DNA of 50,114 nucleotides from positions 1 through 50,114 of IMG/VR virus record IMGVR_UViG_3300024317_000148; one strand, written 5' to 3'. Both the position numbers and the translations under genes were made by a program. Shown here piece by piece: positions 1 to 50,114 of this stretch. The notes beneath the pieces are model-generated. The model ran no database searches. It had not been told where the DNA came from and saw only the letters and a list, made by a program, of their open reading frames with translations. The DNA is from a virus. Within the stretch, counting starts at the first letter, position 1. The number at the start of each line of letters is the position of its first letter.

Positions 1-1
1 C

Positions 2-190
2 TTCCCCGAGAAGGAGGCGAAGGGCGCCCTAGACGAGGAGAACACGCGGAGGCGCGTCAGCGTCATCGAGCGCGCCTGCGACAAGCTCAGCGATGCCGGC
101 GTCTGCGTGCTGAGCGGCGACCGCGACCGCGCGCTGGGCTACGCCGAGGAGACGCTCGGGCTCCACGGCGGTTGGGAGACCGGCGGGTGA
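2..190 (+). CDS. C-terminal end of an unidentified protein (5' truncated)
   Basis: An open frame enters from the left edge and ends in TGA at 188-190, giving 62 residues rich in Arg, Glu and Asp. I recognise no domain in this fragment. Its TGA overlaps the GTG of the PLP-enzyme gene in the GTGA arrangement used throughout the window, so it belongs to the same operon. Because the downstream genes form a thymidine-hypermodification pathway that needs a hydroxymethyl-dU DNA kinase, this could be the end of that kinase, but nothing in the fragment shows it. Confidence 0.6.
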   Translation, partial: FPEKEAKGALDEENTRRRVSVIERACDKLSDAGVCVLSGDRDRALGYAEETLGLHGGWETGG

Positions 191-972
191 TCGTCTCCGG
201 GACGCCCGTCGAGCGCCACGGCGAGCTGTACGTCAAGCGCGAGGACTTGAGCTGTCCCCCGCCCGGCCCGCCGTTCTCGAAGGCGCGCGGCGTCTACGCC
301 CACTTGAAGAAGAGGCCGGAGCGGCTGATCGGGGTCCTCGACACCTTCCACTCGCAAGCGGGACACGCCGTCGCGCGCGCCTGCTCGCTGCTGGGGAAGG
401 ATTGCGTCAACTTCTACCCGCGGACGGTCCGCGACGGCGACCAGCTTCGGGAGCCGCAGCTGCGCTCCGCGGGCTTGGGCGCGCGGCTGGAGCCGCTCGC
501 CGCGGGGCGCTCCTCCGTTCTGTACCACCAGGCGGCGCGCTCGATCCGCGAGCGCGGCGGCTACATGATGCCGAACGCGCTCAAGCTCGGCGAGTCGGTG
601 GAGGAGACGGCGAAGGAGGTGCCGGCGGCGCCGTTCGACTCCGTCGTGATCCCGGTCAGCTCGGGGACAATCGCGGCCGGCGTCATCCGCGGGTTCGCGG
701 GCATCGCCGTCCGGCGGTTCTTCCTGCATCTCGGCTACTCGCGCCCGCGCGGAGCGGTCTTGGAGTACGTCGGACGCGCCTCGGGCTTGATCGGCCTGAC
801 GGCGCCGAGCGCGGAGCTCATCGTCGTGGACGAGGGGTATGCCTACCGAGACGTCGCGCGCCCAGGTCCGACGCCGCCCTGGCCGTGCAACGTCTACTAC
901 GACTTGAAGGCGTACCGGTGGTGGGTCGCTTCGGGGCCGCGCGACCGGACGCTATTCTGGAACATCGGATGA
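187..972 (+). CDS. Fold-type II PLP-dependent enzyme (predicted DNA-hypermodification lyase/decarboxylase)
   Basis: The 261-residue protein resembles the ACC deaminase / D-cysteine desulfhydrase / tryptophan synthase beta fold. Near the N terminus YVKRED is followed by PPFSKARG, where Lys32 is the candidate Schiff-base lysine. SSGT at 158-161 fits the loop that binds the PLP phosphate. I chose GTG at 187 because it overlaps the previous stop as GTGA; TTG at 172 in the same frame is an alternative. Known thymidine-hypermodifying phages (the M6 type) use PLP enzymes to decarboxylate or rearrange the amino acid fixed on the base. The gene sits directly before the GNAT and radical SAM genes, so I infer that it acts on the modified base rather than on free amino acids. 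The exact reaction cannot be read from sequence. Confidence 0.8.
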   Translation: MIVSGTPVERHGELYVKREDLSCPPPGPPFSKARGVYAHLKKRPERLIGVLDTFHSQAGHAVARACSLLGKDCVNFYPRTVRDGDQLREPQLRSAGLGARLEPLAAGRSSVLYHQAARSIRERGGYMMPNALKLGESVEETAKEVPAAPFDSVVIPVSSGTIAAGVIRGFAGIAVRRFFLHLGYSRPRGAVLEYVGRASGLIGLTAPSAELIVVDEGYAYRDVARPGPTPPWPCNVYYDLKAYRWWVASGPRDRTLFWNIG

Positions 973-1382
973 TCCGCGCCGCCACGATCGAGGACCACAA
1001 GGCGATCTTCACCATCGCGAAGCAGTCGGCCTACACCAAGGACTTCGGTCACATGATGTTCTCCGGCCGGGCGCAGTATGGCCTCGGTTGGATTCGCGTG
1101 GCGACGGAGGACGAGCGGATCGTCGGCTTCACTTGCGTGCGCCACAAGGTGCGCTCGCCGGTCACCAAGCTCTATTTCATCGGCACGTCCCCCGCGGTGC
1201 AGGGCCGCGGGTTCGGCGTCGCGCTCCTGCGCGACCTCCAAGAGCAGACGCCGCACCCCAAGATCGTCTTCAACGTCGCGCTCGACAACGAGCGCGCGCT
1301 CAAGTTCTACGCGCGCTTCGGGGCGGTTCGCGAGGGCTCGGACGCACGCTACCTGTTCTTCAGCATCCCCGGGAGGCGTTGA
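969..1382 (+). CDS. GNAT-family N-acetyltransferase (predicted DNA-base acylation)
   Basis: The 137-residue protein is a single GNAT domain. The acetyl-CoA pyrophosphate loop lies in FIGTSPAVQGRGFGVALL, with Q78-G-R-G-F-G as the Q/RxxGxG motif, and a later segment (NERALKFYARFGAV) matches the usual C-terminal GNAT helix and strand. It overlaps the PLP gene by ATGA and the radical SAM gene by TGATG, so translation is probably coupled. Acetyltransferases are known among the enzymes that finish phage thymidine hypermodifications by acylating the added amine. That role is inferred from the neighbours; a free amino acid or protein substrate is not excluded. Confidence 0.82.
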   Translation: MIRAATIEDHKAIFTIAKQSAYTKDFGHMMFSGRAQYGLGWIRVATEDERIVGFTCVRHKVRSPVTKLYFIGTSPAVQGRGFGVALLRDLQEQTPHPKIVFNVALDNERALKFYARFGAVREGSDARYLFFSIPGRR

Positions 1383-2776
1383 TGGACCACGCTGCTTGGC
1401 TGGCCGCCGGGGCCGAAGGCGAAGACGAGACGCGCGAGCGCTACATGTACTTCATGCGGCCCGAGCCGCTCGATCGCGAGCTCGGGCCGATCATTACGAT
1501 GCACGACGAGCTGACGGGGCGCGAGATGCGCTCGCGCACGGCCTTCGTCGGGATGACGCGCAACGCGGAGCCGGAGGCCAAGAAGGAGTTCCGGGTCTAC
1601 CTCGACCCCATGCCCCACATTCGCGTCGAGCATGCGAAGCCGCTGCAGGGCTGGTACCAAGCGAAGCTCGACCCGGAACACCGACCGCGCCCTTGCTTCA
1701 CCGACGCGATCTTGACGGAGCCGTACGGTGGCTACTGCTCGGTAGGCTGTAGCTTCTGCTACGTGAATTCTGGCATGCGCGGCTACCGCGGCTCGGGCCT
1801 CGTCTCGGTGCCGATCGACTACGGCGCGCAGGTACGCAAGCAGCTCGCGACGCTCAAGACGTCCGCGGCCGGCTACTTCAGCTCCTTCACGGATCCGTTC
1901 CTGCCGCTGGAGAGCTACTACCACAACAGCGAGTCCGGCGCCTCGGCGTTCGTCGAGGCAGGGCTGCCGATCTTCTTCCTGTCGCGTCTCTCCTACCCCG
2001 GTTGGGCGATCGACCTGTTGAAGCGAAACCGCTACAGCTACGCGCAAAAGTCGATCAACACCCCGAGCCCGGCCGACTGGAAGGCGCTCTCGCCGGGCGC
2101 GATCTCGCTCGACGAGCACTTCGCGGAGATCCGCGAGCTCCGGCGCCAGGGCATCTACGTCTCGATCCAGGTCAACCCCGTCATGGCGGGGATCGTCTCG
2201 CACGAGGACGTCGAGCACCTCTTCGAGCTCCTCGCGGACGCGGGCGCCAACCACGTCATCGTCAAGTTCGTCGAGGCCGGCTACAGCTGGGCGCCGACGA
2301 TGGTCTCGCGCACGCTCAAGCGCTTCGGTCCCGAGCGCACGGAGAAGTTCCAGGCCCTCTTCACGCAGAACATCGGCGGGCAGCGAACGATCGCTGAGGA
2401 GTACCGCATGGAGGGCCACCACCGCTACCGGCGGCGGGCGACCGTCCTCGGGATGACCTACGCGACCTGCTACGAGTACCGCTACGCGCGCGACGAGGCC
2501 GGCGAGATCCTCTCGAAGCAGGGCGTGTCCGTCGGCAAGGAGTTCCTGACGGGCGATCAATGCCACGGCCACCGCGTGCCGATGTTCTCGCGCGAGCGGT
2601 TGAGCGATCCGTTCCGGGAGGTTGAGGAGTGTCCGCCGACCGGCTGTCTCGTATGTTCGGACGACAACGCGGGGAAACCAAGATGCGGTTCAGAGCTGTT
2701 CGGCCAAGCGAAGGCGTTGCGACTCCCGGATCTGCGGACGAGCGTCCACCGGACGATCGACGAGGCGGACGAGTAA
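1382..2776 (+). CDS. Radical SAM enzyme (predicted hypermodified-thymidine isomerase)
   Basis: The 464-residue protein carries the radical SAM [4Fe-4S] motif CxxxCxxC at C119, C123 and C126 (CSVGCSFCYV). Four more cysteines near the C terminus (C417, C422, C425, C435) may hold an auxiliary cluster or zinc. The central TIM-barrel-like region is complete. ATG 1382 was chosen because it overlaps the GNAT stop; the frame stays open further upstream but over known coding sequence. In M6-like phages a radical SAM isomerase rearranges the glycyl group attached to hydroxymethyl-dU before further tailoring, and this protein sits between PLP, GNAT and amino-acid transferase genes. Family assignment is firm; the DNA substrate is inferred. 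Confidence 0.88.
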   Translation: MDHAAWLAAGAEGEDETRERYMYFMRPEPLDRELGPIITMHDELTGREMRSRTAFVGMTRNAEPEAKKEFRVYLDPMPHIRVEHAKPLQGWYQAKLDPEHRPRPCFTDAILTEPYGGYCSVGCSFCYVNSGMRGYRGSGLVSVPIDYGAQVRKQLATLKTSAAGYFSSFTDPFLPLESYYHNSESGASAFVEAGLPIFFLSRLSYPGWAIDLLKRNRYSYAQKSINTPSPADWKALSPGAISLDEHFAEIRELRRQGIYVSIQVNPVMAGIVSHEDVEHLFELLADAGANHVIVKFVEAGYSWAPTMVSRTLKRFGPERTEKFQALFTQNIGGQRTIAEEYRMEGHHRYRRRATVLGMTYATCYEYRYARDEAGEILSKQGVSVGKEFLTGDQCHGHRVPMFSRERLSDPFREVEECPPTGCLVCSDDNAGKPRCGSELFGQAKALRLPDLRTSVHRTIDEADE

Positions 2777-3042
2777 GCGAGCTCCAGCGGGGCGCGCTCC
2801 AGTCCCTGCGCGCGTCTCCGCTCGGCTTCTCGGCGCTGTGCGAGACGCTCGCCGTCAAGGCGTACACCAAGGAGGGGAACGCGGTCGACCGCGCGCTCCA
2901 GGCGCTCCGCAAGCGCGGCTGGGTGAGCTACTCGCGCGCGGCGTTCCTCGGCGGGCAGTGGCGGTTGACTCCCGCGGGGATCGTCGAGCTCGAACGGATC
3001 GAGTCCGAGGCCAAGCGCGCGACGGGGCTCGGGCACGAGTGA
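2683..3042 (+). CDS. Small winged-helix-like protein
   Basis: The frame overlaps the last 94 bases of the radical SAM gene. ATG 2683 has a good ribosome site (GGGGA at 2671-2675, 7 bases upstream) and gives 119 residues. The first 35 residues, encoded in the overlap, look unstructured. The rest (GALQSLRASPLGFSALCETL then VDRALQALRKRGWVSY and a WRLTPAG beta wing) reads like a winged helix-turn-helix. A start inside the overlap is uncertain, but the downstream frame is clearly coding because its stop overlaps the next GTG. Possible roles are transcription control of the operon or DNA binding during modification; neither is shown. Confidence 0.6.
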   Translation: MRFRAVRPSEGVATPGSADERPPDDRRGGRVSELQRGALQSLRASPLGFSALCETLAVKAYTKEGNAVDRALQALRKRGWVSYSRAAFLGGQWRLTPAGIVELERIESEAKRATGLGHE

Positions 3043-3917
3043 AGCAGCTCGCCGAGTTCTTCGCCTTCGCGCGCGAGCGCTACGAGATCAAGCTCCGGCG
3101 CGACCGCGGCGAGCACCCGCCCTGGACCAAGGACCCGGTGCTGCGGACCTACCGCTTCTGCAATGTCTTTCGCGAGGACGACCGCGTCACGCGCTGGTTC
3201 CGCGACAACATCCGCCAGCCGCTCTGCCAGGCCCCCGACGTCCTTCTCGCTACGATCGCCTTCCGGTGGTTCAACTTCGTCCCCTCGGGCGAGGCGCTCA
3301 AGCCGATGCTGCTGCGCGGTGAGTGGAACTTGGCGGAGGCGCGCCGGCTCCTGCGCGAGGTCCGAGCGCGGTTCGGGCAGGTTGTCACCGGCGCCTTCAT
3401 GGTCCACTCTCCGAACGGGATCGGCCTCGACAAGATCGACGGCTTGACGCAGCGCATCGCCGAGTTCGCCGAGCAGAAGAACCTGCTGCACGGCAAGATC
3501 CGGACGGGGTGCTCGCTCGAAGCCGCGCACCAAGCGATCCTCGACGCGCGCGTCGACTCGATGGGGCGCTTCATGGCGTACGAGGTCGTCACTGATCTCC
3601 GCTGGACCAGCCTCCTCTCGCGCGCGGGTGACATCTTCCACTGGGCCTCCGCCGGTCCCGGCGCGGCGCGCGGGCTCGCTTGGGTCATCCGCGGGGACCT
3701 CGGCGAAGTCCAGTCCTACGGAAGCGCGCGAGCCCAGACCGAGATGAACGCGCAGATGCGCGAGATCCTCGCGGCCTCCAAGGACGAGGACCATTGGCCG
3801 GGCGCGTGGCCGTTCTGGGAGATGCGCGAGGTGGAGCACTCCTTGTGTGAGTACGACAAGCACCAGCGCGCCGCGAAGCTCGGCGAGCGGCTCAAGCGGA
3901 GGTTCACCCCATGCTGA
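3039..3917 (+). CDS. Amino acid:DNA transferase (aGPT-PPlase family), thymidine hypermodification
   Basis: The 292-residue helical protein has the hallmarks of the alpha-glutamyl/putrescinyl thymine pyrophosphorylase family, distant relatives of DNA glycosylases. It shows YRFCNVFREDDRVTRWFRDN around residues 31-50 and, in the C-terminal half, DLRWT followed by a GPGAARGL helix-hairpin-like turn. Members of this family, later renamed amino acid:DNA transferases, replace the pyrophosphate of activated 5-hydroxymethyl-dU in DNA with an amino acid such as glycine, and so make the committed step of thymidine hypermodification. GTG 3039 overlaps the preceding stop, and the gene runs into the hydroxymethylase gene (ATG 3911). 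This is the most diagnostic gene of the modification cluster. Confidence 0.88.
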   Translation: MKQLAEFFAFARERYEIKLRRDRGEHPPWTKDPVLRTYRFCNVFREDDRVTRWFRDNIRQPLCQAPDVLLATIAFRWFNFVPSGEALKPMLLRGEWNLAEARRLLREVRARFGQVVTGAFMVHSPNGIGLDKIDGLTQRIAEFAEQKNLLHGKIRTGCSLEAAHQAILDARVDSMGRFMAYEVVTDLRWTSLLSRAGDIFHWASAGPGAARGLAWVIRGDLGEVQSYGSARAQTEMNAQMREILAASKDEDHWPGAWPFWEMREVEHSLCEYDKHQRAAKLGERLKRRFTPC

Positions 3918-4972
3918 CGGTCAAGGCGAGGAACGTCCATCAAGCCCTCCCCGAGGTCATGCGCCTCGCCCAGCTGCGCGGCTACGAGCGCGAGAGCCGC
4001 AACGGTCCCGTGCGGCTGCTCCCGGAGCCGCTCTCGATCGAGTATGCGCGCCCGACGGAGCGCGTGGTGTTCTGGGCGCAGCGCGACGCCAACCCGTTCT
4101 TCCACCTCTTCGAGGCACTCTGGATGCTCGCCGGACGCGCGGACGTCGCCTTCCCGGCGCGCTTCGCGAAGCAGCTGGCGGCCTACTCCGACAACGGCCG
4201 AACGTTCAACGCCGCCTACGGCTGGCGCTGGCGCTCGTTCTTCGGCGTCGACCAGCTCAACTCGATCGTCGCCGCGCTGCGGAAGGACCCGAACGACCGG
4301 CGCCAGGTCCTGGCGATGTGGGACGCGCGGCGCGACCTCGGGCTCGACTCGAAGGACATCCCCTGTAACCTCACGGCTTGCTTCCAGCTCGGACCTTGGC
4401 GGGCCGGTGACATGCCGGACGGCTCCCCGGGGGTGGCGTTCGACCGCGAGCTCAACATGCTCGTCTCGAACCGCTCGAACGACCTCGTGTGGGGCGCCCT
4501 CGGCGCGAACGCGGTCCACTTCAGCGTGCTCCAAGAGTACCTCGCCGCGCGGATCGGCGCGAAGGTCGGGACCTACCACCAGGTCACGATGAACGGCCAC
4601 GTCTACCAGCGCCACTACGGACTCATGGCCGAGCTCGCGGACGTCGCGGCGGAGCCCACCATCGGCGGCTGCGGTCTCGGCGACCCCTATCTCAAGGAGC
4701 TCGTCGGCGTCGTCCCGCTGGTTCAAGACCCGGAGCGCTTCGAGCGCGAGCTGCACGCGTTCGTCGACGGCGCTCACGAGCGCTACAAGGAGCCGTTCCT
4801 TGCGCGCGTAGCCTTGCCGCTGCTCTGCGCGCATGATGCTTGGGCGCGCGACGACCTCGCGGGGGCGCGCCACCATCTGGTCGCCGCCCGGGACTGCGAC
4901 TGGAAGCGCGCCGCGAGCGAGTGGCTGGAGCGTCGGGTCGACAAGAAGCTCGGCGTATCTGTAGCGCGATGA
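3911..4972 (+). CDS. Thymidylate synthase-like dUMP hydroxymethylase
   Basis: The 353-residue protein belongs to the thymidylate synthase superfamily. It keeps the nucleophile Cys152 in IPCN, the phosphate-binding RSND (188-191), and a GAN segment whose Asn200 corresponds to the TS asparagine that reads the uracil ring; dCMP hydroxymethylases have Asp there, so dUMP is the likely substrate. TS usually has PCH, while here it is PCN. An HVY motif lies near residue 230. I infer 5-hydroxymethyl-dUMP synthesis from methylene-THF, feeding hmdUTP to the polymerase, because the next upstream gene modifies hmdU. Plain thymidylate synthase activity is the alternative. ATG 3911 overlaps the transferase gene by 7 bases. 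Confidence 0.82.
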   Translation: MLTVKARNVHQALPEVMRLAQLRGYERESRNGPVRLLPEPLSIEYARPTERVVFWAQRDANPFFHLFEALWMLAGRADVAFPARFAKQLAAYSDNGRTFNAAYGWRWRSFFGVDQLNSIVAALRKDPNDRRQVLAMWDARRDLGLDSKDIPCNLTACFQLGPWRAGDMPDGSPGVAFDRELNMLVSNRSNDLVWGALGANAVHFSVLQEYLAARIGAKVGTYHQVTMNGHVYQRHYGLMAELADVAAEPTIGGCGLGDPYLKELVGVVPLVQDPERFERELHAFVDGAHERYKEPFLARVALPLLCAHDAWARDDLAGARHHLVAARDCDWKRAASEWLERRVDKKLGVSVAR

Positions 4973-5517
4973 CGATCCTTCCCTTCCAGCTCGCGCGCGC
5001 CCTGCGCGAGGGCGGCGCGGTCGAGCGCTGCCACACGATCCCGCACCACGGCAGCTACACCGTCGGACAGCACAGCTACGACGCGTTGTCGCTCCTGCTC
5101 GTGCTCCATCCGGATCCGACGCTCGCACTCGTCAAGGCCGTCTTGTGGCACGACGTTCCGGAGCGATGGACCGGGGACGTCCCGGCGAATGCCAAATGGG
5201 ACAACCACCGACTCGCCCACGCCCTCGCGGTCTCGGAGGGGAAGGTGTTCGACGCGCTTGGGCTCGGCCCGCTCTTCGAGGGACTTAGCGAGGAGGAGTG
5301 CTCCTGGCTGCACGCTGTCGATCGGCTGGAGCTGTGGCTGTGGTGCCAGGACCAGCTCGCGCTCGGCAACTCCAACGTCCGCGTCGTTCAGAAGAACCTG
5401 GCTGAGTGGAGCGGCGCGCGCTCGGCGATGCCGGATCCCGTCTGGCGCGTGCTCCAGCAACTCGTCCCGGCGCCGCGGACGGACGCGTTGCCGGTCGCTC
5501 TCAAGGAGGTCGGTTGA
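4969..5517 (+). CDS. HD-domain nucleotidase, YfbR-like (dNMP phosphohydrolase)
   Basis: The 182-residue protein has an HD-domain pattern: VGQHSYDA with an early His, the HD pair in LWHDVPERWTGDVPANAKW, and a later Asp in HAVDRLELW. The HD pair followed by E, tGDvP and a lysine is characteristic of the YfbR group of 5'-deoxynucleotidases. Its ATG overlaps the hydroxymethylase stop. In hmU phages a phosphatase often removes dTMP so that hmdUTP replaces dTTP; I infer a similar pool-clearing role here, though another deoxynucleotide could be the target. Confidence 0.78.
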   Translation: MTILPFQLARALREGGAVERCHTIPHHGSYTVGQHSYDALSLLLVLHPDPTLALVKAVLWHDVPERWTGDVPANAKWDNHRLAHALAVSEGKVFDALGLGPLFEGLSEEECSWLHAVDRLELWLWCQDQLALGNSNVRVVQKNLAEWSGARSAMPDPVWRVLQQLVPAPRTDALPVALKEVG

Positions 5518-5930
5518 TGCAAGACCTTGTGGAACGTCTCCGCCTCGCGACGACGCGCGCGGAGGTCTGCACGCTCCTCAACAGCCTGCGCGCCGAGCCG
5601 GACGAGTTCTTCCGCTACCGGGAGATGCTGGCGCCGCTCGCGCAGAGGGACGTCGCCGGCATCCTGCGGAAGGACAACGAGTACGCCGGCTCCTGGAAGC
5701 GCCGCGGCGGGACGGGCGCCTTCATGATGCTCGCGCGGAAGTGGGACCGGCTGGAGCCACAGGTCAAGCGCCACGGCTTCGACATCTTCGCCGCGGCGCT
5801 GGCCGACGCCCGCCCAGAGGGGATCCTCGACGACATCGCTGACCTCCGCAAGTACCTGCTGCTGGTCGAGGCCGAGATCCGCGTACAGCTACACCTCCCC
5901 ATCGACACCACCGAACCCGAGTCACCCTGA
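5517..5930 (+). CDS. DUF1599/Nmad-like small protein
   Basis: The 137-residue protein contains EYAGSWKRRGGTGAFMMLARKWDRLE followed by an acidic helix and DDIADLRKYLLLVEAEI. This (E/Y)...SW...G...K..R...D...D...Y layout resembles DUF1599, named nucleotide-modification-associated domain 1 because it co-occurs with base-modification genes in phages. The assignment rests on pattern memory only. Both ends overlap neighbours as TGATG, linking the modification operon to the sliding clamp gene. No catalytic role is known to me. Confidence 0.65.
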   Translation: MQDLVERLRLATTRAEVCTLLNSLRAEPDEFFRYREMLAPLAQRDVAGILRKDNEYAGSWKRRGGTGAFMMLARKWDRLEPQVKRHGFDIFAAALADARPEGILDDIADLRKYLLLVEAEIRVQLHLPIDTTEPESP

Positions 5931-6970
5931 TGAAGCGCGAAGTCCTCCTCGCCGACCTGAAGAAGATCGAGCCGGCGCTCGCCAAGAGCTCTCCCTACCC
6001 GGCCCTCACCCACGTCTTGTTCCGCGACAAGACGGCGATTGCCTACGACGACGCGCTGGCGCTCAAGCGCAAGGTCGAGCTCGACGGCTTCGAGGGATGT
6101 CTGCCCGGGCGGCTGCTGATCGACTTCCTCGGCGCGAGCGCGGCCGAGGATCTGGAGCGGACCGACGAGGCCGCGGAGGGCTCGATCGGCTTCAAGCTCG
6201 GGCGCTCGAAGATCGAGCTGGCGATGCTGCCGGCCGACGACCATCCGTTCCGCGCGCCGGAGGCGGCGGACGCGCTCGCAATCGACGTCCCGGAGACGTT
6301 CCCGGCGAACCTCGCGAAGGCCGCGGTGACGATGGGCCTCGACTCGCTGCAGCTGTGGTGCTTCGGCGTCACGCTGGTCGTCGAGAAGGGCGAGGGGCGG
6401 CTCCTCTCCACGAACACCTACGCAGCCTCGCGCGTCTACCTCGGCAAGTTCGGGGCGAAGGATCTCAAGGAGCTCCTGCCGCCTCGCTTCGTCGAGGTCT
6501 TCGGTCGCCTCGCGTCGAAGAGCAAGGCGCTGAAGCTCCTCGTGTGGGAGGGCGATTGCATCGGCGCGACGTTCGAGGACGGCACCGAGCTGTTCTGCAA
6601 GACGGTGCCCGAGGCCGACCCCGAGAAGCTCGCGAAGGTCTTCGACCGCGGCGATAACAAGCGCCAGCCGATCCCTGCCGACTTCGACCGGGGCCTCGCG
6701 CGCGCGAAGATCTTCATGACCTCGTCGGTGCTGATCGAGCGCGTCGCCGACTTCCGGATCGCGAAGGAGCGGCTCGCCATCGAGATCCGGAACGAGCGCG
6801 GCTCGTTCCGCGATTCCTGGAAGTTCCCGGAGCACCCCGACATCCTCGTGAAGAGCGTCCCGGAGCTCCTCACGGGGCCGGTCTCGCACAGCACCTCGGT
6901 CTTCTTCGGGGAGAACGCTGTCGAGCTATCCGGTCCGGACTGCGACTTCATCATCGCCAACCAGAAGTAG
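5930..6970 (+). CDS. dnaN: Sliding clamp, DnaN/beta-like
   Basis: The 346-residue protein has the length and alternating strand pattern of bacterial beta clamps. It opens MKREVLLADLKKIEPAL, like the first domain of DnaN, and the middle region resembles the second domain. Sequence similarity is distant, so the call relies on fold-like layout and on the adjacent polymerase and DnaX-like clamp loader. It should ring DNA as a dimer and hold the phage polymerase on the template. The ATG overlaps the upstream stop (TGATG), and only 4 bases separate it from the polymerase gene. Confidence 0.72.
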   Translation: MKREVLLADLKKIEPALAKSSPYPALTHVLFRDKTAIAYDDALALKRKVELDGFEGCLPGRLLIDFLGASAAEDLERTDEAAEGSIGFKLGRSKIELAMLPADDHPFRAPEAADALAIDVPETFPANLAKAAVTMGLDSLQLWCFGVTLVVEKGEGRLLSTNTYAASRVYLGKFGAKDLKELLPPRFVEVFGRLASKSKALKLLVWEGDCIGATFEDGTELFCKTVPEADPEKLAKVFDRGDNKRQPIPADFDRGLARAKIFMTSSVLIERVADFRIAKERLAIEIRNERGSFRDSWKFPEHPDILVKSVPELLTGPVSHSTSVFFGENAVELSGPDCDFIIANQK

Positions 6971-6974
6971 GCCG

Positions 6975-9515
6975 GTGCTCCAGAGCCTGTTCGGGACCCG
7001 GGCCGACGCCCGGGGCGATGGGCGCCGGCGGCGGGGTGGCGAGCAGGCCCGGCTCATTCGCTCGGCCGCCGACATCAACCCGCGCGCCAAGCACCCGGAC
7101 ATGGCGCCCTCGGGCTCGAAGTCCCCGCGGGTCTACATCCTCGGCGAGGCGCCCGGCGAGGAGGAGGACGCGCGCGGCGTCCAGTTCGTCGGCAAGTCCG
7201 GGAAGCGTCTGCGCGAGCTGCTGCCGCGCGGCGTCGAGACCGAGCTCCGCTGGAACAACGCCTGCCGCACCCGCCCGCCCGAGAACCGGACGCCCACGCC
7301 CGAGGAGGTCGAATTCTACAGGCTCGCGCTGCTCGCCGACATCGAGGCGACGCGCCCGGCTGTCGTGATGGCCGTCGGGGGAACCGCGATCGCGACCCTC
7401 CTGCCGGACCTCGGACGCGACGTCGAGCTGTCCCGAGGCCGGCGCTTCCCGCTCCGCGTCGGGAAGCACGAGGCCTGGGTCTGCCCCGTTCATCACCCCG
7501 CCTACATCATGCGGGTCGAGAACGACCGGAAGACCGACGGGGACGTCCCGGGCGAGGAGTGGCGTCGCGTTTGGGAGCGGGACGTCGCGGGCGTCTTCAA
7601 GCTCGCCTCCTCGCTCGAACCGCCGGCGCCCTACGACCTCGCGCTCATCGACAATGGGATCGACCTGCTGACGGACGTCGGCGCGATCCTGGAGCAGCTC
7701 CGGATCGCCTCCCACCCCAACAACGCGTCCTCGGCCGCGAGCCACGCCTTCGACATCGAGACCTCGCGGCTGCGGCCGTACTACGCGGACGCTCAGCTCC
7801 TCACGATCGCGATCGCGACCGGACAGCACGCCTTCGCCTTCCCGTTGGACCACGCCGAGGCGAACTTCTCGCCGCAGGATCGCGAGGCGATCTGGAGCGC
7901 GTTCCTGGGCTGGCTCTCGACGCCGGCGCGGAAGATCGCGCACAACCTGGCGTTTGAGCTGGAGTGGATCGCGCACCGCGGCGGCGGGCTTCGCCGCGCG
8001 CGCTGGGGTGACACGCAGGCGGACGCCTACGTCCTCGACGAGCGGAAGAACGGTCACGGGCTGGAGTTCCTCACGCTGCTGCGCTTCGGCTTCGCGATCA
8101 AGAAGCATAGCTCGGTCTCGCGGAAGCGCGCGGCCGGCGAGCACCTCAACACGCTCCTGCGGTACAACGCGCGCGATGCCAAGTTCACTCTGATGCTCTC
8201 CGCGGTCCAGGAGCGCGATCTGCGGCGCGAGGGGCTCATCGCCATCCGCGACGAGCACGTCCGGCGGATCCCGTCCGCGGTCGGGATGCAGTGCAAGGGC
8301 CTGCTCGTCGACCAGAAGCGACGCGCGCAGTTCGACGAGGAGCTCGCCCGGGACCTCGACCAGCTCCGACGCGGCATGAGCGCGCGGCCCGAGGTCGAGG
8401 AGTACCGCAAGCGCTTCGGCGCGTTCAACCCGGCGTCCAACGACGACCTGGCGCGGATGTTCCGCGACGTGCTCGGCCGGCGCGAGGGCGAGCGGAAGCT
8501 CGGGAAATACTCGACCGACGAGGACACGCTCAAGCTCATGACCGACGTCCCGCTCGCGGCGGAGATCCTGCGGCTCCGACAGACCTCGAAGCTCAAGAGC
8601 ACCTACGTCGATCGCCTCAACCCGGCCCACCGCGACAGCTACGTCTGGCCGGATGGTCGGATCCACGCGCAATTCAAGACGCTTGCGACCGACACCGGGC
8701 GACTCGCGAGCGAGGAGCCCAACGGACAGAACTGGCCGAAGCGGAAGCGCGCCGACATCCGCGCGCAGATCGTCCCGTCGCCGGGCCACCTCTTTGTCGC
8801 GGTCGACTACGCCCAGATCGAGGCGCGCGTCATCGCGATGCTGTCCGGCGATCGGAACCTGGTCCGATCGATCCACGAGCGCTACGACATCCACCTGGAG
8901 TGGGCGCAGCGCATCGCGAAGGAGCACCCTCCCGTCCTCGACCGCTACGATGGCGACGTCAAGAAGTTCCGCAAGATCGATGTCAAGAGCTCGTGGACCT
9001 TCCCGCTGTTCTACGGCGCCAAGGTCGAGCTCGTCGCCGCGCTGCTGGAGATCCCGCGCCAGAAGGCGGAGAAGCTCTACAACGAGTTCTGGGGGCAGTT
9101 CCCGGGCGTGCAGGCGTGGGGCCGCGAGCTCCGCCGCAACTACCGCCGCGACGGCTACGTCGAGACCCTGACGGGCCGCCGGCGCCACGCGCCGCTGAGC
9201 GACAACATGATCGGGAACACCCCGTCCCAGGGGACGGCATCCGACATCGTCGTCGACGCGATGAACCGCCTCTCGGAGCTCGCGGAGGAGACGGGGCAGC
9301 CCTGGTTCCAGCCCAACCTCAACATCCACGACGACCTGACGTTCGAGGTTCCCGAGCGGGAGCTTGAACGAGCTACTTCAACGATCGTTGAAGCGATGGT
9401 CTCGGGGGACTACCCGTGGTTCAACGACATCCCGATTGAGGTGGAGGTATCAGTAGGGCGGAATTGGTACGAGCTAGACCCAATCGGCAAGTTCTCCTCC
9501 GATGAAGCCGCGTGA
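6975..9515 (+). CDS. Fusion of family 4 uracil-DNA glycosylase and family A DNA polymerase with 3'-5' exonuclease
   Basis: The 846-residue protein has three parts. Residues 50-190 form a family 4-type UDG: GEAPG at 57-61, then D..GVQFVGKSGK and a HPAYIMR segment. Residues 255-430 are a DEDD exonuclease: D260-I-E262, HNLAFELEW, and YNARDAKFT. The rest is a Pol I-like polymerase: TDTGRLASEEPNGQNWP, motif A VDYAQIEAR (D611, E615), motif B around KSSWTFPLFYGAK, and motif C HDD at 785-787. GTG 6975 is the annotated start; its ribosome site is weak. The glycosylase may scan for uracil, a plausible need in a phage that makes hydroxymethyl-dUMP from dUMP. The 3' end contains an 18-bp palindrome. Confidence 0.92.
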   Translation: MLQSLFGTRADARGDGRRRRGGEQARLIRSAADINPRAKHPDMAPSGSKSPRVYILGEAPGEEEDARGVQFVGKSGKRLRELLPRGVETELRWNNACRTRPPENRTPTPEEVEFYRLALLADIEATRPAVVMAVGGTAIATLLPDLGRDVELSRGRRFPLRVGKHEAWVCPVHHPAYIMRVENDRKTDGDVPGEEWRRVWERDVAGVFKLASSLEPPAPYDLALIDNGIDLLTDVGAILEQLRIASHPNNASSAASHAFDIETSRLRPYYADAQLLTIAIATGQHAFAFPLDHAEANFSPQDREAIWSAFLGWLSTPARKIAHNLAFELEWIAHRGGGLRRARWGDTQADAYVLDERKNGHGLEFLTLLRFGFAIKKHSSVSRKRAAGEHLNTLLRYNARDAKFTLMLSAVQERDLRREGLIAIRDEHVRRIPSAVGMQCKGLLVDQKRRAQFDEELARDLDQLRRGMSARPEVEEYRKRFGAFNPASNDDLARMFRDVLGRREGERKLGKYSTDEDTLKLMTDVPLAAEILRLRQTSKLKSTYVDRLNPAHRDSYVWPDGRIHAQFKTLATDTGRLASEEPNGQNWPKRKRADIRAQIVPSPGHLFVAVDYAQIEARVIAMLSGDRNLVRSIHERYDIHLEWAQRIAKEHPPVLDRYDGDVKKFRKIDVKSSWTFPLFYGAKVELVAALLEIPRQKAEKLYNEFWGQFPGVQAWGRELRRNYRRDGYVETLTGRRRHAPLSDNMIGNTPSQGTASDIVVDAMNRLSELAEETGQPWFQPNLNIHDDLTFEVPERELERATSTIVEAMVSGDYPWFNDIPIEVEVSVGRNWYELDPIGKFSSDEAA
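9376..9393. repeat. 18-bp perfect palindrome inside the polymerase gene
   Basis: The sequence CTTCAACGATCGTTGAAG reads identically on both strands and lies about 120 bases before the polymerase stop, where codon use becomes less GC-biased than upstream. It could be an operator or protein-binding site, a cryptic hairpin, or chance from codons for the Thr-Ser-Thr-Ile-Val-Glu stretch. Confidence 0.6.
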
Positions 9516-9527
9516 CTTGAAGCCCCT

Positions 9528-10457
9528 ATGAACCTCGCGCTCAAGTACCGCCCGGCCAAGTTCGACGACGTCGTCGGCCAGGTCTCGGTCGTCAAGTCGC
9601 TCAAGAAGCTCGTCAAGGAGCGCGCCCAGCACGCCTACCTCTTCACCGGCCCGTCGGGGACCGGGAAGACGACGCTCGCGCGGATCGTCCTCGGCGAGCT
9701 CGGCGTCGACGAGCACAACCTTCGCGAGGTCGACGCCGCCACCAACACGGGCATCGATGCGATGCGCGAGGTCGCTGGGCCCCTCGTCTACGCGCCGGTC
9801 GGCGGCGGCAAGGCGCGCGGGCTCATCATCGACGAGGCGCACGCGCTCTCCAAGGCGGCTTGGGACTCGCTCCTGAAGGCGGTCGAGGAGCCGCCCGCCC
9901 ACGTCTTCTGGTGCTTCTGCACGACGGCGCCGGCGAAGGTCCCGAAGACCATCCAGACGCGCTGCGCCGCCTACGAGCTCACCGCGATCAAGGGCGACAC
10001 CATCTTCAACCTCCTCGTCAAGGTCGCCGAGGCCGAGCGCTTCCCGGTGTCAGACGAGGTGCTATCGCTCGTCGCCGACTGCGCGCTCGGATCGCCGCGC
10101 CAGGCGCTGATGTTCCTGGCGCAGGTCAGCGAGATGACGGAGGCGGTCGACGCCTTGCCGATCCTCCGCAAGATTTCGGAGGAGAGCGAGCCGGTGGTGC
10201 GCCTCTGTCGCGGGTTGTGGCGCCGCGAGCTCAACTGGCCCAAGGCCATGGAGATCCTCGACGGGCTCGAAGAGGAGGGCGCCGAGGGGATCCGCGCCGT
10301 GGTCTTGTCGTGGTTCACGAAGGCCGTCCGCAACCCGAAGTCGACCAGCGACGAGGTCAAGAACGGCCTCGCTGTCCTCGAAGCGTTCTCGGCGTCCTAC
10401 GCGCCGTCCACGAACCTCTCGCCGGTTCTGCTGTCGCTCGGAGGGCTGCTGCTGTGA
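9528..10457 (+). CDS. DnaX-like clamp-loader AAA+ ATPase
   Basis: The 309-residue protein opens NLALKYRPAKFDDVVGQ, the standard start of DnaX and RFC subunits. Walker A is GPSGTGKTT (41-49), Walker B is IIDEAH (100-105), sensor 1 lies in FCTTAP, and TRC near residue 146 fits the SRC arginine-finger motif. It lacks the four-cysteine zinc module of bacterial gamma/tau and is shorter, so it is a minimal loader like other phage versions. It should open and load the clamp encoded at 5930. A 12-base gap separates it from the polymerase, and its stop overlaps the next GTG. Confidence 0.88.
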   Translation: MNLALKYRPAKFDDVVGQVSVVKSLKKLVKERAQHAYLFTGPSGTGKTTLARIVLGELGVDEHNLREVDAATNTGIDAMREVAGPLVYAPVGGGKARGLIIDEAHALSKAAWDSLLKAVEEPPAHVFWCFCTTAPAKVPKTIQTRCAAYELTAIKGDTIFNLLVKVAEAERFPVSDEVLSLVADCALGSPRQALMFLAQVSEMTEAVDALPILRKISEESEPVVRLCRGLWRRELNWPKAMEILDGLEEEGAEGIRAVVLSWFTKAVRNPKSTSDEVKNGLAVLEAFSASYAPSTNLSPVLLSLGGLLL

Positions 10458-10942
10458 AGTGGGACGAGCTCCAGGACCGGATCCGGATCGACCGCGACGC
10501 GCTCGACAACGAGGTCTCGGAGCAACCGGAGCTCCTCTTCCACGCGGGTCGCCAGTACGCTGCCTCTGTGGGCCGTCGCGACGCCGCGAAGGACCGGCTC
10601 AAGCAGACCGACGCCGAGCTCCACTTCAAGGTGCGCGCCGACCTCGCGAAGACGACGGAGAAGGTGACGGAGTCGACGGTCGCCGCGCGGATCGAGTCGC
10701 ACCCGGACCACCTCGAAGCGCGCGACGCGCTCACCGCGGCCCAGAAGGAGATGGAGCTGTGGCTGGCGCTCAAGGAGGCGTTCAGCGAGCGCGGCTGGAT
10801 GCTGCGGGAGCTGTGCGGCCTCTTCACGGTGGGGTACTTCTCCTCGGCCTCGGTCAGCGGCGGCGCGCCGCGCGAGGTCGAGCGCGCCGCGCACGAGAGC
10901 ACGAAGACCGAGATGCACCGCCGGCGCCAGGGGGCCACCTGA
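10454..10942 (+). CDS. Possible UvsY-like recombination mediator
   Basis: The 162-residue, mainly helical and highly charged protein has a pattern I associate with a widespread phage family near SSB and RecA genes: an N-terminal helix (DRIRIDRDALDNEVSEQPELLFHAGRQYA is too long a match to judge exactly, but the layout fits), then VTESTVAARIESHPD and a C-terminal helix ending in MLRELCGLF. That family has been linked to UvsY by structure prediction. Its position before the SSB and RecA genes supports a recombination role. The alternative is a protein of unknown function. GTG 10454 overlaps the DnaX stop. Confidence 0.4.
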   Translation: MKWDELQDRIRIDRDALDNEVSEQPELLFHAGRQYAASVGRRDAAKDRLKQTDAELHFKVRADLAKTTEKVTESTVAARIESHPDHLEARDALTAAQKEMELWLALKEAFSERGWMLRELCGLFTVGYFSSASVSGGAPREVERAAHESTKTEMHRRRQGAT

Positions 10943-11133
10943 GTCCGATCCTCCAGTACGTCCTGTGGACCGCGGCCGCGCTCGCCGGGTCGGCGCTGGC
11001 GCTCGTGGTCGTCTGGGTCTTCACCTTCACCGCCTCCCAAGCATTCCACGCGGCTCGGTTCTTCGAGCTCGCGCGGTTCACTCGCTCGCGGAGCGAGCCT
11101 CCCAAGACCCCTACCAGACGAGTCGCCAATTGA
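10939..11133 (+). CDS. Small single-pass membrane protein with probable CTG start
   Basis: A 64-residue frame runs from CTG 10939 to TGA 11131-11133. It has one clear hydrophobic helix (YVLWTAAALAGSALALVVVWVFTF) followed by a basic tail, so it should sit in the membrane with an N-out or N-in single pass. There is no ATG, GTG or TTG before the hydrophobic helix. CTG overlaps the previous stop as CTGA, the same geometry as the neighbouring ATGA/GTGA/TTGA junctions, and GGGG lies 5-8 bases upstream. The next gene begins in its stop codon. Function unknown. Confidence 0.5.
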   Translation: MSPILQYVLWTAAALAGSALALVVVWVFTFTASQAFHAARFFELARFTRSRSEPPKTPTRRVAN

Positions 11134-12347
11134 GCCCCAAGTTCCAGTACCAAAAGCGCGACGAGCGCGAGATGTTCGACCGGGGGGACCGCAAGTCGGG
11201 TCTCTTCGACTCGATGTTCAAAGACGGCCTCGCCACGACGTCGTTCGACGCCGGCGACTACACCGTCCGGATCATGCCGCCGACCTGGCAGGGCGCGAAG
11301 CACTACGGCTTGACGCTGTGGCAGCACTTCGACGTCGGCCCCGATCGCCAGCGCTACCTTTGCAACGAAAAGATGGGGCGCACCGAGCGCTGCCCCGTGT
11401 GCGACGAGGCGCGCTCGCTCGGGCGCTCCGCGGGCAGCGACGAGCGCGCGAAGAAGCTCCGCCCGGCCGAGCGCGTGCTGATGTGGGTGGTCGATCGCGC
11501 GCGCGAGTCGAAGGGACCCCTGCTCTGGGTGATCTCCTGGGGCGCCGAGAAGGACATCGCCAAGCTGTGTCGGAACCGACGGACCGGCGCCGTGATCTGG
11601 ATCGACGATCCGGAGGCCGGCTACGATCTCGACCTCAGCGTCGAGCGTCAGAAGACGTTCCTGGTGCCGGGGAACTTCCAGGTGGCGCGCGATCCGTCGC
11701 CGCTGTGCGAGGACCAGCGGACCCAGGACGATTGGCTGGAGTACATCACGGCGCACCCGCTGTCGGACGCGCTCGTGTTCTACCCGGCGCAGCACATCGC
11801 CAAGGTCTTCGGCGGGGTCCCGCCGGCGGACGTCGAGGGCGAGCCGGACGCGGAGGTCGAGCGCTCGTCAACCCGCCACTTCTCGCGCGAGACCGAGGCG
11901 GCCGACGAGCGCCGCGACCGGCGCGAGCTCCGGGACAAGATCGACGAGCGGCCCGCGCCGCGCGAGGCGGCGGCCCGCCCGAGCTCCCGCGAGGCCGAGG
12001 AGGACCGTCCGGTGGCCGACCGCGGCCGCGAGGCCGAGCCGGCGCCGCGCGCCCGGGAGCGCCGGCGGGAGCCGGAGCCCGAGGCGCGGCCGCGAGAGCG
12101 GGAGGACGAGCGCCCGCCGGCTCGGGAGCGGGAGGAAGCCCGCCCCAGGGAGCGCTCCCGCGAGCCCGAGCCGGATCGCCGGGAGGCCCCGGCCGCGGAA
12201 GGCCGCTCCCGCCGCGTACGCGCCACGGAGAGCGCGGAGCCGGCCCGGGACGACCGCCGGGCCAGGGACCCGGAGCCCGCCGGGGAGCGCTTCCGGGAGC
12301 GCGTAGCGGACGGCCTCGGCAAGCGCGGGAAGGACGAGGAGGACTAG
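11130..12347 (+). CDS. Single-stranded DNA-binding protein, T4 gp32-like, with long charged tail
   Basis: The 405-residue protein starts at TTG 11130 inside the previous stop. Residues 1-235 resemble phage gp32-like SSBs: DAGDYTVRIMPPT, then a zinc-site-like set (YLCNEK and RCPVCDEA) and an SWG...L core. From about residue 245 to the end it is an unusually long, low-complexity tail dominated by Arg, Glu, Asp and Pro. gp32 proteins end in an acidic tail that recruits partners; here the tail is mixed-charge and about 160 residues. It should coat single-stranded DNA during replication and recombination. RecA/UvsX follows directly. Confidence 0.75.
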   Translation: MSPKFQYQKRDEREMFDRGDRKSGLFDSMFKDGLATTSFDAGDYTVRIMPPTWQGAKHYGLTLWQHFDVGPDRQRYLCNEKMGRTERCPVCDEARSLGRSAGSDERAKKLRPAERVLMWVVDRARESKGPLLWVISWGAEKDIAKLCRNRRTGAVIWIDDPEAGYDLDLSVERQKTFLVPGNFQVARDPSPLCEDQRTQDDWLEYITAHPLSDALVFYPAQHIAKVFGGVPPADVEGEPDAEVERSSTRHFSRETEAADERRDRRELRDKIDERPAPREAAARPSSREAEEDRPVADRGREAEPAPRARERRREPEPEARPREREDERPPAREREEARPRERSREPEPDRREAPAAEGRSRRVRATESAEPARDDRRARDPEPAGERFRERVADGLGKRGKDEED

Positions 12348-13370
12348 TTGGCGCGACCCCGCGTCACGCATGTTGAAGAGGCGGCGGGGGAGGACGGCGG
12401 GAACTATTGGACCGCCCCGCCCTCCCGCTTCTTCAGCACCGGCTGCGTCCTGCTCGACTGCGCGCTCGGGGGCGGCTGGGCGCTCGGGCGCGTCGCCAAC
12501 ATCATCGGCGACAAGAGCACGGGCAAGACGCAGCTGGCGATCGAGGCGTGCGCGAACTTCGCGCGGACCGTCCCCAAGGGTGACATCCACTACATCGACG
12601 CCGAGGCCGCCTTCGACGTGAGCTATGCGGAGGTCGTCGGCCTCCCGTCGGGCCGCGTTCTGTTCCCCGGCGCGGACTCGCCCATCGACACGGTCGAGGC
12701 GTTCTTCGAGTACGTCGAGAAGGAGGTCCTGGAGAAGTCGAAGGAGACGCCGCTGGTGATCCTCGACTCGCTCGACGCGCTCTCGGACAAGGCCGAGATG
12801 GACCGCGAGATCTCCAAGGGGTCCTACGGCCAGGGCAAGGCGAAGCTGATGGGGCAGTTGTTCCGTCGGCTCAACCAGCGGCTCGCGAAGCTCGGCGCCT
12901 GCGTCCTCATCATCTCCCAGGCGCGCGACAACATCGATGCGGCTTGGGGCAAGAAGGAGACGCGCGCCGGCGGTCGCGCGCTCGACTACTACGCGGCGCA
13001 GTTCGCGTGGCTCTACCCGCGCGGGAAGATCACGCGCGAGCAGGGGCCGGTCAAGCGCGTCGTCGGCATCGACGTCCTGGCGAAGATCGAGAAGAACAAG
13101 GTGGGGTCGCCCTGGCGCGAGGCCAAATACCCGATCCTCTTCAATTACGGCATCGACGACGTCGTCGCTGGGCTGGAGTGGCTCGCCGAGGTCGAGGAGC
13201 TCGGCGCGTTCACCGACGCCAAGACGCCGGCCGCGGCGTCGCGCGCCTTCTCGAAGCTCTCCGATGAGGGGTACCAGGTCGAGCGCGAGCGGCTCGCCGG
13301 CGTTGTCCGTCGGATCTGGGCCAAGATCGAGGGCGACTTCGCGCCGTCTCGAAGGAAGTACAGCAAATGA
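12348..13370 (+). CDS. RecA/UvsX-like recombinase
   Basis: The 340-residue protein has a RecA-fold core: Walker A GDKSTGKT (54-61), TTG start at 12348 directly after the SSB stop with an AGGACGAGGAGGA ribosome site, Walker B in PLVILDSLDAL, and QARDNIDAAWGKKETRAGGRAL matching the L2-like loop of UvsX-type recombinases. The C-terminal part is shorter than in bacterial RecA. It should form filaments on SSB-coated DNA and pair homologous strands, as part of the recombination set with the nuclease at 13367 and SbcCD. Confidence 0.85.
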   Translation: MARPRVTHVEEAAGEDGGNYWTAPPSRFFSTGCVLLDCALGGGWALGRVANIIGDKSTGKTQLAIEACANFARTVPKGDIHYIDAEAAFDVSYAEVVGLPSGRVLFPGADSPIDTVEAFFEYVEKEVLEKSKETPLVILDSLDALSDKAEMDREISKGSYGQGKAKLMGQLFRRLNQRLAKLGACVLIISQARDNIDAAWGKKETRAGGRALDYYAAQFAWLYPRGKITREQGPVKRVVGIDVLAKIEKNKVGSPWREAKYPILFNYGIDDVVAGLEWLAEVEELGAFTDAKTPAAASRAFSKLSDEGYQVERERLAGVVRRIWAKIEGDFAPSRRKYSK

Positions 13371-13900
13371 AGTCGCCGAAGGAGAAGGGCTCGCGCTTCG
13401 AGCGACTCATCTGCGGGCGGCTCTCGCTGTGGGCCTCGGATCTGAAGCGCGAGGACGTCTTCTGGCGCAGCGCGATCTCCGGCGGCCGCGCGACCTTCCG
13501 CAAGCGGCGCGCGCTCGTGAGCGTCGACGCGACCTCGGCCGGGGACGTCTCGGCGATCCATCCCCTCGGGTTCCCGCTCGTCGAGCGCTTCTTCATCGAG
13601 TGCAAGCACTACCGCGAGCTCAAGCTGGAGCTGTGGCTGCTCGGGAAGAAGGGCGAGCGCGAGGAGCTGTGGGACGTGCCGCTCGCGCGGGCGATCGAGC
13701 TCGGGCGCGAGCCGCTCGTCATCGCGCGTCAGAACCGCTGCGACGAGCTCGTCATCACCACGGCGCGCGGCGCCGAGATCCTCCGCCGCGGCGAGAAGGA
13801 GCCCGGACGGTTCCCGCTGCGCGGGGTCATCGGGCGGGCGCACTTCTTCCTGCTGCGCGAGCTGCTGGACCTCGACTATGCGCGGATGGTGGCGGCGTGA
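13367..13900 (+). CDS. PD-(D/E)XK nuclease, Holliday-junction-resolvase-like
   Basis: The 177-residue protein contains KGSRFER near the start, SAGDVSA with the first metal-binding Asp, and FIECKHYRELKLE with the E-x-K pair, the core of the PD-(D/E)XK fold. A final basic-hydrophobic segment resembles resolvase-type members. It is coded right after RecA (ATGA overlap), where phages often place a junction-resolving or end-trimming nuclease. A replication-repair nuclease of another type is possible. Confidence 0.65.
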   Translation: MKSPKEKGSRFERLICGRLSLWASDLKREDVFWRSAISGGRATFRKRRALVSVDATSAGDVSAIHPLGFPLVERFFIECKHYRELKLELWLLGKKGEREELWDVPLARAIELGREPLVIARQNRCDELVITTARGAEILRRGEKEPGRFPLRGVIGRAHFFLLRELLDLDYARMVAA

Positions 13901-14184
13901 GCGAGCGCCGGTTCACGCCCGTCGAGGTCGCGCTCAACTACGCGACCGCCGCGCAGCTGCTCTCGCGCGCCGAGGCCGGCGATCCGCTGGCGCTCCGCGG
14001 GCGGATCGTCGATCGACTTCGGGACGAGTGCGCGGAGTTCCGCCGGGCGCTTGAACCGCTCGTGACGGACGAGGCGCCGCTCCGTATCTTCAACGTGTGG
14101 GATCGAGTCGCTGTCGTGGTCGCCCGCGTCTCGGGCGAGACCGTCATCCGCTTCCCGGTGATGATCGAGGTGCACGACGCGTGA
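13897..14184 (+). CDS. Hypothetical protein
   Basis: The 95-residue protein starts at GTG 13897 within the nuclease stop and ends in the next GTG. It is predicted to have N-terminal helices (VALNYATAAQLLSRAEAGDP) and a C-terminal beta part (VAVVVARVSGETVIRFPVMIEV). I do not recognise it. Its place in the recombination operon is the only clue to function. Confidence 0.6.
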   Translation: MSERRFTPVEVALNYATAAQLLSRAEAGDPLALRGRIVDRLRDECAEFRRALEPLVTDEAPLRIFNVWDRVAVVVARVSGETVIRFPVMIEVHDA

Positions 14185-14765
14185 TCGGCTCCAAGCTCGC
14201 GTTCCTGTGCTCGACCTGCGGGGCGATCGCCATCACGGTCGTTCGCGCTGCGGGCGCGGTCCCGCGCGAGACGCGCTGTCTCGCGCCGCGCTGTCGCGCG
14301 GGGCGGATGGCGTTCCGCGGAGCGGTCGACCTCCAGCTACGGGCGGACTTCCAGTGGGTGCGGCTCACGCGCGGCGCGCTCCGTCGCGCGAGACGCGACG
14401 GGAACCGCGAGTTGCTGGCGCAGGACGCGCGCGGCGAGCTGTCGCTCGTTCCCTGGCCGCGCGAGTGGAGCAAGGGCGCAACCGAATCGTTCTCCAAGGT
14501 CTGGGCGCGGGTTGTTCCCGAAGTCCAGGCCAAGGCAAAGGAATCCGGGACTAGCTCGGCCCCGGAACACGTCAACGACGCAAGCCAAGACCCGGCCCCG
14601 GTAGCTCTGGGAGCCCCGGACGTCCCTGGCGGGACGCCCGCGCGGGTCGACGCATCGAGCGAGTCGCAGGCGGAGGACGCTCCGCTGAGCGACCAGCCGG
14701 CGGTGGAAAGCCCCGGCTCCAATCAAGGGACCGTCTCGGGCCGCGATCGGTTCGGTGCTCCTTGA
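14181..14765 (+). CDS. Zinc-ribbon-like hypothetical protein with disordered C terminus
   Basis: The 194-residue protein has a cysteine set in its first 40 residues (CSTCG, then C and CRAG), suggesting a small zinc ribbon. The middle is basic (RLTRGALRRARRDGNREL). The last 70 residues are rich in Ser, Pro, Ala, Glu and look disordered. GTG start and TTGA end overlaps tie it to its neighbours. DNA or RNA binding is plausible from composition but not shown. Confidence 0.55.
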   Translation: MIGSKLAFLCSTCGAIAITVVRAAGAVPRETRCLAPRCRAGRMAFRGAVDLQLRADFQWVRLTRGALRRARRDGNRELLAQDARGELSLVPWPREWSKGATESFSKVWARVVPEVQAKAKESGTSSAPEHVNDASQDPAPVALGAPDVPGGTPARVDASSESQAEDAPLSDQPAVESPGSNQGTVSGRDRFGAP

Positions 14766-15100
14766 GCGCGCGTTCGCCCTGGCACCCGCTCAAGCGGATG
14801 AAGGACTGGAACGGTCGGCGGGTTCGGCTCCTCGTCGACACGAGCAACAGGGGCGGGGACGTAATCGAGGCGGGGACGATCTGCACGGCGACCGGCTACC
14901 CGCGCGGTCGTCTGTCGATCTCGGCGCCTTGGCCGAAGACGCAGCTGGCGCACCAGCCCCCGCGTTCGCGGGGGTCTACCGCGCGATGGATCACCGGGGT
15001 CAGCATTCGGAACGTCGAGCTCATTCCGGAGCCCTACGAGATACGCGCGGCCGAGCTCGCGACCGCCAGCGAAGTTCGGCGAGCTCGGAGAGAGTCGTGA
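14762..15100 (+). CDS. Hypothetical small protein
   Basis: The 112-residue protein opens HPLKRMKDWNGRRVRLLVDTSNRGGDVIEAGTICTATGYPRGRLSIS, a run of short strands typical of a small beta-barrel. No family is recognised. It starts at TTG inside the upstream stop and its stop overlaps the SbcD-like GTG. Confidence 0.6.
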   Translation: MSARSPWHPLKRMKDWNGRRVRLLVDTSNRGGDVIEAGTICTATGYPRGRLSISAPWPKTQLAHQPPRSRGSTARWITGVSIRNVELIPEPYEIRAAELATASEVRRARRES

Positions 15101-16107
15101 AGGCCCTCTTCACCTCCGACATCCACCTCTCGCCTCGTCCGCGCGACGAGTACCGCTGGCGGATCTTCGACTGGCTGCGGGTGCAGGCGCTGTCGCGCGA
15201 GGTCCGCTCGATCTTCCTCCTCGGCGACCTCACGGACCAGAAGGACCGCCACACCAACGAGTTCATCAACCGGATCGTCGACGCGCTCGCGAAGCTCGCC
15301 TCCGAGATCGATGGCACGGTCGACCTGCTCGTCGGCAACCACGACTACACCGAGCCCTCGGCGCCGCTGCTGCGCTTCCTGAACTCGGACCCGGTGCGCG
15401 TCTACTTCAAGCCCGAGCTGATCGAGCGCGAGGGCGAGCGGATCTGGATGCTGCCCCACTCGCGCGCGCCGATCGTCGGATGGCGCGACCTCGACCTGAA
15501 GCGCGGGCGCTTCGCGCTCTGTCATCAGACCTTCGACGGCGCGCTCGTCGAGAACGGCGAGGTGCTGAAGGTCGGGCTGCACCCCGGCGACCTGAGTGGG
15601 CGCCTCGCGCGGAACGTCGAGCTGATCTCCGGCGACGTCCACGTCCCCCAGACGCTCGGCTCCTTGGTCTACTGCGGCTCGCCGCACCCCATCCGCTTCG
15701 GGGACCGGTTCCAGCCGCGCGTCTTGTACTACGACGGGAACGAGCTGCTGTCGATCAAGCGCGTGGCGATCCGCAAGGTCATCGCGGAGGTCGAGCGCGT
15801 CGAAGACCTCGCGGCCTACGAGCTCGACGAGGAGGACCAGGCCAAGGTCGTCTTCGCGCTCCCGCGCTCTCGCTTCGGCGAGTGGGACGAGATCCGGCGC
15901 GCGGTCGAGGAGCTCGCTCAAGAGGGCGGATGGCTCCTGGTCGGCGTGGAGCTCGTAGAACTCGACGCGATGGCGGACAAGAAGCTCAAGGAGGCGGCTC
16001 CGGTCGAGCGCCTCAAGCCGGTCGAGCTGTTCGAGCGCTTCTGCGAAGCGAACGCGATCGAGAAGCCGGCGGCCGAGCTCGGGCGACGACTGGTGGCTGG
16101 AACGTAG
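15097..16107 (+). CDS. SbcD/Mre11-like nuclease (T4 gp47 type)
   Basis: The 336-residue protein has the calcineurin-like metallophosphoesterase motifs in order: SDIHL (D8, H10), LLGDLTDQKDRH, VGNHD, a later single His in ALCHQTFDG, and SGDVHVPQ. This is the manganese nuclease partner of SbcC/Rad50, encoded one gene downstream. The complex trims and opens double-strand ends or hairpins and supports recombination-dependent replication. GTG 15097 overlaps the previous stop. The C-terminal 100 residues are lineage-specific and should contact the SbcC partner. Confidence 0.88.
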   Translation: MKALFTSDIHLSPRPRDEYRWRIFDWLRVQALSREVRSIFLLGDLTDQKDRHTNEFINRIVDALAKLASEIDGTVDLLVGNHDYTEPSAPLLRFLNSDPVRVYFKPELIEREGERIWMLPHSRAPIVGWRDLDLKRGRFALCHQTFDGALVENGEVLKVGLHPGDLSGRLARNVELISGDVHVPQTLGSLVYCGSPHPIRFGDRFQPRVLYYDGNELLSIKRVAIRKVIAEVERVEDLAAYELDEEDQAKVVFALPRSRFGEWDEIRRAVEELAQEGGWLLVGVELVELDAMADKKLKEAAPVERLKPVELFERFCEANAIEKPAAELGRRLVAGT

Positions 16108-16120
16108 AAGGAATGACCCG

Positions 16121-16474
16121 ATGAGACACCAATGGACGATTCCGTTCCACGCCTCCCAGGTAGCGCGGCTTGCGGAGGCGCGGCTCGCGTACCACCGGGT
16201 TCGCCTCGACGCCTGGGAGGCCGAGCACAAGCAGGCGCAGTCCGAGCTCCAGGCGAAGGGCGTGGAGGTCCGCAGCTACGACGTGACGGGCGGGCAGCGC
16301 CAGGACGTCACGATCGATCCGGTGCTCGCGAAGCGTCTCGGCGAGTGCCAGGCTGCGATCAAGAAGCACCAGACCGCGATCGACGAGCTGGAGCGCTGGC
16401 ACCGCGTCCTCCGGGACCGCGACAGCATCACGCTCGACCTCACCCAGGACGACCTGGAGTTTTTCGGCGCGTGA
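16121..16474 (+). CDS. Coiled-coil hypothetical protein between SbcD and SbcC
   Basis: The 117-residue protein is helical and charged, with heptad-like stretches (RLAEARLAYHRVRLDAWEAE and CQAAIKKHQTAIDELERW) that suggest an antiparallel coiled coil. I do not recognise the family. Its location between the two SbcCD genes, with its stop overlapping the SbcC GTG, suggests it works with the complex. Confidence 0.6.
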   Translation: MRHQWTIPFHASQVARLAEARLAYHRVRLDAWEAEHKQAQSELQAKGVEVRSYDVTGGQRQDVTIDPVLAKRLGECQAAIKKHQTAIDELERWHRVLRDRDSITLDLTQDDLEFFGA

Positions 16475-18372
16475 GCGGCGTTCGGTTCCAACGCCTCTTC
16501 ATCCGCGGGTTCAAGTCGTACTCGACGGAGACCGTCTGGGAGATCTCGCTCCGACGCGACGGCTTCTTCCTCGTGAGCGGCGAGAACGGGGCCGGCAAGA
16601 GCTCGCTCGCGGGCGCGCTACTCTGGGTGCTGTTCGGGAAGACGGAGCGCGGTTCGAAGGCGTCGACGATTGTCAACCGCTCCGGCCAATTCCTGACGTC
16701 GGTCGCCGTCGACCTCGTCGTCGGCGACCGCGACTGCAGGCTGACGCGCACGCAGAACCCCAACAGCCTGACGCTCGCGGAGAGCGAGGGATGGGCCGAC
16801 GCGCGCGTGGTGACCCAGGACGAGGTCGACGCGCTGCTCGGGATCTCCTACGAGGGTGCGCTCCTCACCTTCGTCTTCGGGCAGTTCAACGCGTTCTTCT
16901 TCGACCTGAGCCCGACCGAGAAGCTCGCGTTGCTTTCCCAGTTCCTGGAGCTGGATCCCTGGATCGAGGCGAGCGATCGCGCGAAGGCGGCCGCGCGCGG
17001 GCTCTCCGTGCAAGTCGAGGCCGCGCGCCGCCAGCTGTCGGCCGGCGAGGCCCGCGTCGAGCTTTTGGGGAGCGCGATTGAGGACACGAAGACCCGCGCC
17101 GCGGCCTACGAGGGCGAGCGCAAGACCCGCGAGGACCGCTGGCTCGCGGCGCGCGAGGCGGCGGAGGACAAGGTCGAGCTGCTCGTCGACGAGCTGGAGC
17201 GCTCGGCCTCCGAGGTCGCGCGGTTGGAGGGCGAGATCGCGAAGGCGCGGGACGAGCTCCTGCGCGAGGACGAGCTCCTCAAGCGGGCGCGCGAGCGGGT
17301 CGGCGGGCTCCACGTCGCGCGCGCCAATGCCGAGGACGCGCTCAAGGCGCTGAAGAAGCGGCGGGGCGACGTCGCCCGCCTCGAAGGGGACTGCCCTACC
17401 TGCTTGCGGGAGGTCACCGCGGATCATCTGGAGCGCTCCCTGGCGAAGCTCGACGGCGAGCTCCGGGGCCTGGCGGATCGCGCGGATGCCGCGAGGCGCG
17501 TCGAGGTGGAGGCGATCGAGGCGCGGGACGAGATCGAGAAGCGTCTCCGCGCGGTCGACGCTCGCTTCACGCGCGCCCAGAATCACCTCAACACCGCGAC
17601 GGCCGACCGCAACGCGGCGTCGCACGACAAGGCCCGCGCGCTCGCGCAGTTCGAAGAGGCCAAGCGCCGGTTGGCGGAGGTCGACCTGGAAGCCAACCCC
17701 TACGCGGACCAGCTCAAGACCCAGAAGGGCGAGCTCGACAACGAGAGCCGCGCGGCCGCCGTGCGCGCCGAGGAGGTCGAGCAACTCGGGAACCACCAGG
17801 CCCTCGCCGAGTTCTGGATCAAGGGCTTCCGGGACATCCGGCTCTGGGTCGTCGAACAGGCGCTCTCCGAACTCGAACTCCACGTCAACAACGCGATCTC
17901 CGAGCTCGGCTTGCGGGGCCACTCGATCCGCTTCGACATCGAGCGTCCGAAGGCGGACGGGAGCGGCGTGATCCGCGGCTTCAGCGTGCTTGTCTACGCG
18001 CCCGGCCACCCGGATCCGGTTTCCTGGGAGAGCTGGAGCGGCGGGGAGACGCAGCGTCTTCGGATCGCCGGCGCGATCGGGCTGTCGGACCTCGTCTGCG
18101 CGCGCCGCGGTTTCCACCCCTCCGTGGAGTTCTGGGATGAGCCCACGGCGCACCTGAACTCCGCCGGCGTCGACGACCTCGTAGAGCTGCTCGGAGTGCG
18201 GGCGCGCCAGCGCCGGCGCCAGGTCTACTTGATCGATCACCGAGCCATCGACGCGGGCGACTTCGACGGCGAGATCCGCGTCCGGAAGTCGAGCCTCGGT
18301 TCTCAGCTCGCCTACAACTTCAACGTCACCTCCCCCGACCACAAGGAAGGCTATGCCGCGCAAGCGCGTTGA
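16471..18372 (+). CDS. SbcC/Rad50-like SMC ATPase (T4 gp46 type)
   Basis: The 633-residue protein has an N-terminal ATPase half with Walker A GENGAGKSS (37-45) and Q-loop FGQFN, then a long coiled coil interrupted by a CPTC zinc hook (C308, C311), then the C-terminal half with ABC signature WSGGETQRLRIA and Walker B VEFWDEPTAHLN. This is complete and typical of short phage Rad50 proteins. It pairs with the nuclease encoded at 15097. GTG 16471 overlaps the upstream stop; the next gene starts 20 bases before its own stop. Confidence 0.9.
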   Translation: MSGVRFQRLFIRGFKSYSTETVWEISLRRDGFFLVSGENGAGKSSLAGALLWVLFGKTERGSKASTIVNRSGQFLTSVAVDLVVGDRDCRLTRTQNPNSLTLAESEGWADARVVTQDEVDALLGISYEGALLTFVFGQFNAFFFDLSPTEKLALLSQFLELDPWIEASDRAKAAARGLSVQVEAARRQLSAGEARVELLGSAIEDTKTRAAAYEGERKTREDRWLAAREAAEDKVELLVDELERSASEVARLEGEIAKARDELLREDELLKRARERVGGLHVARANAEDALKALKKRRGDVARLEGDCPTCLREVTADHLERSLAKLDGELRGLADRADAARRVEVEAIEARDEIEKRLRAVDARFTRAQNHLNTATADRNAASHDKARALAQFEEAKRRLAEVDLEANPYADQLKTQKGELDNESRAAAVRAEEVEQLGNHQALAEFWIKGFRDIRLWVVEQALSELELHVNNAISELGLRGHSIRFDIERPKADGSGVIRGFSVLVYAPGHPDPVSWESWSGGETQRLRIAGAIGLSDLVCARRGFHPSVEFWDEPTAHLNSAGVDDLVELLGVRARQRRRQVYLIDHRAIDAGDFDGEIRVRKSSLGSQLAYNFNVTSPDHKEGYAAQAR

Positions 18373-18598
18373 CACGGTCCGCGACGAAGCGGCCTACAAG
18401 AAGGTCCTGGAGATCCTCGACGCCGAGGGCGGCTTGAGCGAGTGGGAGGTCGGCTTCGCGGAGAAGATCGTCGAGGAGATCGAGGCGGGGCACCTGATGA
18501 CGCCGAAGCAGAACGCGAAGCTGGACGAGATCCTCGGCGAGCTCGACGGCGTCGAGGAGCGCGATCGCGACCAGACCCAGCAGATGGAGGAGGACTAG
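18353..18598 (+). CDS. Small acidic hypothetical protein
   Basis: The 81-residue protein begins at ATG 18353, inside the end of the SbcC gene, with AAGGA 6-10 bases upstream. It is helical and strongly acidic at the C terminus. The layout (EWEVGFAEKIVEEIEAG then MTPKQNAKLDEILGEL) is a common small phage helical protein pattern with no assigned role known to me. Confidence 0.65.
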   Translation: MPRKRVDTVRDEAAYKKVLEILDAEGGLSEWEVGFAEKIVEEIEAGHLMTPKQNAKLDEILGELDGVEERDRDQTQQMEED

Positions 18599-18599
18599 G

Positions 18600-19091
18600 A
18601 TGCACGGCGGCAGCTTCGTGAACCCCCAGCCGGCGATCCCCCAGGAGCTCGAACGCCGGCGGATCGTCCGCCTCGCGTTCTCCGCGGCGCACAGGGTGTT
18701 GGACTCGCCGCGCTGCGGCTTGATCCACGGCCACGACTTCGTCGTTTGGGCCCACTTGGTCCCCATCGAAGGGATCTCCGCGCGGGTAGAAGCCGACGCG
18801 GACTTTCGCCAGGACGCGGAGATCGTCCTGCGACGCGAGCTCAAGTCACACTTGCTGCTCCAGCAGGGCGACCCGCTGTTGAATCCGTTGGAGGAGGGCG
18901 CCTCGGCGCGCCAGGAGCACTGCGACCGCTTCCGGATCAAGGAGCTCGATTTCGCGCCGACGTTCGAGGGACTCGCGCGACACCTCTTCGGTCTGTTCGG
19001 CGCGCCCGCGCTGGCCGGCGGCTTCTACGTCGTCAAGGTCGCGGTCTTCAACGCCCTCGACGAGGGCGCCAGCTTCGGATTCGAGCCCTGA
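18600..19091 (+). CDS. QueD/PTPS-like 6-carboxytetrahydropterin synthase homologue
   Basis: The 163-residue protein has FSAAHRV with His31, then RCGLIHGHDF with C39, H43 and H45. That is the zinc histidine triad and catalytic cysteine arrangement of the PTPS/QueD family, with the usual 4-residue step from Cys to His. In the C-terminal strand the family normally has a pterin-binding Glu (V-x-V-x-E-T); here the sequence is VKVAVFN, so the residue may be changed. QueD makes carboxytetrahydropterin on the way to 7-deazaguanines. No QueE, QueC or ArcTGT-like gene is visible here. The ATG has an AGGAGGA ribosome site. Confidence 0.75.
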   Translation: MHGGSFVNPQPAIPQELERRRIVRLAFSAAHRVLDSPRCGLIHGHDFVVWAHLVPIEGISARVEADADFRQDAEIVLRRELKSHLLLQQGDPLLNPLEEGASARQEHCDRFRIKELDFAPTFEGLARHLFGLFGAPALAGGFYVVKVAVFNALDEGASFGFEP

Positions 19092-19104
19092 TCGCTCAAT
19101 GATT

Positions 19105-19116
19105 CGGGCGTATAGG
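19105..19116 (+). promoter_or_regulatory. Putative promoter (GCGTATAGG) before terminase genes
   Basis: GGGCGTATAGG sits in the 32-base gap after the QueD-like gene. TATAGG (19111-19116) ends 7 bases before GTG 19124, so a transcript would begin at or next to the start codon. It matches the GTATAGC elements elsewhere in the window. GGAGAGG also resembles a ribosome site, so the two readings compete. Confidence 0.45.
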
Positions 19117-19123
19117 AGAGGTC

Positions 19124-19543
19124 GTGCGACCCCGAGCTCGCGTGCGACCGCCGAAGGAGAAGAAGACCGGGCGGGAGTCCAAGCTGCTCTCGCCGGCGCT
19201 CATCCGACAGATCGCCGGGCTCATCCAGCGAGGGCTCCCGTTCGATGTCGCCTTCGAGTACGTCGGGCTGCACGCCCAGCGGTACTCGGAGTGGCTGGCG
19301 ATGGGGAACGCCTTCTTGATCTCCGGCGAGCCGGCCGCGCACGAGGTCTACGGCGACTTCGTGCTGGCTGTCCGCAAGGCCAGGGCCGCGTATATCCTCA
19401 AGCGCGTCGACCGCATCCACACCTCGTGGGAGTGGCGGCGCGAGCTCGCGCTCCTGGAGCGTCGCGACCGTCGCAACTTCGCGCGGATCGAGGCTCCCGG
19501 GGGCGTTCCCGAGTCCCTCGACCCCGACGAACGATTCATCTGA
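19124..19543 (+). CDS. Terminase small subunit
   Basis: The 139-residue protein has a helix-turn-helix-like N-terminal region (LIRQIAGLIQRGLPFDVAFEYVGLHAQRYSEWLAMG) followed by FVLAVRKARAAYILKRVDRIH and WRRELALLERRDRRNFAR. This layout is typical of phage TerS proteins, which bind the packaging site and feed DNA to TerL. The large subunit is encoded three genes downstream. GTG 19124 follows a putative promoter. Confidence 0.78.
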   Translation: MRPRARVRPPKEKKTGRESKLLSPALIRQIAGLIQRGLPFDVAFEYVGLHAQRYSEWLAMGNAFLISGEPAAHEVYGDFVLAVRKARAAYILKRVDRIHTSWEWRRELALLERRDRRNFARIEAPGGVPESLDPDERFI

Positions 19544-19544
19544 C

Positions 19545-19862
19545 ATGAGCGCCAAGCAGTTCCAGATCACCACGCCCGACGGGACCCCGGCCAACACAGT
19601 GGTCGTCGATCGCCAGACGGGCCTCGCCGTCCAGGACATCGAGCAGATCGACTTCGAGCCACTCACGCCCAACACCCCGCTCCGCGGCCGCGTTCGCTAC
19701 ACCAGCAGCGTCGTGGAAATGGCCGACTTCTCGATCGGCAACTTGGTGATCGACGCGCTCCCGCGCGCTGTCGTCGAGCGCGAGTCGGCGGTCGCCGCCG
19801 GCGCCGCGCCCGCGCGTCTCACCCAGCCGCACCACGAGTACGGCGAGGACCGGGAGGACTAG
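19545..19862 (+). CDS. Hypothetical protein
   Basis: The 105-residue protein starts at ATG one base after the TerS stop. It is beta-rich in the first 80 residues (QFQITTPDGTPANTVVVDRQ) and ends in an acidic tail. No family is recognised. Its location between TerS and TerL suggests a late gene. Confidence 0.65.
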   Translation: MSAKQFQITTPDGTPANTVVVDRQTGLAVQDIEQIDFEPLTPNTPLRGRVRYTSSVVEMADFSIGNLVIDALPRAVVERESAVAAGAAPARLTQPHHEYGEDRED

Positions 19863-19866
19863 GCCC

Positions 19867-20040
19867 ATGTTCGGTGACTTTCTCTCGTTGGAAGAAATCC
19901 TCGCCGGGGTCTCGTACTCCTGCGAGGCCGAGCGCGAGTGCTTCACGACGCGCAAGGACGACCCGGCGTTCGACGCCGCGCGCGGCTGGTTCCTGCTCGC
20001 CCGGAAGGCGGGCCTCGCGCTCCGTCGGAGGTCCGCTTGA
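19867..20040 (+). CDS. Small hypothetical protein
   Basis: ATG 19867 to TGA 20038-20040 encodes 57 residues with a mixed acidic and aromatic N-terminal half (FGDFLSLEEILAGVSYSCEAE) and a basic end. The frame fits the gene packing, starting 4 bases after the preceding stop and ending in TTGA with the next gene. It is unidentified. Confidence 0.55.
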   Translation: MFGDFLSLEEILAGVSYSCEAERECFTTRKDDPAFDAARGWFLLARKAGLALRRRSA

Positions 20041-20408
20041 ACCGCCGCGAGCTGCTCCCGGCGCTCTCCGTGGCCGCGCTCGCGTTCCCGGTCCCGAGCG
20101 CGGCCCCGCGCCACTCGTACGAGCGGTGGACGGTGCGCTGGGTCAAGGAGGTCTGGAACGAGCTCAACGCTTGGGGCAAGCGTCCGGAGTGGATGCCAGA
20201 GCTCCACTCGTTCCGCGCCTACCTCGCCTCGATCGGGGCGCGCGAGATGGGGCACTACGTCGGCGCCCACGAGCTCGCGCGCATCGTCGTCGAGCGCGAC
20301 TTCGACAGCGCGGACGAGGCTCTCGCCTACGTGGGCGCGCTAGTCCGGCGCCGGGACGAGCTGCCGGAGGCGGGCATCGTCGAGGCGTTCGCCTACCGCG
20401 CGCAGTAA
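20037..20408 (+). CDS. Hypothetical protein with twin-arginine-like signal sequence
   Basis: The 123-residue protein opens MNRRELLPALSVAALAFPVP: a twin arginine, a hydrophobic stretch and small residues (PSAAP) that could be a cleavage site, which together look like a Tat or Sec signal. The mature part is helical (YERWTVRWVKEVWNELNAWGK) with no recognised domain. TTG start and stop overlaps link it to the gene before and the terminase after. A secreted product in this position is unusual; the N-terminal stretch could instead be a buried helix. Confidence 0.55.
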   Translation: MNRRELLPALSVAALAFPVPSAAPRHSYERWTVRWVKEVWNELNAWGKRPEWMPELHSFRAYLASIGAREMGHYVGAHELARIVVERDFDSADEALAYVGALVRRRDELPEAGIVEAFAYRAQ

Positions 20409-20415
20409 GCGTTGA

Positions 20416-21768
20416 GTGGTACTGCTCGCCGGAGCCGCGCCCCGCTTCTGGAGCCAGGACGACCCGGTCCTCAGTCCAACTGGTGAGGTCGTTCGCGGCG
20501 GGATGCTCCCCCACCAGCGGCAGTTGTGGGCGCTCCCCAACTTCATCAAGGTACTCGTCGCCGGCTTCGGGGCCGGCAAGACGATCCTGCTCTGCAAGTG
20601 GGCGATCGCGAGCGGGCTGGAGAACGCGCCGGCGCCGATCGCGGTCGTGTCCCCGACGTTCACGGACGCGCGCCGCACGCTCATCCCGACGATGCGCGAG
20701 CTCCTGGCGGGGAAGCAGACGCTGCTCGGCCACGCGTTTCGCTGGCACTTCCACGAAACGCACCACGTTTTCACCGTCTGGTACCACGGGCGCGTCGCGC
20801 GCATCGAGGTCTACTCGGGCGAGGACCCCGACCGCCTTCGCGGCCCGAACCTAGCCGCGGTCGGGACCGACGAGCCCTTCATCCAGAAGGAGGCCGTCTT
20901 CACGCACACGATGGCGCGCATCCGCCATCCGGCGGCGCGCCGGCGCGAGATGGTCCTGACGGGGACGCCCGAGCAGCTCAACTGGGGCTACGAGCTGTGC
21001 GTTGGAGACCTCCGCGAGAAGAACGACGTGGGGGTGGTGCGCGCGACCTCGCGCGACAACCCGATCACGGTCGCGACCGGCTACGTCGACCGGCTTGAGA
21101 CGCTGTACGACGAGAAGACCGCCCAGGCGTACCTCGACGCGCGCTTCGTCAGCCTCAGCAAGGGCCAGGTCTACTACAACTTCGATCCGATGGAGAACGA
21201 GGTCGAGCTCGCGCGGCCCGAGGACGCCGAGCTCGGGCTCGGGATGGACTTCAACGTCAACCCGATGGCGATGAGCGTGTTCTGGAAGCGCCGCGGCCAC
21301 ATCCACTTCATGCGCGAGTACGAGCTTCCGAACGCCGACACCGAGCTCGCCTGCTCGATCGCGCGCGAGCACTGGTGGGACGCGGGCCTGCGCGACGTCT
21401 ACCCGGACGCGACCGGCCACCGGCGCCAGACCTCCGCGCCGGGCGGCAAGAGCGACTTCCACTACATCCGCGCGGCTGGCTTCAAGATCCACACGGCGCT
21501 CTCCGCGGAGGGGAAGCCCGTCAACCCCGAGCGCAAGGATCGCTTCAACGCCGTCAACGGGCGCTTCAAGCCCCGCGGTTCTGGAGTTCAACTCACGATC
21601 TCGCCCCAGTGCAAGAAGCTGAAGAAGTATCTTCTGGGGTACGCGCACGAGACCGCGCACAAACAGGAGTCAATGAGCCACCTTCTCGACGCGTTCAGCT
21701 ACCCGGTCGCGTTCCTCTTCCCGGTCTATCGGGAGGTCGTCAACGTCCGGCGCCTCCAGGGGGCTTGA
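20416..21768 (+). CDS. Terminase large subunit
   Basis: The 450-residue protein is the packaging motor. The ATPase half has Walker A GFGAGKTI (50-57), an acidic Walker B in VGTDEPF, and coupling motif LTGTPEQLN. The nuclease half opens with GMDFNVNPMAM, the first RNase H-fold aspartate, followed by later acidic positions near SHLLDAFSYP. GTG 20416 has a poor ribosome site and lies 7 bases after the upstream stop. Headful or cos cutting cannot be told from sequence alone. Confidence 0.93.
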   Translation: MVLLAGAAPRFWSQDDPVLSPTGEVVRGGMLPHQRQLWALPNFIKVLVAGFGAGKTILLCKWAIASGLENAPAPIAVVSPTFTDARRTLIPTMRELLAGKQTLLGHAFRWHFHETHHVFTVWYHGRVARIEVYSGEDPDRLRGPNLAAVGTDEPFIQKEAVFTHTMARIRHPAARRREMVLTGTPEQLNWGYELCVGDLREKNDVGVVRATSRDNPITVATGYVDRLETLYDEKTAQAYLDARFVSLSKGQVYYNFDPMENEVELARPEDAELGLGMDFNVNPMAMSVFWKRRGHIHFMREYELPNADTELACSIAREHWWDAGLRDVYPDATGHRRQTSAPGGKSDFHYIRAAGFKIHTALSAEGKPVNPERKDRFNAVNGRFKPRGSGVQLTISPQCKKLKKYLLGYAHETAHKQESMSHLLDAFSYPVAFLFPVYREVVNVRRLQGA

Positions 21769-21769
21769 G

Positions 21770-22573
21770 TTGTCGCTCGGCTCCCTCCTCAAGCGTCTGT
21801 TCCGCGACGGCCGCGCAGAGCCCGTCGAGGACTGGATCATTCAAGTACCGTTCGACCCAAAGCTGCGCCGCAGCGACTACCGGAGCCCGTTCTACCCCGC
21901 CATGGCCCAGATTCCGCCGTCCCAACCGCCTCCGCTCTCGATCGACCCGGGTGAGATCGACATCCTGGAGCGGAGGCTCCGCGACTACGCGCCAGGGATC
22001 GACCGCGCGCTCAGCATCCTCAACTGGCTCCGGCGTCTCGCGCACGCGTTCGAGGCCCTCAGGATCGCCGAGGAGCGCTACCCGGGGTGCGCTTGGAGCA
22101 TCCTCGACTCTAAGCGCCCGACGCTCGTCTGTCGCTACGAGAAGCGCGAGGCGCGCGTCTCCGCGGATCACGGATTCAAGCCGAAGCTCCACAACGACAT
22201 CGTCTGGGCCGCGACGCAGGTCCTCTGCGCGCTTCCGGCGATGGACCACAAGGAGGACACGCTCGTCTACGCAACCGGCCTACATCCGAAGCGCGCCGTC
22301 GACGACCCGGACTGCAAGTACCCGCTTCGCAATCCCGAGAAAGTTGTCGGCAAGACGCCCGAGCCGGGCGCGGAGCTAGGCTTCATCCGCTCCGTTCAAT
22401 CGATGCAGCGGATCACGCAGACGTTCGAGTCGCCGTGCTGCGGCTCCTGGGACAAGCTCGAAGCGTTCGTCCAGCACACGGACGACGCGTTCCGCTGGCG
22501 GGCCGTCCCATGCAAGAACTGCGGGAACGTCTTCTCCGTCTCGTGGGCGCGCCACCGCAAGCACTCCTCGTGA
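21770..22573 (+). CDS. Zinc-ribbon hypothetical protein with repeat motif
   Basis: The 267-residue protein starts at TTG 21770, one base after the terminase stop. Residues 93-124 (AFEALRIAEERYPGCAWS...) match a motif present twice in the protein encoded at 22928. The C terminus has two CxxC-like pairs (SPCCGS and PCKNCG) that probably bind zinc. Function unknown. The shared motif shows that it and the 22928 gene are related. Confidence 0.7.
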   Translation: MSLGSLLKRLFRDGRAEPVEDWIIQVPFDPKLRRSDYRSPFYPAMAQIPPSQPPPLSIDPGEIDILERRLRDYAPGIDRALSILNWLRRLAHAFEALRIAEERYPGCAWSILDSKRPTLVCRYEKREARVSADHGFKPKLHNDIVWAATQVLCALPAMDHKEDTLVYATGLHPKRAVDDPDCKYPLRNPEKVVGKTPEPGAELGFIRSVQSMQRITQTFESPCCGSWDKLEAFVQHTDDAFRWRAVPCKNCGNVFSVSWARHRKHSS

Positions 22574-22917
22574 CCGCCCCGAAGCATCTTCAAGCGGCCC
22601 CGCTCCGGACCTTGATGCGGCGGCTCCGGGAGCACGCGCCGCTCCGCGCTCCCGTCCGTCTAGTTCAAGCGCGCGGCGTTCAAGTCGCCGGCGAGAAGGT
22701 GCTCGGTCGCGCTTGCTGCTGCACCCGCGGAAAGCGCGTCAAGCGCTTCCGCATCATCGTCGATGCCCGCCTCCCGCTCGGCGAGCTGTGGGACGTCATC
22801 ATCCACGAGTGGGCGCACTGCCTCGATCGCGAGCGACGATCCCCCGGGAGGGACGCTCACGATTCAAGATGGGGCAGCTGCTACGCGACCGCGTTCCGCG
22901 CCAGCCGCGGGGATTGA
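22570..22917 (+). CDS. SprT-like zinc metalloprotease
   Basis: The 115-residue protein has IIHEWAHCLD with H79, E80 and H83 (the HExxH zincin core), followed by HDSRWGSCYATAFR, where a further His and the conserved W-G-x-x-Y-A pattern fit small SprT/wss-type phage proteases. A CCC stretch lies near residue 50. SprT proteins cleave DNA-bound or damaged proteins; phage versions have no settled role. GTG 22570 overlaps the preceding stop. An anti-host protease or a structural-maturation protease are both possible. Confidence 0.65.
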   Translation: MTAPKHLQAAPLRTLMRRLREHAPLRAPVRLVQARGVQVAGEKVLGRACCCTRGKRVKRFRIIVDARLPLGELWDVIIHEWAHCLDRERRSPGRDAHDSRWGSCYATAFRASRGD

Positions 22918-22927
22918 GTACAGTTCA

Positions 22928-23512
22928 ATGATCGTCGGAACAGGAATCTTGGCGGTTGAAGTCGCCCCGCTCCTCGAAGCGCTCAAGCGCTCGCCGAGCG
23001 ATCTCGCCATCGCGGCCGGCGTCGTCATTCAGGAGTGGGAGCCGGTGGTGCGCGCCTTCGAGCTCCTCCGCCACGCCCAGAAGCGCTACCCGAGTCGCCT
23101 GTGGAGCCTCGCGCTGCGAGCGGACAAGGGGCCGTACTTCGTGCTCGTCGCCAGCACGGCGGACGGGCGACAGGCGATCGGGCGCGCGTCGCTCGACCGC
23201 CTCGCTTCAATGGACGCGGAGCTCTCGATTCAGCCGAAGGAGCCGGCGGCCAAGGCGAGAGTCTTGAAGTCCCTGGCCGAGGCGGAGTACGGCTGCGCCT
23301 TCGAGTTCCTGCGGCTGGCGCAGGATAGCTACCCCGATCGGCTCTGGTCGCTCCGCTTGCGGAAGGGCGGGCAGATCGACCTGGTGGGCTCCTCGAAGAT
23401 CGGGCGGTGGTGGGAGTCCCCGGGCGACGCGCTCATCCCGGAGGAGGCGCGCGAGGGGACGCTGGCGGCGATCGACAGCTGCCTCGGTCGGCTGGAGGCG
23501 GAGCACGCGTGA
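22928..23512 (+). CDS. Hypothetical protein with duplicated AFExLRxAxxxYP motif
   Basis: The 194-residue protein contains the same about 31-residue unit twice: residues 43-74 (AFELLRHAQKRYPSRLWSL...) and 124-154 (AFEFLRLAQDSYPDRLWSL...). A third copy is in the 21770 protein. Each is a helix followed by W-S-L-x-L-R and a strand, so it may be a small structural domain. No function is recognised. ATG 22928 lies 10 bases after the protease stop, with only weak ribosome-site support. Confidence 0.7.
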   Translation: MIVGTGILAVEVAPLLEALKRSPSDLAIAAGVVIQEWEPVVRAFELLRHAQKRYPSRLWSLALRADKGPYFVLVASTADGRQAIGRASLDRLASMDAELSIQPKEPAAKARVLKSLAEAEYGCAFEFLRLAQDSYPDRLWSLRLRKGGQIDLVGSSKIGRWWESPGDALIPEEAREGTLAAIDSCLGRLEAEHA

Positions 23513-23802
23513 TGCGCGTCTACCACGAGCCGGCGGCGCTTACCCCGGCGACGTACGAGGAGCGCATCGAGCACCTGACGGTCGAGTCGAGCGGCGGCGG
23601 CGCGTTCGGCATTCCGACCGAGACGACGCTGGTTCCGACGGGCGAGATGTTGGTGACCGTCACGTACCGCTCGCCTTGCTGTTCTCGGGCGACCGAGGTC
23701 TCCGCGAGGATGCGTTGCAACACTCGGTTCTGGTTCTGGTCCGGCGTGTTCTGTCTCTCGTGCGCAGGGCGCTACATGGTACTCTGGGAGGCGAAGGCTT
23801 GA
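23512..23802 (+). CDS. Zinc-ribbon-like hypothetical protein
   Basis: The 96-residue protein has SPCC and a later CLSC, a possible four-cysteine zinc ribbon like the end of the 21770 protein. The N-terminal half is charged and beta-like (TPATYEERIEHLTVESSGGG). ATG 23512 overlaps the upstream stop (TGATG) and its own stop overlaps the next TTG. Confidence 0.6.
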   Translation: MRVYHEPAALTPATYEERIEHLTVESSGGGAFGIPTETTLVPTGEMLVTVTYRSPCCSRATEVSARMRCNTRFWFWSGVFCLSCAGRYMVLWEAKA

Positions 23803-23999
23803 AGCGCGTCTCCGCTCGACGCCGCCGCGCTCTTCACTTCGTCTCGCGCGCGCAGAAGCGTCGCTGGGCGTCGCACCGCCGGCGATTCAACCGGAGGCTG
23901 AGCGATGCCACCGCGCCCTTCCTGCCGCTCGCGTCGGATCTCCGCGCTTGGCGCGCGTCGTTCGACTTGGAAGAGGTCTTCGCGGAGAGGACGCGTTGA
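23799..23999 (+). CDS. Small arginine-rich protein
   Basis: The 66-residue protein is strongly basic in its first 40 residues (RRRALHFVSRAQKRRWASHRRRFNRR), which suggests nucleic-acid binding, then acidic at the end. TTG start and end overlap neighbours. No family is recognised. Confidence 0.55.
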   Translation: MKRVSARRRRALHFVSRAQKRRWASHRRRFNRRLSDATAPFLPLASDLRAWRASFDLEEVFAERTR

Positions 24000-24196
24000 A
24001 CCTCGCCAAGTTGAATCGCTGGGCGTCGCGCGCCGTCCTCGACGCGCGCCTCGCGCACATGCGGGATCGCCACGAGCTGCCCGTCGCAATTGAGCTCGAT
24101 GCGGATACGTTCGAGCGCTTGCTCCTGGAGCAGCCGCACGCCGGCAATGACCGGTTGTTCGGGATGGAGCTCCGAATCGTGGAGGACCCGCGTTGA
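23996..24196 (+). CDS. Small hypothetical protein
   Basis: The 66-residue frame runs between two TTGA overlaps. It reads as a short helix followed by IELDADTFERLLLEQ and a strand. No recognisable motif. Confidence 0.55.
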   Translation: MNLAKLNRWASRAVLDARLAHMRDRHELPVAIELDADTFERLLLEQPHAGNDRLFGMELRIVEDPR

Positions 24197-24540
24197 AGAT
24201 CGAGATCAAGCCCGCGCTTCCGCTTCAGCCGCGCGAGATCCGGCTGGAGGCGCAGGGCGAGGCCGAGCGCCAACAGCTCGCGGCGCTCCGCGACTTCCTG
24301 TTGCGCTACGGCGCGCTCGCGGTCGAGGAGCTCGCCTGCTACGCGGACGCGCGCCGCGACGACGGGCCGCTGTCTGGCGCAGCCGAGGCGATGTGTCGCT
24401 GCGAGGCCGTCCTCGCGAGCGAGACCGAGCTCCGCGGCGGGGCGCGCTGGGTCCACCTCAAGTGCGGCGGGCTGTTGACCGCGCCGGACGAGACGGTCGC
24501 CGAGGGGCTCCGTCGTATTCGAGGAGCGAAGGAGAACTGA
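24193..24540 (+). CDS. Hypothetical protein
   Basis: The 115-residue protein starts at TTG 24193 within the previous stop. A helical core (QLAALRDFLLRYGALAVEELACYAD) is followed by three scattered cysteines and a C-terminal helix. No family is recognised. The next ATG follows its stop with no gap. Confidence 0.6.
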   Translation: MKIEIKPALPLQPREIRLEAQGEAERQQLAALRDFLLRYGALAVEELACYADARRDDGPLSGAAEAMCRCEAVLASETELRGGARWVHLKCGGLLTAPDETVAEGLRRIRGAKEN

Positions 24541-24924
24541 ATGAACCTCGGGATCAACGAAGCCAAGCTCGTCTTCAAGAACTCGGCTCTGCGCGTCGTC
24601 GCGACCGGGCGTCCCGGCTACGCGGTCGAGCTGACGGTCGAGCGCCGCATCGAGGACAAGCTCGGCGGCGAGTCCTGGGTTGACCCGACCGACGCGGACC
24701 TCGGCTCGGGCGCGTCGCTCGGGCAGATCAACCTCGTGGCCCAAGCGTTCGCGGCCCTCGCCAAGGAGGTCGCGGAGCAGGAGAAGCTGCTGGAGTTGAT
24801 CGAGGGCGACGCCCGCGCGCTCGGCTGGGACGGGCGGAACGACGCCCCCGGCTTGCGCAAGTTCCTGCGCGAATTGAAGGAGGAGCGGGAGCGGCCGCGG
24901 CCCGCTCAGCCGCGCGCGTCGTGA
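24541..24924 (+). CDS. Hypothetical protein
   Basis: The 127-residue protein begins at ATG 24541 immediately after the preceding stop; GGAG lies about 10 bases upstream. It has a beta-like N-terminal part and a long charged helix with a proline-rich end. Unrecognised. Confidence 0.62.
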   Translation: MNLGINEAKLVFKNSALRVVATGRPGYAVELTVERRIEDKLGGESWVDPTDADLGSGASLGQINLVAQAFAALAKEVAEQEKLLELIEGDARALGWDGRNDAPGLRKFLRELKEERERPRPAQPRAS

Positions 24925-25079
24925 AGTGCGCGCGGCACGAGTGGGTCTACATCGCGGTCGAGTTCGCGATGCGTCGCTATTGCCGCTACTGCCGGGTCAC
25001 TCAAGTTCTCTCTGTCGCGGTCGAGTTGGGCTTGATGGAACACCCGCGCTGGCGAACGGACCTGAAGACCGTTCGTTGA
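24921..25079 (+). CDS. Very small Cys/His protein
   Basis: GTG 24921 to TGA 25077-25079 encodes 52 residues. It begins MKCARHEW and contains RRYCRYCR, so C3, H6 and a CxxC pair could form a mini zinc finger. It closes the small-gene block that follows the terminase; a hairpin comes next. Coding is supported by the GTGA overlap and by its open frame in register with the preceding genes. Confidence 0.5.
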   Translation: MKCARHEWVYIAVEFAMRRYCRYCRVTQVLSVAVELGLMEHPRWRTDLKTVR

Positions 25080-25084
25080 TTCTC

Positions 25085-25105
25085 GCCCGAGCGTAGAACT
25101 CGGGC
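25085..25105 (+). promoter_or_regulatory. Hairpin directly before the 25106 start codon
   Basis: GCCCGAG (25085-25091) and CTCGGGC (25099-25105) form a 7-bp stem with a 7-base loop, ending at the base before ATG. No ribosome site is visible. The loop contains GCGTAGAAC, loosely like the window's GTATAGC promoter element. It may block translation initiation, stall transcription, or mark a promoter. Confidence 0.45.
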
Positions 25106-27052
25106 ATGGTCCAGCAGATCCAGCTCCAGGATCCACCGCAGCACGAGTACGTCCTGCAGGCGACGTTCCCCAGCCGCTCCGCCGGTCCGTGGAGCGTCGA
25201 GGGCTTCCCGACGGACTGGCGGCTCGTCGTTCCTCCGACGCGCGCCGGCGGCCCGAGCGTCTTCGAGGTCAACGCGCTCGTCCCCGGCGGCCGCGGCGAC
25301 TTCAGCCTCGGGCACGCCGTCGTTCCCGGCCCCGGCGTCGAGCTCGCGCGCCTCGCGTTCGACCCGGCGACGCTCAAGCTCGCGGTCGACGGCTCGACGT
25401 TCACGCTCACGAGTCGCGCGTGGTTGAAGCGACTCCACCGCCGCGGCCGCGTCGAGGTCACGGCCGCCTTCCACCGCGACCTCGGCGTCTACGGCGACGC
25501 TGAGTATTGGATCGACGCGCGCGCCGGCTCGCGCGAGCTCGACGTGACGCTCCTGTGGCACCGGGCGATGCCCGGGCCTGACTTCCGAGTCTCCTCGGCG
25601 CGGCTCGTCGTTCCGGACGGCGCCAGCTGCGTTGAGCTGATTCCGGATCCGGGGCAGGATGGTCCGATCCTCGCCCCGGGTCTCTTCCCGCAGCAGTTCG
25701 CGCGGGTGTTCCGCTTCGCGATCGTCGCCGCGGGCGCGACGCCCGAGCGCGCCCACGTGGGAACGGGCGATTGGACCGCGGAGGGCTTCCTGCCCGCTGG
25801 CCTCCCGATCCCGAAGGTGGACGCGGTCGACTACGCGCCCGCGCTCGCCGAGGCGCGCTGGCGCCTCGCGAACCTCCTGCCGAGCCCAGAGTGGGGCGCA
25901 ACGCCCGTCTCGCCGCTGTGGCCGGCGAAGGGCGTGCGCTCGGGCAGCGAGGCCGGGGGCGAGGACCGCTACCCACTCGACGGCTCGCGCTGGGCCGCCT
26001 CGCGCGGCGACCCAGACGCGCACGAGTGGTACCTGATCGAGCAGCTGCGGAACCTGAGCCGCGCGCGCATCCGCCTCGGGCCGAACGGAGACCCGCTTCA
26101 GCTCCCGGCGAGCGGGGGCGAGTGGGACTTCTGGGACGGCTTCCTCGCCGGGCACGATGCGCCGTGGAACTGGAGCTCGTTCGCGACGCTCTCCGGCCCC
26201 GACGACCCGCGCGCCTTCGCCGACTACGAGGTCGGCGGGATGATGCGGCGGTTGAATGAGAACTGGGCGCTCGTCTGGCTCGCGAACGACCCGCTGGCGC
26301 GCCTCCTCACGCTGGAGGGCGCGACGCGCGCGCGGCTCACGTTCTACGAGGGGAGCGGGCGCGCGCACCGCCTCGACGTCCCCGCGGTCTCGGGGCTCGG
26401 CTCGGACTACGGGATCTGGCAGGCGAGCGCGGCCCTCGCGATCGCGCCCGCGCGCGCCCTGGGCGACCGCCAGTACGAGACGTGGGCCGCGACCTACCTC
26501 GCCCACCTCCGCGCGGCGCAGATGCCCTCCGGCTGTTTCTACGCGCACGAGGGCGGCTATCCGGCCGACCGCGATCCGTTCTTCAACCGCTACCTGCTCC
26601 AGGGCGGGGCCGAGTTCGCCTATTCAATCCTCGCGGCCTACGAGCTCGGGGACGAGGCGCTCGCGCGCTCGGCGATGCGCGGCGTCGAGGCGCTCGCCTC
26701 GGACGACGACGACCCGGGGTTCTACTACTTCACCGCGACGGGCCTCGCGGGGAGCTCGACGCGCTACCTCCGGCAGCACCCCGCCGGCGCCTCGGACGCC
26801 CAGGCTTGGCCCGCCGCGCTCTACTCGGGGATGGGGGTCCCGGGCGGGGGCGGGTACTACACCGCCTGGGACATGGGGTACGTGGTCGCGCTGGCTCTCG
26901 CGACGGGCGCCCCGGAGGGAGTTGAACTATCCCGGCGGTTCGCCCCCGGGGGCCTCCCGGAGGTCCAGGGATGGGGACTTGAAGCCCCGAGCGCCCAGAC
27001 GGGCGCGCCGTTCGAGCAGTGGGGAGTCATGCGGGGTATTCTTCAACGGTAG
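25106..27052 (+). CDS. Large enzyme-like protein, paralogous to the secreted protein at 36767
   Basis: The 648-residue protein is unrecognised. Its N-terminal 230 residues look like beta-sandwich modules and its C-terminal half like alternating long helices with conserved aromatic and acidic residues, an (alpha/alpha) barrel-type layout seen in polysaccharide lyases and hydrolases; that is inference. Around residue 271 PLWPAKGV, later LIEQLRNLSR and NDPLARLLTLEGATRARLTF align clearly with the protein encoded at 36767. No signal peptide is seen, so it could be a virion or cytoplasmic protein, whereas the paralogue is secreted. The sulfatase gene starts 24 bases after its stop, suggesting a joint role on a sulfated carbohydrate. 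Confidence 0.7.
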   Translation: MVQQIQLQDPPQHEYVLQATFPSRSAGPWSVEGFPTDWRLVVPPTRAGGPSVFEVNALVPGGRGDFSLGHAVVPGPGVELARLAFDPATLKLAVDGSTFTLTSRAWLKRLHRRGRVEVTAAFHRDLGVYGDAEYWIDARAGSRELDVTLLWHRAMPGPDFRVSSARLVVPDGASCVELIPDPGQDGPILAPGLFPQQFARVFRFAIVAAGATPERAHVGTGDWTAEGFLPAGLPIPKVDAVDYAPALAEARWRLANLLPSPEWGATPVSPLWPAKGVRSGSEAGGEDRYPLDGSRWAASRGDPDAHEWYLIEQLRNLSRARIRLGPNGDPLQLPASGGEWDFWDGFLAGHDAPWNWSSFATLSGPDDPRAFADYEVGGMMRRLNENWALVWLANDPLARLLTLEGATRARLTFYEGSGRAHRLDVPAVSGLGSDYGIWQASAALAIAPARALGDRQYETWAATYLAHLRAAQMPSGCFYAHEGGYPADRDPFFNRYLLQGGAEFAYSILAAYELGDEALARSAMRGVEALASDDDDPGFYYFTATGLAGSSTRYLRQHPAGASDAQAWPAALYSGMGVPGGGGYYTAWDMGYVVALALATGAPEGVELSRRFAPGGLPEVQGWGLEAPSAQTGAPFEQWGVMRGILQR

Positions 27053-27076
27053 CCGTCCCCGTCCCCGAGCCGCCCC

Positions 27077-28543
27077 ATGAAGATCCTCGCCTCAACGCTC
27101 TTCTTGCTCCTCGTCCTCGCTCTGGCCGTGACCTGCGCGCTCGCGCAGTCCGACGCGACCGCGCCCGATCCGCAGCTCACGGTGCCGATGCCGGTCTGGT
27201 GGCGGGCGACGCGGACCGCCGTCAAGCAGAAGGGCGCGCGGCGCATCAGCATCGCGAACGGGCCGGCGACGCCGCGCGACTGCCTCTTGGTGGTCCTGGA
27301 TGACGGCGGACAGGAGGACGTCGACGAGCTCCACGCCGAGGGCTGGACGCCCACGCTCGACCAGATCGGCGCCCACGGCATCGTGTTCGCTCGCGCGCGG
27401 AGCAACCCGGTGTGCTCCCCGGCGCGGCGCTCGCTGTGCCTCGGAACCTGGTACTTCAACGAGAGCGGGATCGGCTGCACCGCGATGCCCGGCGCGGAGC
27501 CGCCGCTCGCGGCGGTGACGGTCGCGGACCTCGCGCTGAGCGCCGGCGTCCTTCCGCTCCTCGACGGGAAGTGGCACCTGGGTGGCGATCCGAACGGCGG
27601 AGCGTTCGAGGGCGCGCCGAGCGCCCAGGGCTTCATCGGCACGCCGTCGACCTGGACGCCGGGCAACATGAACTCGCCGGCCGGCGGCGAGGGCTCGTGC
27701 GGCGGCGCGGGGTACTCGAATTGGTACCGCGTCGTCGTCGGACCAAGCCCGAGCTCAGGCTTGGTGCAGACGTTCGAGCCGCTGGAGATCGAGCAGGCGC
27801 TGACGTCCTGGTGGCTCGCGAACGCGGGCACGCCGCGCTTCGCCGTGTGGTCGATGTCGATGCCGCACGCGCCGTTCATCACGGTCCCGCCGAGCTGTCG
27901 CCCGCCCGGCTACTCGCCGGTCACCGTGACCGATCGCGATCGCTACAAGATGATGCTGGCGAGCTGCGACTACCAGCTCGGGCGCTTCCTCGCGGCCGCT
28001 GGCATCGACCTCGCCGATCCCTTGAGCCCGCTCGTGATCGTCGTGGGCGACAACGGGACGCCGCAGCAGGTTGCTCCGGACCCGACGCGCGCGAAGACGA
28101 CGACCTACGAGCGCGGGATCCGCGTGCCGTTCGTGATGGGCGGGGCGGGGCTGGCGTCGCAGGTCTCGAATCGGCTCGTCCACCTCGCGGACGTGCTGCC
28201 GACGCTGGCCGACTACTGGAACGTGCCCGCGCCCGCGAGCATCGACGGGGTCAGCGTCTTCGGGCCTCCGCGCCCGCCTGTTCTGTGCGGCCAGGGCGGC
28301 GGCTGGTTCGGCGGCGACCCGACGGTGCCGGGCGACTGGTGTGCGGTCGGCGCGTTCCAGGGCGGCGCCTGCTACAAGCTCCGTCGCCACGGGCTCCCCA
28401 ACACCGCGCCGGTCGAGGAGTTCTACGACCTCAACGCCGATCCGAACGAGCTCGCGCCGCTCGCGCCCGCCATCCTCACGGGCGGCCCCGCGCTCGCGGC
28501 GCACTACCTCCACAACCGCTTGTTGAAGGCCGGGGTTCCCTAG
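27077..28543 (+). CDS. Secreted sulfatase (formylglycine-type)
   Basis: The 488-residue protein starts with a Sec signal (MKILASTLFLLLVLALAVTC, cleavage likely after ALA). Its S1-sulfatase motifs are intact: D75-D76 in the metal-binding VVLDDGG, C113-S-P-A-R117, the CxPxR sequence in which Cys becomes formylglycine, K165-W-H in DGKWHLG, D325-N326 in VVGDNG, and YERGIRVPF. It should remove sulfate esters from a carbohydrate outside the cytoplasm, provided the host supplies a formylglycine-generating enzyme. There is no clear ribosome site before ATG 27077. A phage-borne secreted sulfatase is unusual; the flanking unknown enzyme and the host's sulfated surface or diet are the natural context. 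Confidence 0.9.
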   Translation: MKILASTLFLLLVLALAVTCALAQSDATAPDPQLTVPMPVWWRATRTAVKQKGARRISIANGPATPRDCLLVVLDDGGQEDVDELHAEGWTPTLDQIGAHGIVFARARSNPVCSPARRSLCLGTWYFNESGIGCTAMPGAEPPLAAVTVADLALSAGVLPLLDGKWHLGGDPNGGAFEGAPSAQGFIGTPSTWTPGNMNSPAGGEGSCGGAGYSNWYRVVVGPSPSSGLVQTFEPLEIEQALTSWWLANAGTPRFAVWSMSMPHAPFITVPPSCRPPGYSPVTVTDRDRYKMMLASCDYQLGRFLAAAGIDLADPLSPLVIVVGDNGTPQQVAPDPTRAKTTTYERGIRVPFVMGGAGLASQVSNRLVHLADVLPTLADYWNVPAPASIDGVSVFGPPRPPVLCGQGGGWFGGDPTVPGDWCAVGAFQGGACYKLRRHGLPNTAPVEEFYDLNADPNELAPLAPAILTGGPALAAHYLHNRLLKAGVP

Positions 28544-28545
28544 CT

Positions 28546-28719
28546 ATGAGCGTTGCAATGGAGCTCGGTGCGTATGACGAGCAGTGGCTCGAATCGCTGA
28601 GACCGCCGTCGGAGGTTGTGTGAGAGTGGGACTACATCTCGTGGGTCCACGAGCAAGCATTCGAGCATCCAGAGGAAGCCTTTCCAGACGCTGCGCGGAG
28701 AGAAGACGATGAGTGCTGA
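28546..28719 (+). pseudogene. Interrupted small ORF with in-frame TGA
   Basis: A frame from ATG 28546 encodes 25 residues to TGA 28621-28623, then continues in the same frame for 31 more residues (EWDYISWVHEQAFEHPEEAF...) to TGA 28717-28719. Both halves have coherent, protein-like composition and unusually low GC. It reads as one 57-codon gene broken by a nonsense codon, or as a recoding site. TGA is an ordinary stop elsewhere in the window, so genetic-code change is unlikely. Confidence 0.4.
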
Positions 28720-29203
28720 CTGCTGCGACGATCCCCGCCACCCCCACGACTCCGGGCTCGCGTACTGGGCGCTGCTCGCGGCGCTCGCGCTGCTGCTGGC
28801 GTTCGCCGTGATCGCCTCGGGCTGCACGCAGGTCGATCGCCGCACGACGCTCGCAGGCTCTTCGCCCCCGCTCCCCGACGAGCTTCCCGGCGCCTACGCG
28901 ATCGACTGGAACCCGACGGCGGGCGGCCCGCGCACGATCGCGAGCGGTGGGCTCGACGTCGACGTCGCGACGTTCGACCACTTCCCCTGCTTCTCGCTCG
29001 CGGGACAGACCGCGGTTGGGGGCACCTACGACTACGACCTCGCCGGCCACTTCCACTGCGAGGCGAAGACGCTCGGCGGCGATACCAAGGTCACGGTCGA
29101 CGGCGCGTTCAGCTCGGACTTCTCGATGAGCGGGACGTACGAGGTGCGCTTCCTCGGGAGCCTGTGCGAGGCGGGCGTCATCCAGATGCGGAGGAGCAAT
29201 TGA
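28709..29203 (+). CDS. Membrane-anchored or lipoprotein-like hypothetical protein
   Basis: The 164-residue protein starts at ATG 28709 with GGAGAG upstream. After a charged, cysteine-containing start comes a hydrophobic helix (LAYWALLAALALLLAFAVIASGC) ending in Cys39. ASGC loosely resembles a lipobox but lacks the usual leucine at -3, so a plain membrane anchor is equally likely. The rest is beta-rich (GLDVDVATFDHFPCFSLAGQ, TKVTVDGAFSSDFSMSGTYEV) and outward facing. It follows the sulfatase, suggesting an envelope role during infection. Confidence 0.65.
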   Translation: MSADCCDDPRHPHDSGLAYWALLAALALLLAFAVIASGCTQVDRRTTLAGSSPPLPDELPGAYAIDWNPTAGGPRTIASGGLDVDVATFDHFPCFSLAGQTAVGGTYDYDLAGHFHCEAKTLGGDTKVTVDGAFSSDFSMSGTYEVRFLGSLCEAGVIQMRRSN

Positions 29204-29487
29204 TCCCGACGAACTTCGCCGAGAGCAACGCGACGCTCGCGCCGCCGGAGGGGATGACGGAGGACGAGTGCGGGACGCTCTTCATCCACCGGGGCAACGA
29301 CGGGCGCTACCCGGTCGTCGTGACCTGCTGGAAGCTCACGCCGTCGGATCTTCTAGCGATCCAGCAGACCGGGCGCATCTGGCTCGTCTGCGTCGGACGC
29401 ACCATGCCGCCGGTCCAGCTGACCGGCGAGAGCCCGTTCCCGCGCCGGACCGCGACCGGCGACGGCGCGTCGGGGGTCGCCAGTTGA
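29200..29487 (+). CDS. Hypothetical protein
   Basis: The 95-residue protein starts at TTG 29200, with GGAGG 4-8 bases upstream and overlap with the preceding stop. It contains CGTLFIHRGNDGRYPVVVTCWKLT and LLAIQQTGRIWLVCVG, a compact beta-alpha pattern. No family is assigned. Confidence 0.62.
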   Translation: MIPTNFAESNATLAPPEGMTEDECGTLFIHRGNDGRYPVVVTCWKLTPSDLLAIQQTGRIWLVCVGRTMPPVQLTGESPFPRRTATGDGASGVAS

Positions 29488-29693
29488 ACCCGCACCCCGA
29501 GCTTCTCAAGCCGCTGCCGCAGCCGACGAAGCCGCTGCCGGTGATCCGCGCGGAGGCGCGCGCCGGGATGACCGACGCGCAGCGCGCCGTGTGGGACGAG
29601 GCGCGGCCGCTCGACTCGCTGCGCTTGAAGCGGGCCGAGGAGCGGCGGAAGCGGCGGGACTGGAAGCGCTGGATCGCGAGGGGTGGGCGTTGA
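29484..29693 (+). CDS. Small hypothetical protein
   Basis: The 69-residue protein has a proline-rich start (PELLKPLPQPTKPLPV) and a basic helical end (LKRAEERRKRRDWKRWIARG). It starts and ends in TTGA overlaps. Unrecognised. Confidence 0.55.
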   Translation: MNPHPELLKPLPQPTKPLPVIRAEARAGMTDAQRAVWDEARPLDSLRLKRAEERRKRRDWKRWIARGGR

Positions 29694-29911
29694 GCGTTCT
29701 CTTCGGAGGCGCCGGGCCGCCGCTCGCGACGCCGCGCCGGCGAATGCGCGCCGTGGTCGAGCTCGAAGACGGGGTGCGCGTCGTCCTGGAGCGCGACTTC
29801 GAGGCGAGCTCGCCGGAGCTCGCCTTCGCGCGGCTTGGCTCTTGGGTTGCGCGGACCTTCGGTGGGTCCGGGGCGGAGCCCCGCATCGTCGAGGTCTCGA
29901 TCCAGCTCTAG
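29690..29911 (+). CDS. Small hypothetical protein
   Basis: The 73-residue protein is mostly beta (RMRAVVELEDGVRVVLERDFE) with a short helix. TTG 29690 overlaps the upstream stop. It ends this run of late accessory genes just before a promoter-like element. Confidence 0.55.
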   Translation: MSVLFGGAGPPLATPRRRMRAVVELEDGVRVVLERDFEASSPELAFARLGSWVARTFGGSGAEPRIVEVSIQL

Positions 29912-29932
29912 GGCCGGATCTAGGCCGCGCGC

Positions 29933-29943
29933 GGGCGTATAGC
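29933..29943 (+). promoter_or_regulatory. Putative promoter (GCGTATAGC) before head genes
   Basis: GGGCGTATAGC lies in the 42-base gap after 29911. TATAGC (29938-29943) ends 10 bases before GTG 29954 and no ribosome site is visible between them, so the transcript could be leaderless. CCGGAT lies at -35 spacing, as it does for the coat-gene element. Confidence 0.55.
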
Positions 29944-29953
29944 TCAAGCGCGC

Positions 29954-30214
29954 GTGGTACGCAGCAGCTTCATCGTCGTCGCCAAGAACGGCGCGCGCTA
30001 CGGCGCGAACCACCTCTCCCTCTCGTGGAAGACCGGGGAGAGCGGCATGCGAAGCTACTTGAGCTTCATCAGCTCCGGCGTGATGGTCGAGCTCGCGGCC
30101 GAGGACGTCGAGCGGGTCGAGTTCAGCCCCGCGGGCGCGAGCTACTGCTCCGAGTGCGACGGCGGGCTGGCCCATTTCGTCGGTGCCGGCATCCACGCGG
30201 ACCCGAAGCCCTAG
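29954..30214 (+). CDS. Hypothetical protein
   Basis: The 86-residue protein opens VRSSFIVVAKNGARYGANHLSLSW and has a CSEC pair near the end. It is compact and beta-like. GTG 29954 has no ribosome site but lies 10 bases after a TATAGC element. It heads the head-gene operon that begins with the portal. Confidence 0.6.
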   Translation: MVRSSFIVVAKNGARYGANHLSLSWKTGESGMRSYLSFISSGVMVELAAEDVERVEFSPAGASYCSECDGGLAHFVGAGIHADPKP

Positions 30215-30217
30215 CCG

Positions 30218-31855
30218 ATGCCGGTCGACCAGAAGCACCCGCTGTTCGACGCGGCCGCGCCGGCCTGGGACCGGATGCGCGCGGCGATCGCGGGCGAGGA
30301 CGCGATCAAGGCCGCGGGCAAGCGCTTCCTGCCCGAGCTCGACGGCCAGGAGCCGGACGAATACGCGGCCTACCTCCAGCGCGCGACGTTCTACGGCGCG
30401 ACCGGGCGCACCAAGGTCGCGCTCGTCGGCGCGTTATGGCGCAAGGCGCCGCGCGTCGAGTTCCCCGCGCCCGACGTCCTGAAGCGCATCGGCAAGGCCG
30501 GCCGCTCCTTCGACGATCTCGCCAAGGAGGCGAGCGACCAGGACGTCTCGATCGGCCGCGTCGGGATGCTCGTCGACGCGCCCGAGGTCGACAACGGCCG
30601 CCCGTTCATCACGCTCTACTGCGGCGAGCGGATCATCAACTGGCGCTTCGGCGAGAACAAGGCCGGCGAGGAGGTCCCGGTCGAGATTGTGCTGAGCGAG
30701 GAGGTTGAGGAGCGCGATCCCAAGGACCAGTTCAAGGTCGCGTACGTCGAGCGCTTCCGCGTGCTGCGCCTCGGCTTCGCGGAGGCGCCGGTCGGCTCGG
30801 ACGGGAAGGTCAACGCGCCGATCCAGGAGTACATCGACAGCCGCGTGCGCGAGGCCGACCTCACGGAGCCCTACTACTACCAGGAGCTGTGGGCCAAGGT
30901 CCAGGGCGCGCCCGGCGAGAAGCCGCAGCTCGTCCTCGATCGCATCATCATCCCGTGGATGAACGGCGGGCGCCTCCTGCGGGGGATCCCGTTCGAGTGC
31001 GTCAACGCGGAGGGCCTAGGACTGGAGCCGCAGCAGGCGCCGCTCGACGCGCTCTCGGCCTCGAACCTGAGCCACTGGCGGAACTCGGCCGACCTCGAAC
31101 ACGGCGCGCACTACACCGCGCTGCCTACGGCCTGCGTCTCGGGCGTCAACATGGACGAGGAGCCCGAGGGCGCCGCCTACGACGGTCCGGTGACGAAGGC
31201 GACGGCCGCGGTCCAGCGGCCCAAGGGCGGGCTCAAGATCGGCTCGGTGCGCGCCTGGGTCTTCCCGAACCCGGCGGCGCAGGCCTGGTTCCTGGAGTTC
31301 ACCGGGGCCGGGCTCGGCGCGATCCGCCAGCTGATGGAGGACAAGAAGAAGGAGATGGCGGCGCTGGGCGCGCGCCTCCTCGAAGAGCCGGCGACGAAGG
31401 GGGTCGAGGCGTCCGAGACGGTGCGGCTCCGCCAGGTGGGCGAGCGCTCGGTCCTCGCGAACGTCTCCAACACTCTCTCCCAGGGACTGACGCGGATCCT
31501 CCAACACGTCGCGACCTGGCTCAACCTCTCGGGCAAGGTCTCGGTCACGCTCAACGACGACTTCGACACGAGCGGGATGGACCCGGGCCTCCTCGCCTCG
31601 ATGATCCTAGAGGTCCAGGGCGGGCTGATGAGCTGGCAGACGCTCTACTTCAATTGCGAGCGCAAGTCCATGTACCCGCCGGGCTGGACGATGGAGAAGG
31701 AGGCGGCCGCGATCGTGGCCGGGCCGCCGCTCGGCGTCGAGGCGCTCGCGCCCTCGCAGGAGGCCGCGCGGACCGAGGCGGAGCTCGCGACGGCCAAGGC
31801 CGGGCTCGCGAACCCCGAGCCGGCGCCGGCCGCCGCGGACAAGGCGGCGGCTTGA
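30218..31855 (+). CDS. Portal protein (DUF4055 type)
   Basis: The 545-residue protein has the N-terminal pattern of DUF4055 portals: HPLFDAAAPAWDRMRAAIAGEDAIK, RFLPELDGQEPDEYAAYLQRATFYGATGRT, a GALWRKAP strand and GRVGMLVDAP. It should form the 12-subunit ring at the capsid vertex that TerL docks to. The last 60 residues are Ala/Glu rich and probably flexible. ATG 30218 is 3 bases after the previous stop. Confidence 0.85.
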   Translation: MPVDQKHPLFDAAAPAWDRMRAAIAGEDAIKAAGKRFLPELDGQEPDEYAAYLQRATFYGATGRTKVALVGALWRKAPRVEFPAPDVLKRIGKAGRSFDDLAKEASDQDVSIGRVGMLVDAPEVDNGRPFITLYCGERIINWRFGENKAGEEVPVEIVLSEEVEERDPKDQFKVAYVERFRVLRLGFAEAPVGSDGKVNAPIQEYIDSRVREADLTEPYYYQELWAKVQGAPGEKPQLVLDRIIIPWMNGGRLLRGIPFECVNAEGLGLEPQQAPLDALSASNLSHWRNSADLEHGAHYTALPTACVSGVNMDEEPEGAAYDGPVTKATAAVQRPKGGLKIGSVRAWVFPNPAAQAWFLEFTGAGLGAIRQLMEDKKKEMAALGARLLEEPATKGVEASETVRLRQVGERSVLANVSNTLSQGLTRILQHVATWLNLSGKVSVTLNDDFDTSGMDPGLLASMILEVQGGLMSWQTLYFNCERKSMYPPGWTMEKEAAAIVAGPPLGVEALAPSQEAARTEAELATAKAGLANPEPAPAAADKAAA

Positions 31856-31861
31856 CGCCCG

Positions 31862-33832
31862 GTGGCCTCCTCCGCTGACCGCTACGCGGACGAGCTCGTC
31901 GGCCAGACGATTCGCGTCCAGCGCTTCGGGGAGGGGGTGCGCGGGAAGGTCGCCGCGCTCCTGACGGAGCTCGAAGAGGACCTGGAGAAGCAGCTGCGGA
32001 AGGCGCGGCTCGACGGGACGCGTGAGCCGAGCGAGCGCCTCCGCCGCGTCGACCAGCTGCGCGCGCGCGTCAAGGCGATGATCGCCGAGTCGACGCAGGC
32101 CCAGTCCTCGCTCGTGCACGGCGAGCTCGTCGAGCTCGCGGACGCGACCGGCCACAACTTCAACCGACTGTCCGAGCGCGTCTTCAGCTCGAACTTCCTC
32201 ACGGCGGAGTTCACGCCGACGACGCTCGCGCGCCTAGTCGACGGGACGCTCATCCACGGCAACCCGGCGAGCGCGTGGTGGGCGAAGCAGGGCGCCGACC
32301 TGCAGACGCGCTTCACGCAGCAGGTGCGGCTCGGGATCGTCCAGGGCGAGCCCGTCGACGCGATCGTCAAGCGCATCCGCGGCGGCGAGGCGGAGTCGCG
32401 CGTGATCGACGTCGACGGGAAGAAGCGGGTCCTGAAGGTCTTCTCGGGCGGGATCATGCAGACGAGCCAGCGCGAGGCTGGCGCGCTCGTCCGCACGGCC
32501 GTTCAATCGGTCGCGAACCGGGTGATGCTCGACGGCTACCAGCAGAACGCCGACATAGTCAAGGCGCTTCAAGCGATCATCACACTCGATCTTCGCACCA
32601 GCGACATCTGCATCGCGAAGGACGGCGGCGTGTGGTACCTGGAGACGGGGCTGCCGACGCCGGAGAGCAAGGTCCGGACGCGCTTCCCGGGGCCGCCCCC
32701 GTACCACTTCAACTGCCGAACCGTCCTCGGGCCTGTGACCTGGAGCTGGGAGGAGCTGATCGACCGGAACTCGAAGCGCACGCGCGTCGGGAAGGTGCTA
32801 GACTCGGTCCCGGACGGGATCCGCGCGTCGGTCGACGGCGCGGTCGCGGGCTCGAAGAGCTACGAGCAGTTCCTGCGGGGCAAGTCCGAGAAGGAGCAGG
32901 TTGAAGCCATCGGCCGCGGGAAGCAGCAGTTGTGGAAGTCGGGCGCTATCACGCTCAACCAGCTCGCGGACCAGAGCGGCCGCGCGATCACGGTTGCGGA
33001 GTTGAAGTTGGCGAAGGCCGCGCCGGACGCGGGCGCGCTCGTCCTCAAGAAGCTCGACGAGGCCGCGAGCCTCGACGCGCTCGCCGAGGCGCTGCGTTCG
33101 CACCCGGCGCTGCGCGATCCGAGCGTGCGGATCAACATCGATGCAACAACCGACCTCGGCCAGATGCGCGACGCGTCGAAGGCGCTCGTGCGGAACCTCG
33201 ACGCGCTCGGCGACGAGCTCGCGGGGATCGCCTTCGGAAAGCCGGTCGGCCACCTCCCCGCGTTCAACCTGAGCGTGATGTCGTTCCCCGCGGAGGGTCA
33301 GGCGTACGCGCGCGCGAACTGGTACAAGGGCGGGAACATCGAGTTCAACTCCAAGTACATGGCGACCCCGGCGTTGTACGCGGAGGCGGCGAAGGCGAGC
33401 GAGTCGCTGCGCTGGTTCTCGGTCCCGACGACGCCGGGGGCGACGTTGTCGCACGAGTTCGGCCACGTCTTCGACCACGCGAGCACGGGCGGGAACCAGT
33501 ACCGCAGCCTGTCGCCGTTCGACGCGCACTTGAAGCATAAGGACTACGCGGGGAGCTTCGCCGAGCGCTGGGACAAGACGGTCCGCAGCTGGCTCAAGAA
33601 GACCTGGGCGGCGAGCGTCGAGGCGGACGCGGGTCTGCCCGGCTCCGGTCGGATCGGTGTTGAACTCAGCAAGTACGCGCGCGTCAACACCGACGAGCTC
33701 TTCGCAGAGGCCTGGGCCGTGATCGTCGAGCGGCCGAGAGCTCAATGGCCCGGTATAGTTCAGGAGCTCGCGGCCGAGATTCGCAAGGCGTTCGACGGCA
33801 GCGGACTCCCGATGCCGAAGATCCTCCAGTGA
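31862..33832 (+). CDS. MuF-like head protein fused to a C-terminal HExxH metallopeptidase
   Basis: The 656-residue protein has an N-terminal half with the MuF domain: a helical region ending in TSQREAGALVRTAVQSVANR, then LDLRTSDICIAKDGGVW and a PPYHFNCRTVLGP end, which is the conserved head-morphogenesis core. From residue 430 a second domain contains LSHEFGHVFDH, with H531, E532 and H535 as a zincin core, and ELFAEAWAVI later as a possible third-ligand helix. MuF proteins enter the virion or sit at the portal. C-terminal enzymatic domains on MuF proteins are known as phage-delivered toxins in some bacteria. Whether this domain is a toxin, a maturation protease or a structural domain is not shown. 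Confidence 0.85.
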   Translation: MASSADRYADELVGQTIRVQRFGEGVRGKVAALLTELEEDLEKQLRKARLDGTREPSERLRRVDQLRARVKAMIAESTQAQSSLVHGELVELADATGHNFNRLSERVFSSNFLTAEFTPTTLARLVDGTLIHGNPASAWWAKQGADLQTRFTQQVRLGIVQGEPVDAIVKRIRGGEAESRVIDVDGKKRVLKVFSGGIMQTSQREAGALVRTAVQSVANRVMLDGYQQNADIVKALQAIITLDLRTSDICIAKDGGVWYLETGLPTPESKVRTRFPGPPPYHFNCRTVLGPVTWSWEELIDRNSKRTRVGKVLDSVPDGIRASVDGAVAGSKSYEQFLRGKSEKEQVEAIGRGKQQLWKSGAITLNQLADQSGRAITVAELKLAKAAPDAGALVLKKLDEAASLDALAEALRSHPALRDPSVRINIDATTDLGQMRDASKALVRNLDALGDELAGIAFGKPVGHLPAFNLSVMSFPAEGQAYARANWYKGGNIEFNSKYMATPALYAEAAKASESLRWFSVPTTPGATLSHEFGHVFDHASTGGNQYRSLSPFDAHLKHKDYAGSFAERWDKTVRSWLKKTWAASVEADAGLPGSGRIGVELSKYARVNTDELFAEAWAVIVERPRAQWPGIVQELAAEIRKAFDGSGLPMPKILQ

Positions 33833-34050
33833 CGACGACCTTGCCCCCGACCTGGCCCGACTACCTCCGCGGCTACGCCGCGCGCCAGGCGAGCGCGTCC
33901 GATCGGACCCCGCCGGGCGGGCTGGGACACGAGCGCGCCGGCGCGTGGCTCGCGGGCTGGAGCTCCGCCGACGAGGCGATCAAGAACGGCCGGGCGCGCA
34001 TCGACGCCGCCGGCGAACTCCGACAACTCGAAGACCCGCAACGACCATGA
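33829..34050 (+). CDS. Small hypothetical protein
   Basis: The 73-residue protein starts at GTG 33829 within the MuF stop. It begins with TWPDYLRGYAARQ and is helical with a glycine-rich middle (PPGGLGHERAGAWLAGW). It is unrecognised; position suggests a head gene. Confidence 0.55.
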   Translation: MTTTLPPTWPDYLRGYAARQASASDRTPPGGLGHERAGAWLAGWSSADEAIKNGRARIDAAGELRQLEDPQRP

Positions 34051-34847
34051 AGCTGAAGAAACACATCAAGTCGCTGACCGACGTCCCCGAGCGCTTCCGC
34101 TCCTGGTACGACAAGGACGACAAGGGCGAATACGAGCTCAAGGACGACGTCGAGATCGACGACGAGGACCCGACGACGGCGAAGGCGAAGGTCAAGGAGT
34201 TCCGCGAGACCAACATCCGTCTCACGAACGAGCTCAAGGAGCTTCGCGAGCAGATCGGAGACGTCGACCTCGACCAGGCGCGCGACGCGCTCAAGACCAA
34301 GGCGAAGGCCGAGGAGGAGGCGCTGAAGGCCAAGGGCGATCTCGACAAGATCGTCGAGAGCCGGATGGCCGCGGCGACGAAGGAGTGGGAGCGCGAGAAG
34401 GCCAAGCTCAAGACCGACCTCGAAGCGGCGACCGTGACCGCGACGCGCCTCGGCGGCAAGGTCAAGGCGATCCGCGTCAAGGAGGAGATCGAGAAGGCGC
34501 TCACGCGAACGAAGCTCGTTCCGAAGTCCGCGGGCGCGCTCGAAGACCTCATGGCGCGCGCGGAGCGCGTGTGGAGCGTAGACGAGAAGGACGCGGTGAT
34601 CGCGAAGCGCGGCGACGAGATGCTGTACGGCAAGAAGGGCGTCGACCCGCTCACGCCGGACGAGTGGCTCACCCAGCAGCTCGAAGAGGCCGACCACCTC
34701 TTCCAGCCCGGCGGCGGCGGCGGCGCCGGCGGCGGCGAGAAGGAGAAGCGCAGCCCGTCCGGCGTCCGCATCATCAACAAGAACGACCCGCTGGCGATGG
34801 GCCGCGCCGCCGAGGACATCCTCGCCGGCAAGGCGATCGCGCAGTAG
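34047..34847 (+). CDS. Scaffold protein
   Basis: The 266-residue protein is highly charged and helical through residues 40-180, with coiled-coil-like repeats (VKEFRETNIRLTNELKELREQIGD), then a glycine-rich linker and a short C-terminal tail. This is the usual make-up of phage scaffolds encoded between the portal region and the coat gene. It should template procapsid assembly and exit or be cleaved. ATG 34047 overlaps the preceding stop. Confidence 0.75.
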   Translation: MKLKKHIKSLTDVPERFRSWYDKDDKGEYELKDDVEIDDEDPTTAKAKVKEFRETNIRLTNELKELREQIGDVDLDQARDALKTKAKAEEEALKAKGDLDKIVESRMAAATKEWEREKAKLKTDLEAATVTATRLGGKVKAIRVKEEIEKALTRTKLVPKSAGALEDLMARAERVWSVDEKDAVIAKRGDEMLYGKKGVDPLTPDEWLTQQLEEADHLFQPGGGGGAGGGEKEKRSPSGVRIINKNDPLAMGRAAEDILAGKAIAQ

Positions 34848-34970
34848 CCACAGATCCCCCGGGGGCACGATGCGCGGTACCCGCCGCGTTCCGAAGGCGC
34901 GCCGCGATCGCGGGACGAGCGCTAGGAGCCCCGAGGGAGCCAACCCGCAACCCACCACGGAAGGAAGACG

Positions 34971-35156
34971 ATGGAACAGAAGGAAGCGAAGCCGGAGCAG
35001 CCGGCCAAGAACGCGGCGCCGGCGCTCCGCGCTCTGACCGACGCGGAGGCCGAGATCGTCGACGCGCGCATCTCGAAGGTCCTGAACGGTGTGACGGCGA
35101 CCGGCTTCAAGGCGATGCCGGAGCTGATCCGCAAGACGCTCCAGCAGCCCCTCTGA
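34971..35156 (+). CDS. Small hypothetical protein
   Basis: ATG 34971 has a strong GGAAGGA site and gives 61 residues: a disordered Pro/Ala/Lys start and a helical LTDAEAEIVDARISKVL segment. A 123-base untranslated gap precedes it, holding only short palindromic stretches. A strong hairpin follows. It may be a minor head protein. Confidence 0.6.
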   Translation: MEQKEAKPEQPAKNAAPALRALTDAEAEIVDARISKVLNGVTATGFKAMPELIRKTLQQPL

Positions 35157-35178
35157 GCGCCCCGCGCTCGGCGACCCG

Positions 35179-35218
35179 CGAAGGGCCGCGCCCGGCTTCG
35201 GCTCGGCGCGGCCCTTCG
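35179..35218 (+). terminator. Hairpin terminator after the 34971 gene
   Basis: Arms at 35179-35192 and 35205-35218 form a perfect 14-bp stem with a 12-base loop. It lies between the end of a head-gene run and a GTATAGC element starting 4 bases later, so one transcript probably ends and another begins here. There is no T-run after it, so efficiency may depend on other factors. Confidence 0.7.
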
Positions 35219-35228
35219 GTCGTATAGC
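35219..35228 (+). promoter_or_regulatory. Putative promoter (GTCGTATAGC) after the terminator
   Basis: TATAGC (35223-35228) begins 4 bases after the hairpin. Its transcript would start near 35235, about 39 bases before ATG 35274, so this one would have a short leader. Confidence 0.5.
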
Positions 35229-35273
35229 AGGGACGGAGCGGCTCCAAGCGAATGACGGCGCTGATCGGGACTG

Positions 35274-35681
35274 ATGGGGACTGATCCGGGGTCGCTCCAC
35301 CCTTGGGGCGAGCTCGCGCCGGGCGAGAACGAGGGGCTCATCCCCTGGTGCTCGCGCGCGCTCGCGGAGCTCCGCCGGCGGATGGACGCGGAGATCGCGA
35401 GCGGCCACGAGGCCCACCACCTGCGGATCCTCGTCCCGCCGAAGTTCCTGGCGATGGTCTACTCGGTCGTGTACGCGTGTCGGATCGACGAGGCGATCCG
35501 CAAGATGGAGGACGAGCTCCGGCGCGACGGCTTCTTCGTCCTTGTGAACGCCGTGGTCGAGCTCGCGAACGTCGCCGCGCCGTGCATCACCGTCTTCGCC
35601 GAGGAGGTCAGCCCGAGCATGCTCCCGAGCGCGCGGGAACCCCGGGACGGACGGTCTCGCAGGGCCGAATTCGGCGTATAG
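35274..35681 (+). CDS. Hypothetical protein
   Basis: The 135-residue protein runs from ATG 35274 to TAG 35679-35681. It has a helical core with LAELRRRMDAEIASGHEAHHL, then LVPPKFLAMVYSVVYACRIDEAIRKMEDELRRDGF. No family is recognised. The stop codon lies within a GTATAGC element, so promoter and stop share bases. Confidence 0.6.
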   Translation: MGTDPGSLHPWGELAPGENEGLIPWCSRALAELRRRMDAEIASGHEAHHLRILVPPKFLAMVYSVVYACRIDEAIRKMEDELRRDGFFVLVNAVVELANVAAPCITVFAEEVSPSMLPSAREPRDGRSRRAEFGV

Positions 35682-35683
35682 CT
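35674..35683 (+). promoter_or_regulatory. Putative promoter (GCGTATAGCT) overlapping a stop codon
   Basis: TATAGC (35677-35682) overlaps the TAG of the preceding gene. No protein gene of normal size starts in the next 140 bases, so it may drive a small RNA or act with the next element at 35817. Confidence 0.45.
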
Positions 35684-35813
35684 ACTGCGGCGGTGGGCGC
35701 GGCGCGTCAGGTGCTGGCCCCCATGCGAGGAGCTCGTCCGACGGTCGGTCCACTCTCCCCCGAAGTGGTTCTCCGCCGATCCCGGACGGGCTCCGCGCTC
35801 TTGTGCTCCGCCG

Positions 35814-35823
35814 AGGTATAGCT
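35814..35823 (+). promoter_or_regulatory. Putative promoter (AGGTATAGCT) before the exonuclease
   Basis: TATAGC (35817-35822) ends 9 bases before TTG 35832, with no ribosome site between. The spacing matches the 29938 element and again points to a leaderless or nearly leaderless transcript. Confidence 0.55.
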
Positions 35824-35831
35824 TCAAGCAC

Positions 35832-36770
35832 TTGAAGCTCGTCATCGTAGACGCCTCCTCGCTCATCTACCGGGCCGTGTACGCGCCCGCGCGGATGTCG
35901 TCCGCGGAGACGGACGAGCCGACCGCCGGCACCTTCATCTTCCTCAAGACGCTCTTCGCGCTCACGCGCGAGCTGAAGCCGACCCACCTCGCCTTCGCGC
36001 TCGACGGCGCGCGCGAGCGCAGCTTCCGCCGGGAGCTCTTCCCCGAGTACAAGGCGAAGCGGCCGAAGCTAGCGCCCGCGGACTTCGAGCGCGCCCAGGT
36101 TCAGTTCAGGCGCTGTCTGGAGCTCGTTGAGCTGCTCGGCTGCTGGATGTTCGAGGGCGAGCGCCACGAGGCCGACGACGTCGCCGCGAGTCTTGCCGAT
36201 CGCTTCAGGCTCGACGCGCCGGTGGTGCTCGTGACGGGCGACAAAGACCTCGGCCAGCTCGTCGAGGACGATCCCCACGGCGATCCGTTCGGGGTCGCGC
36301 TGTACGATCCGTTCAAGAAGCAGCTGCTGCGCGCCGCTGAGATCCAGGAGCGGTGGGGCGTCCCGCCGCGCTTCGTCCCCGCGGTCCAGGCGCTCGCCGG
36401 CGACTCCAGCGACAACGTCCCCGGCGTTCCGGGCGTCGGGCCGGTCAAGGCCGCGAAGCTCGTCCAGGAGGCGCTGGTAGCGCGGTCGTTCCTCAAGGCC
36501 GGCGCGCTCAGCTGCGCGACCGTGCTCGGCGACATCAAGGCGCTCGCCCGCTCGAAGCGCAGCCCCGGGAAGATCGAGCGCGCGATCGACGCAACCGACC
36601 TCGACCTCATGCTGCAGCTGGTCGAGCTCGACCGCTCGTTGGAGTTCGACGTCGAGCTCGACGAGCTCCGCTTCGACGGCTACGACATGTGGCGCGCGGC
36701 GCCGGTCCTCAGGTCCCTCGGCTTCCGCTCGATGTTCGACGAGGCCGCTACGCAACCCACCACCCTATGA
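35832..36770 (+). CDS. 5'-3' exonuclease / flap endonuclease (Pol I N-terminal domain type)
   Basis: The 312-residue protein starts VIVDASSLIYRAVYA, then FALDGARERSFRRELFPEYKA, EADDVAASLA, VTGDKDLGQLV and GDSSDNVPGVPGVGPVKAAKL, the helical-arch and helix-3-turn-helix motifs of the bacterial Pol I 5' nuclease and phage T5 exonuclease. It should remove RNA primers and process flaps during replication. TTG 35832 is preferred because it lies 9 bases after TATAGC. The gene sits in the structural region, away from the other replication genes, and its stop overlaps the next ATG. Confidence 0.9.
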   Translation: MKLVIVDASSLIYRAVYAPARMSSAETDEPTAGTFIFLKTLFALTRELKPTHLAFALDGARERSFRRELFPEYKAKRPKLAPADFERAQVQFRRCLELVELLGCWMFEGERHEADDVAASLADRFRLDAPVVLVTGDKDLGQLVEDDPHGDPFGVALYDPFKKQLLRAAEIQERWGVPPRFVPAVQALAGDSSDNVPGVPGVGPVKAAKLVQEALVARSFLKAGALSCATVLGDIKALARSKRSPGKIERAIDATDLDLMLQLVELDRSLEFDVELDELRFDGYDMWRAAPVLRSLGFRSMFDEAATQPTTL

Positions 36771-38794
36771 ACCGACTCACTCGCTTCCTCGTCGGTCTCC
36801 TCGCGCTCTGCGGCGTCGCGGCGGCCCAGACCCCGCTGGCCCAGGTGCGCGAGCCGATCCCGCGGCCGCTTTCGTCCTACGTCCTGCGCGTCGTCGTCGC
36901 GACCGCGCCCGACGTCCCCCACGCGTTCATCGCCTCGTTTCCGAGCGTCGACGAGGTCTTCGCTCGGACGCTGGACTACGCGTACCACGAGGTGTACGCG
37001 GTGATCCCGGCGACGGCGCGCGGCCCGTTCTCGGTCTTCGCCGAGGGCCGCTCGCCCCAGCGCCCGCTCGTCGACTCGACGGCAGCGCTCGCGCCCGGCG
37101 CGATCCAGCTGGAGATCGAGGACGGCTCGTCGGTCCTGCGCGCGAGCCTGACGGGCGCCGGCGGGCGCGTGCTGAGCGACAACGCGCTCGCGAGCGTGCG
37201 GATGCGCCACGTCAACCTCGGCAAGTTCGGCTGGGCGCAGGTCTACCTCTCGACCCGCCCCGGCGCGCCCCAGGTCGACGTCGCGCTCAACTGGCACGCG
37301 GGCCGGGTCGGCGGGGGCGACGTTCTCTTCCGCTCGGCGCGGCTCCTCCTGCCCGACGGCTACCGCTGGGAGCGCAACCTGCCGGACTCGGCGATGGGCG
37401 ACGGCTTCCTGGTGCGGCCGCTCGCGAGCGGCTTCCAGATCATCCCCGAGCGCGCGGAGCGCTCCTTCCGCTTCTCGGTCCTGGCGGCAGACGAGACGTA
37501 CCGCGTGCCCTGGTCGAACGTCGGGACGCAGATCGGCCTCCCGTTCCTCGGCTTCCGTGCGCCGTCGTTCGACGCGGCCTCGGACGTGGACGCCTGGCGC
37601 GGCGCGCTCGCCGCGCTCGCGGCGACGGAGGACGGCCAGCAGCCCGTCGCCGCGCTGTGGCCGGCGGCCGGCGTGCAGTACGGCGGCATGACGAGCGGCC
37701 AGGACATGCACCCGCTGTACGGCGTCCGGTGGATGGCGAGCGGGCGCGTCGACTACTTCGAGCGCGACTTGATCGAGCAGCTCCGCTACCGCTCGCGCCA
37801 CTGGGGCTGCATGTATGGCCTCGACGGCGCGCCGGTCTCGCTCGACGGACTCACGGGCAACTGGCGCTTCTACGACAGCCTGTTCGAGCGCGGCGAGGTC
37901 GGCCCGTTCGCGTTCAAGCCGCGCTCGCTGACCTCCGCGGCCTACAACCCCGAGGTCTTCGCGGCGATCGACGCCCAGCACCTCGTGCGGGAGTTCAACC
38001 ACAATGCGGCGCTCTCCTTCGTCGGAGACGATCCGCTCTCCCAGCAGTACCTCCTGATGGAGGCGACGAAGACCAAGCTCACGTTCTGGCCGACGCCGGG
38101 GCAGCGCGCCTACCGCTGGCCGTCGCCGGTCGCCGGGCAGGGCTGCGAGATCGGGCGCGCGAACGCCTGGGGCGCCATCGTCGTCGCCCACGCGATCGCG
38201 CTCGGGGCGACCGGCTACGAGTCCTGGGTCCAGCGCTACGTCGACACGCTCGCCTCGTGCCAGATGGCGAGCGGGCTCTTCCAGATCAACGCCGGTGCGA
38301 AGGAGTCGAAGGTCCCGCCCTACGCCAACCCGGACGGGACGCCGCGCTTCTTGATCGGCTCGGGGCTGGAGGAGTGCTACCTCGCGCTCGGGCTCCACGC
38401 GCTCGCCGAGGTGAGCTCGTACGCGCGCGCTCGCGCGCCCGAGCTCCTCGCGCGCCAGGAGCGCGGGATGCGCGACCTCGCCTGGCACCTCGGAACGAGC
38501 GGCGTGTGGAGCCACTCCGCGCGCGGCCTCGCCGGGACCACGACGCGCTTCCAGACGCAGGGCGATTGGCCGCCCGAGCTCGTGTCGCAGTTGAACGCCG
38601 GTTGCCTCACCTGCCCGTACACCGACGGCTACCACCTCGGCTACGAGGTCGCTGTGCTCGGCTCCGACGAGCTCTTGATGCGCTTCGCCGGGACGTCGTC
38701 GGTCGACGCCGCGCGCGCGAAGTTGAAGGGTCTCGTCCCGTCGTTGAAGTATGGCGGAACGCCGATCGAGCAGTGGTGGCCGCTGCTCCGCTGA
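36767..38794 (+). CDS. Secreted enzyme-like protein, paralogue of the 25106 protein
   Basis: The 675-residue protein begins with a Sec signal (MNRLTRFLVGLLALCGVAAA, then Q). The body resembles the protein at 25106: near residue 297 ALWPAAGV..GGM, then PLYGVRWMAS, LIEQLRYRSR, FNHNAALSFVGDDPL and EATKTKLTF. The N-terminal 240 residues look like beta modules, the rest like a helical barrel, so a carbohydrate-active role is plausible but unproven. A signal peptide on the paralogue means it is exported during infection or as part of a lysis or surface process. It overlaps the exonuclease stop as ATGA. Confidence 0.72.
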   Translation: MNRLTRFLVGLLALCGVAAAQTPLAQVREPIPRPLSSYVLRVVVATAPDVPHAFIASFPSVDEVFARTLDYAYHEVYAVIPATARGPFSVFAEGRSPQRPLVDSTAALAPGAIQLEIEDGSSVLRASLTGAGGRVLSDNALASVRMRHVNLGKFGWAQVYLSTRPGAPQVDVALNWHAGRVGGGDVLFRSARLLLPDGYRWERNLPDSAMGDGFLVRPLASGFQIIPERAERSFRFSVLAADETYRVPWSNVGTQIGLPFLGFRAPSFDAASDVDAWRGALAALAATEDGQQPVAALWPAAGVQYGGMTSGQDMHPLYGVRWMASGRVDYFERDLIEQLRYRSRHWGCMYGLDGAPVSLDGLTGNWRFYDSLFERGEVGPFAFKPRSLTSAAYNPEVFAAIDAQHLVREFNHNAALSFVGDDPLSQQYLLMEATKTKLTFWPTPGQRAYRWPSPVAGQGCEIGRANAWGAIVVAHAIALGATGYESWVQRYVDTLASCQMASGLFQINAGAKESKVPPYANPDGTPRFLIGSGLEECYLALGLHALAEVSSYARARAPELLARQERGMRDLAWHLGTSGVWSHSARGLAGTTTRFQTQGDWPPELVSQLNAGCLTCPYTDGYHLGYEVAVLGSDELLMRFAGTSSVDAARAKLKGLVPSLKYGGTPIEQWWPLLR

Positions 38795-38824
38795 ACGCTT
38801 TTCCCGGATTGTCCTCAAGCCCGC

Positions 38825-38834
38825 GCCTATAGCT
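38825..38834 (+). promoter_or_regulatory. Putative coat-gene promoter (GCCTATAGCT) with long leader
   Basis: TATAGC is at 38828-38833; the expected start of transcription near 38840 gives a leader of about 110 bases before GTG 38950. The leader contains two short hairpins, GGCCTC/GAGGCC around 38860-38883 and TCCCC/GGGGA around 38891-38903, and ends with a good GGAGG site. The long leader could boost translation or messenger stability of the coat gene. Confidence 0.55.
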
Positions 38835-38949
38835 AGGGGCAGACCAAGACACTCTTTGGGCCTCTCGTCGGTGACGTGAGGCCGCGTCCCTCCCCGGTGG
38901 GGATTCGGTCTTTCACGTTCCACCCACAACTCAAGTCGGAGGCTCAACA

Positions 38950-40128
38950 GTGGTAAACGACCTCTCAAAGGTCATTCCGAAGATCCTCGCGCTGGGGCAG
39001 CGCGTTCTTCGCGCGAACGCGGTCACGCCCCGTCTCGTCAACCGTCGATACGAGACCGAGGCCGGGCGCCAGGGGTCGACGATCGACGTGACGATCCCGG
39101 GGCTGGTCCCGGCGCAGGACGTCGTGCCTGGGATGGGCGCGCCGACCTCGCAGTCCATCGCGCCGACCACGGTGCCGATCGCGCTCTCGAAGTGGAAGGA
39201 AGCTCCCTTCGAGCTCACGGACAAGGAGCAGAACGAGATCCTGGACGGCGTGCTCCCGCTCGAAGCCGAGGCCGCGGTCAAGTCGCTCTGCGACGCCGTC
39301 GACCAGGACCTGCTCGCTCAGGCGTACCAGTCCACCTGGCAGTTCGTCGGTGACGCCAACGCCTACGTTCCGTTCGACCCGACGCTCAACAGCGGTCTCG
39401 GCTCTACGAAGACCGCGACGGACCTCAACAAGGTGCTCCACAAGGGGCTGACGCCGACCGGCGACCGCCACTGCGTGGTGACGGCCGACGTCGAGGCGAA
39501 CGCGCTCCAGATCCGCGCCTTCCAGGACCAGAGCTGGTCCGGCGACATCGAGGCGATCATCAAGGCCCGCCTGAACGACCGCCTCGGGTTCCGCTGGTGG
39601 ATGAACCAGAACCTGACCGCGGTCGCGCACACGGCCGGGACGCTGACGGGCGCGACCGGTACGGGCACCTCGGGTTCGACCACGGTGGCGGTCTCGACCG
39701 GCACCGCGGCTGTGCTGAACCCCGGCGATCTCATCAAGTTCGCCAACCACACGCAGATCTATGTCTGCCGCTCGGCGATCAACCTCGGCGCGACCGCCGG
39801 CCCGATCTCCCTGACGATCGCGCCCGCGCTCGTCACGGGCGTCACCGCGCAGGCGATCTCGCACCCGACGAACTTCGCGAACGGCAACGTGTATTACAAC
39901 GGCATCGCCTTCTCGCGCAACGCGATCGCGCTCGTGTCGCGTCCGTTCCAGCCGATCCCCGACGGGCTCGGCTCGGTCTCGGGCTCGATCACGGACGAGA
40001 TCACGGGTCTCACGCTCCGCGTCGAGCTGACGCGTGGCAACAAGACCCAGCGCTGGTCGTGGGACGTGTTGTGGGGCGCGGCCGTGCTCCGTCCGGAGAA
40101 CGTCGCGCGCCTCGTCGCGAGCATCTGA
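38950..40128 (+). CDS. Major capsid protein, P22 coat-like
   Basis: The 392-residue protein starts ILALGQRVLRANAVTPRLVNRRYE, then STIDVTIPG and VPIALSKWKEAPFELTDKEQ, matching P22 coat-like major capsid proteins. A central beta domain with a repeated glycine-threonine stretch (GATGTGTSGSTTVAVSTG) fits the inserted I-domain-like module, and ITGLTLRVELTRGNKTQRWSWDVLWG the C-terminal part. GTG 38950 has GGAGG 7 bases upstream. Flanking scaffold, promoter and terminator support the call. Confidence 0.85.
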   Translation: MVNDLSKVIPKILALGQRVLRANAVTPRLVNRRYETEAGRQGSTIDVTIPGLVPAQDVVPGMGAPTSQSIAPTTVPIALSKWKEAPFELTDKEQNEILDGVLPLEAEAAVKSLCDAVDQDLLAQAYQSTWQFVGDANAYVPFDPTLNSGLGSTKTATDLNKVLHKGLTPTGDRHCVVTADVEANALQIRAFQDQSWSGDIEAIIKARLNDRLGFRWWMNQNLTAVAHTAGTLTGATGTGTSGSTTVAVSTGTAAVLNPGDLIKFANHTQIYVCRSAINLGATAGPISLTIAPALVTGVTAQAISHPTNFANGNVYYNGIAFSRNAIALVSRPFQPIPDGLGSVSGSITDEITGLTLRVELTRGNKTQRWSWDVLWGAAVLRPENVARLVASI

Positions 40129-40138
40129 ACCGCGGGTT

Positions 40139-40178
40139 GGGGCTGGCGCTTCTTCGGCGACTCGGGAGCGCCAGCCCC
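40139..40178 (+). terminator. Terminator hairpin after the coat gene
   Basis: Arms at 40139-40150 and 40167-40178 form a perfect 12-bp stem with a 16-base loop, 11 bases after the coat stop. No T-run follows. It likely lets coat messages be made in excess of the downstream virion genes. Confidence 0.7.
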
Positions 40179-40188
40179 GCTCCCTCCG

Positions 40189-40569
40189 ATGGCCCGCGTT
40201 CAGGTCAAGTCCCTCGTCTACCACTACGGGGACACCTTCATCGGCTACGCCGTCCTGTACGAGGACGAGAGCGGCGCGCCGATTCCCCTCACCGGCTACT
40301 TCGCGCGCATGCGGATCAAGGCGAAGGCCGGCGGCGGCTCCGGCGAGCCGCTAGTGCTCCAGCTCGATTCCGGCGCGGGGAACGGGCTCACCATCGACGC
40401 GCCGAACGGACGAGTCAACTTCAACGCTACCCCGGCCAAGATGAAGAGCGGATCGCTGGCGCCCGCGGGCGGTGAGTACGCCTACGACCTACAGGTCGAG
40501 CTCGGGGCCGACGTCTACACGCTCATCAAGGGACCGTTCTGGGTCGACCCGGAAGTGACGGAGAGCTGA
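40189..40569 (+). CDS. Virion-associated hypothetical protein
   Basis: The 126-residue protein has YHYGDTFIGYAVLYEDESGAPI followed by FARMRIKAKAG and INDTIDAPNGRVNFNAT-like strands, a pattern often seen in small phage beta-sandwich proteins near capsid genes. No exact family is assigned. It probably decorates the head or belongs to the tail-fibre base. Confidence 0.6.
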   Translation: MARVQVKSLVYHYGDTFIGYAVLYEDESGAPIPLTGYFARMRIKAKAGGGSGEPLVLQLDSGAGNGLTIDAPNGRVNFNATPAKMKSGSLAPAGGEYAYDLQVELGADVYTLIKGPFWVDPEVTES

Positions 40570-40573
40570 GCCT

Positions 40574-41338
40574 ATGCCGAAATCAACCAAGCACGGAGAG
40601 GCGTACCTCAAGCTCCTCTTCTGGAACACGGTCCTCAACACGGACACGCCCGGCGGCCCGGACTTCTACGACCACTTCGGCGCGGGCTCCCAGCTCCGCA
40701 TCTCGACCACGCCCGGGACGCTCTCGGCGGCGCTCCACACGGCCTCGCCGGGCTATGGCGGGTCGATGTCGACCAACGAGATCTCGTACACCGGCTACGG
40801 GCGCCTGTCGTTCGCGCGCGCCAACACCGGCGTCTTTGCCTACAACGCGTCGCCGTTCCCGAACATGTCGAACGTCGCCGACCTGACGTTCGGCGCGTAC
40901 ACGGGTGGGACGGGCGGGGGCGCGCGCTTCTGGAGCCTCGGACTCGGCTCGGCCGGCGCCGAGGACGTCCTGTATTTCGCGCCGATCCAGCTCACCGACG
41001 TCAAGCCGTTCGTCGTCCCCGACCTCGCGACCGACGCGACGCTCGCGAACAACGACATCGTCGCGCCAGCGCACGGGCTCGCCTCCGGCGACCAGGTCAA
41101 CTTCATCGCGGCCGGCGGCGCCTCGATCCCCGCGGGCCTGGTCGAGGGCACGTGGTACTTCGTCATCGCGACGGGGCTCACCACCGACACCTTCCGCGTC
41201 TCGACGACGCTCGGCGGCTCGGCGGTCGACATCACCGGCAAGGGCGCGGGCTACTGGGCCAAGGCGCTGGAGATGGTCGTCGGAGCGAGCACCGAGCCGG
41301 TCATCAAGGCCGGGAAGCTGGTCTGCTACGAGCGCTGA
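40574..41338 (+). CDS. Virion protein (tail-fibre-like or decoration)
   Basis: The 254-residue protein is strand-rich and glycine-rich (YFDHFGAGSQLRISTTPG, YGGSMSTNEISYTGYGRLSFARAN). The NEISYTGYGR segment is typical of a widespread phage family annotated as tail-fibre or head-fibre protein. Aromatic and Gly/Thr-rich turns suggest an outer surface location. Confidence 0.62.
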   Translation: MPKSTKHGEAYLKLLFWNTVLNTDTPGGPDFYDHFGAGSQLRISTTPGTLSAALHTASPGYGGSMSTNEISYTGYGRLSFARANTGVFAYNASPFPNMSNVADLTFGAYTGGTGGGARFWSLGLGSAGAEDVLYFAPIQLTDVKPFVVPDLATDATLANNDIVAPAHGLASGDQVNFIAAGGASIPAGLVEGTWYFVIATGLTTDTFRVSTTLGGSAVDITGKGAGYWAKALEMVVGASTEPVIKAGKLVCYER

Positions 41339-41345
41339 CTCACCC

Positions 41346-43643
41346 GTGTGGAGCGTCCTCCTCAACCTCGCCTCGTGCTGGAGCCTCGCGATGCCCGCGG
41401 GTGACGTTGCGCTCTACCGCGAGGTGACGGGCGGGACGACGGTGTCCTCGACGGGCGCGGCGCTCACCTTCGACGCGACCGACGCGGAGAACCGGAGCTC
41501 GTTCGTGCTCTCCGGGTCGGACGTGACCGTGCAGGAGGCCTGCCGCGTTCTCGTCCTCGGCGGAACTCGGCTCAAGAAGGTCTCGGCCGGCGCAGAAACC
41601 GGCTTGATCCGCATCGAGCACGACCCGGCCACCGGGACGTTCGGGGTGGATCACGGGGGCTGGGGCTACGGCTTCTGGAGCGACGTCAACAGCGTCGACA
41701 AGGCGCCGCTGGCCGTCGCCGGGATGCTCGACTGCGTGGTCGGCTCCAAGATCCGGCTGAACGCGCTCTCGCTCGGCGCCGACATCACGGAGGACGCCGC
41801 CAGCTCCTTCCTGCAGCTCTATCGGCTCTCCCCGGACGCGCCGGTCATCAAGGCATCCCGAACCTCCAACATCAACGGCATCGGGACTACGTACACCGCC
41901 GTTCCCTGGGACGCGGAGCAGATCAAGGACGCCTCCTTCTGGTCGCACTCGACGAGCACCAACCCCGAGAACATCACCTGGCTCGGCTCGGCCACGCGAG
42001 CGCTGCTGATCTGCGCGGTCACGATCACCAACCCGAGCACGCTCGCGGCCCGGATGGAGGGCGGGATCCACGTCCTGAAGAACGGGACCGCGCTCGACTT
42101 CACGCAGGTGACCCAGTTCATCCAGGGGAGCAACGGCGACAGCTTCGCGACCTGCCGCCTCGTCATCCCCGTCGACCTCGCGACGAACGACGTCCTCAAG
42201 GTCGAGGTCAAGGTCTTCCTGCGCGAGACCGGCTCGCACACGATGCGGGTCCAGCAGAACCGCGCGGGCATCGTTCTGATCGCGCTCCCGCCGGCGGTGG
42301 AGTGGCTCCGCGTTCGCAACGCGTCCAACCAGGGGGCGAACAGCTCCTCGGTGGACTTCCCCTGCGACACCGAGGACGAGGAGGACGCGCCCTTCACGCA
42401 CTCCGGGTCCAGCTCCGAGTTCACGATCGCGCGCGATCGGCGCTTCGTCCTCGGCTACGGGCTCAACATCGACCGGACCTCGGGCTCGACCGGCGACGAC
42501 ATCAACTGGGAGGGCTACTTCCGGAAGAACAACGCCACCGACCTCGCCACCCGCGGCTACGGCAGCTTCAGCGAGGGCGCGGTCTCGGCGCAGGACTACA
42601 AGGACTCGACGCTGTGCGGCGCGGTCATCGTGCAGGTCGCCTCGGGCGACATCTTCGAGCTCCGCATCGACAAGATCGGCGCCGGGACGGACGCCTCCGC
42701 GGTCTTCCTCGGCGGCACCGGCGAGACCAAGTCGCTGATCTGGGCCTTCGACCTCGACGACCTCACCGGCGCGTTCTCGCGCTACGAGGCGACGGGCGAG
42801 GCCGTCTGCTCGTCCGCGGTCTGTCTGGCGCGGGCGGTGGAGGCCCGCTCCGTCGCCGAGGGCATCGCCAGCGCCGAGCTGACGAAGAAGCTGCTGGTTG
42901 AAGCCCGCGTCTGGGGCGAGAGCGGCCCGCAGACCGAGCTCTTGAAGGTGTATCGCGTCGACGCGCGAGCGCTCGGCGAGGGCAACCCGCGCGTCGAGGG
43001 CCTCCTTCAAGCGATCGGCGGCCCGACCCAGCTCCTGATCGAGGCGCGCGTCCTGGGCGAGGCGGTCCTCCGGACCGAGGTCGGCCTGCTCCGACTCCTC
43101 GAAGCGCGTGGGCTCGGCGAGTCCGTCCTCCGTACGGAGGTCGGGCTGAAGCAGCTGCTCGAAGCGCGCGCGGTCGGGGAGGGGATCCCGACCGCCTCGA
43201 CCGCCCTCAAGTCCGCCTTCGAGGCGCGCTCGCTCGGCGAGGCGCTGCCCCGGGCCGAGCTCACGCTGTTCCGCCTCGCGGAGGCTCGCGCGGTCGGGGA
43301 GGGGATCCCGCGCGCCGAGCTCGTGAAGCGTCTCCTGGTCGAGGGCCGGGCCCTCGGCGAGGCGAGCCCCGCGCTGGGCCTACGGCTTGTCCTAGGCGTG
43401 GAGGCGCGCGGCTGGGGCGAGGCCCTCGCTCGGCTGGAGCCCCGGCTCCTGCGCTTCCTGGAGGCCCGCGCGTGGGGCGAGGGCCAGGGCGTGCTGCTCC
43501 TCGTCGAATCGGGCGCGCAGGCGCCGGCGCAGCTCATCCACGTTCGGCGCCGCGGCGAGGAGTTCATCGTCGTCCGCTCCGTCCAGCTGACCGAGGTCCG
43601 GCGCTCGACCGACATCGTCCGCGTTCCGGAGGAGCTCGGGTGA
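41346..43643 (+). CDS. Large virion protein with C-terminal 20-residue tandem repeats
   Basis: The 765-residue protein starts at GTG 41346, 7 bases after the previous stop. Its first 500 residues are strand-rich modules without a recognised family, with several G-D/S-rich loops (TGGTTVSSTGAALTFDATDAE). From residue 499 it has eleven units opening EAR/DAR-x-x-G-E, then P-R-x-E and L-x-L-L, one of them 27 residues long and the rest mostly 20. The last 60 residues are a strand-rich basic cap. It is probably a fibre or other surface structure, since it follows virion genes and precedes lysis-like membrane proteins. Confidence 0.75.
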   Translation: MWSVLLNLASCWSLAMPAGDVALYREVTGGTTVSSTGAALTFDATDAENRSSFVLSGSDVTVQEACRVLVLGGTRLKKVSAGAETGLIRIEHDPATGTFGVDHGGWGYGFWSDVNSVDKAPLAVAGMLDCVVGSKIRLNALSLGADITEDAASSFLQLYRLSPDAPVIKASRTSNINGIGTTYTAVPWDAEQIKDASFWSHSTSTNPENITWLGSATRALLICAVTITNPSTLAARMEGGIHVLKNGTALDFTQVTQFIQGSNGDSFATCRLVIPVDLATNDVLKVEVKVFLRETGSHTMRVQQNRAGIVLIALPPAVEWLRVRNASNQGANSSSVDFPCDTEDEEDAPFTHSGSSSEFTIARDRRFVLGYGLNIDRTSGSTGDDINWEGYFRKNNATDLATRGYGSFSEGAVSAQDYKDSTLCGAVIVQVASGDIFELRIDKIGAGTDASAVFLGGTGETKSLIWAFDLDDLTGAFSRYEATGEAVCSSAVCLARAVEARSVAEGIASAELTKKLLVEARVWGESGPQTELLKVYRVDARALGEGNPRVEGLLQAIGGPTQLLIEARVLGEAVLRTEVGLLRLLEARGLGESVLRTEVGLKQLLEARAVGEGIPTASTALKSAFEARSLGEALPRAELTLFRLAEARAVGEGIPRAELVKRLLVEGRALGEASPALGLRLVLGVEARGWGEALARLEPRLLRFLEARAWGEGQGVLLLVESGAQAPAQLIHVRRRGEEFIVVRSVQLTEVRRSTDIVRVPEELG
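42840..43499 (+). repeat. Eleven tandem units of an EARxxGE repeat (coding)
   Basis: Each unit is about 60 bases and encodes EAR-x-[LVW]-G-E-[GA]-x-P-R-x-E-L-x-L-x-R-L-L-V or a close variant; the third unit is 27 residues. The last begins at 43461. The DNA copies have diverged, so the regularity is kept at protein level. Confidence 0.75.
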
Positions 43644-43870
43644 GGAGCCGCAAGACCACCTGGGCGGGGATCGTCGCCGCGGTCGGCTTGTTCGCGAGCG
43701 TCATCACGCACGCCTACAAATCACCCGAGGGCTTCTTGACCTCCGTCTTCGAGCCCGAGAACGCGGCGCTGATCACGGCCGCGCTCGGCGCCTTCTTCAA
43801 CGGCCTCTTCGCGCGCGACGACGACGTCACGAGCGAGGGGACCCGAGCCCCGAAGAACTCCACCAAATGA
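43640..43870 (+). CDS. Small two-helix membrane protein, holin candidate
   Basis: The 76-residue protein starts GTG 43640 inside the previous stop. It has two hydrophobic stretches (TTWAGIVAAVGLFASVITHAY and NAALITAALGAFFNGLFA) and a charged, DDDVTSEG-type tail. Size and topology fit a class II-like holin, as do the neighbouring lipoprotein and membrane proteins. No endolysin is encoded in this window, so the lysis role is inferred. Confidence 0.5.
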   Translation: MRSRKTTWAGIVAAVGLFASVITHAYKSPEGFLTSVFEPENAALITAALGAFFNGLFARDDDVTSEGTRAPKNSTK

Positions 43871-44388
43871 AGATCACTCAACTGGTACTGATCGCGGCGA
43901 TGCTCGCCGGCTGCGGCGGCGGCTTCTTCACGAAGAAGGACCCCGCGACGGGCGAGGTCGTCTTCGACCGCGCCGCGCTTCACGCCGAGTTCGTCTCGTT
44001 CAACGACGAGGCGACCGAGCTTCAACAGATCCTCCCGCCCGAGCACCACCTCTCCCAGACGATCGCGAAGACGCAGCGCGTCGTGAAGGAGATCGACGGC
44101 GCACTCATGGCGGGGGACGAGCCCCAGACGCTTCTGGACGCGCTCGACGTCGCGCTCGCCGCCATCCCGGCGGTTGAGGACATCGTCGACCAGGATCCGA
44201 ACCGCCAGCTTCAGACCCGCATCGCGGTCTACGCGGCGCGCGCCTTCCTGCGTCACGTCAAGCGGATCGCGGCGCCGAGCGCGCCGGTCGACCCCGAGAC
44301 GCCTCCGAGCGGGACCGTGTCCGGGTTGCCGAGCGGCCCCGTCATGGTCGTGGGCCGGCAAGGGCAACTGCTTTTGCCGGCCCCTTGA
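43867..44388 (+). CDS. Lipoprotein (possible outer-membrane spanin or surface lipoprotein)
   Basis: The 173-residue protein has a clear lipoprotein signal, MKITQLVLIAAMLAGC with Cys16 after LAG. The mature part is helical (EATELQQILPPEHHLSQTIAKTQRVVKEIDGAL) with a proline- and glycine-rich end. In phage lysis modules a short lipoprotein can be the outer-membrane spanin, but those are usually smaller. It could also be a superinfection-exclusion lipoprotein. Confidence 0.65.
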   Translation: MKITQLVLIAAMLAGCGGGFFTKKDPATGEVVFDRAALHAEFVSFNDEATELQQILPPEHHLSQTIAKTQRVVKEIDGALMAGDEPQTLLDALDVALAAIPAVEDIVDQDPNRQLQTRIAVYAARAFLRHVKRIAAPSAPVDPETPPSGTVSGLPSGPVMVVGRQGQLLLPAP

Positions 44389-44738
44389 TCCTCATGCTTC
44401 TTCTCGTCCTCCTGGCCCTGAAGATCGCGGCCGAGCCGCGCTGTCCCGCTGTCGTCGCGACGACGGAGCACTTCATCACCATCCAGGGCGAGTCCTCGGT
44501 GACGTTCACCTGGCAGGCGATCGTCGCCATTGTGGTCGGGATCTTCACGGTTGGGAGCGCGCTCGCGGCGCTCGGGCTGTTCGTTGTGAAGCTCTTGATC
44601 CGCAGCTCGCTGCTCGACAACAACGAGCGGCTCAAGTCGATTCTGGAGGAGAAGCTGAAGGTGACCGTGGCCGAGGTCGTCACCATGAACATCGGCAAGC
44701 TGGAGCAGCGCATCGAGCTGTTGGAGCTGCGACGTTGA
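44385..44738 (+). CDS. Membrane protein with coiled coil (inner-membrane spanin-like)
   Basis: The 117-residue protein has an N-terminal hydrophobic start (MILMLLLVLLALKIA, possibly a signal), a transmembrane helix (AIVAIVVGIFTVGSALAALGLFVVKLLI) and a charged helix (NNERLKSILEEKLKVTVAEVVTMNIGKLEQRIELLEL). A membrane anchor plus periplasmic coil is the shape of an i-spanin, and it follows the lipoprotein gene. The assignment is structural only. Confidence 0.5.
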   Translation: MILMLLLVLLALKIAAEPRCPAVVATTEHFITIQGESSVTFTWQAIVAIVVGIFTVGSALAALGLFVVKLLIRSSLLDNNERLKSILEEKLKVTVAEVVTMNIGKLEQRIELLELRR

Positions 44739-45244
44739 GCGCCGCGGACAAGCTCTGGCACGTGATCCGGGAGGCAACCCTGTACTTCCTCCTCGGGATC
44801 GGCTTGTGCGCGCTGCACTTCGCCGTCTTCGGGCGCACCACCGAGTTCGCCGCGCGCTGGGACGGCGGGTGCACGGGCTGGACGCGCTGGCTCGCCGTCG
44901 AGAACCTCGTCGGCGCGCTGATGACCTGGTGGGCGTACTGCGCCATCGGGATCGGCGTCGGTCGGCTCCACCCGGTCGTCGACTGGGTCCCGGAGTCGCG
45001 CCTGACCGTCCGGCTGACTTGCGCGTTCATCCTCCTGTGCGGGCTGACGCACCTCTTCGGCGCCTACACGAACCTCAACCCCGTCTACGCGTTCGCCACG
45101 CACTTCCAGTCCTTCGCGGCGACGGTCTCCGACGTCGCCTCGGTCTTCGTGCTCGCGGGCCTGATCCGCGTGTTTACGCAGGTGAGCGCGGCGCGCGCCC
45201 GCGCCGAGGCGCGTCTCGCGGAGCTGGAGGCCAAGCAGCGATGA
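44735..45244 (+). CDS. Four-helix membrane protein resembling the ethylene-receptor sensor domain
   Basis: The 169-residue protein has four hydrophobic segments (about 11-33, 58-78, 92-112 and 122-147) and a short coiled tail. The third helix ends in CGLTHLF, with C102 and H106 in the same C-G-x-T-H arrangement as the copper-binding Cys and His of ETR1-like receptors. AYxxIG at 67-72 mirrors AYxxIP of helix 1, with Tyr68 at the conserved tyrosine, but the ligand-binding Asp position is Ala61. Such domains usually sit before histidine kinases; here there is no kinase. It may be a stand-alone sensor, a copper site or a holin-like protein. Confidence 0.5.
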   Translation: MSAADKLWHVIREATLYFLLGIGLCALHFAVFGRTTEFAARWDGGCTGWTRWLAVENLVGALMTWWAYCAIGIGVGRLHPVVDWVPESRLTVRLTCAFILLCGLTHLFGAYTNLNPVYAFATHFQSFAATVSDVASVFVLAGLIRVFTQVSAARARAEARLAELEAKQR

Positions 45245-45693
45245 GCTCCGTGTGGCGCTACTTCCCGTTCGCGCGCCTGCGCGACTTCCACGACGGCGAC
45301 ACCTGCGAGGTCGAGGTCGACTCGGGCTTCGGCGCGTCGCACCGCGTGGCCGTGCGTCTCTTCGGCCTGAGCGCGCCCGAGGTCTCCGGCGCCGAGCGTC
45401 CCATGGGGCTCGACGCGCTGCGGATGGCGCGCGAGCTCGCGTGGCGGGACGGCGCCCACGTGGACGGGACGCCGGTCGAGCTGTGGACCTGGAAGGAATC
45501 GTTCAACCGCTACGTCGGCCGAGTCCTGGTCGATGGGAAGTTCGACCTCGCGCGCGCGATCCTCGCGCTCGGCGGCGGGCGCGCTTGGGACGGGAAGACG
45601 TCGCGCCCCGAGTTCAAGGAGTTCCCGGTCGCGGACCACGGGGCCGAGGTCGCCGAGTACGAGCGGCTGCTGTCGCGGGACTTCAAGCCGTGA
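45241..45693 (+). CDS. Staphylococcal nuclease-like (SNase/TNase) domain protein
   Basis: The 150-residue protein has the SNase framework: RLRDFHDGDTCEVEVDSGF with D18-G-D20-T, VRLFGLSAPE with R39 and E47 in the VRLxGxxAPE motif, and FNRYVGRVLVDG with R94 matching the second catalytic arginine. The usual Asp in GIDAPE is Ser44 here, so metal binding or activity may be changed. Its ATG overlaps the preceding stop. A cell-wall or DNA-degrading role at the end of infection is possible but unproven. Confidence 0.72.
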   Translation: MSSVWRYFPFARLRDFHDGDTCEVEVDSGFGASHRVAVRLFGLSAPEVSGAERPMGLDALRMARELAWRDGAHVDGTPVELWTWKESFNRYVGRVLVDGKFDLARAILALGGGRAWDGKTSRPEFKEFPVADHGAEVAEYERLLSRDFKP

Positions 45694-45757
45694 CCCAACA
45701 CAACGATGCACGACGTCGAGCTCGACTCGACTCGAAACCCTAGCTGAGACGACGACC

Positions 45758-46114
45758 ATGGCAGATCGACCCTACTTCCACCCGCCCTACCTGAGCCCCG
45801 TGAAGATGACGCCCACGCAGACCGTTCGGGACAAGGACCCGGACTCTCGCCGCGGCGAGTACCACATCGACCCGAAGGAATTCGACGCCGAGATCCACGA
45901 GCGCGTCGAGGCGCGCCCGCGCAAGGCCAAGGCGCGCGCGGCGGTCGCGACGTCGACGGCGAGCGCGGCCGAGCTCGCGATGATGACCCAGGCGGACCTC
46001 AAGAAGCTCCCCGAGTTCGCCTCGATCCCCAAGGACATCGACCTCACCTCGAAGCAGGCGCTGGTCGACGCCATCCTCAAGGTCCGCGCGGGCGCGGAGT
46101 CGGACGAGGACTGA
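45758..46114 (+). CDS. Structural hypothetical protein with LEM/HeH-like end
   Basis: The 118-residue protein has a low-complexity start and a C-terminal helical segment ADLKKLPEFASIPKDIDLTSKQALVDAILKVRAG, resembling HeH/LEM-type helix-extension-helix units common near phage head-tail genes. ATG 45758 has no strong ribosome site. A 64-base gap containing CTCGACTCGACTCG precedes it. Confidence 0.6.
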   Translation: MADRPYFHPPYLSPVKMTPTQTVRDKDPDSRRGEYHIDPKEFDAEIHERVEARPRKAKARAAVATSTASAAELAMMTQADLKKLPEFASIPKDIDLTSKQALVDAILKVRAGAESDED

Positions 46115-46117
46115 CCC

Positions 46118-46639
46118 TTGACGCTCGTCTCCACCCCCGCCTCGCCGAGCGCCAACGCCTACGTGAACGAGGCGACGGCGGGCTCGTACCTCACGGGCGA
46201 GCGGCTCTACACGACGGCGTGGGTGGGGGCGGACGTTCCGCGACGCGAGGCGGCCCTGATGTGGGCGACCGCGCTGCTGGACCGCGTCGCCGATTGGAAC
46301 GGGCTCCGCCGGACGGTCGCCCAATCGCTGCGCTGGCCGCGCACGGGCGTCTACGACGAGGACGGCTTCGCCCTCGACTACGACACGATTCCGAAGCAGC
46401 TGGAGCGCGCCACCTCGGTGTTCGCGCTCTACCTGCTCGCGCGCGATCGCCTCGCCGAGCCCGACGTCCTCGGGCTCGGGCTGAGCGCGATCGGCGGCAA
46501 GGTCTCCCTCACGATCGACCCGAGCCAGGTGCTCGCCCTCGTCCCCAAGGAGGTGATCTTCCTTCTCGGTCCCCTCGGCACGATCCGCGGCTCCGCGTCC
46601 GGCAGCGGCGTTCGTCAAGTGCGCCTCCGGAGGACCTGA
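46118..46639 (+). CDS. Head-tail adaptor (DnaT-like neck protein)
   Basis: The 173-residue protein has the pattern of the phage DnaT-like adaptor family: AYVNEATAGSYLTGER, W..A....REAALMWATALLDRVADWNGLRR and LRWPRTGVYDEDGF, followed by IPKQLERATSVFALYLL. It should form the first connector ring under the portal. TTG 46118 is used, with GAGGA upstream. Confidence 0.7.
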   Translation: MTLVSTPASPSANAYVNEATAGSYLTGERLYTTAWVGADVPRREAALMWATALLDRVADWNGLRRTVAQSLRWPRTGVYDEDGFALDYDTIPKQLERATSVFALYLLARDRLAEPDVLGLGLSAIGGKVSLTIDPSQVLALVPKEVIFLLGPLGTIRGSASGSGVRQVRLRRT

Positions 46640-47010
46640 TGGGAGTGCTCGATGGACCGCTCCGAACCGCGTCGCTGGTGGCGTTCTCCGTGATGGTCGG
46701 GACGTCGACGCTCGTCCGGGTCTTCAAGGGCGACTATGACCCGCGACTCGGCGAGCGCTCGACGCCCCCGGACCCGCTGCGCGTCTCGGTCCATCTCCTC
46801 GTCGAGGACTACGCGCAGCAGTTCATCGACGGCAAGTCGATCCTCGAAGGGGACGTCAAGGGCTCCTTCCCGGCGATCGAGACGACCTTCGCCCCGTCGC
46901 CGCAGACCGATCACATCGAGCGCGGCGGCCAGGTCCTGCGGATCGTCTCCGTGCGGACCTACCAGCTCGATTCCGCGTACCTGTACGAGCTCCAGCTGAG
47001 GCCCGTGTGA
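46639..47010 (+). CDS. Head-tail connector/stopper protein
   Basis: The 123-residue protein is beta-rich with a short N-terminal helix and an acidic patch. Position between the adaptor and gp10-like genes and the segment HIERGGQVLRIVSVRTYQLDSAYLYELQL suggest a head-closure or stopper protein. ATG 46639 overlaps the previous stop (TGATG). Sequence alone does not fix the subfamily. Confidence 0.55.
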   Translation: MGVLDGPLRTASLVAFSVMVGTSTLVRVFKGDYDPRLGERSTPPDPLRVSVHLLVEDYAQQFIDGKSILEGDVKGSFPAIETTFAPSPQTDHIERGGQVLRIVSVRTYQLDSAYLYELQLRPV

Positions 47011-47486
47011 GCTTCGTCCAGGACATCACGAAGTTCGTCGAGAAGACGGGCCTGCGCGCGGACTTCGTGCTCCGCAAGCTCGGCTTCGACGGCTACCGCG
47101 GCGTGCTGTTCCGCAGCCCGGTCGGGAACCCGGACCTGTGGGAGCGCAAGCCGCCGAAGGGCTCGGGCTACGTCGGCGGGCGCTTCCGCGGCAACTGGCG
47201 CATCGCGCTCAACAAGGCCGACCTGACGATCACGCCCGACCGCTCCGCGGCGGCGCAGACCGGCGCCGAGCCGACGTCGGGCGAGGAGGCGCGCGCGTTC
47301 GCGGAGATCGCCAACGCGCGCTTCGGCGACTCGATCCACATCACGCAGTCGCTGCCCTACGCGAAGCCGATCGAGTACGACAAGCACTCCAGCCAGGCCC
47401 CGGACGGGGTCCTCAATCCGACGTTCGAGGAGCTCAAGACCAAGCTCGAAGCAACGGTCAAGTCCGCGGAGGAGGCGATCCCGTGA
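47007..47486 (+). CDS. HK97 gp10-like tail completion protein
   Basis: The 159-residue protein has the gp10-like layout: helical start (FVEKTGLRADFVLRKLG), FRGNW after SPVGNPDLWERKPPKG, and a C-terminal pattern N/PYAKPIEYDKHSSQAPDGV, equivalent to the conserved YA..lE.G.S..aP.G. It is a neck or tail-completion protein. GTG 47007 overlaps the upstream stop. Confidence 0.72.
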   Translation: MSFVQDITKFVEKTGLRADFVLRKLGFDGYRGVLFRSPVGNPDLWERKPPKGSGYVGGRFRGNWRIALNKADLTITPDRSAAAQTGAEPTSGEEARAFAEIANARFGDSIHITQSLPYAKPIEYDKHSSQAPDGVLNPTFEELKTKLEATVKSAEEAIP

Positions 47487-47911
47487 CGACGATCGACGTC
47501 CGCGCGGCGCGCCAGGTCATCCGCGACGTGCTCTTGGAGACAACCCAGGAGACGTGGAGCAAGGACGACTTCCGCTGGGAGAACGAGGCCGAGAGCGAGG
47601 CCGAGTTCTACATCGCTGAGTTCCAGGAGCTCTTCTGGGAGCGCAGCTACTTCGGGATGTTCGACGCAGCGGGGCGCGAGATCTTCGCGCCGACCGCGCG
47701 GACCGGCGCCGGCGTCGAGATCGTCGCGGATGCGGCGCGGACGATCGTCAGCGCGTTCGAGCGCGTCTACGCGATCAACAGGCAGGGCATCTCGCTCTCC
47801 GTCGACAAGGCGGTGCGCGGCTCGGGTCAGACGGTCGGCGACCGCTACTCGGTTCAAGTCTCAGTCTTCTGGCGGGCCTACGCGGCGCGCGGCCCGCTCG
47901 TCATCAAATAG
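47483..47911 (+). CDS. Tail terminator-like protein
   Basis: The 142-residue protein ends the connector run just before the tail tube gene, the usual place of a tail terminator. It is an alpha/beta protein with an acidic N-terminal helix and a strand-rich end (GDRYSVQVSVFWRAY). The name rests on position and size; sequence evidence is weak. GTG 47483 overlaps the preceding stop. Confidence 0.5.
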   Translation: MTTIDVRAARQVIRDVLLETTQETWSKDDFRWENEAESEAEFYIAEFQELFWERSYFGMFDAAGREIFAPTARTGAGVEIVADAARTIVSAFERVYAINRQGISLSVDKAVRGSGQTVGDRYSVQVSVFWRAYAARGPLVIK

Positions 47912-47921
47912 GAACCCAAAC

Positions 47922-49127
47922 ATGGCTATCGCTTCAGGCATCAAGACCACGGTCGAATACACCGAGGAGGCGACCCAGGGTGTGACCCCGGGCTCTCCCA
48001 CGATGCAGCTGCTCCGCGCTACGGGGCGAAACATCAACCTCCGCAAAAGCGCGATCGAGTCGGCCGAGCCGAGCCTGACGCGCCAGACGGTCGAGGTCCG
48101 CCAGGGCTTCAACCAGACCGTTGGGGAGCTCGGCTTCGAGCTCACCACCGACAACTTCAACGACATGTTCCGCTTCCTGCTCGGCGGCTCGACCGCGGCG
48201 GCTTGGACCGCGTACACGGCGGTCGGCAACTCCGCCGGCTGCAACGTGACGGCGCCGTCGACGATCACGCGGACGTCGGGGAACTGGATCACGGACGGCT
48301 ACCGCCCGGGCGACTGGCTCGACGGCAGCGCGTGGACGACGAGCTCGGGCGCGAACAACCAGCGCGTTCGCATCACGTCGATCGCGGGCACCGGAGCGGG
48401 CGCGATCACGGTCGACTCGACGACGCTCGTCACCGAGGCGGCCGCGGTCGGCAAGCAGTTCGTGGGCGTCGGCAAGTTCCTGAAGGTGAGCTCGGTCTTC
48501 AAGACCTTCACCCTGGAGCGCGCCTTCACCGACCTCAGCGAATTCCAGGTGTTCCGCGGCTGCACCGCCAACACCTGCCGGATGTCGGCGCGCCCGGACG
48601 CGCTCCTGACGGGCTCGTTCGGGATCCTCGGGCTGTCGGCGCTCCTCAACAACGCGTCGGCCCTCGCCACGCCGGTCTCGGCGATCGCGAACTCGCCCAT
48701 GGCGACGTTCGAGGCATCAGTGATCGCGGGCGGCTCGCTCCTCAACGCCGTGACGGCGTTCGACATGCTGATCGACAACCAGCGCGGGATCCAGCCCGTG
48801 GTCGGCAGCAAGTTCTCGCCGGAGGTCTTCGACGGCACGTGCAAGATCACCGGCACGTTCGCGTCGATGTTCCAGAACGACTCCTTCATGGTGTTCTTCG
48901 AGAACGAGACGACCCTGAACCCGCTGCAGCTGAAGGGACTCGACCCCAACGGCGACTTCATCGCGTTCTCGGTCTTCCGCCCGAAGTTCACCGGCCACGA
49001 GATCGACCCGCCCACCCAAGGGCCGGTCCTCCAGCAGGTCCCGTGGCAGGCGACGCTCCAGTCCTTCAGCAACGGCTCGACGACGTTCCAGGAAGCGTTC
49101 CGCATCCAGCGCTCGACGTCGACCTGA
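47922..49127 (+). CDS. Major tail (tube) protein
   Basis: The 401-residue protein starts at ATG 47922, 11 bases after the preceding stop. It opens IASGIKTTVEYTEEATQGVTPGSP, then a strand-rich body with many Ser/Thr/Gly turns and an ELGFELTTDNFNDMFRFLLGG segment typical of long-tailed phage tube proteins. An internal region (residues about 80-170) is Ser/Thr/Gly-rich and may be an added Ig-like domain. Its place directly upstream of the tail chaperone gene supports the call. Confidence 0.82.
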   Translation: MAIASGIKTTVEYTEEATQGVTPGSPTMQLLRATGRNINLRKSAIESAEPSLTRQTVEVRQGFNQTVGELGFELTTDNFNDMFRFLLGGSTAAAWTAYTAVGNSAGCNVTAPSTITRTSGNWITDGYRPGDWLDGSAWTTSSGANNQRVRITSIAGTGAGAITVDSTTLVTEAAAVGKQFVGVGKFLKVSSVFKTFTLERAFTDLSEFQVFRGCTANTCRMSARPDALLTGSFGILGLSALLNNASALATPVSAIANSPMATFEASVIAGGSLLNAVTAFDMLIDNQRGIQPVVGSKFSPEVFDGTCKITGTFASMFQNDSFMVFFENETTLNPLQLKGLDPNGDFIAFSVFRPKFTGHEIDPPTQGPVLQQVPWQATLQSFSNGSTTFQEAFRIQRSTST

Positions 49128-49146
49128 TCCCCCAGCAAGGAAGCTC

Positions 49147-49392
49147 ATGCACTACCGCAACGGACGCGAGGCGAAGAACGGCGACAAGGTCGTCCAGATC
49201 GATGGGCTCGGCCGCGTCGCGGCCATCGGCGTGCTGTACGACGCGACGCCGGGCAACGACTACTGCAACGGCTACCTCGCGCCGGTCCAAGCCGCGCAGG
49301 TGACCGCGTGCATGGTCGACTGCCTGCACGCCGACGATGTCGCCGCGCTGCTCGCGGAGAAGGGCCTCGACAAGCGGCCCGCTGGCAAGTGA
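49147..49392 (+). CDS. Small tail-region hypothetical protein
   Basis: The 81-residue protein has a good AAGGA site before ATG 49147. It has a strand-rich first half (NGDKVVQIDGLGRVAAIGVLYDA) and a helical end with DDVAALLAEKGLD. No family is recognised. A strong palindromic hairpin follows. Confidence 0.62.
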   Translation: MHYRNGREAKNGDKVVQIDGLGRVAAIGVLYDATPGNDYCNGYLAPVQAAQVTACMVDCLHADDVAALLAEKGLDKRPAGK

Positions 49393-49398
49393 ATCCCC

Positions 49399-49432
49399 GA
49401 GGAGGGGCAGGTCTATAGACCTGCCCCTCCTC
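49399..49432. terminator. 34-bp perfect palindrome, probable terminator
   Basis: The 34-base palindrome is centred between 49415 and 49416, 7 bases after the 49147 gene, and would fold as a stem of up to 15 bp with TATA at the tip. A short TCTCTC follows. Because the tip includes TATAGA, which resembles the GTATAGC promoter element and is symmetric, it may also act as a promoter or a binding site in either direction. Confidence 0.65.
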
Positions 49433-49461
49433 TCTCAACCCTTGACACGAAAGCTACGACC

Positions 49462-49878
49462 ATGGATCTCTCTCAGTTCGACACCGTCTCTGCGGCCGAC
49501 CGCGGAGCCTCGCTGCAGCTCTCCCACCCGCTGACGGGCGCTCCGCTCGTCGACGAGGCGAGCAAGCAGCCCGTCACGATCAACGTGCTCGGCGCCGATT
49601 CCCACAAGTACACCGACCTGCTCCACCGTGCCAAGAACAAGGCGCGCGCCGCGCTCGCGAAGCACGGCAAGAAGGCCGTCCGCACCGCGGAGGAGACCGA
49701 GGCCGAGGAGCTCGAAGTCGCGGTGAAGTGCACCGTCGGCTGGTCCTACGTCAGCTGGCAAGGCCAGCCGCTCCCGTTCTCCGAGGCCAACGCGCGGATG
49801 CTCTACACAGAGCGTCCCTGGGTCCTCGAACAAGTCCAGGAGTTCATGGAGGATCGGACGAACTACCTGGGAAACTGA
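49462..49878 (+). CDS. Tail assembly chaperone G (0-frame product)
   Basis: The 138-residue protein is acidic and helical (SHKYTDLLHRAKNKARAALAKHGKK then EETEAEELEVAVKCTVGWSYVSWQGQPLPF), as expected for lambda gpG-like chaperones. It ends at TGA 49876-49878 directly after a G GGA AAC slippery heptamer. It should bind the tape-measure protein, whose gene is expected just past the window. Confidence 0.75.
   Translation: MDLSQFDTVSAADRGASLQLSHPLTGAPLVDEASKQPVTINVLGADSHKYTDLLHRAKNKARAALAKHGKKAVRTAEETEAEELEVAVKCTVGWSYVSWQGQPLPFSEANARMLYTERPWVLEQVQEFMEDRTNYLGN
49869..49875 (+). other. Programmed -1 frameshift site (GGGAAAC)
   Basis: In the zero frame it reads ..G GGA AAC TGA, the X XXY YYZ pattern used by lambda-type G/GT genes. 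A -1 slip reads GGG AAA CTG ATC and enters the open frame described next. The placement one codon before the stop is typical. Confidence 0.75.
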
Positions 49879-50114
49879 TCCGGGACCTCCTGGAATACGC
49901 CGAGCACTTCTTCGCCCTGAAGAAGGAGACACTCGGCGCCTCGCTGGAGGCCCACTACCGGCAGATGATCGCCCAGTACCGCCGGAACGGGCAGCACGCT
50001 CAAGCCGAACAGATCGAGGCCCTATGCGCTCCCCCAGACGACGCCGCGCTGCCCGAGGAGGCGGAGTTCATCTGGGGGGTGTTCTTGTCTCTGCCTCGCG
50101 CGGTCTCGCTCGGG
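49875..50114 (+). CDS. Tail assembly chaperone GT extension (partial)
   Basis: After the GGGAAAC slip, the -1 frame stays open for 80 codons to the window edge (IRDLLEYAEHFFALKKETLGASLEAHYRQ..., then EEAEFIWGVFLSLPRAVSLG). Its helical, acidic make-up fits the T domain of gpGT. It has no ATG, GTG or TTG at the junction, which supports frameshifting. A CTG start overlapping the stop as CTGA, as proposed at 10939, is the competing reading. Confidence 0.65.
   Translation, partial: MIRDLLEYAEHFFALKKETLGASLEAHYRQMIAQYRRNGQHAQAEQIEALCAPPDDAALPEEAEFIWGVFLSLPRAVSLG

Follow-up and report, generated by a model that had tools for sequence, protein, structure and literature searches.

Organization of the cassette

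The window, that is, the entire viral record of 50,114 bases, carries at its left end a 5-hydroxymethyl-dU (5-hmdU) hypermodification cassette of nine plus-strand ORFs, which abut or overlap between positions 2 and 6970. The left edge at position 1 cuts the first gene, a kinase gene, of which a C-terminal fragment of 62 aa remains (2–190). The fragment is followed by a PLP-dependent enzyme of fold type II (187–972), a GNAT N-acetyltransferase (969–1382), a radical SAM (rSAM) enzyme (1382–2776), a small winged-helix-like ORF (2629–3042), a helical component of the 5-hmdU DNA kinase (3039–3917), a thymidylate synthase (TS) homologue (3911–4972), a YfbR-like HD-domain 5'-deoxynucleotidase (4969–5517), and a small conserved cassette gene (5517–5930). 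All cassette ORFs from 187 to 5930 are open on the plus strand. A DNA polymerase processivity-factor-like protein (5930–6970, plus strand; phrog_947, 2.3e-23) is a downstream replication gene that marks the cassette boundary, and polA (6975–9515) is located immediately downstream. The preliminary description had presented the PLP, GNAT, rSAM, TS-like, and HD genes as a packed, overlapping set forming a thymidine-hypermodification operon of the M6/ViI type. The Pfam and PHROG matches agree with the former, and the latter is upheld by the rSAM and PLP proteins, orthologues of gp53 and gp52 of Pseudomonas phage M6.

The nucleotide-supply genes were characterized by profile searches. The TS homologue matched PF00303 (7.3e-19) and phrog_5131 (1.3e-107), and its DNA matches a Bordetella phage gene annotated as thymidylate synthase/deoxyuridylate hydroxymethyltransferase; the protein is a predicted dUMP hydroxymethylase. 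The HD protein matched phrog_6047 (2.7e-49) and, slightly under the cut-off, PF12917 (1.6e-5), and is predicted to prune the dTMP pool. The small gene at 5517–5930, of the "nucleotide modification" type and related to Pam3_54, recurs at the same place in many related cassettes, with a SWK..GG.GAFMM.ARKWDR-like motif in common. Its protein matched no Pfam family even at E = 10, so HMM searches did not confirm the label "DUF1599-like" (DUF1599/Nmad1) given to it earlier. The winged-helix-like ORF, which has a sub-threshold match to PF25213 (7.7e-6), has its likely start inside the rSAM gene and occupies the place held by the kinase in M6. A 7-deazaguanine pathway, hinted at by a QueD-like gene, was considered and rejected, as no TGT/DpdA family was found in the window.

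Tailoring enzymes

The PLP protein matched PF00291 (8.5e-11) and phrog_7093 (1e-63). Its alignment with M6 gp52 gave 50% identity, with conservation of Lys32 (the PLP lysine) and of the SSGT motif, and it is predicted to be the decarboxylase of an isomerised glycine adduct. The rSAM protein matched phrog_9252 (1.5e-215) and is 67% identical to M6 gp53 over its full length; the CX3CX2C motif and four further C-terminal cysteines are invariant, and the protein is a predicted glycine-adduct isomerase. The comparison with M6 enzymes proposed for these two proteins identified both as orthologues. The adduct had been expected to be either decarboxylated or lysed. We retain decarboxylation and set lysis aside, because the PLP protein is the gp52 orthologue and a flavin lyase is not present: PaMx11 gp47, which matches PDB entry 8z2o ("Flavin-dependent lyase") over its full length, gave no tblastn match in the 50-kb window.

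The GNAT matched PF00583 (4.6e-12), and its AlphaFold model shows a GNAT fold (pLDDT 85). It is 46% identical to gp48 of Pseudomonas phage PaMx11 over 119 aa (E = 6e-37) and 51% identical to the GNAT of a second viral contig, L059, described below. Among 50,697 phage records, the gp48-type GNAT was detected in 15, all of them Pseudomonas phages, and the GNAT-bearing phage loci that were read are PaMx11-type cassettes, in which a flavin lyase is present and PLP and rSAM genes are absent. A motif search of IMG/VR recovered the gene in 4 of 10 matches, all four in 5-hmdU cassettes, and a search of cellular genomes with the same motif yielded 10 matches, none with an HMM-confirmed gene. Across the phage records and IMG/VR, this GNAT family marks 5-hmdU cassettes and was not seen in other viral loci.

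The GNATs of the window and of L059 form a group of their own (support 0.946). Both lack one residue and carry an S-to-G change when compared with all six GNATs that accompany a flavin lyase. The altered stretch maps to the alpha1-alpha2 loop, which is modelled with the lowest confidence (pLDDT below 50). In GNATs, this loop is a common acceptor-binding site. With two sequences carrying the change, a difference in acceptor is possible, although the observation is only suggestive. Judged from sequence, 5-aminomethyl and 5-aminoethyl acceptors are indistinguishable.

Distribution of the gene combination

A sample of 76 distinct IMG/VR contigs with PLP and rSAM genes was obtained through peptide patterns, with no more than 80 loci taken per scan; the counts given for it hold among the matches listed. 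Besides the window, a single one of these 76 contigs combines PLP, rSAM, and GNAT genes among the matches listed, in keeping with the earlier remark that the co-occurrence of the three tailoring classes is unusual. This contig, L059 (IMGVR_UViG_3300047160_002555), encodes the helical kinase component, kinase, rSAM enzyme, PF18724 transferase, PLP enzyme, and GNAT in one operon. The GNAT gene directly follows the PLP gene in both the window and L059. Among the matches listed, none of the 76 contigs, including L059, has a flavin lyase. When 104 IMG/VR and 9 phage records were searched more widely for PF00583 GNATs of any kind, L059 was the only one with such a gene in the cassette, apart from PaMx11 and Epa5, whose cassettes are of the PaMx11 type. 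The other PF00583 matches lie far from the cassette, and none except that of L059 is near PLP and rSAM genes.

DNA kinase and amino acid:DNA transferase

The ORF at the left edge (2–190) matched no Pfam model, and a PF18748 search of the whole window returned no kinase even at E = 1, the fragment thus escaping that model. A dedicated profile was built from 79 phage kinases and tested against approximately 18,600 ORF C-termini and 2,000 shuffles. With this profile, the fragment ranked first (E = 3e-6), scoring 27.0 bits versus 11.7 for the next sequence. It also aligns to the C-terminus of PaMx11 gp49 (BLASTP, E = 9e-6), and in an open search of the 50,697 phage records its lowest E-value was to the C-terminus of the Lucjan kinase (E = 0.4). 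The Lucjan kinase falls in the same clade as the PaMx11 gp49 kinase. At the sequence level, the fragment is the C-terminus of a P-loop 5-hmdU DNA kinase whose gene is cut off, and the guess in the preliminary description that the truncated gene encodes the DNA kinase was borne out. In such phages, the P-loop kinases frequently carry the annotation terminase small subunit.

The 3039–3917 protein belongs to clade 1 of the aGPT-PPlase proteins (HMUDK_hel) and had been taken for the amino acid:DNA transferase. The HMM comparison places it elsewhere: it matches PF18723 ("5-hmdU DNA kinase, helical domain") with E = 1.5e-43 and 149.6 bits, the gathering score being 25, and the Pfam search gave no match to PF18724 ("Amino acid:DNA transferase"). 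Its AlphaFold model (pLDDT 94) has an Ogg-type DNA-glycosylase-like fold, and the fold search returned 8-oxoguanine DNA glycosylases, although the scores were modest (best E = 0.12, probability 0.99). PDB entry 8z2m ("Glycinyltransferase"), which PaMx11 gp46 matches over its full length, was absent among the matches listed in that fold search. The 8-oxoguanine DNA glycosylase-like fold is a base-flipping fold. No sequence relative of the protein was found in the PDB. The PF18723 and PF18724 families align weakly in hhalign (P = 0.007, probability 5.6%), with the helical region in common. In Bacillus phage SBSphiC, the PF18748 P-loop kinase and PF18723 are fused on a single ORF of 652 aa. Because of the PF18723 match, the fold, the weak likeness to PF18724, and the SBSphiC fusion, we conclude that the 3039–3917 protein forms the helical part of the 5-hmdU DNA kinase. 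This also corrects a common mislabelling, as the aGPT-PPlase clade 1 proteins of such phages are kinase components.

The profile search found no PF18724 amino acid:DNA transferase in the 50 kb, and the window itself is therefore without a transferase as well as without most of the kinase. A PF18724-type transferase is present in 71 of the 76 PLP and rSAM contigs among the matches listed, and some of the five exceptions are themselves fragments. Since this large majority of relatives carries one, the transferase of this phage most likely lies upstream, and probably just beyond the contig edge.

Predicted pathway and product

With moderate confidence, we propose that the locus is an M6-type cassette in which a PaMx11-type acetyltransferase acts after the last M6 step, giving 5-(2-acetamidoethyl)-dU. 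The TS homologue would make 5-hm-dUMP and the HD nucleotidase would keep dTMP scarce, which would allow 5-hmdU to be incorporated into the DNA. The P-loop kinase and its helical base-flipping partner, the 3039–3917 protein, would phosphorylate 5-hmdU in DNA, and the PF18724 transferase presumed upstream of the contig edge would exchange the phosphate for an amino acid; by analogy with relatives, we infer that this is glycine. The rSAM enzyme would then shift the bond from N to C-alpha, and the PLP enzyme would decarboxylate the product to 5-(2-aminoethyl)-dU (5-NedU). In the last step, the GNAT may acetylate the amine of 5-NedU to 5-(2-acetamidoethyl)-dU, whereby a cationic base would become neutral. 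On balance, we lean towards the reading that this phage carries 5-(2-acetamidoethyl)-2'-deoxyuridine in its DNA, formed via the M6 pathway and a PaMx11-type N-acetyltransferase, and that phages exchange tailoring enzymes and so switch the charge of one and the same base. Within the phage-DNA papers searched, no report of 5-(2-acetamidoethyl)-dU was found.

The GNAT could instead stand apart from the base. In a plain M6 pathway, the end product would be 5-NedU, and the GNAT would have another substrate, for instance a host protein, a free nucleotide, or a small molecule. GNATs are versatile, and this one is dispensable for the M6 steps, because 75 of the 76 PLP and rSAM contigs lack it among the matches listed. 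We nevertheless hold this explanation to be unlikely: the GNAT family was seen only in 5-hmdU cassettes in the phage, IMG/VR, and cellular searches, and the gene directly follows the PLP gene in both PLP-type contigs.

The 46% identity of the GNAT to PaMx11 gp48 would also fit an acetyltransferase working on another intermediate, or a PLP enzyme that does not decarboxylate, and the product would then be another acylated base such as 5-acetamidomethyl-dU or an N-acyl amino-acid adduct. The first of these is reportedly the PaMx11 product. A flavin lyase could sit upstream of the contig edge, but no such gene occurs in the 76 PLP and rSAM contigs, including L059, among the matches listed, and the PLP and rSAM proteins closely resemble their counterparts in M6, a phage that makes 5-NedU. 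Such a product is accordingly judged improbable.

The absence of PF18724 from the 50 kb could alternatively mean that the phage has no transferase at all; modification would then stop at 5-hmdU or phospho-5-hmdU, and the tailoring genes would be remnants. We consider this very unlikely, given that the contig edge cuts the kinase gene, that 71 of the 76 relatives carry the transferase among the matches listed (with some exceptions fragmentary), and that every cassette ORF is intact, with the catalytic residues of the PLP and rSAM proteins conserved. Finally, that the 3039–3917 protein is itself the transferase, the window then holding the full transferase and tailoring set save the kinase, is scarcely credible: the old name aGPT-PPlase spans both clades and the helical regions align weakly, but the PF18723 match stands without a PF18724 match, the listed fold matches are DNA glycosylases and not 8z2m, SBSphiC has PF18723 and the P-loop kinase on one ORF, and M6 and PaMx11 each have both genes.

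If acetylation of 5-NedU is the correct reading, a neutral, acetylated member would join the known amino-acid-derived phage bases, and the tailoring genes would behave as interchangeable modules. A rule would follow, in which PLP plus rSAM genes predict 5-NedU and an added GNAT predicts acetyl-5-NedU. The GNAT would in that case also be a candidate DNA-amine acetyltransferase for chemically tagged DNA.

Comparison with known systems

The DNA of Pseudomonas phage M6 contains 5-(2-aminoethyl)dU (5-NedU) (PMC6449724). Its cassette (gp51–gp61, Yuavirus) has in common with the window the rSAM (67%) and PLP (50%) enzymes, the HMUDK_hel, kinase, TS, and HD genes, and the adjoining polA. The two differ in that M6 is without a GNAT, whereas the window has one. 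The kinase gene precedes the PLP gene in the window and lies between the rSAM and HMUDK_hel genes in M6, and the window contains no counterpart of gp51, the PF18724 protein of M6.

The GNATs of the cassette of Pseudomonas phage PaMx11 and of Abidjanvirus and Epaquintavirus (gp46–gp53) are 46–54% identical to that of the window. The kinase C-terminus and HMUDK_hel of the window are also closest to this clade, the latter being nearer to PaMx11 (about 50%) than to M6 (33%). PaMx11-type cassettes, however, contain a flavin-dependent lyase and are without a PLP or rSAM gene. PF18723 and PF18724 are separate genes in both phages, namely gp55 and gp51 in M6 and gp50 and gp46 in PaMx11.

Pseudanabaena phage Pam3 shares with the window the PLP enzyme (about 55–57%), the rSAM enzyme, the 5'-deoxynucleotidase, and the small "nucleotide modification" gene. 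Unlike the window, it is without a GNAT and has an HNH endonuclease gene between the PLP and rSAM genes. L059 resembles the window in its PLP, rSAM, and GNAT genes, in being without a flavin lyase, and in the adjacency of GNAT and PLP, but it differs in gene order, in its visible transferase and kinase genes, and in its GNAT, which is 51% identical.

Lee et al. 2022 reportedly described isomerisation by the M6 rSAM enzyme followed by PLP-dependent decarboxylation, as well as acetylation of 5-aminomethyl-dU in PaMx11, and are said to have pointed out that these genes occur in combinatorial permutations across viral metagenomes. The pathway and all of its enzyme classes were already known. Judging from gene content, a cassette that joins a PaMx11-type acetyltransferase to an isomerase and a decarboxylase of the M6 type appears to be a new permutation within the collections and literature searched.

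Genes neighbouring the hypermodification cassette

Downstream of the cassette, a family A DNA polymerase is encoded at window positions 6975-9515, in which an N-terminal uracil-DNA-glycosylase superfamily domain (PF03167, residues 46-184, domain match E=2.6e-21), an exonuclease domain and a polymerase domain are fused in one protein. The presence of a glycosylase-superfamily domain on the polymerase is striking, given that the phage is expected to bear 5-hmdU. Further along, adjacent genes for SbcD-like and SbcC-like nuclease subunits (14755-18372) were observed, as was a QueD/PTPS-like gene (18600-19091), which matches PF01242 at 3.2e-5. The contig contains no gene of the TGT family.

Kinase position and permutations of the tailoring genes

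Within the cassette, a winged-helix-like ORF (2629-3042), whose probable start codon lies about 90-150 bases within the rSAM gene, occupies the position held by the kinase in M6. Public annotations label the 5-hmdU DNA kinases of M6 (gp54), PaMx11 (gp49) and two other phages (L005 and L006) as "terminase small subunit"; despite this label, M6 gp54 is matched by the kinase family PF18748 at 7.7e-18.

Three IMG/VR contigs (L043, L050 and L076) combine an M6-type rSAM with a flavin-lyase-like gene, no PLP gene being seen in them, and this set is a further permutation of the tailoring genes. In L093 and L094, also among the sequences compared, two PLP-family genes adjoin the rSAM gene, and no PF18724-type transferase gene was found within the stretch examined. 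In the phages Pam3 and LKO4 (L004 and L008), PLP and rSAM genes flank a small endonuclease gene, of the HNH type in Pam3, whereas in the window the same slot is occupied by the GNAT gene.

Follow-up and report, generated by a model that had tools for sequence, protein, structure and literature searches.

What is a sulfatase gene doing in a tailed phage, and where did the phage obtain it? The questions are raised by an open reading frame at 27077..28543 (+ strand) of a viral contig of 50,114 bases from IMG/VR (IMGVR_UViG_3300024317_000148), which was analysed over its whole length and is referred to here as the window. The ORF starts with ATG and encodes a protein of 488 aa. It matches PF00884 with 72.6 bits (E 4.5e-20; cut-off 25) over profile positions 3-298 of 301. 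In the PDB, the first sequence match is arylsulfatase A (E ~1e-11), and carrageenan sulfatases are also among the best. An AlphaFold2 model built with 13 family members (pTM 0.81) has the alkaline-phosphatase-superfamily fold; Foldseek matches it to solved sulfatases (E down to 4e-21), including S1_19 sulfatases, a Pedobacter sulfatase and ARSA. The nearest folds are PsS1_19B (an S1_19 kappa-carrageenan sulfatase, 6prm/6psm), the Pedobacter enzyme (7stt) and human arylsulfatase A (1auk). The window protein shares their fold, formylglycine motif and metal- and sulfate-binding residues, but it is phage-encoded, has an eroded LTGR element and is only ~20% identical to them, so the substrate cannot be read from the solved enzymes. 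Nor can it be named from NCBIfam, because no equivalog scores above its cut-off: choline-sulfatase, PRK13759 arylsulfatase and PehA reach 26-39 bits against cut-offs of 433-900.

The active site is complete. All 11 catalytic and core positions are intact (D75, D76, C113, P115, R117, K165, H167, H264, D325, N326 and K340). The formylglycine motif, C113-S-P-A-R117, lies at 27413..27427 (+); its Cys and Arg are invariant in 13 aligned viral copies and in 22/22 rows checked. The metal ligands and the sulfate-binding Lys and His residues (D75, D76, D325, N326, K165, H167, H264, K340) are likewise kept in all rows checked. The CxPxR core recognised by the formylglycine-generating enzyme (FGE) is intact, and the auxiliary LTGR part is non-canonical (CSPARRSLCLGT), as it is in many viral copies and some chromosomal relatives. 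Position-wise GC of the ORF is 0.68/0.55/0.94, which is coding-type and resembles the neighbouring phage genes. By profile, predicted fold and catalytic residues, the gene thus appears to encode a working formylglycine-type (S1) sulfatase, predicted to hydrolyse sulfate esters.

The enzyme is apparently exported. The N-terminus, MKILASTLFLLLVLALAVTCALA followed by Q, resembles a Sec signal on inspection, with hydrophobic residues at 4-23 and an ALA-Q type end, and the probable signal peptide is encoded at 27077..27148 (+). In the AlphaFold2 model residues 2-28 form a helix, followed by a low-confidence linker at 25-58. A sequence-only reading of the window had proposed a phage-encoded sulfatase with the core motifs behind a Sec signal. 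The family match, the active site and the tailed-phage surroundings described below bear out the first part, and inspection of the N-terminus agrees with the second.

The record is a genuine tailed-phage genome. It encodes thymidylate synthase, DNA polymerase, a clamp and clamp loader, a UvsX-like recombinase, SbcCD and QueD, as well as terminase, portal, head morphogenesis, scaffold, major head and minor tail proteins, and almost all genes are on the plus strand. The sulfatase is located between hallmark genes on the one contig. The terminase large subunit of the packaging module (TerL; 20416..21768, +; phrog_2, E 3.2e-32) is on one side; on the other are the portal gene, with which the head module begins (30218..31855, +; phrog_145, E 1.3e-99), and the major head protein gene (MCP; 38950..40128, +; phrog_283, E 1.4e-59). 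TerL (~44%) and MCP (~36%) have distant counterparts in Vibrio phage MAR10 and related phages. Genomes of the MAR10 type are ~76 kb, and the record may therefore be a fragment. Searches for promoters and terminators gave nothing exceeding chance. The QueD-like protein, at 18600-19091, suggests 7-deazaguanine chemistry in the phage.

Upstream, separated from the sulfatase by 24 nt, is a gene for a 648-aa protein (25106..27052, +) without family assignment: it has no match in Pfam, PHROG, NCBIfam or the PDB, and its predicted structure is unusable (pLDDT 31) and gives no fold match. Relatives of this protein (36-38% identity) were found in only 2 of 154 genomes, from the same Planctomycetota order as the sulfatase relatives described below. 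Downstream is a gene for a small putative lipoprotein (28616..29203, +), with a hydrophobic stretch ending in IASGC and no family match. The 3.4 kb holding the 648-aa gene and the sulfatase (25.1-28.5 kb) exceeds the rest of the record in GC (0.72-0.74 versus ~0.69) and deviates most in tetranucleotide use, although some of the compared segments overlap it. This composition fits an acquired cassette, and the two genes possibly arrived as one. The same peak in GC and tetranucleotide deviation is what an assembly chimera or passenger bacterial DNA might produce. That explanation is very improbable: phage packaging and head genes lie on both sides on one strand, GC3 resembles that of the neighbours, and the same type of gene occurs at comparable sites in many independent contigs. 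We rejected it on the flanking hallmarks and on these other contigs; the sequence-only reading had itself raised the possibility of a chimera, and no sign of one was seen.

Other viral contigs also carry relatives of the sulfatase. Peptide patterns built on single proteins recovered no viral relative of either the sulfatase or its 648-aa neighbour, so motif-based patterns were needed. Two motif scans and one profile scan of IMG/VR yielded 16 further contigs (L103-L118) carrying relatives with ~27-56% identity to the window protein; more distant sulfatases also turned up. A lone acquisition by one phage is thereby ruled out. The catalytic Cys, whose loss in related copies would have spoken against the sequence-only reading, is kept in all relatives, including 17/17 viral sequences. 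Of the 11 positions, only P115 varies among the viral copies, being replaced by Q in L112 and by A in L116. A dN/dS of ~0.22 between two close viral copies indicates purifying selection and suggests a working gene; the value for the window and L103 (~0.6) is uninformative, as third positions are very GC-rich and probably saturated. About 14 of the 17 viral copies have a hydrophobic N-terminus by eye, two of them with a lipobox (L105 and L115), and three (L103, L112 and L117) seem to have no signal peptide.

The position of the gene also recurs, and many of the further contigs have phage hallmark genes close to it. TerL adjoins the sulfatase in L103, L105, L107 and L108 (called by phrog_2 in L103 and L108, and by similarity to those in L105 and L107), and L118 also carries TerL. 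In L106 the sulfatase is followed by portal and scaffold genes, an arrangement shared with the window, and a portal gene is also present in L113 and L114. The terminases of L103, L105, L107, L108, L115 and L118 belong together in a single family, and the terminase of the window lies outside it. Because there are two distinct terminase families, different phage types evidently keep the sulfatase near the packaging region. Often the next gene after the sulfatase encodes a member of a family that matches nothing in PHROG or Pfam (L104:8987-11017, L105:9317-10639, L109:9083-10621, L110:9195-10625, L116:9231-12806 and L117:9145-10833, and also L115). Some members of this downstream family have tandem C-terminal repeats.

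The sulfatase family itself is known, and viral sulfatases have already been counted as auxiliary metabolic genes (AMGs) in metagenome surveys. Data from Kyphosus guts include thirteen sulfatases in potential prophage regions (PMC11077953), and a review mentions viral sulfatases in deep groundwater (PMC10029852). Like the window gene, these are annotated as sulfatases on viral or prophage contigs; the relevant passages of the two sources give tallies without family, active-site, context or donor analysis. Among structures in BFVD, the significant matches included no phage protein, only giant eukaryotic viruses (Yasminevirus, Tetraselmis virus 1 and Satyrvirus). These proteins share the sulfatase fold and its viral setting with the window protein, but they belong to viruses of eukaryotes and are 12-16% identical to it. 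No credible sulfatase of an isolated phage was found among 50,697 phage records, which gave weak matches only: unannotated gut scaffolds, contigs of 'Acinetobacter phage MD-2021a', Salmonella records and UNVERIFIED Campylobacter phage records. One of the last, 'Campylobacter phage A11a' (L239, MG065691.1), was rejected as likely contamination; the record is UNVERIFIED and the stretch that includes its sulfatase resembles ordinary bacterial chromosomal genes. The remark in the sequence-only reading that no well-characterised tailed phage is known to carry a sulfatase holds, these matches being weak or doubtful. In the literature searched, no paper contained the exact phrases for a sulfatase of phages or viruses. 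A phage sulfatase lineage repeatedly exchanged with one Planctomycetota order and recurring near packaging genes seems to be undescribed in the literature searched.

Planctomycetota are rich in sulfatases. In a wide genome scan the best cellular matches had at most 33% identity among the matches listed, versus up to 56% for the viral relatives. The top match was a Planctomycetota MAG, isolate SJ480, which was followed into its phylum and then into one order, sampled as 154 genomes including SJ480. Family matches at E<=1e-60 are present in 105 of the 154. The closest cellular relatives are a tandem pair of sulfatases (L216; G438:C408:5932-8428), 50-51% identical to the window protein. Their contig also encodes NuoD and NuoL/M/N-type subunits of Complex I, and the pair is therefore considered chromosomal. 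Other cellular members adjoin genes for ATP synthase, AccA, class II tRNA synthetase, TamB or Omp85. The chromosomal sulfatases (the L216 pair, L202-L204 and L208) fall in the same clade as the window protein, with ~29-51% identity over the aligned part and the same catalytic set where checked; they differ in being sometimes tandem, and in lying beside housekeeping genes, outside a packaging region. A further chromosomal sulfatase (L209; G353:C89, 11650-12719), with a TamB gene on its contig, aligns in two frames and is a probable frameshift or pseudogene.

A tree of 46 viral and cellular sulfatases places the window protein in one clade with L103, L104 and L105 (100/100), and the sister of this clade is the G438 pair (100/99). 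An all-viral clade in a first tree, with limited cellular sampling, was broken on wider sampling by Planctomycetota chromosomal copies inside it. The 46-sequence tree requires, at its well-supported branches, no fewer than five switches between virus and cell, a count that does not itself give direction. Host-to-phage transfer is the natural reading because the chromosomal repertoire is large. The phylogenetic comparison with bacterial sulfatases, advised at the outset for locating a donor, thus identifies Planctomycetota as the donor group; the direction is an inference. The pattern suggests that phages repeatedly borrow the enzyme from one Planctomycetota order.

The host of the phage likely belongs to the same order. 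The window terminase had no match in 392 Planctomycetota genomes, in a search run without a positive control, and no provirus or spacer link between the window and any host was found; the host is for this reason assigned by gene relatedness, that of the sulfatase and of its 648-aa neighbour. In one genome of the order, TerL, portal-like and head genes of the L107/L108/L118 type occur on two contigs, which could represent proviruses or phage DNA binned with the genome. FGE (PF03781) was found in 0/20 viral records, some of which are fragments, and at E<=1e-20 in 61/61 sampled genomes of the presumed host order. The phage would therefore rely on its host for activation of the enzyme, which fits the earlier proposal of maturation by a host FGE. 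A published study reports FGE genes in phages of Pseudoalteromonas (PMC10232697).

We hold with moderate confidence that the window encodes a catalytically competent, exported sulfatase which came to the phage lineage from Planctomycetota, and very likely from its own hosts. The gene would be expressed late, with the surrounding packaging and head genes. Host FGE would convert Cys113 to formylglycine, after which the protein would leave by the Sec route, and beyond the inner membrane it could remove ester-linked sulfate from glycans at the host surface or in its surroundings.

Several purposes can be considered for such an enzyme; the sequence-only reading had suggested passage through sulfated capsule or algal polysaccharide, or a change in host carbohydrate use. 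One is that it travels on the virion, as a depolymerase-type enzyme aiding entry through a sulfated capsule or matrix. The conserved neighbourhood of packaging and head genes would suit this, as would the downstream protein of several phages, which is outside known families and might be a virion component, and the three viral copies without an obvious signal peptide. A virion-borne role in entry is nevertheless improbable because of the export signal: a Sec-type N-terminus, as in the window and ~14 of 17 copies, would send the protein away from the cytoplasm, the site of virion assembly. The sulfatase also has no fused tail or spike domain, and a review of virion-associated carbohydrate enzymes makes no mention of sulfatases (PMC5380687). 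The LPS deacetylases and capsule depolymerases of phages resemble the window enzyme in altering surface glycans, in the case of the deacetylases without chain cleavage, but they are virion tailspikes (PMC5380687), whereas the window enzyme appears to be exported and would act on sulfate groups.

The purpose ranked most likely, although short of an even chance, is removal of sulfate groups to which new virions would otherwise stay attached or bind again, whether this acts in release or by altering a receptor. Ranked nearly as likely, and still tentative, is that the desulfated sugar or sulfate feeds the infected host. In its full form the latter makes the gene an AMG which boosts host use of sulfated polysaccharide or the sulfate supply and has no effect on virion movement. 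This is a real possibility that falls some way below probable. Its relatives are part of a large sulfatase repertoire in the same Planctomycetota order, and the two sources above list viral sulfatases among AMGs (PMC11077953; PMC10029852). However, hosts rich in their own sulfatases would gain little from an extra copy unless it brought a new specificity. The gene is also in the packaging and head region, away from the metabolism genes at 1-5 kb, and has no adjacent polysaccharide-use partner of known family.

Removal of progeny-binding sulfate can be extended to the whole lineage, in the rather doubtful proposal that Planctomycetota phages repeatedly capture one host sulfatase lineage as an exported, late, glycan-altering enzyme which frees progeny or blocks re-adsorption. 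The phage sulfatase would then play, by desulfation, the part of viral receptor-destroying enzymes, a role for which the literature searched gave no description in any phage. To our knowledge, few Planctomycetota phages have been characterised, and the sulfatase lineage provides a genetic marker by which phages of this order could be recognised. The findings also suggest that the phage enzyme becomes active only through a protein-modifying enzyme of its host, FGE. The repeated movement of the lineage between Planctomycetota and phages, together with its place in the packaging and head region of several phage types, makes sulfated glycans a candidate barrier or receptor during phage infection.
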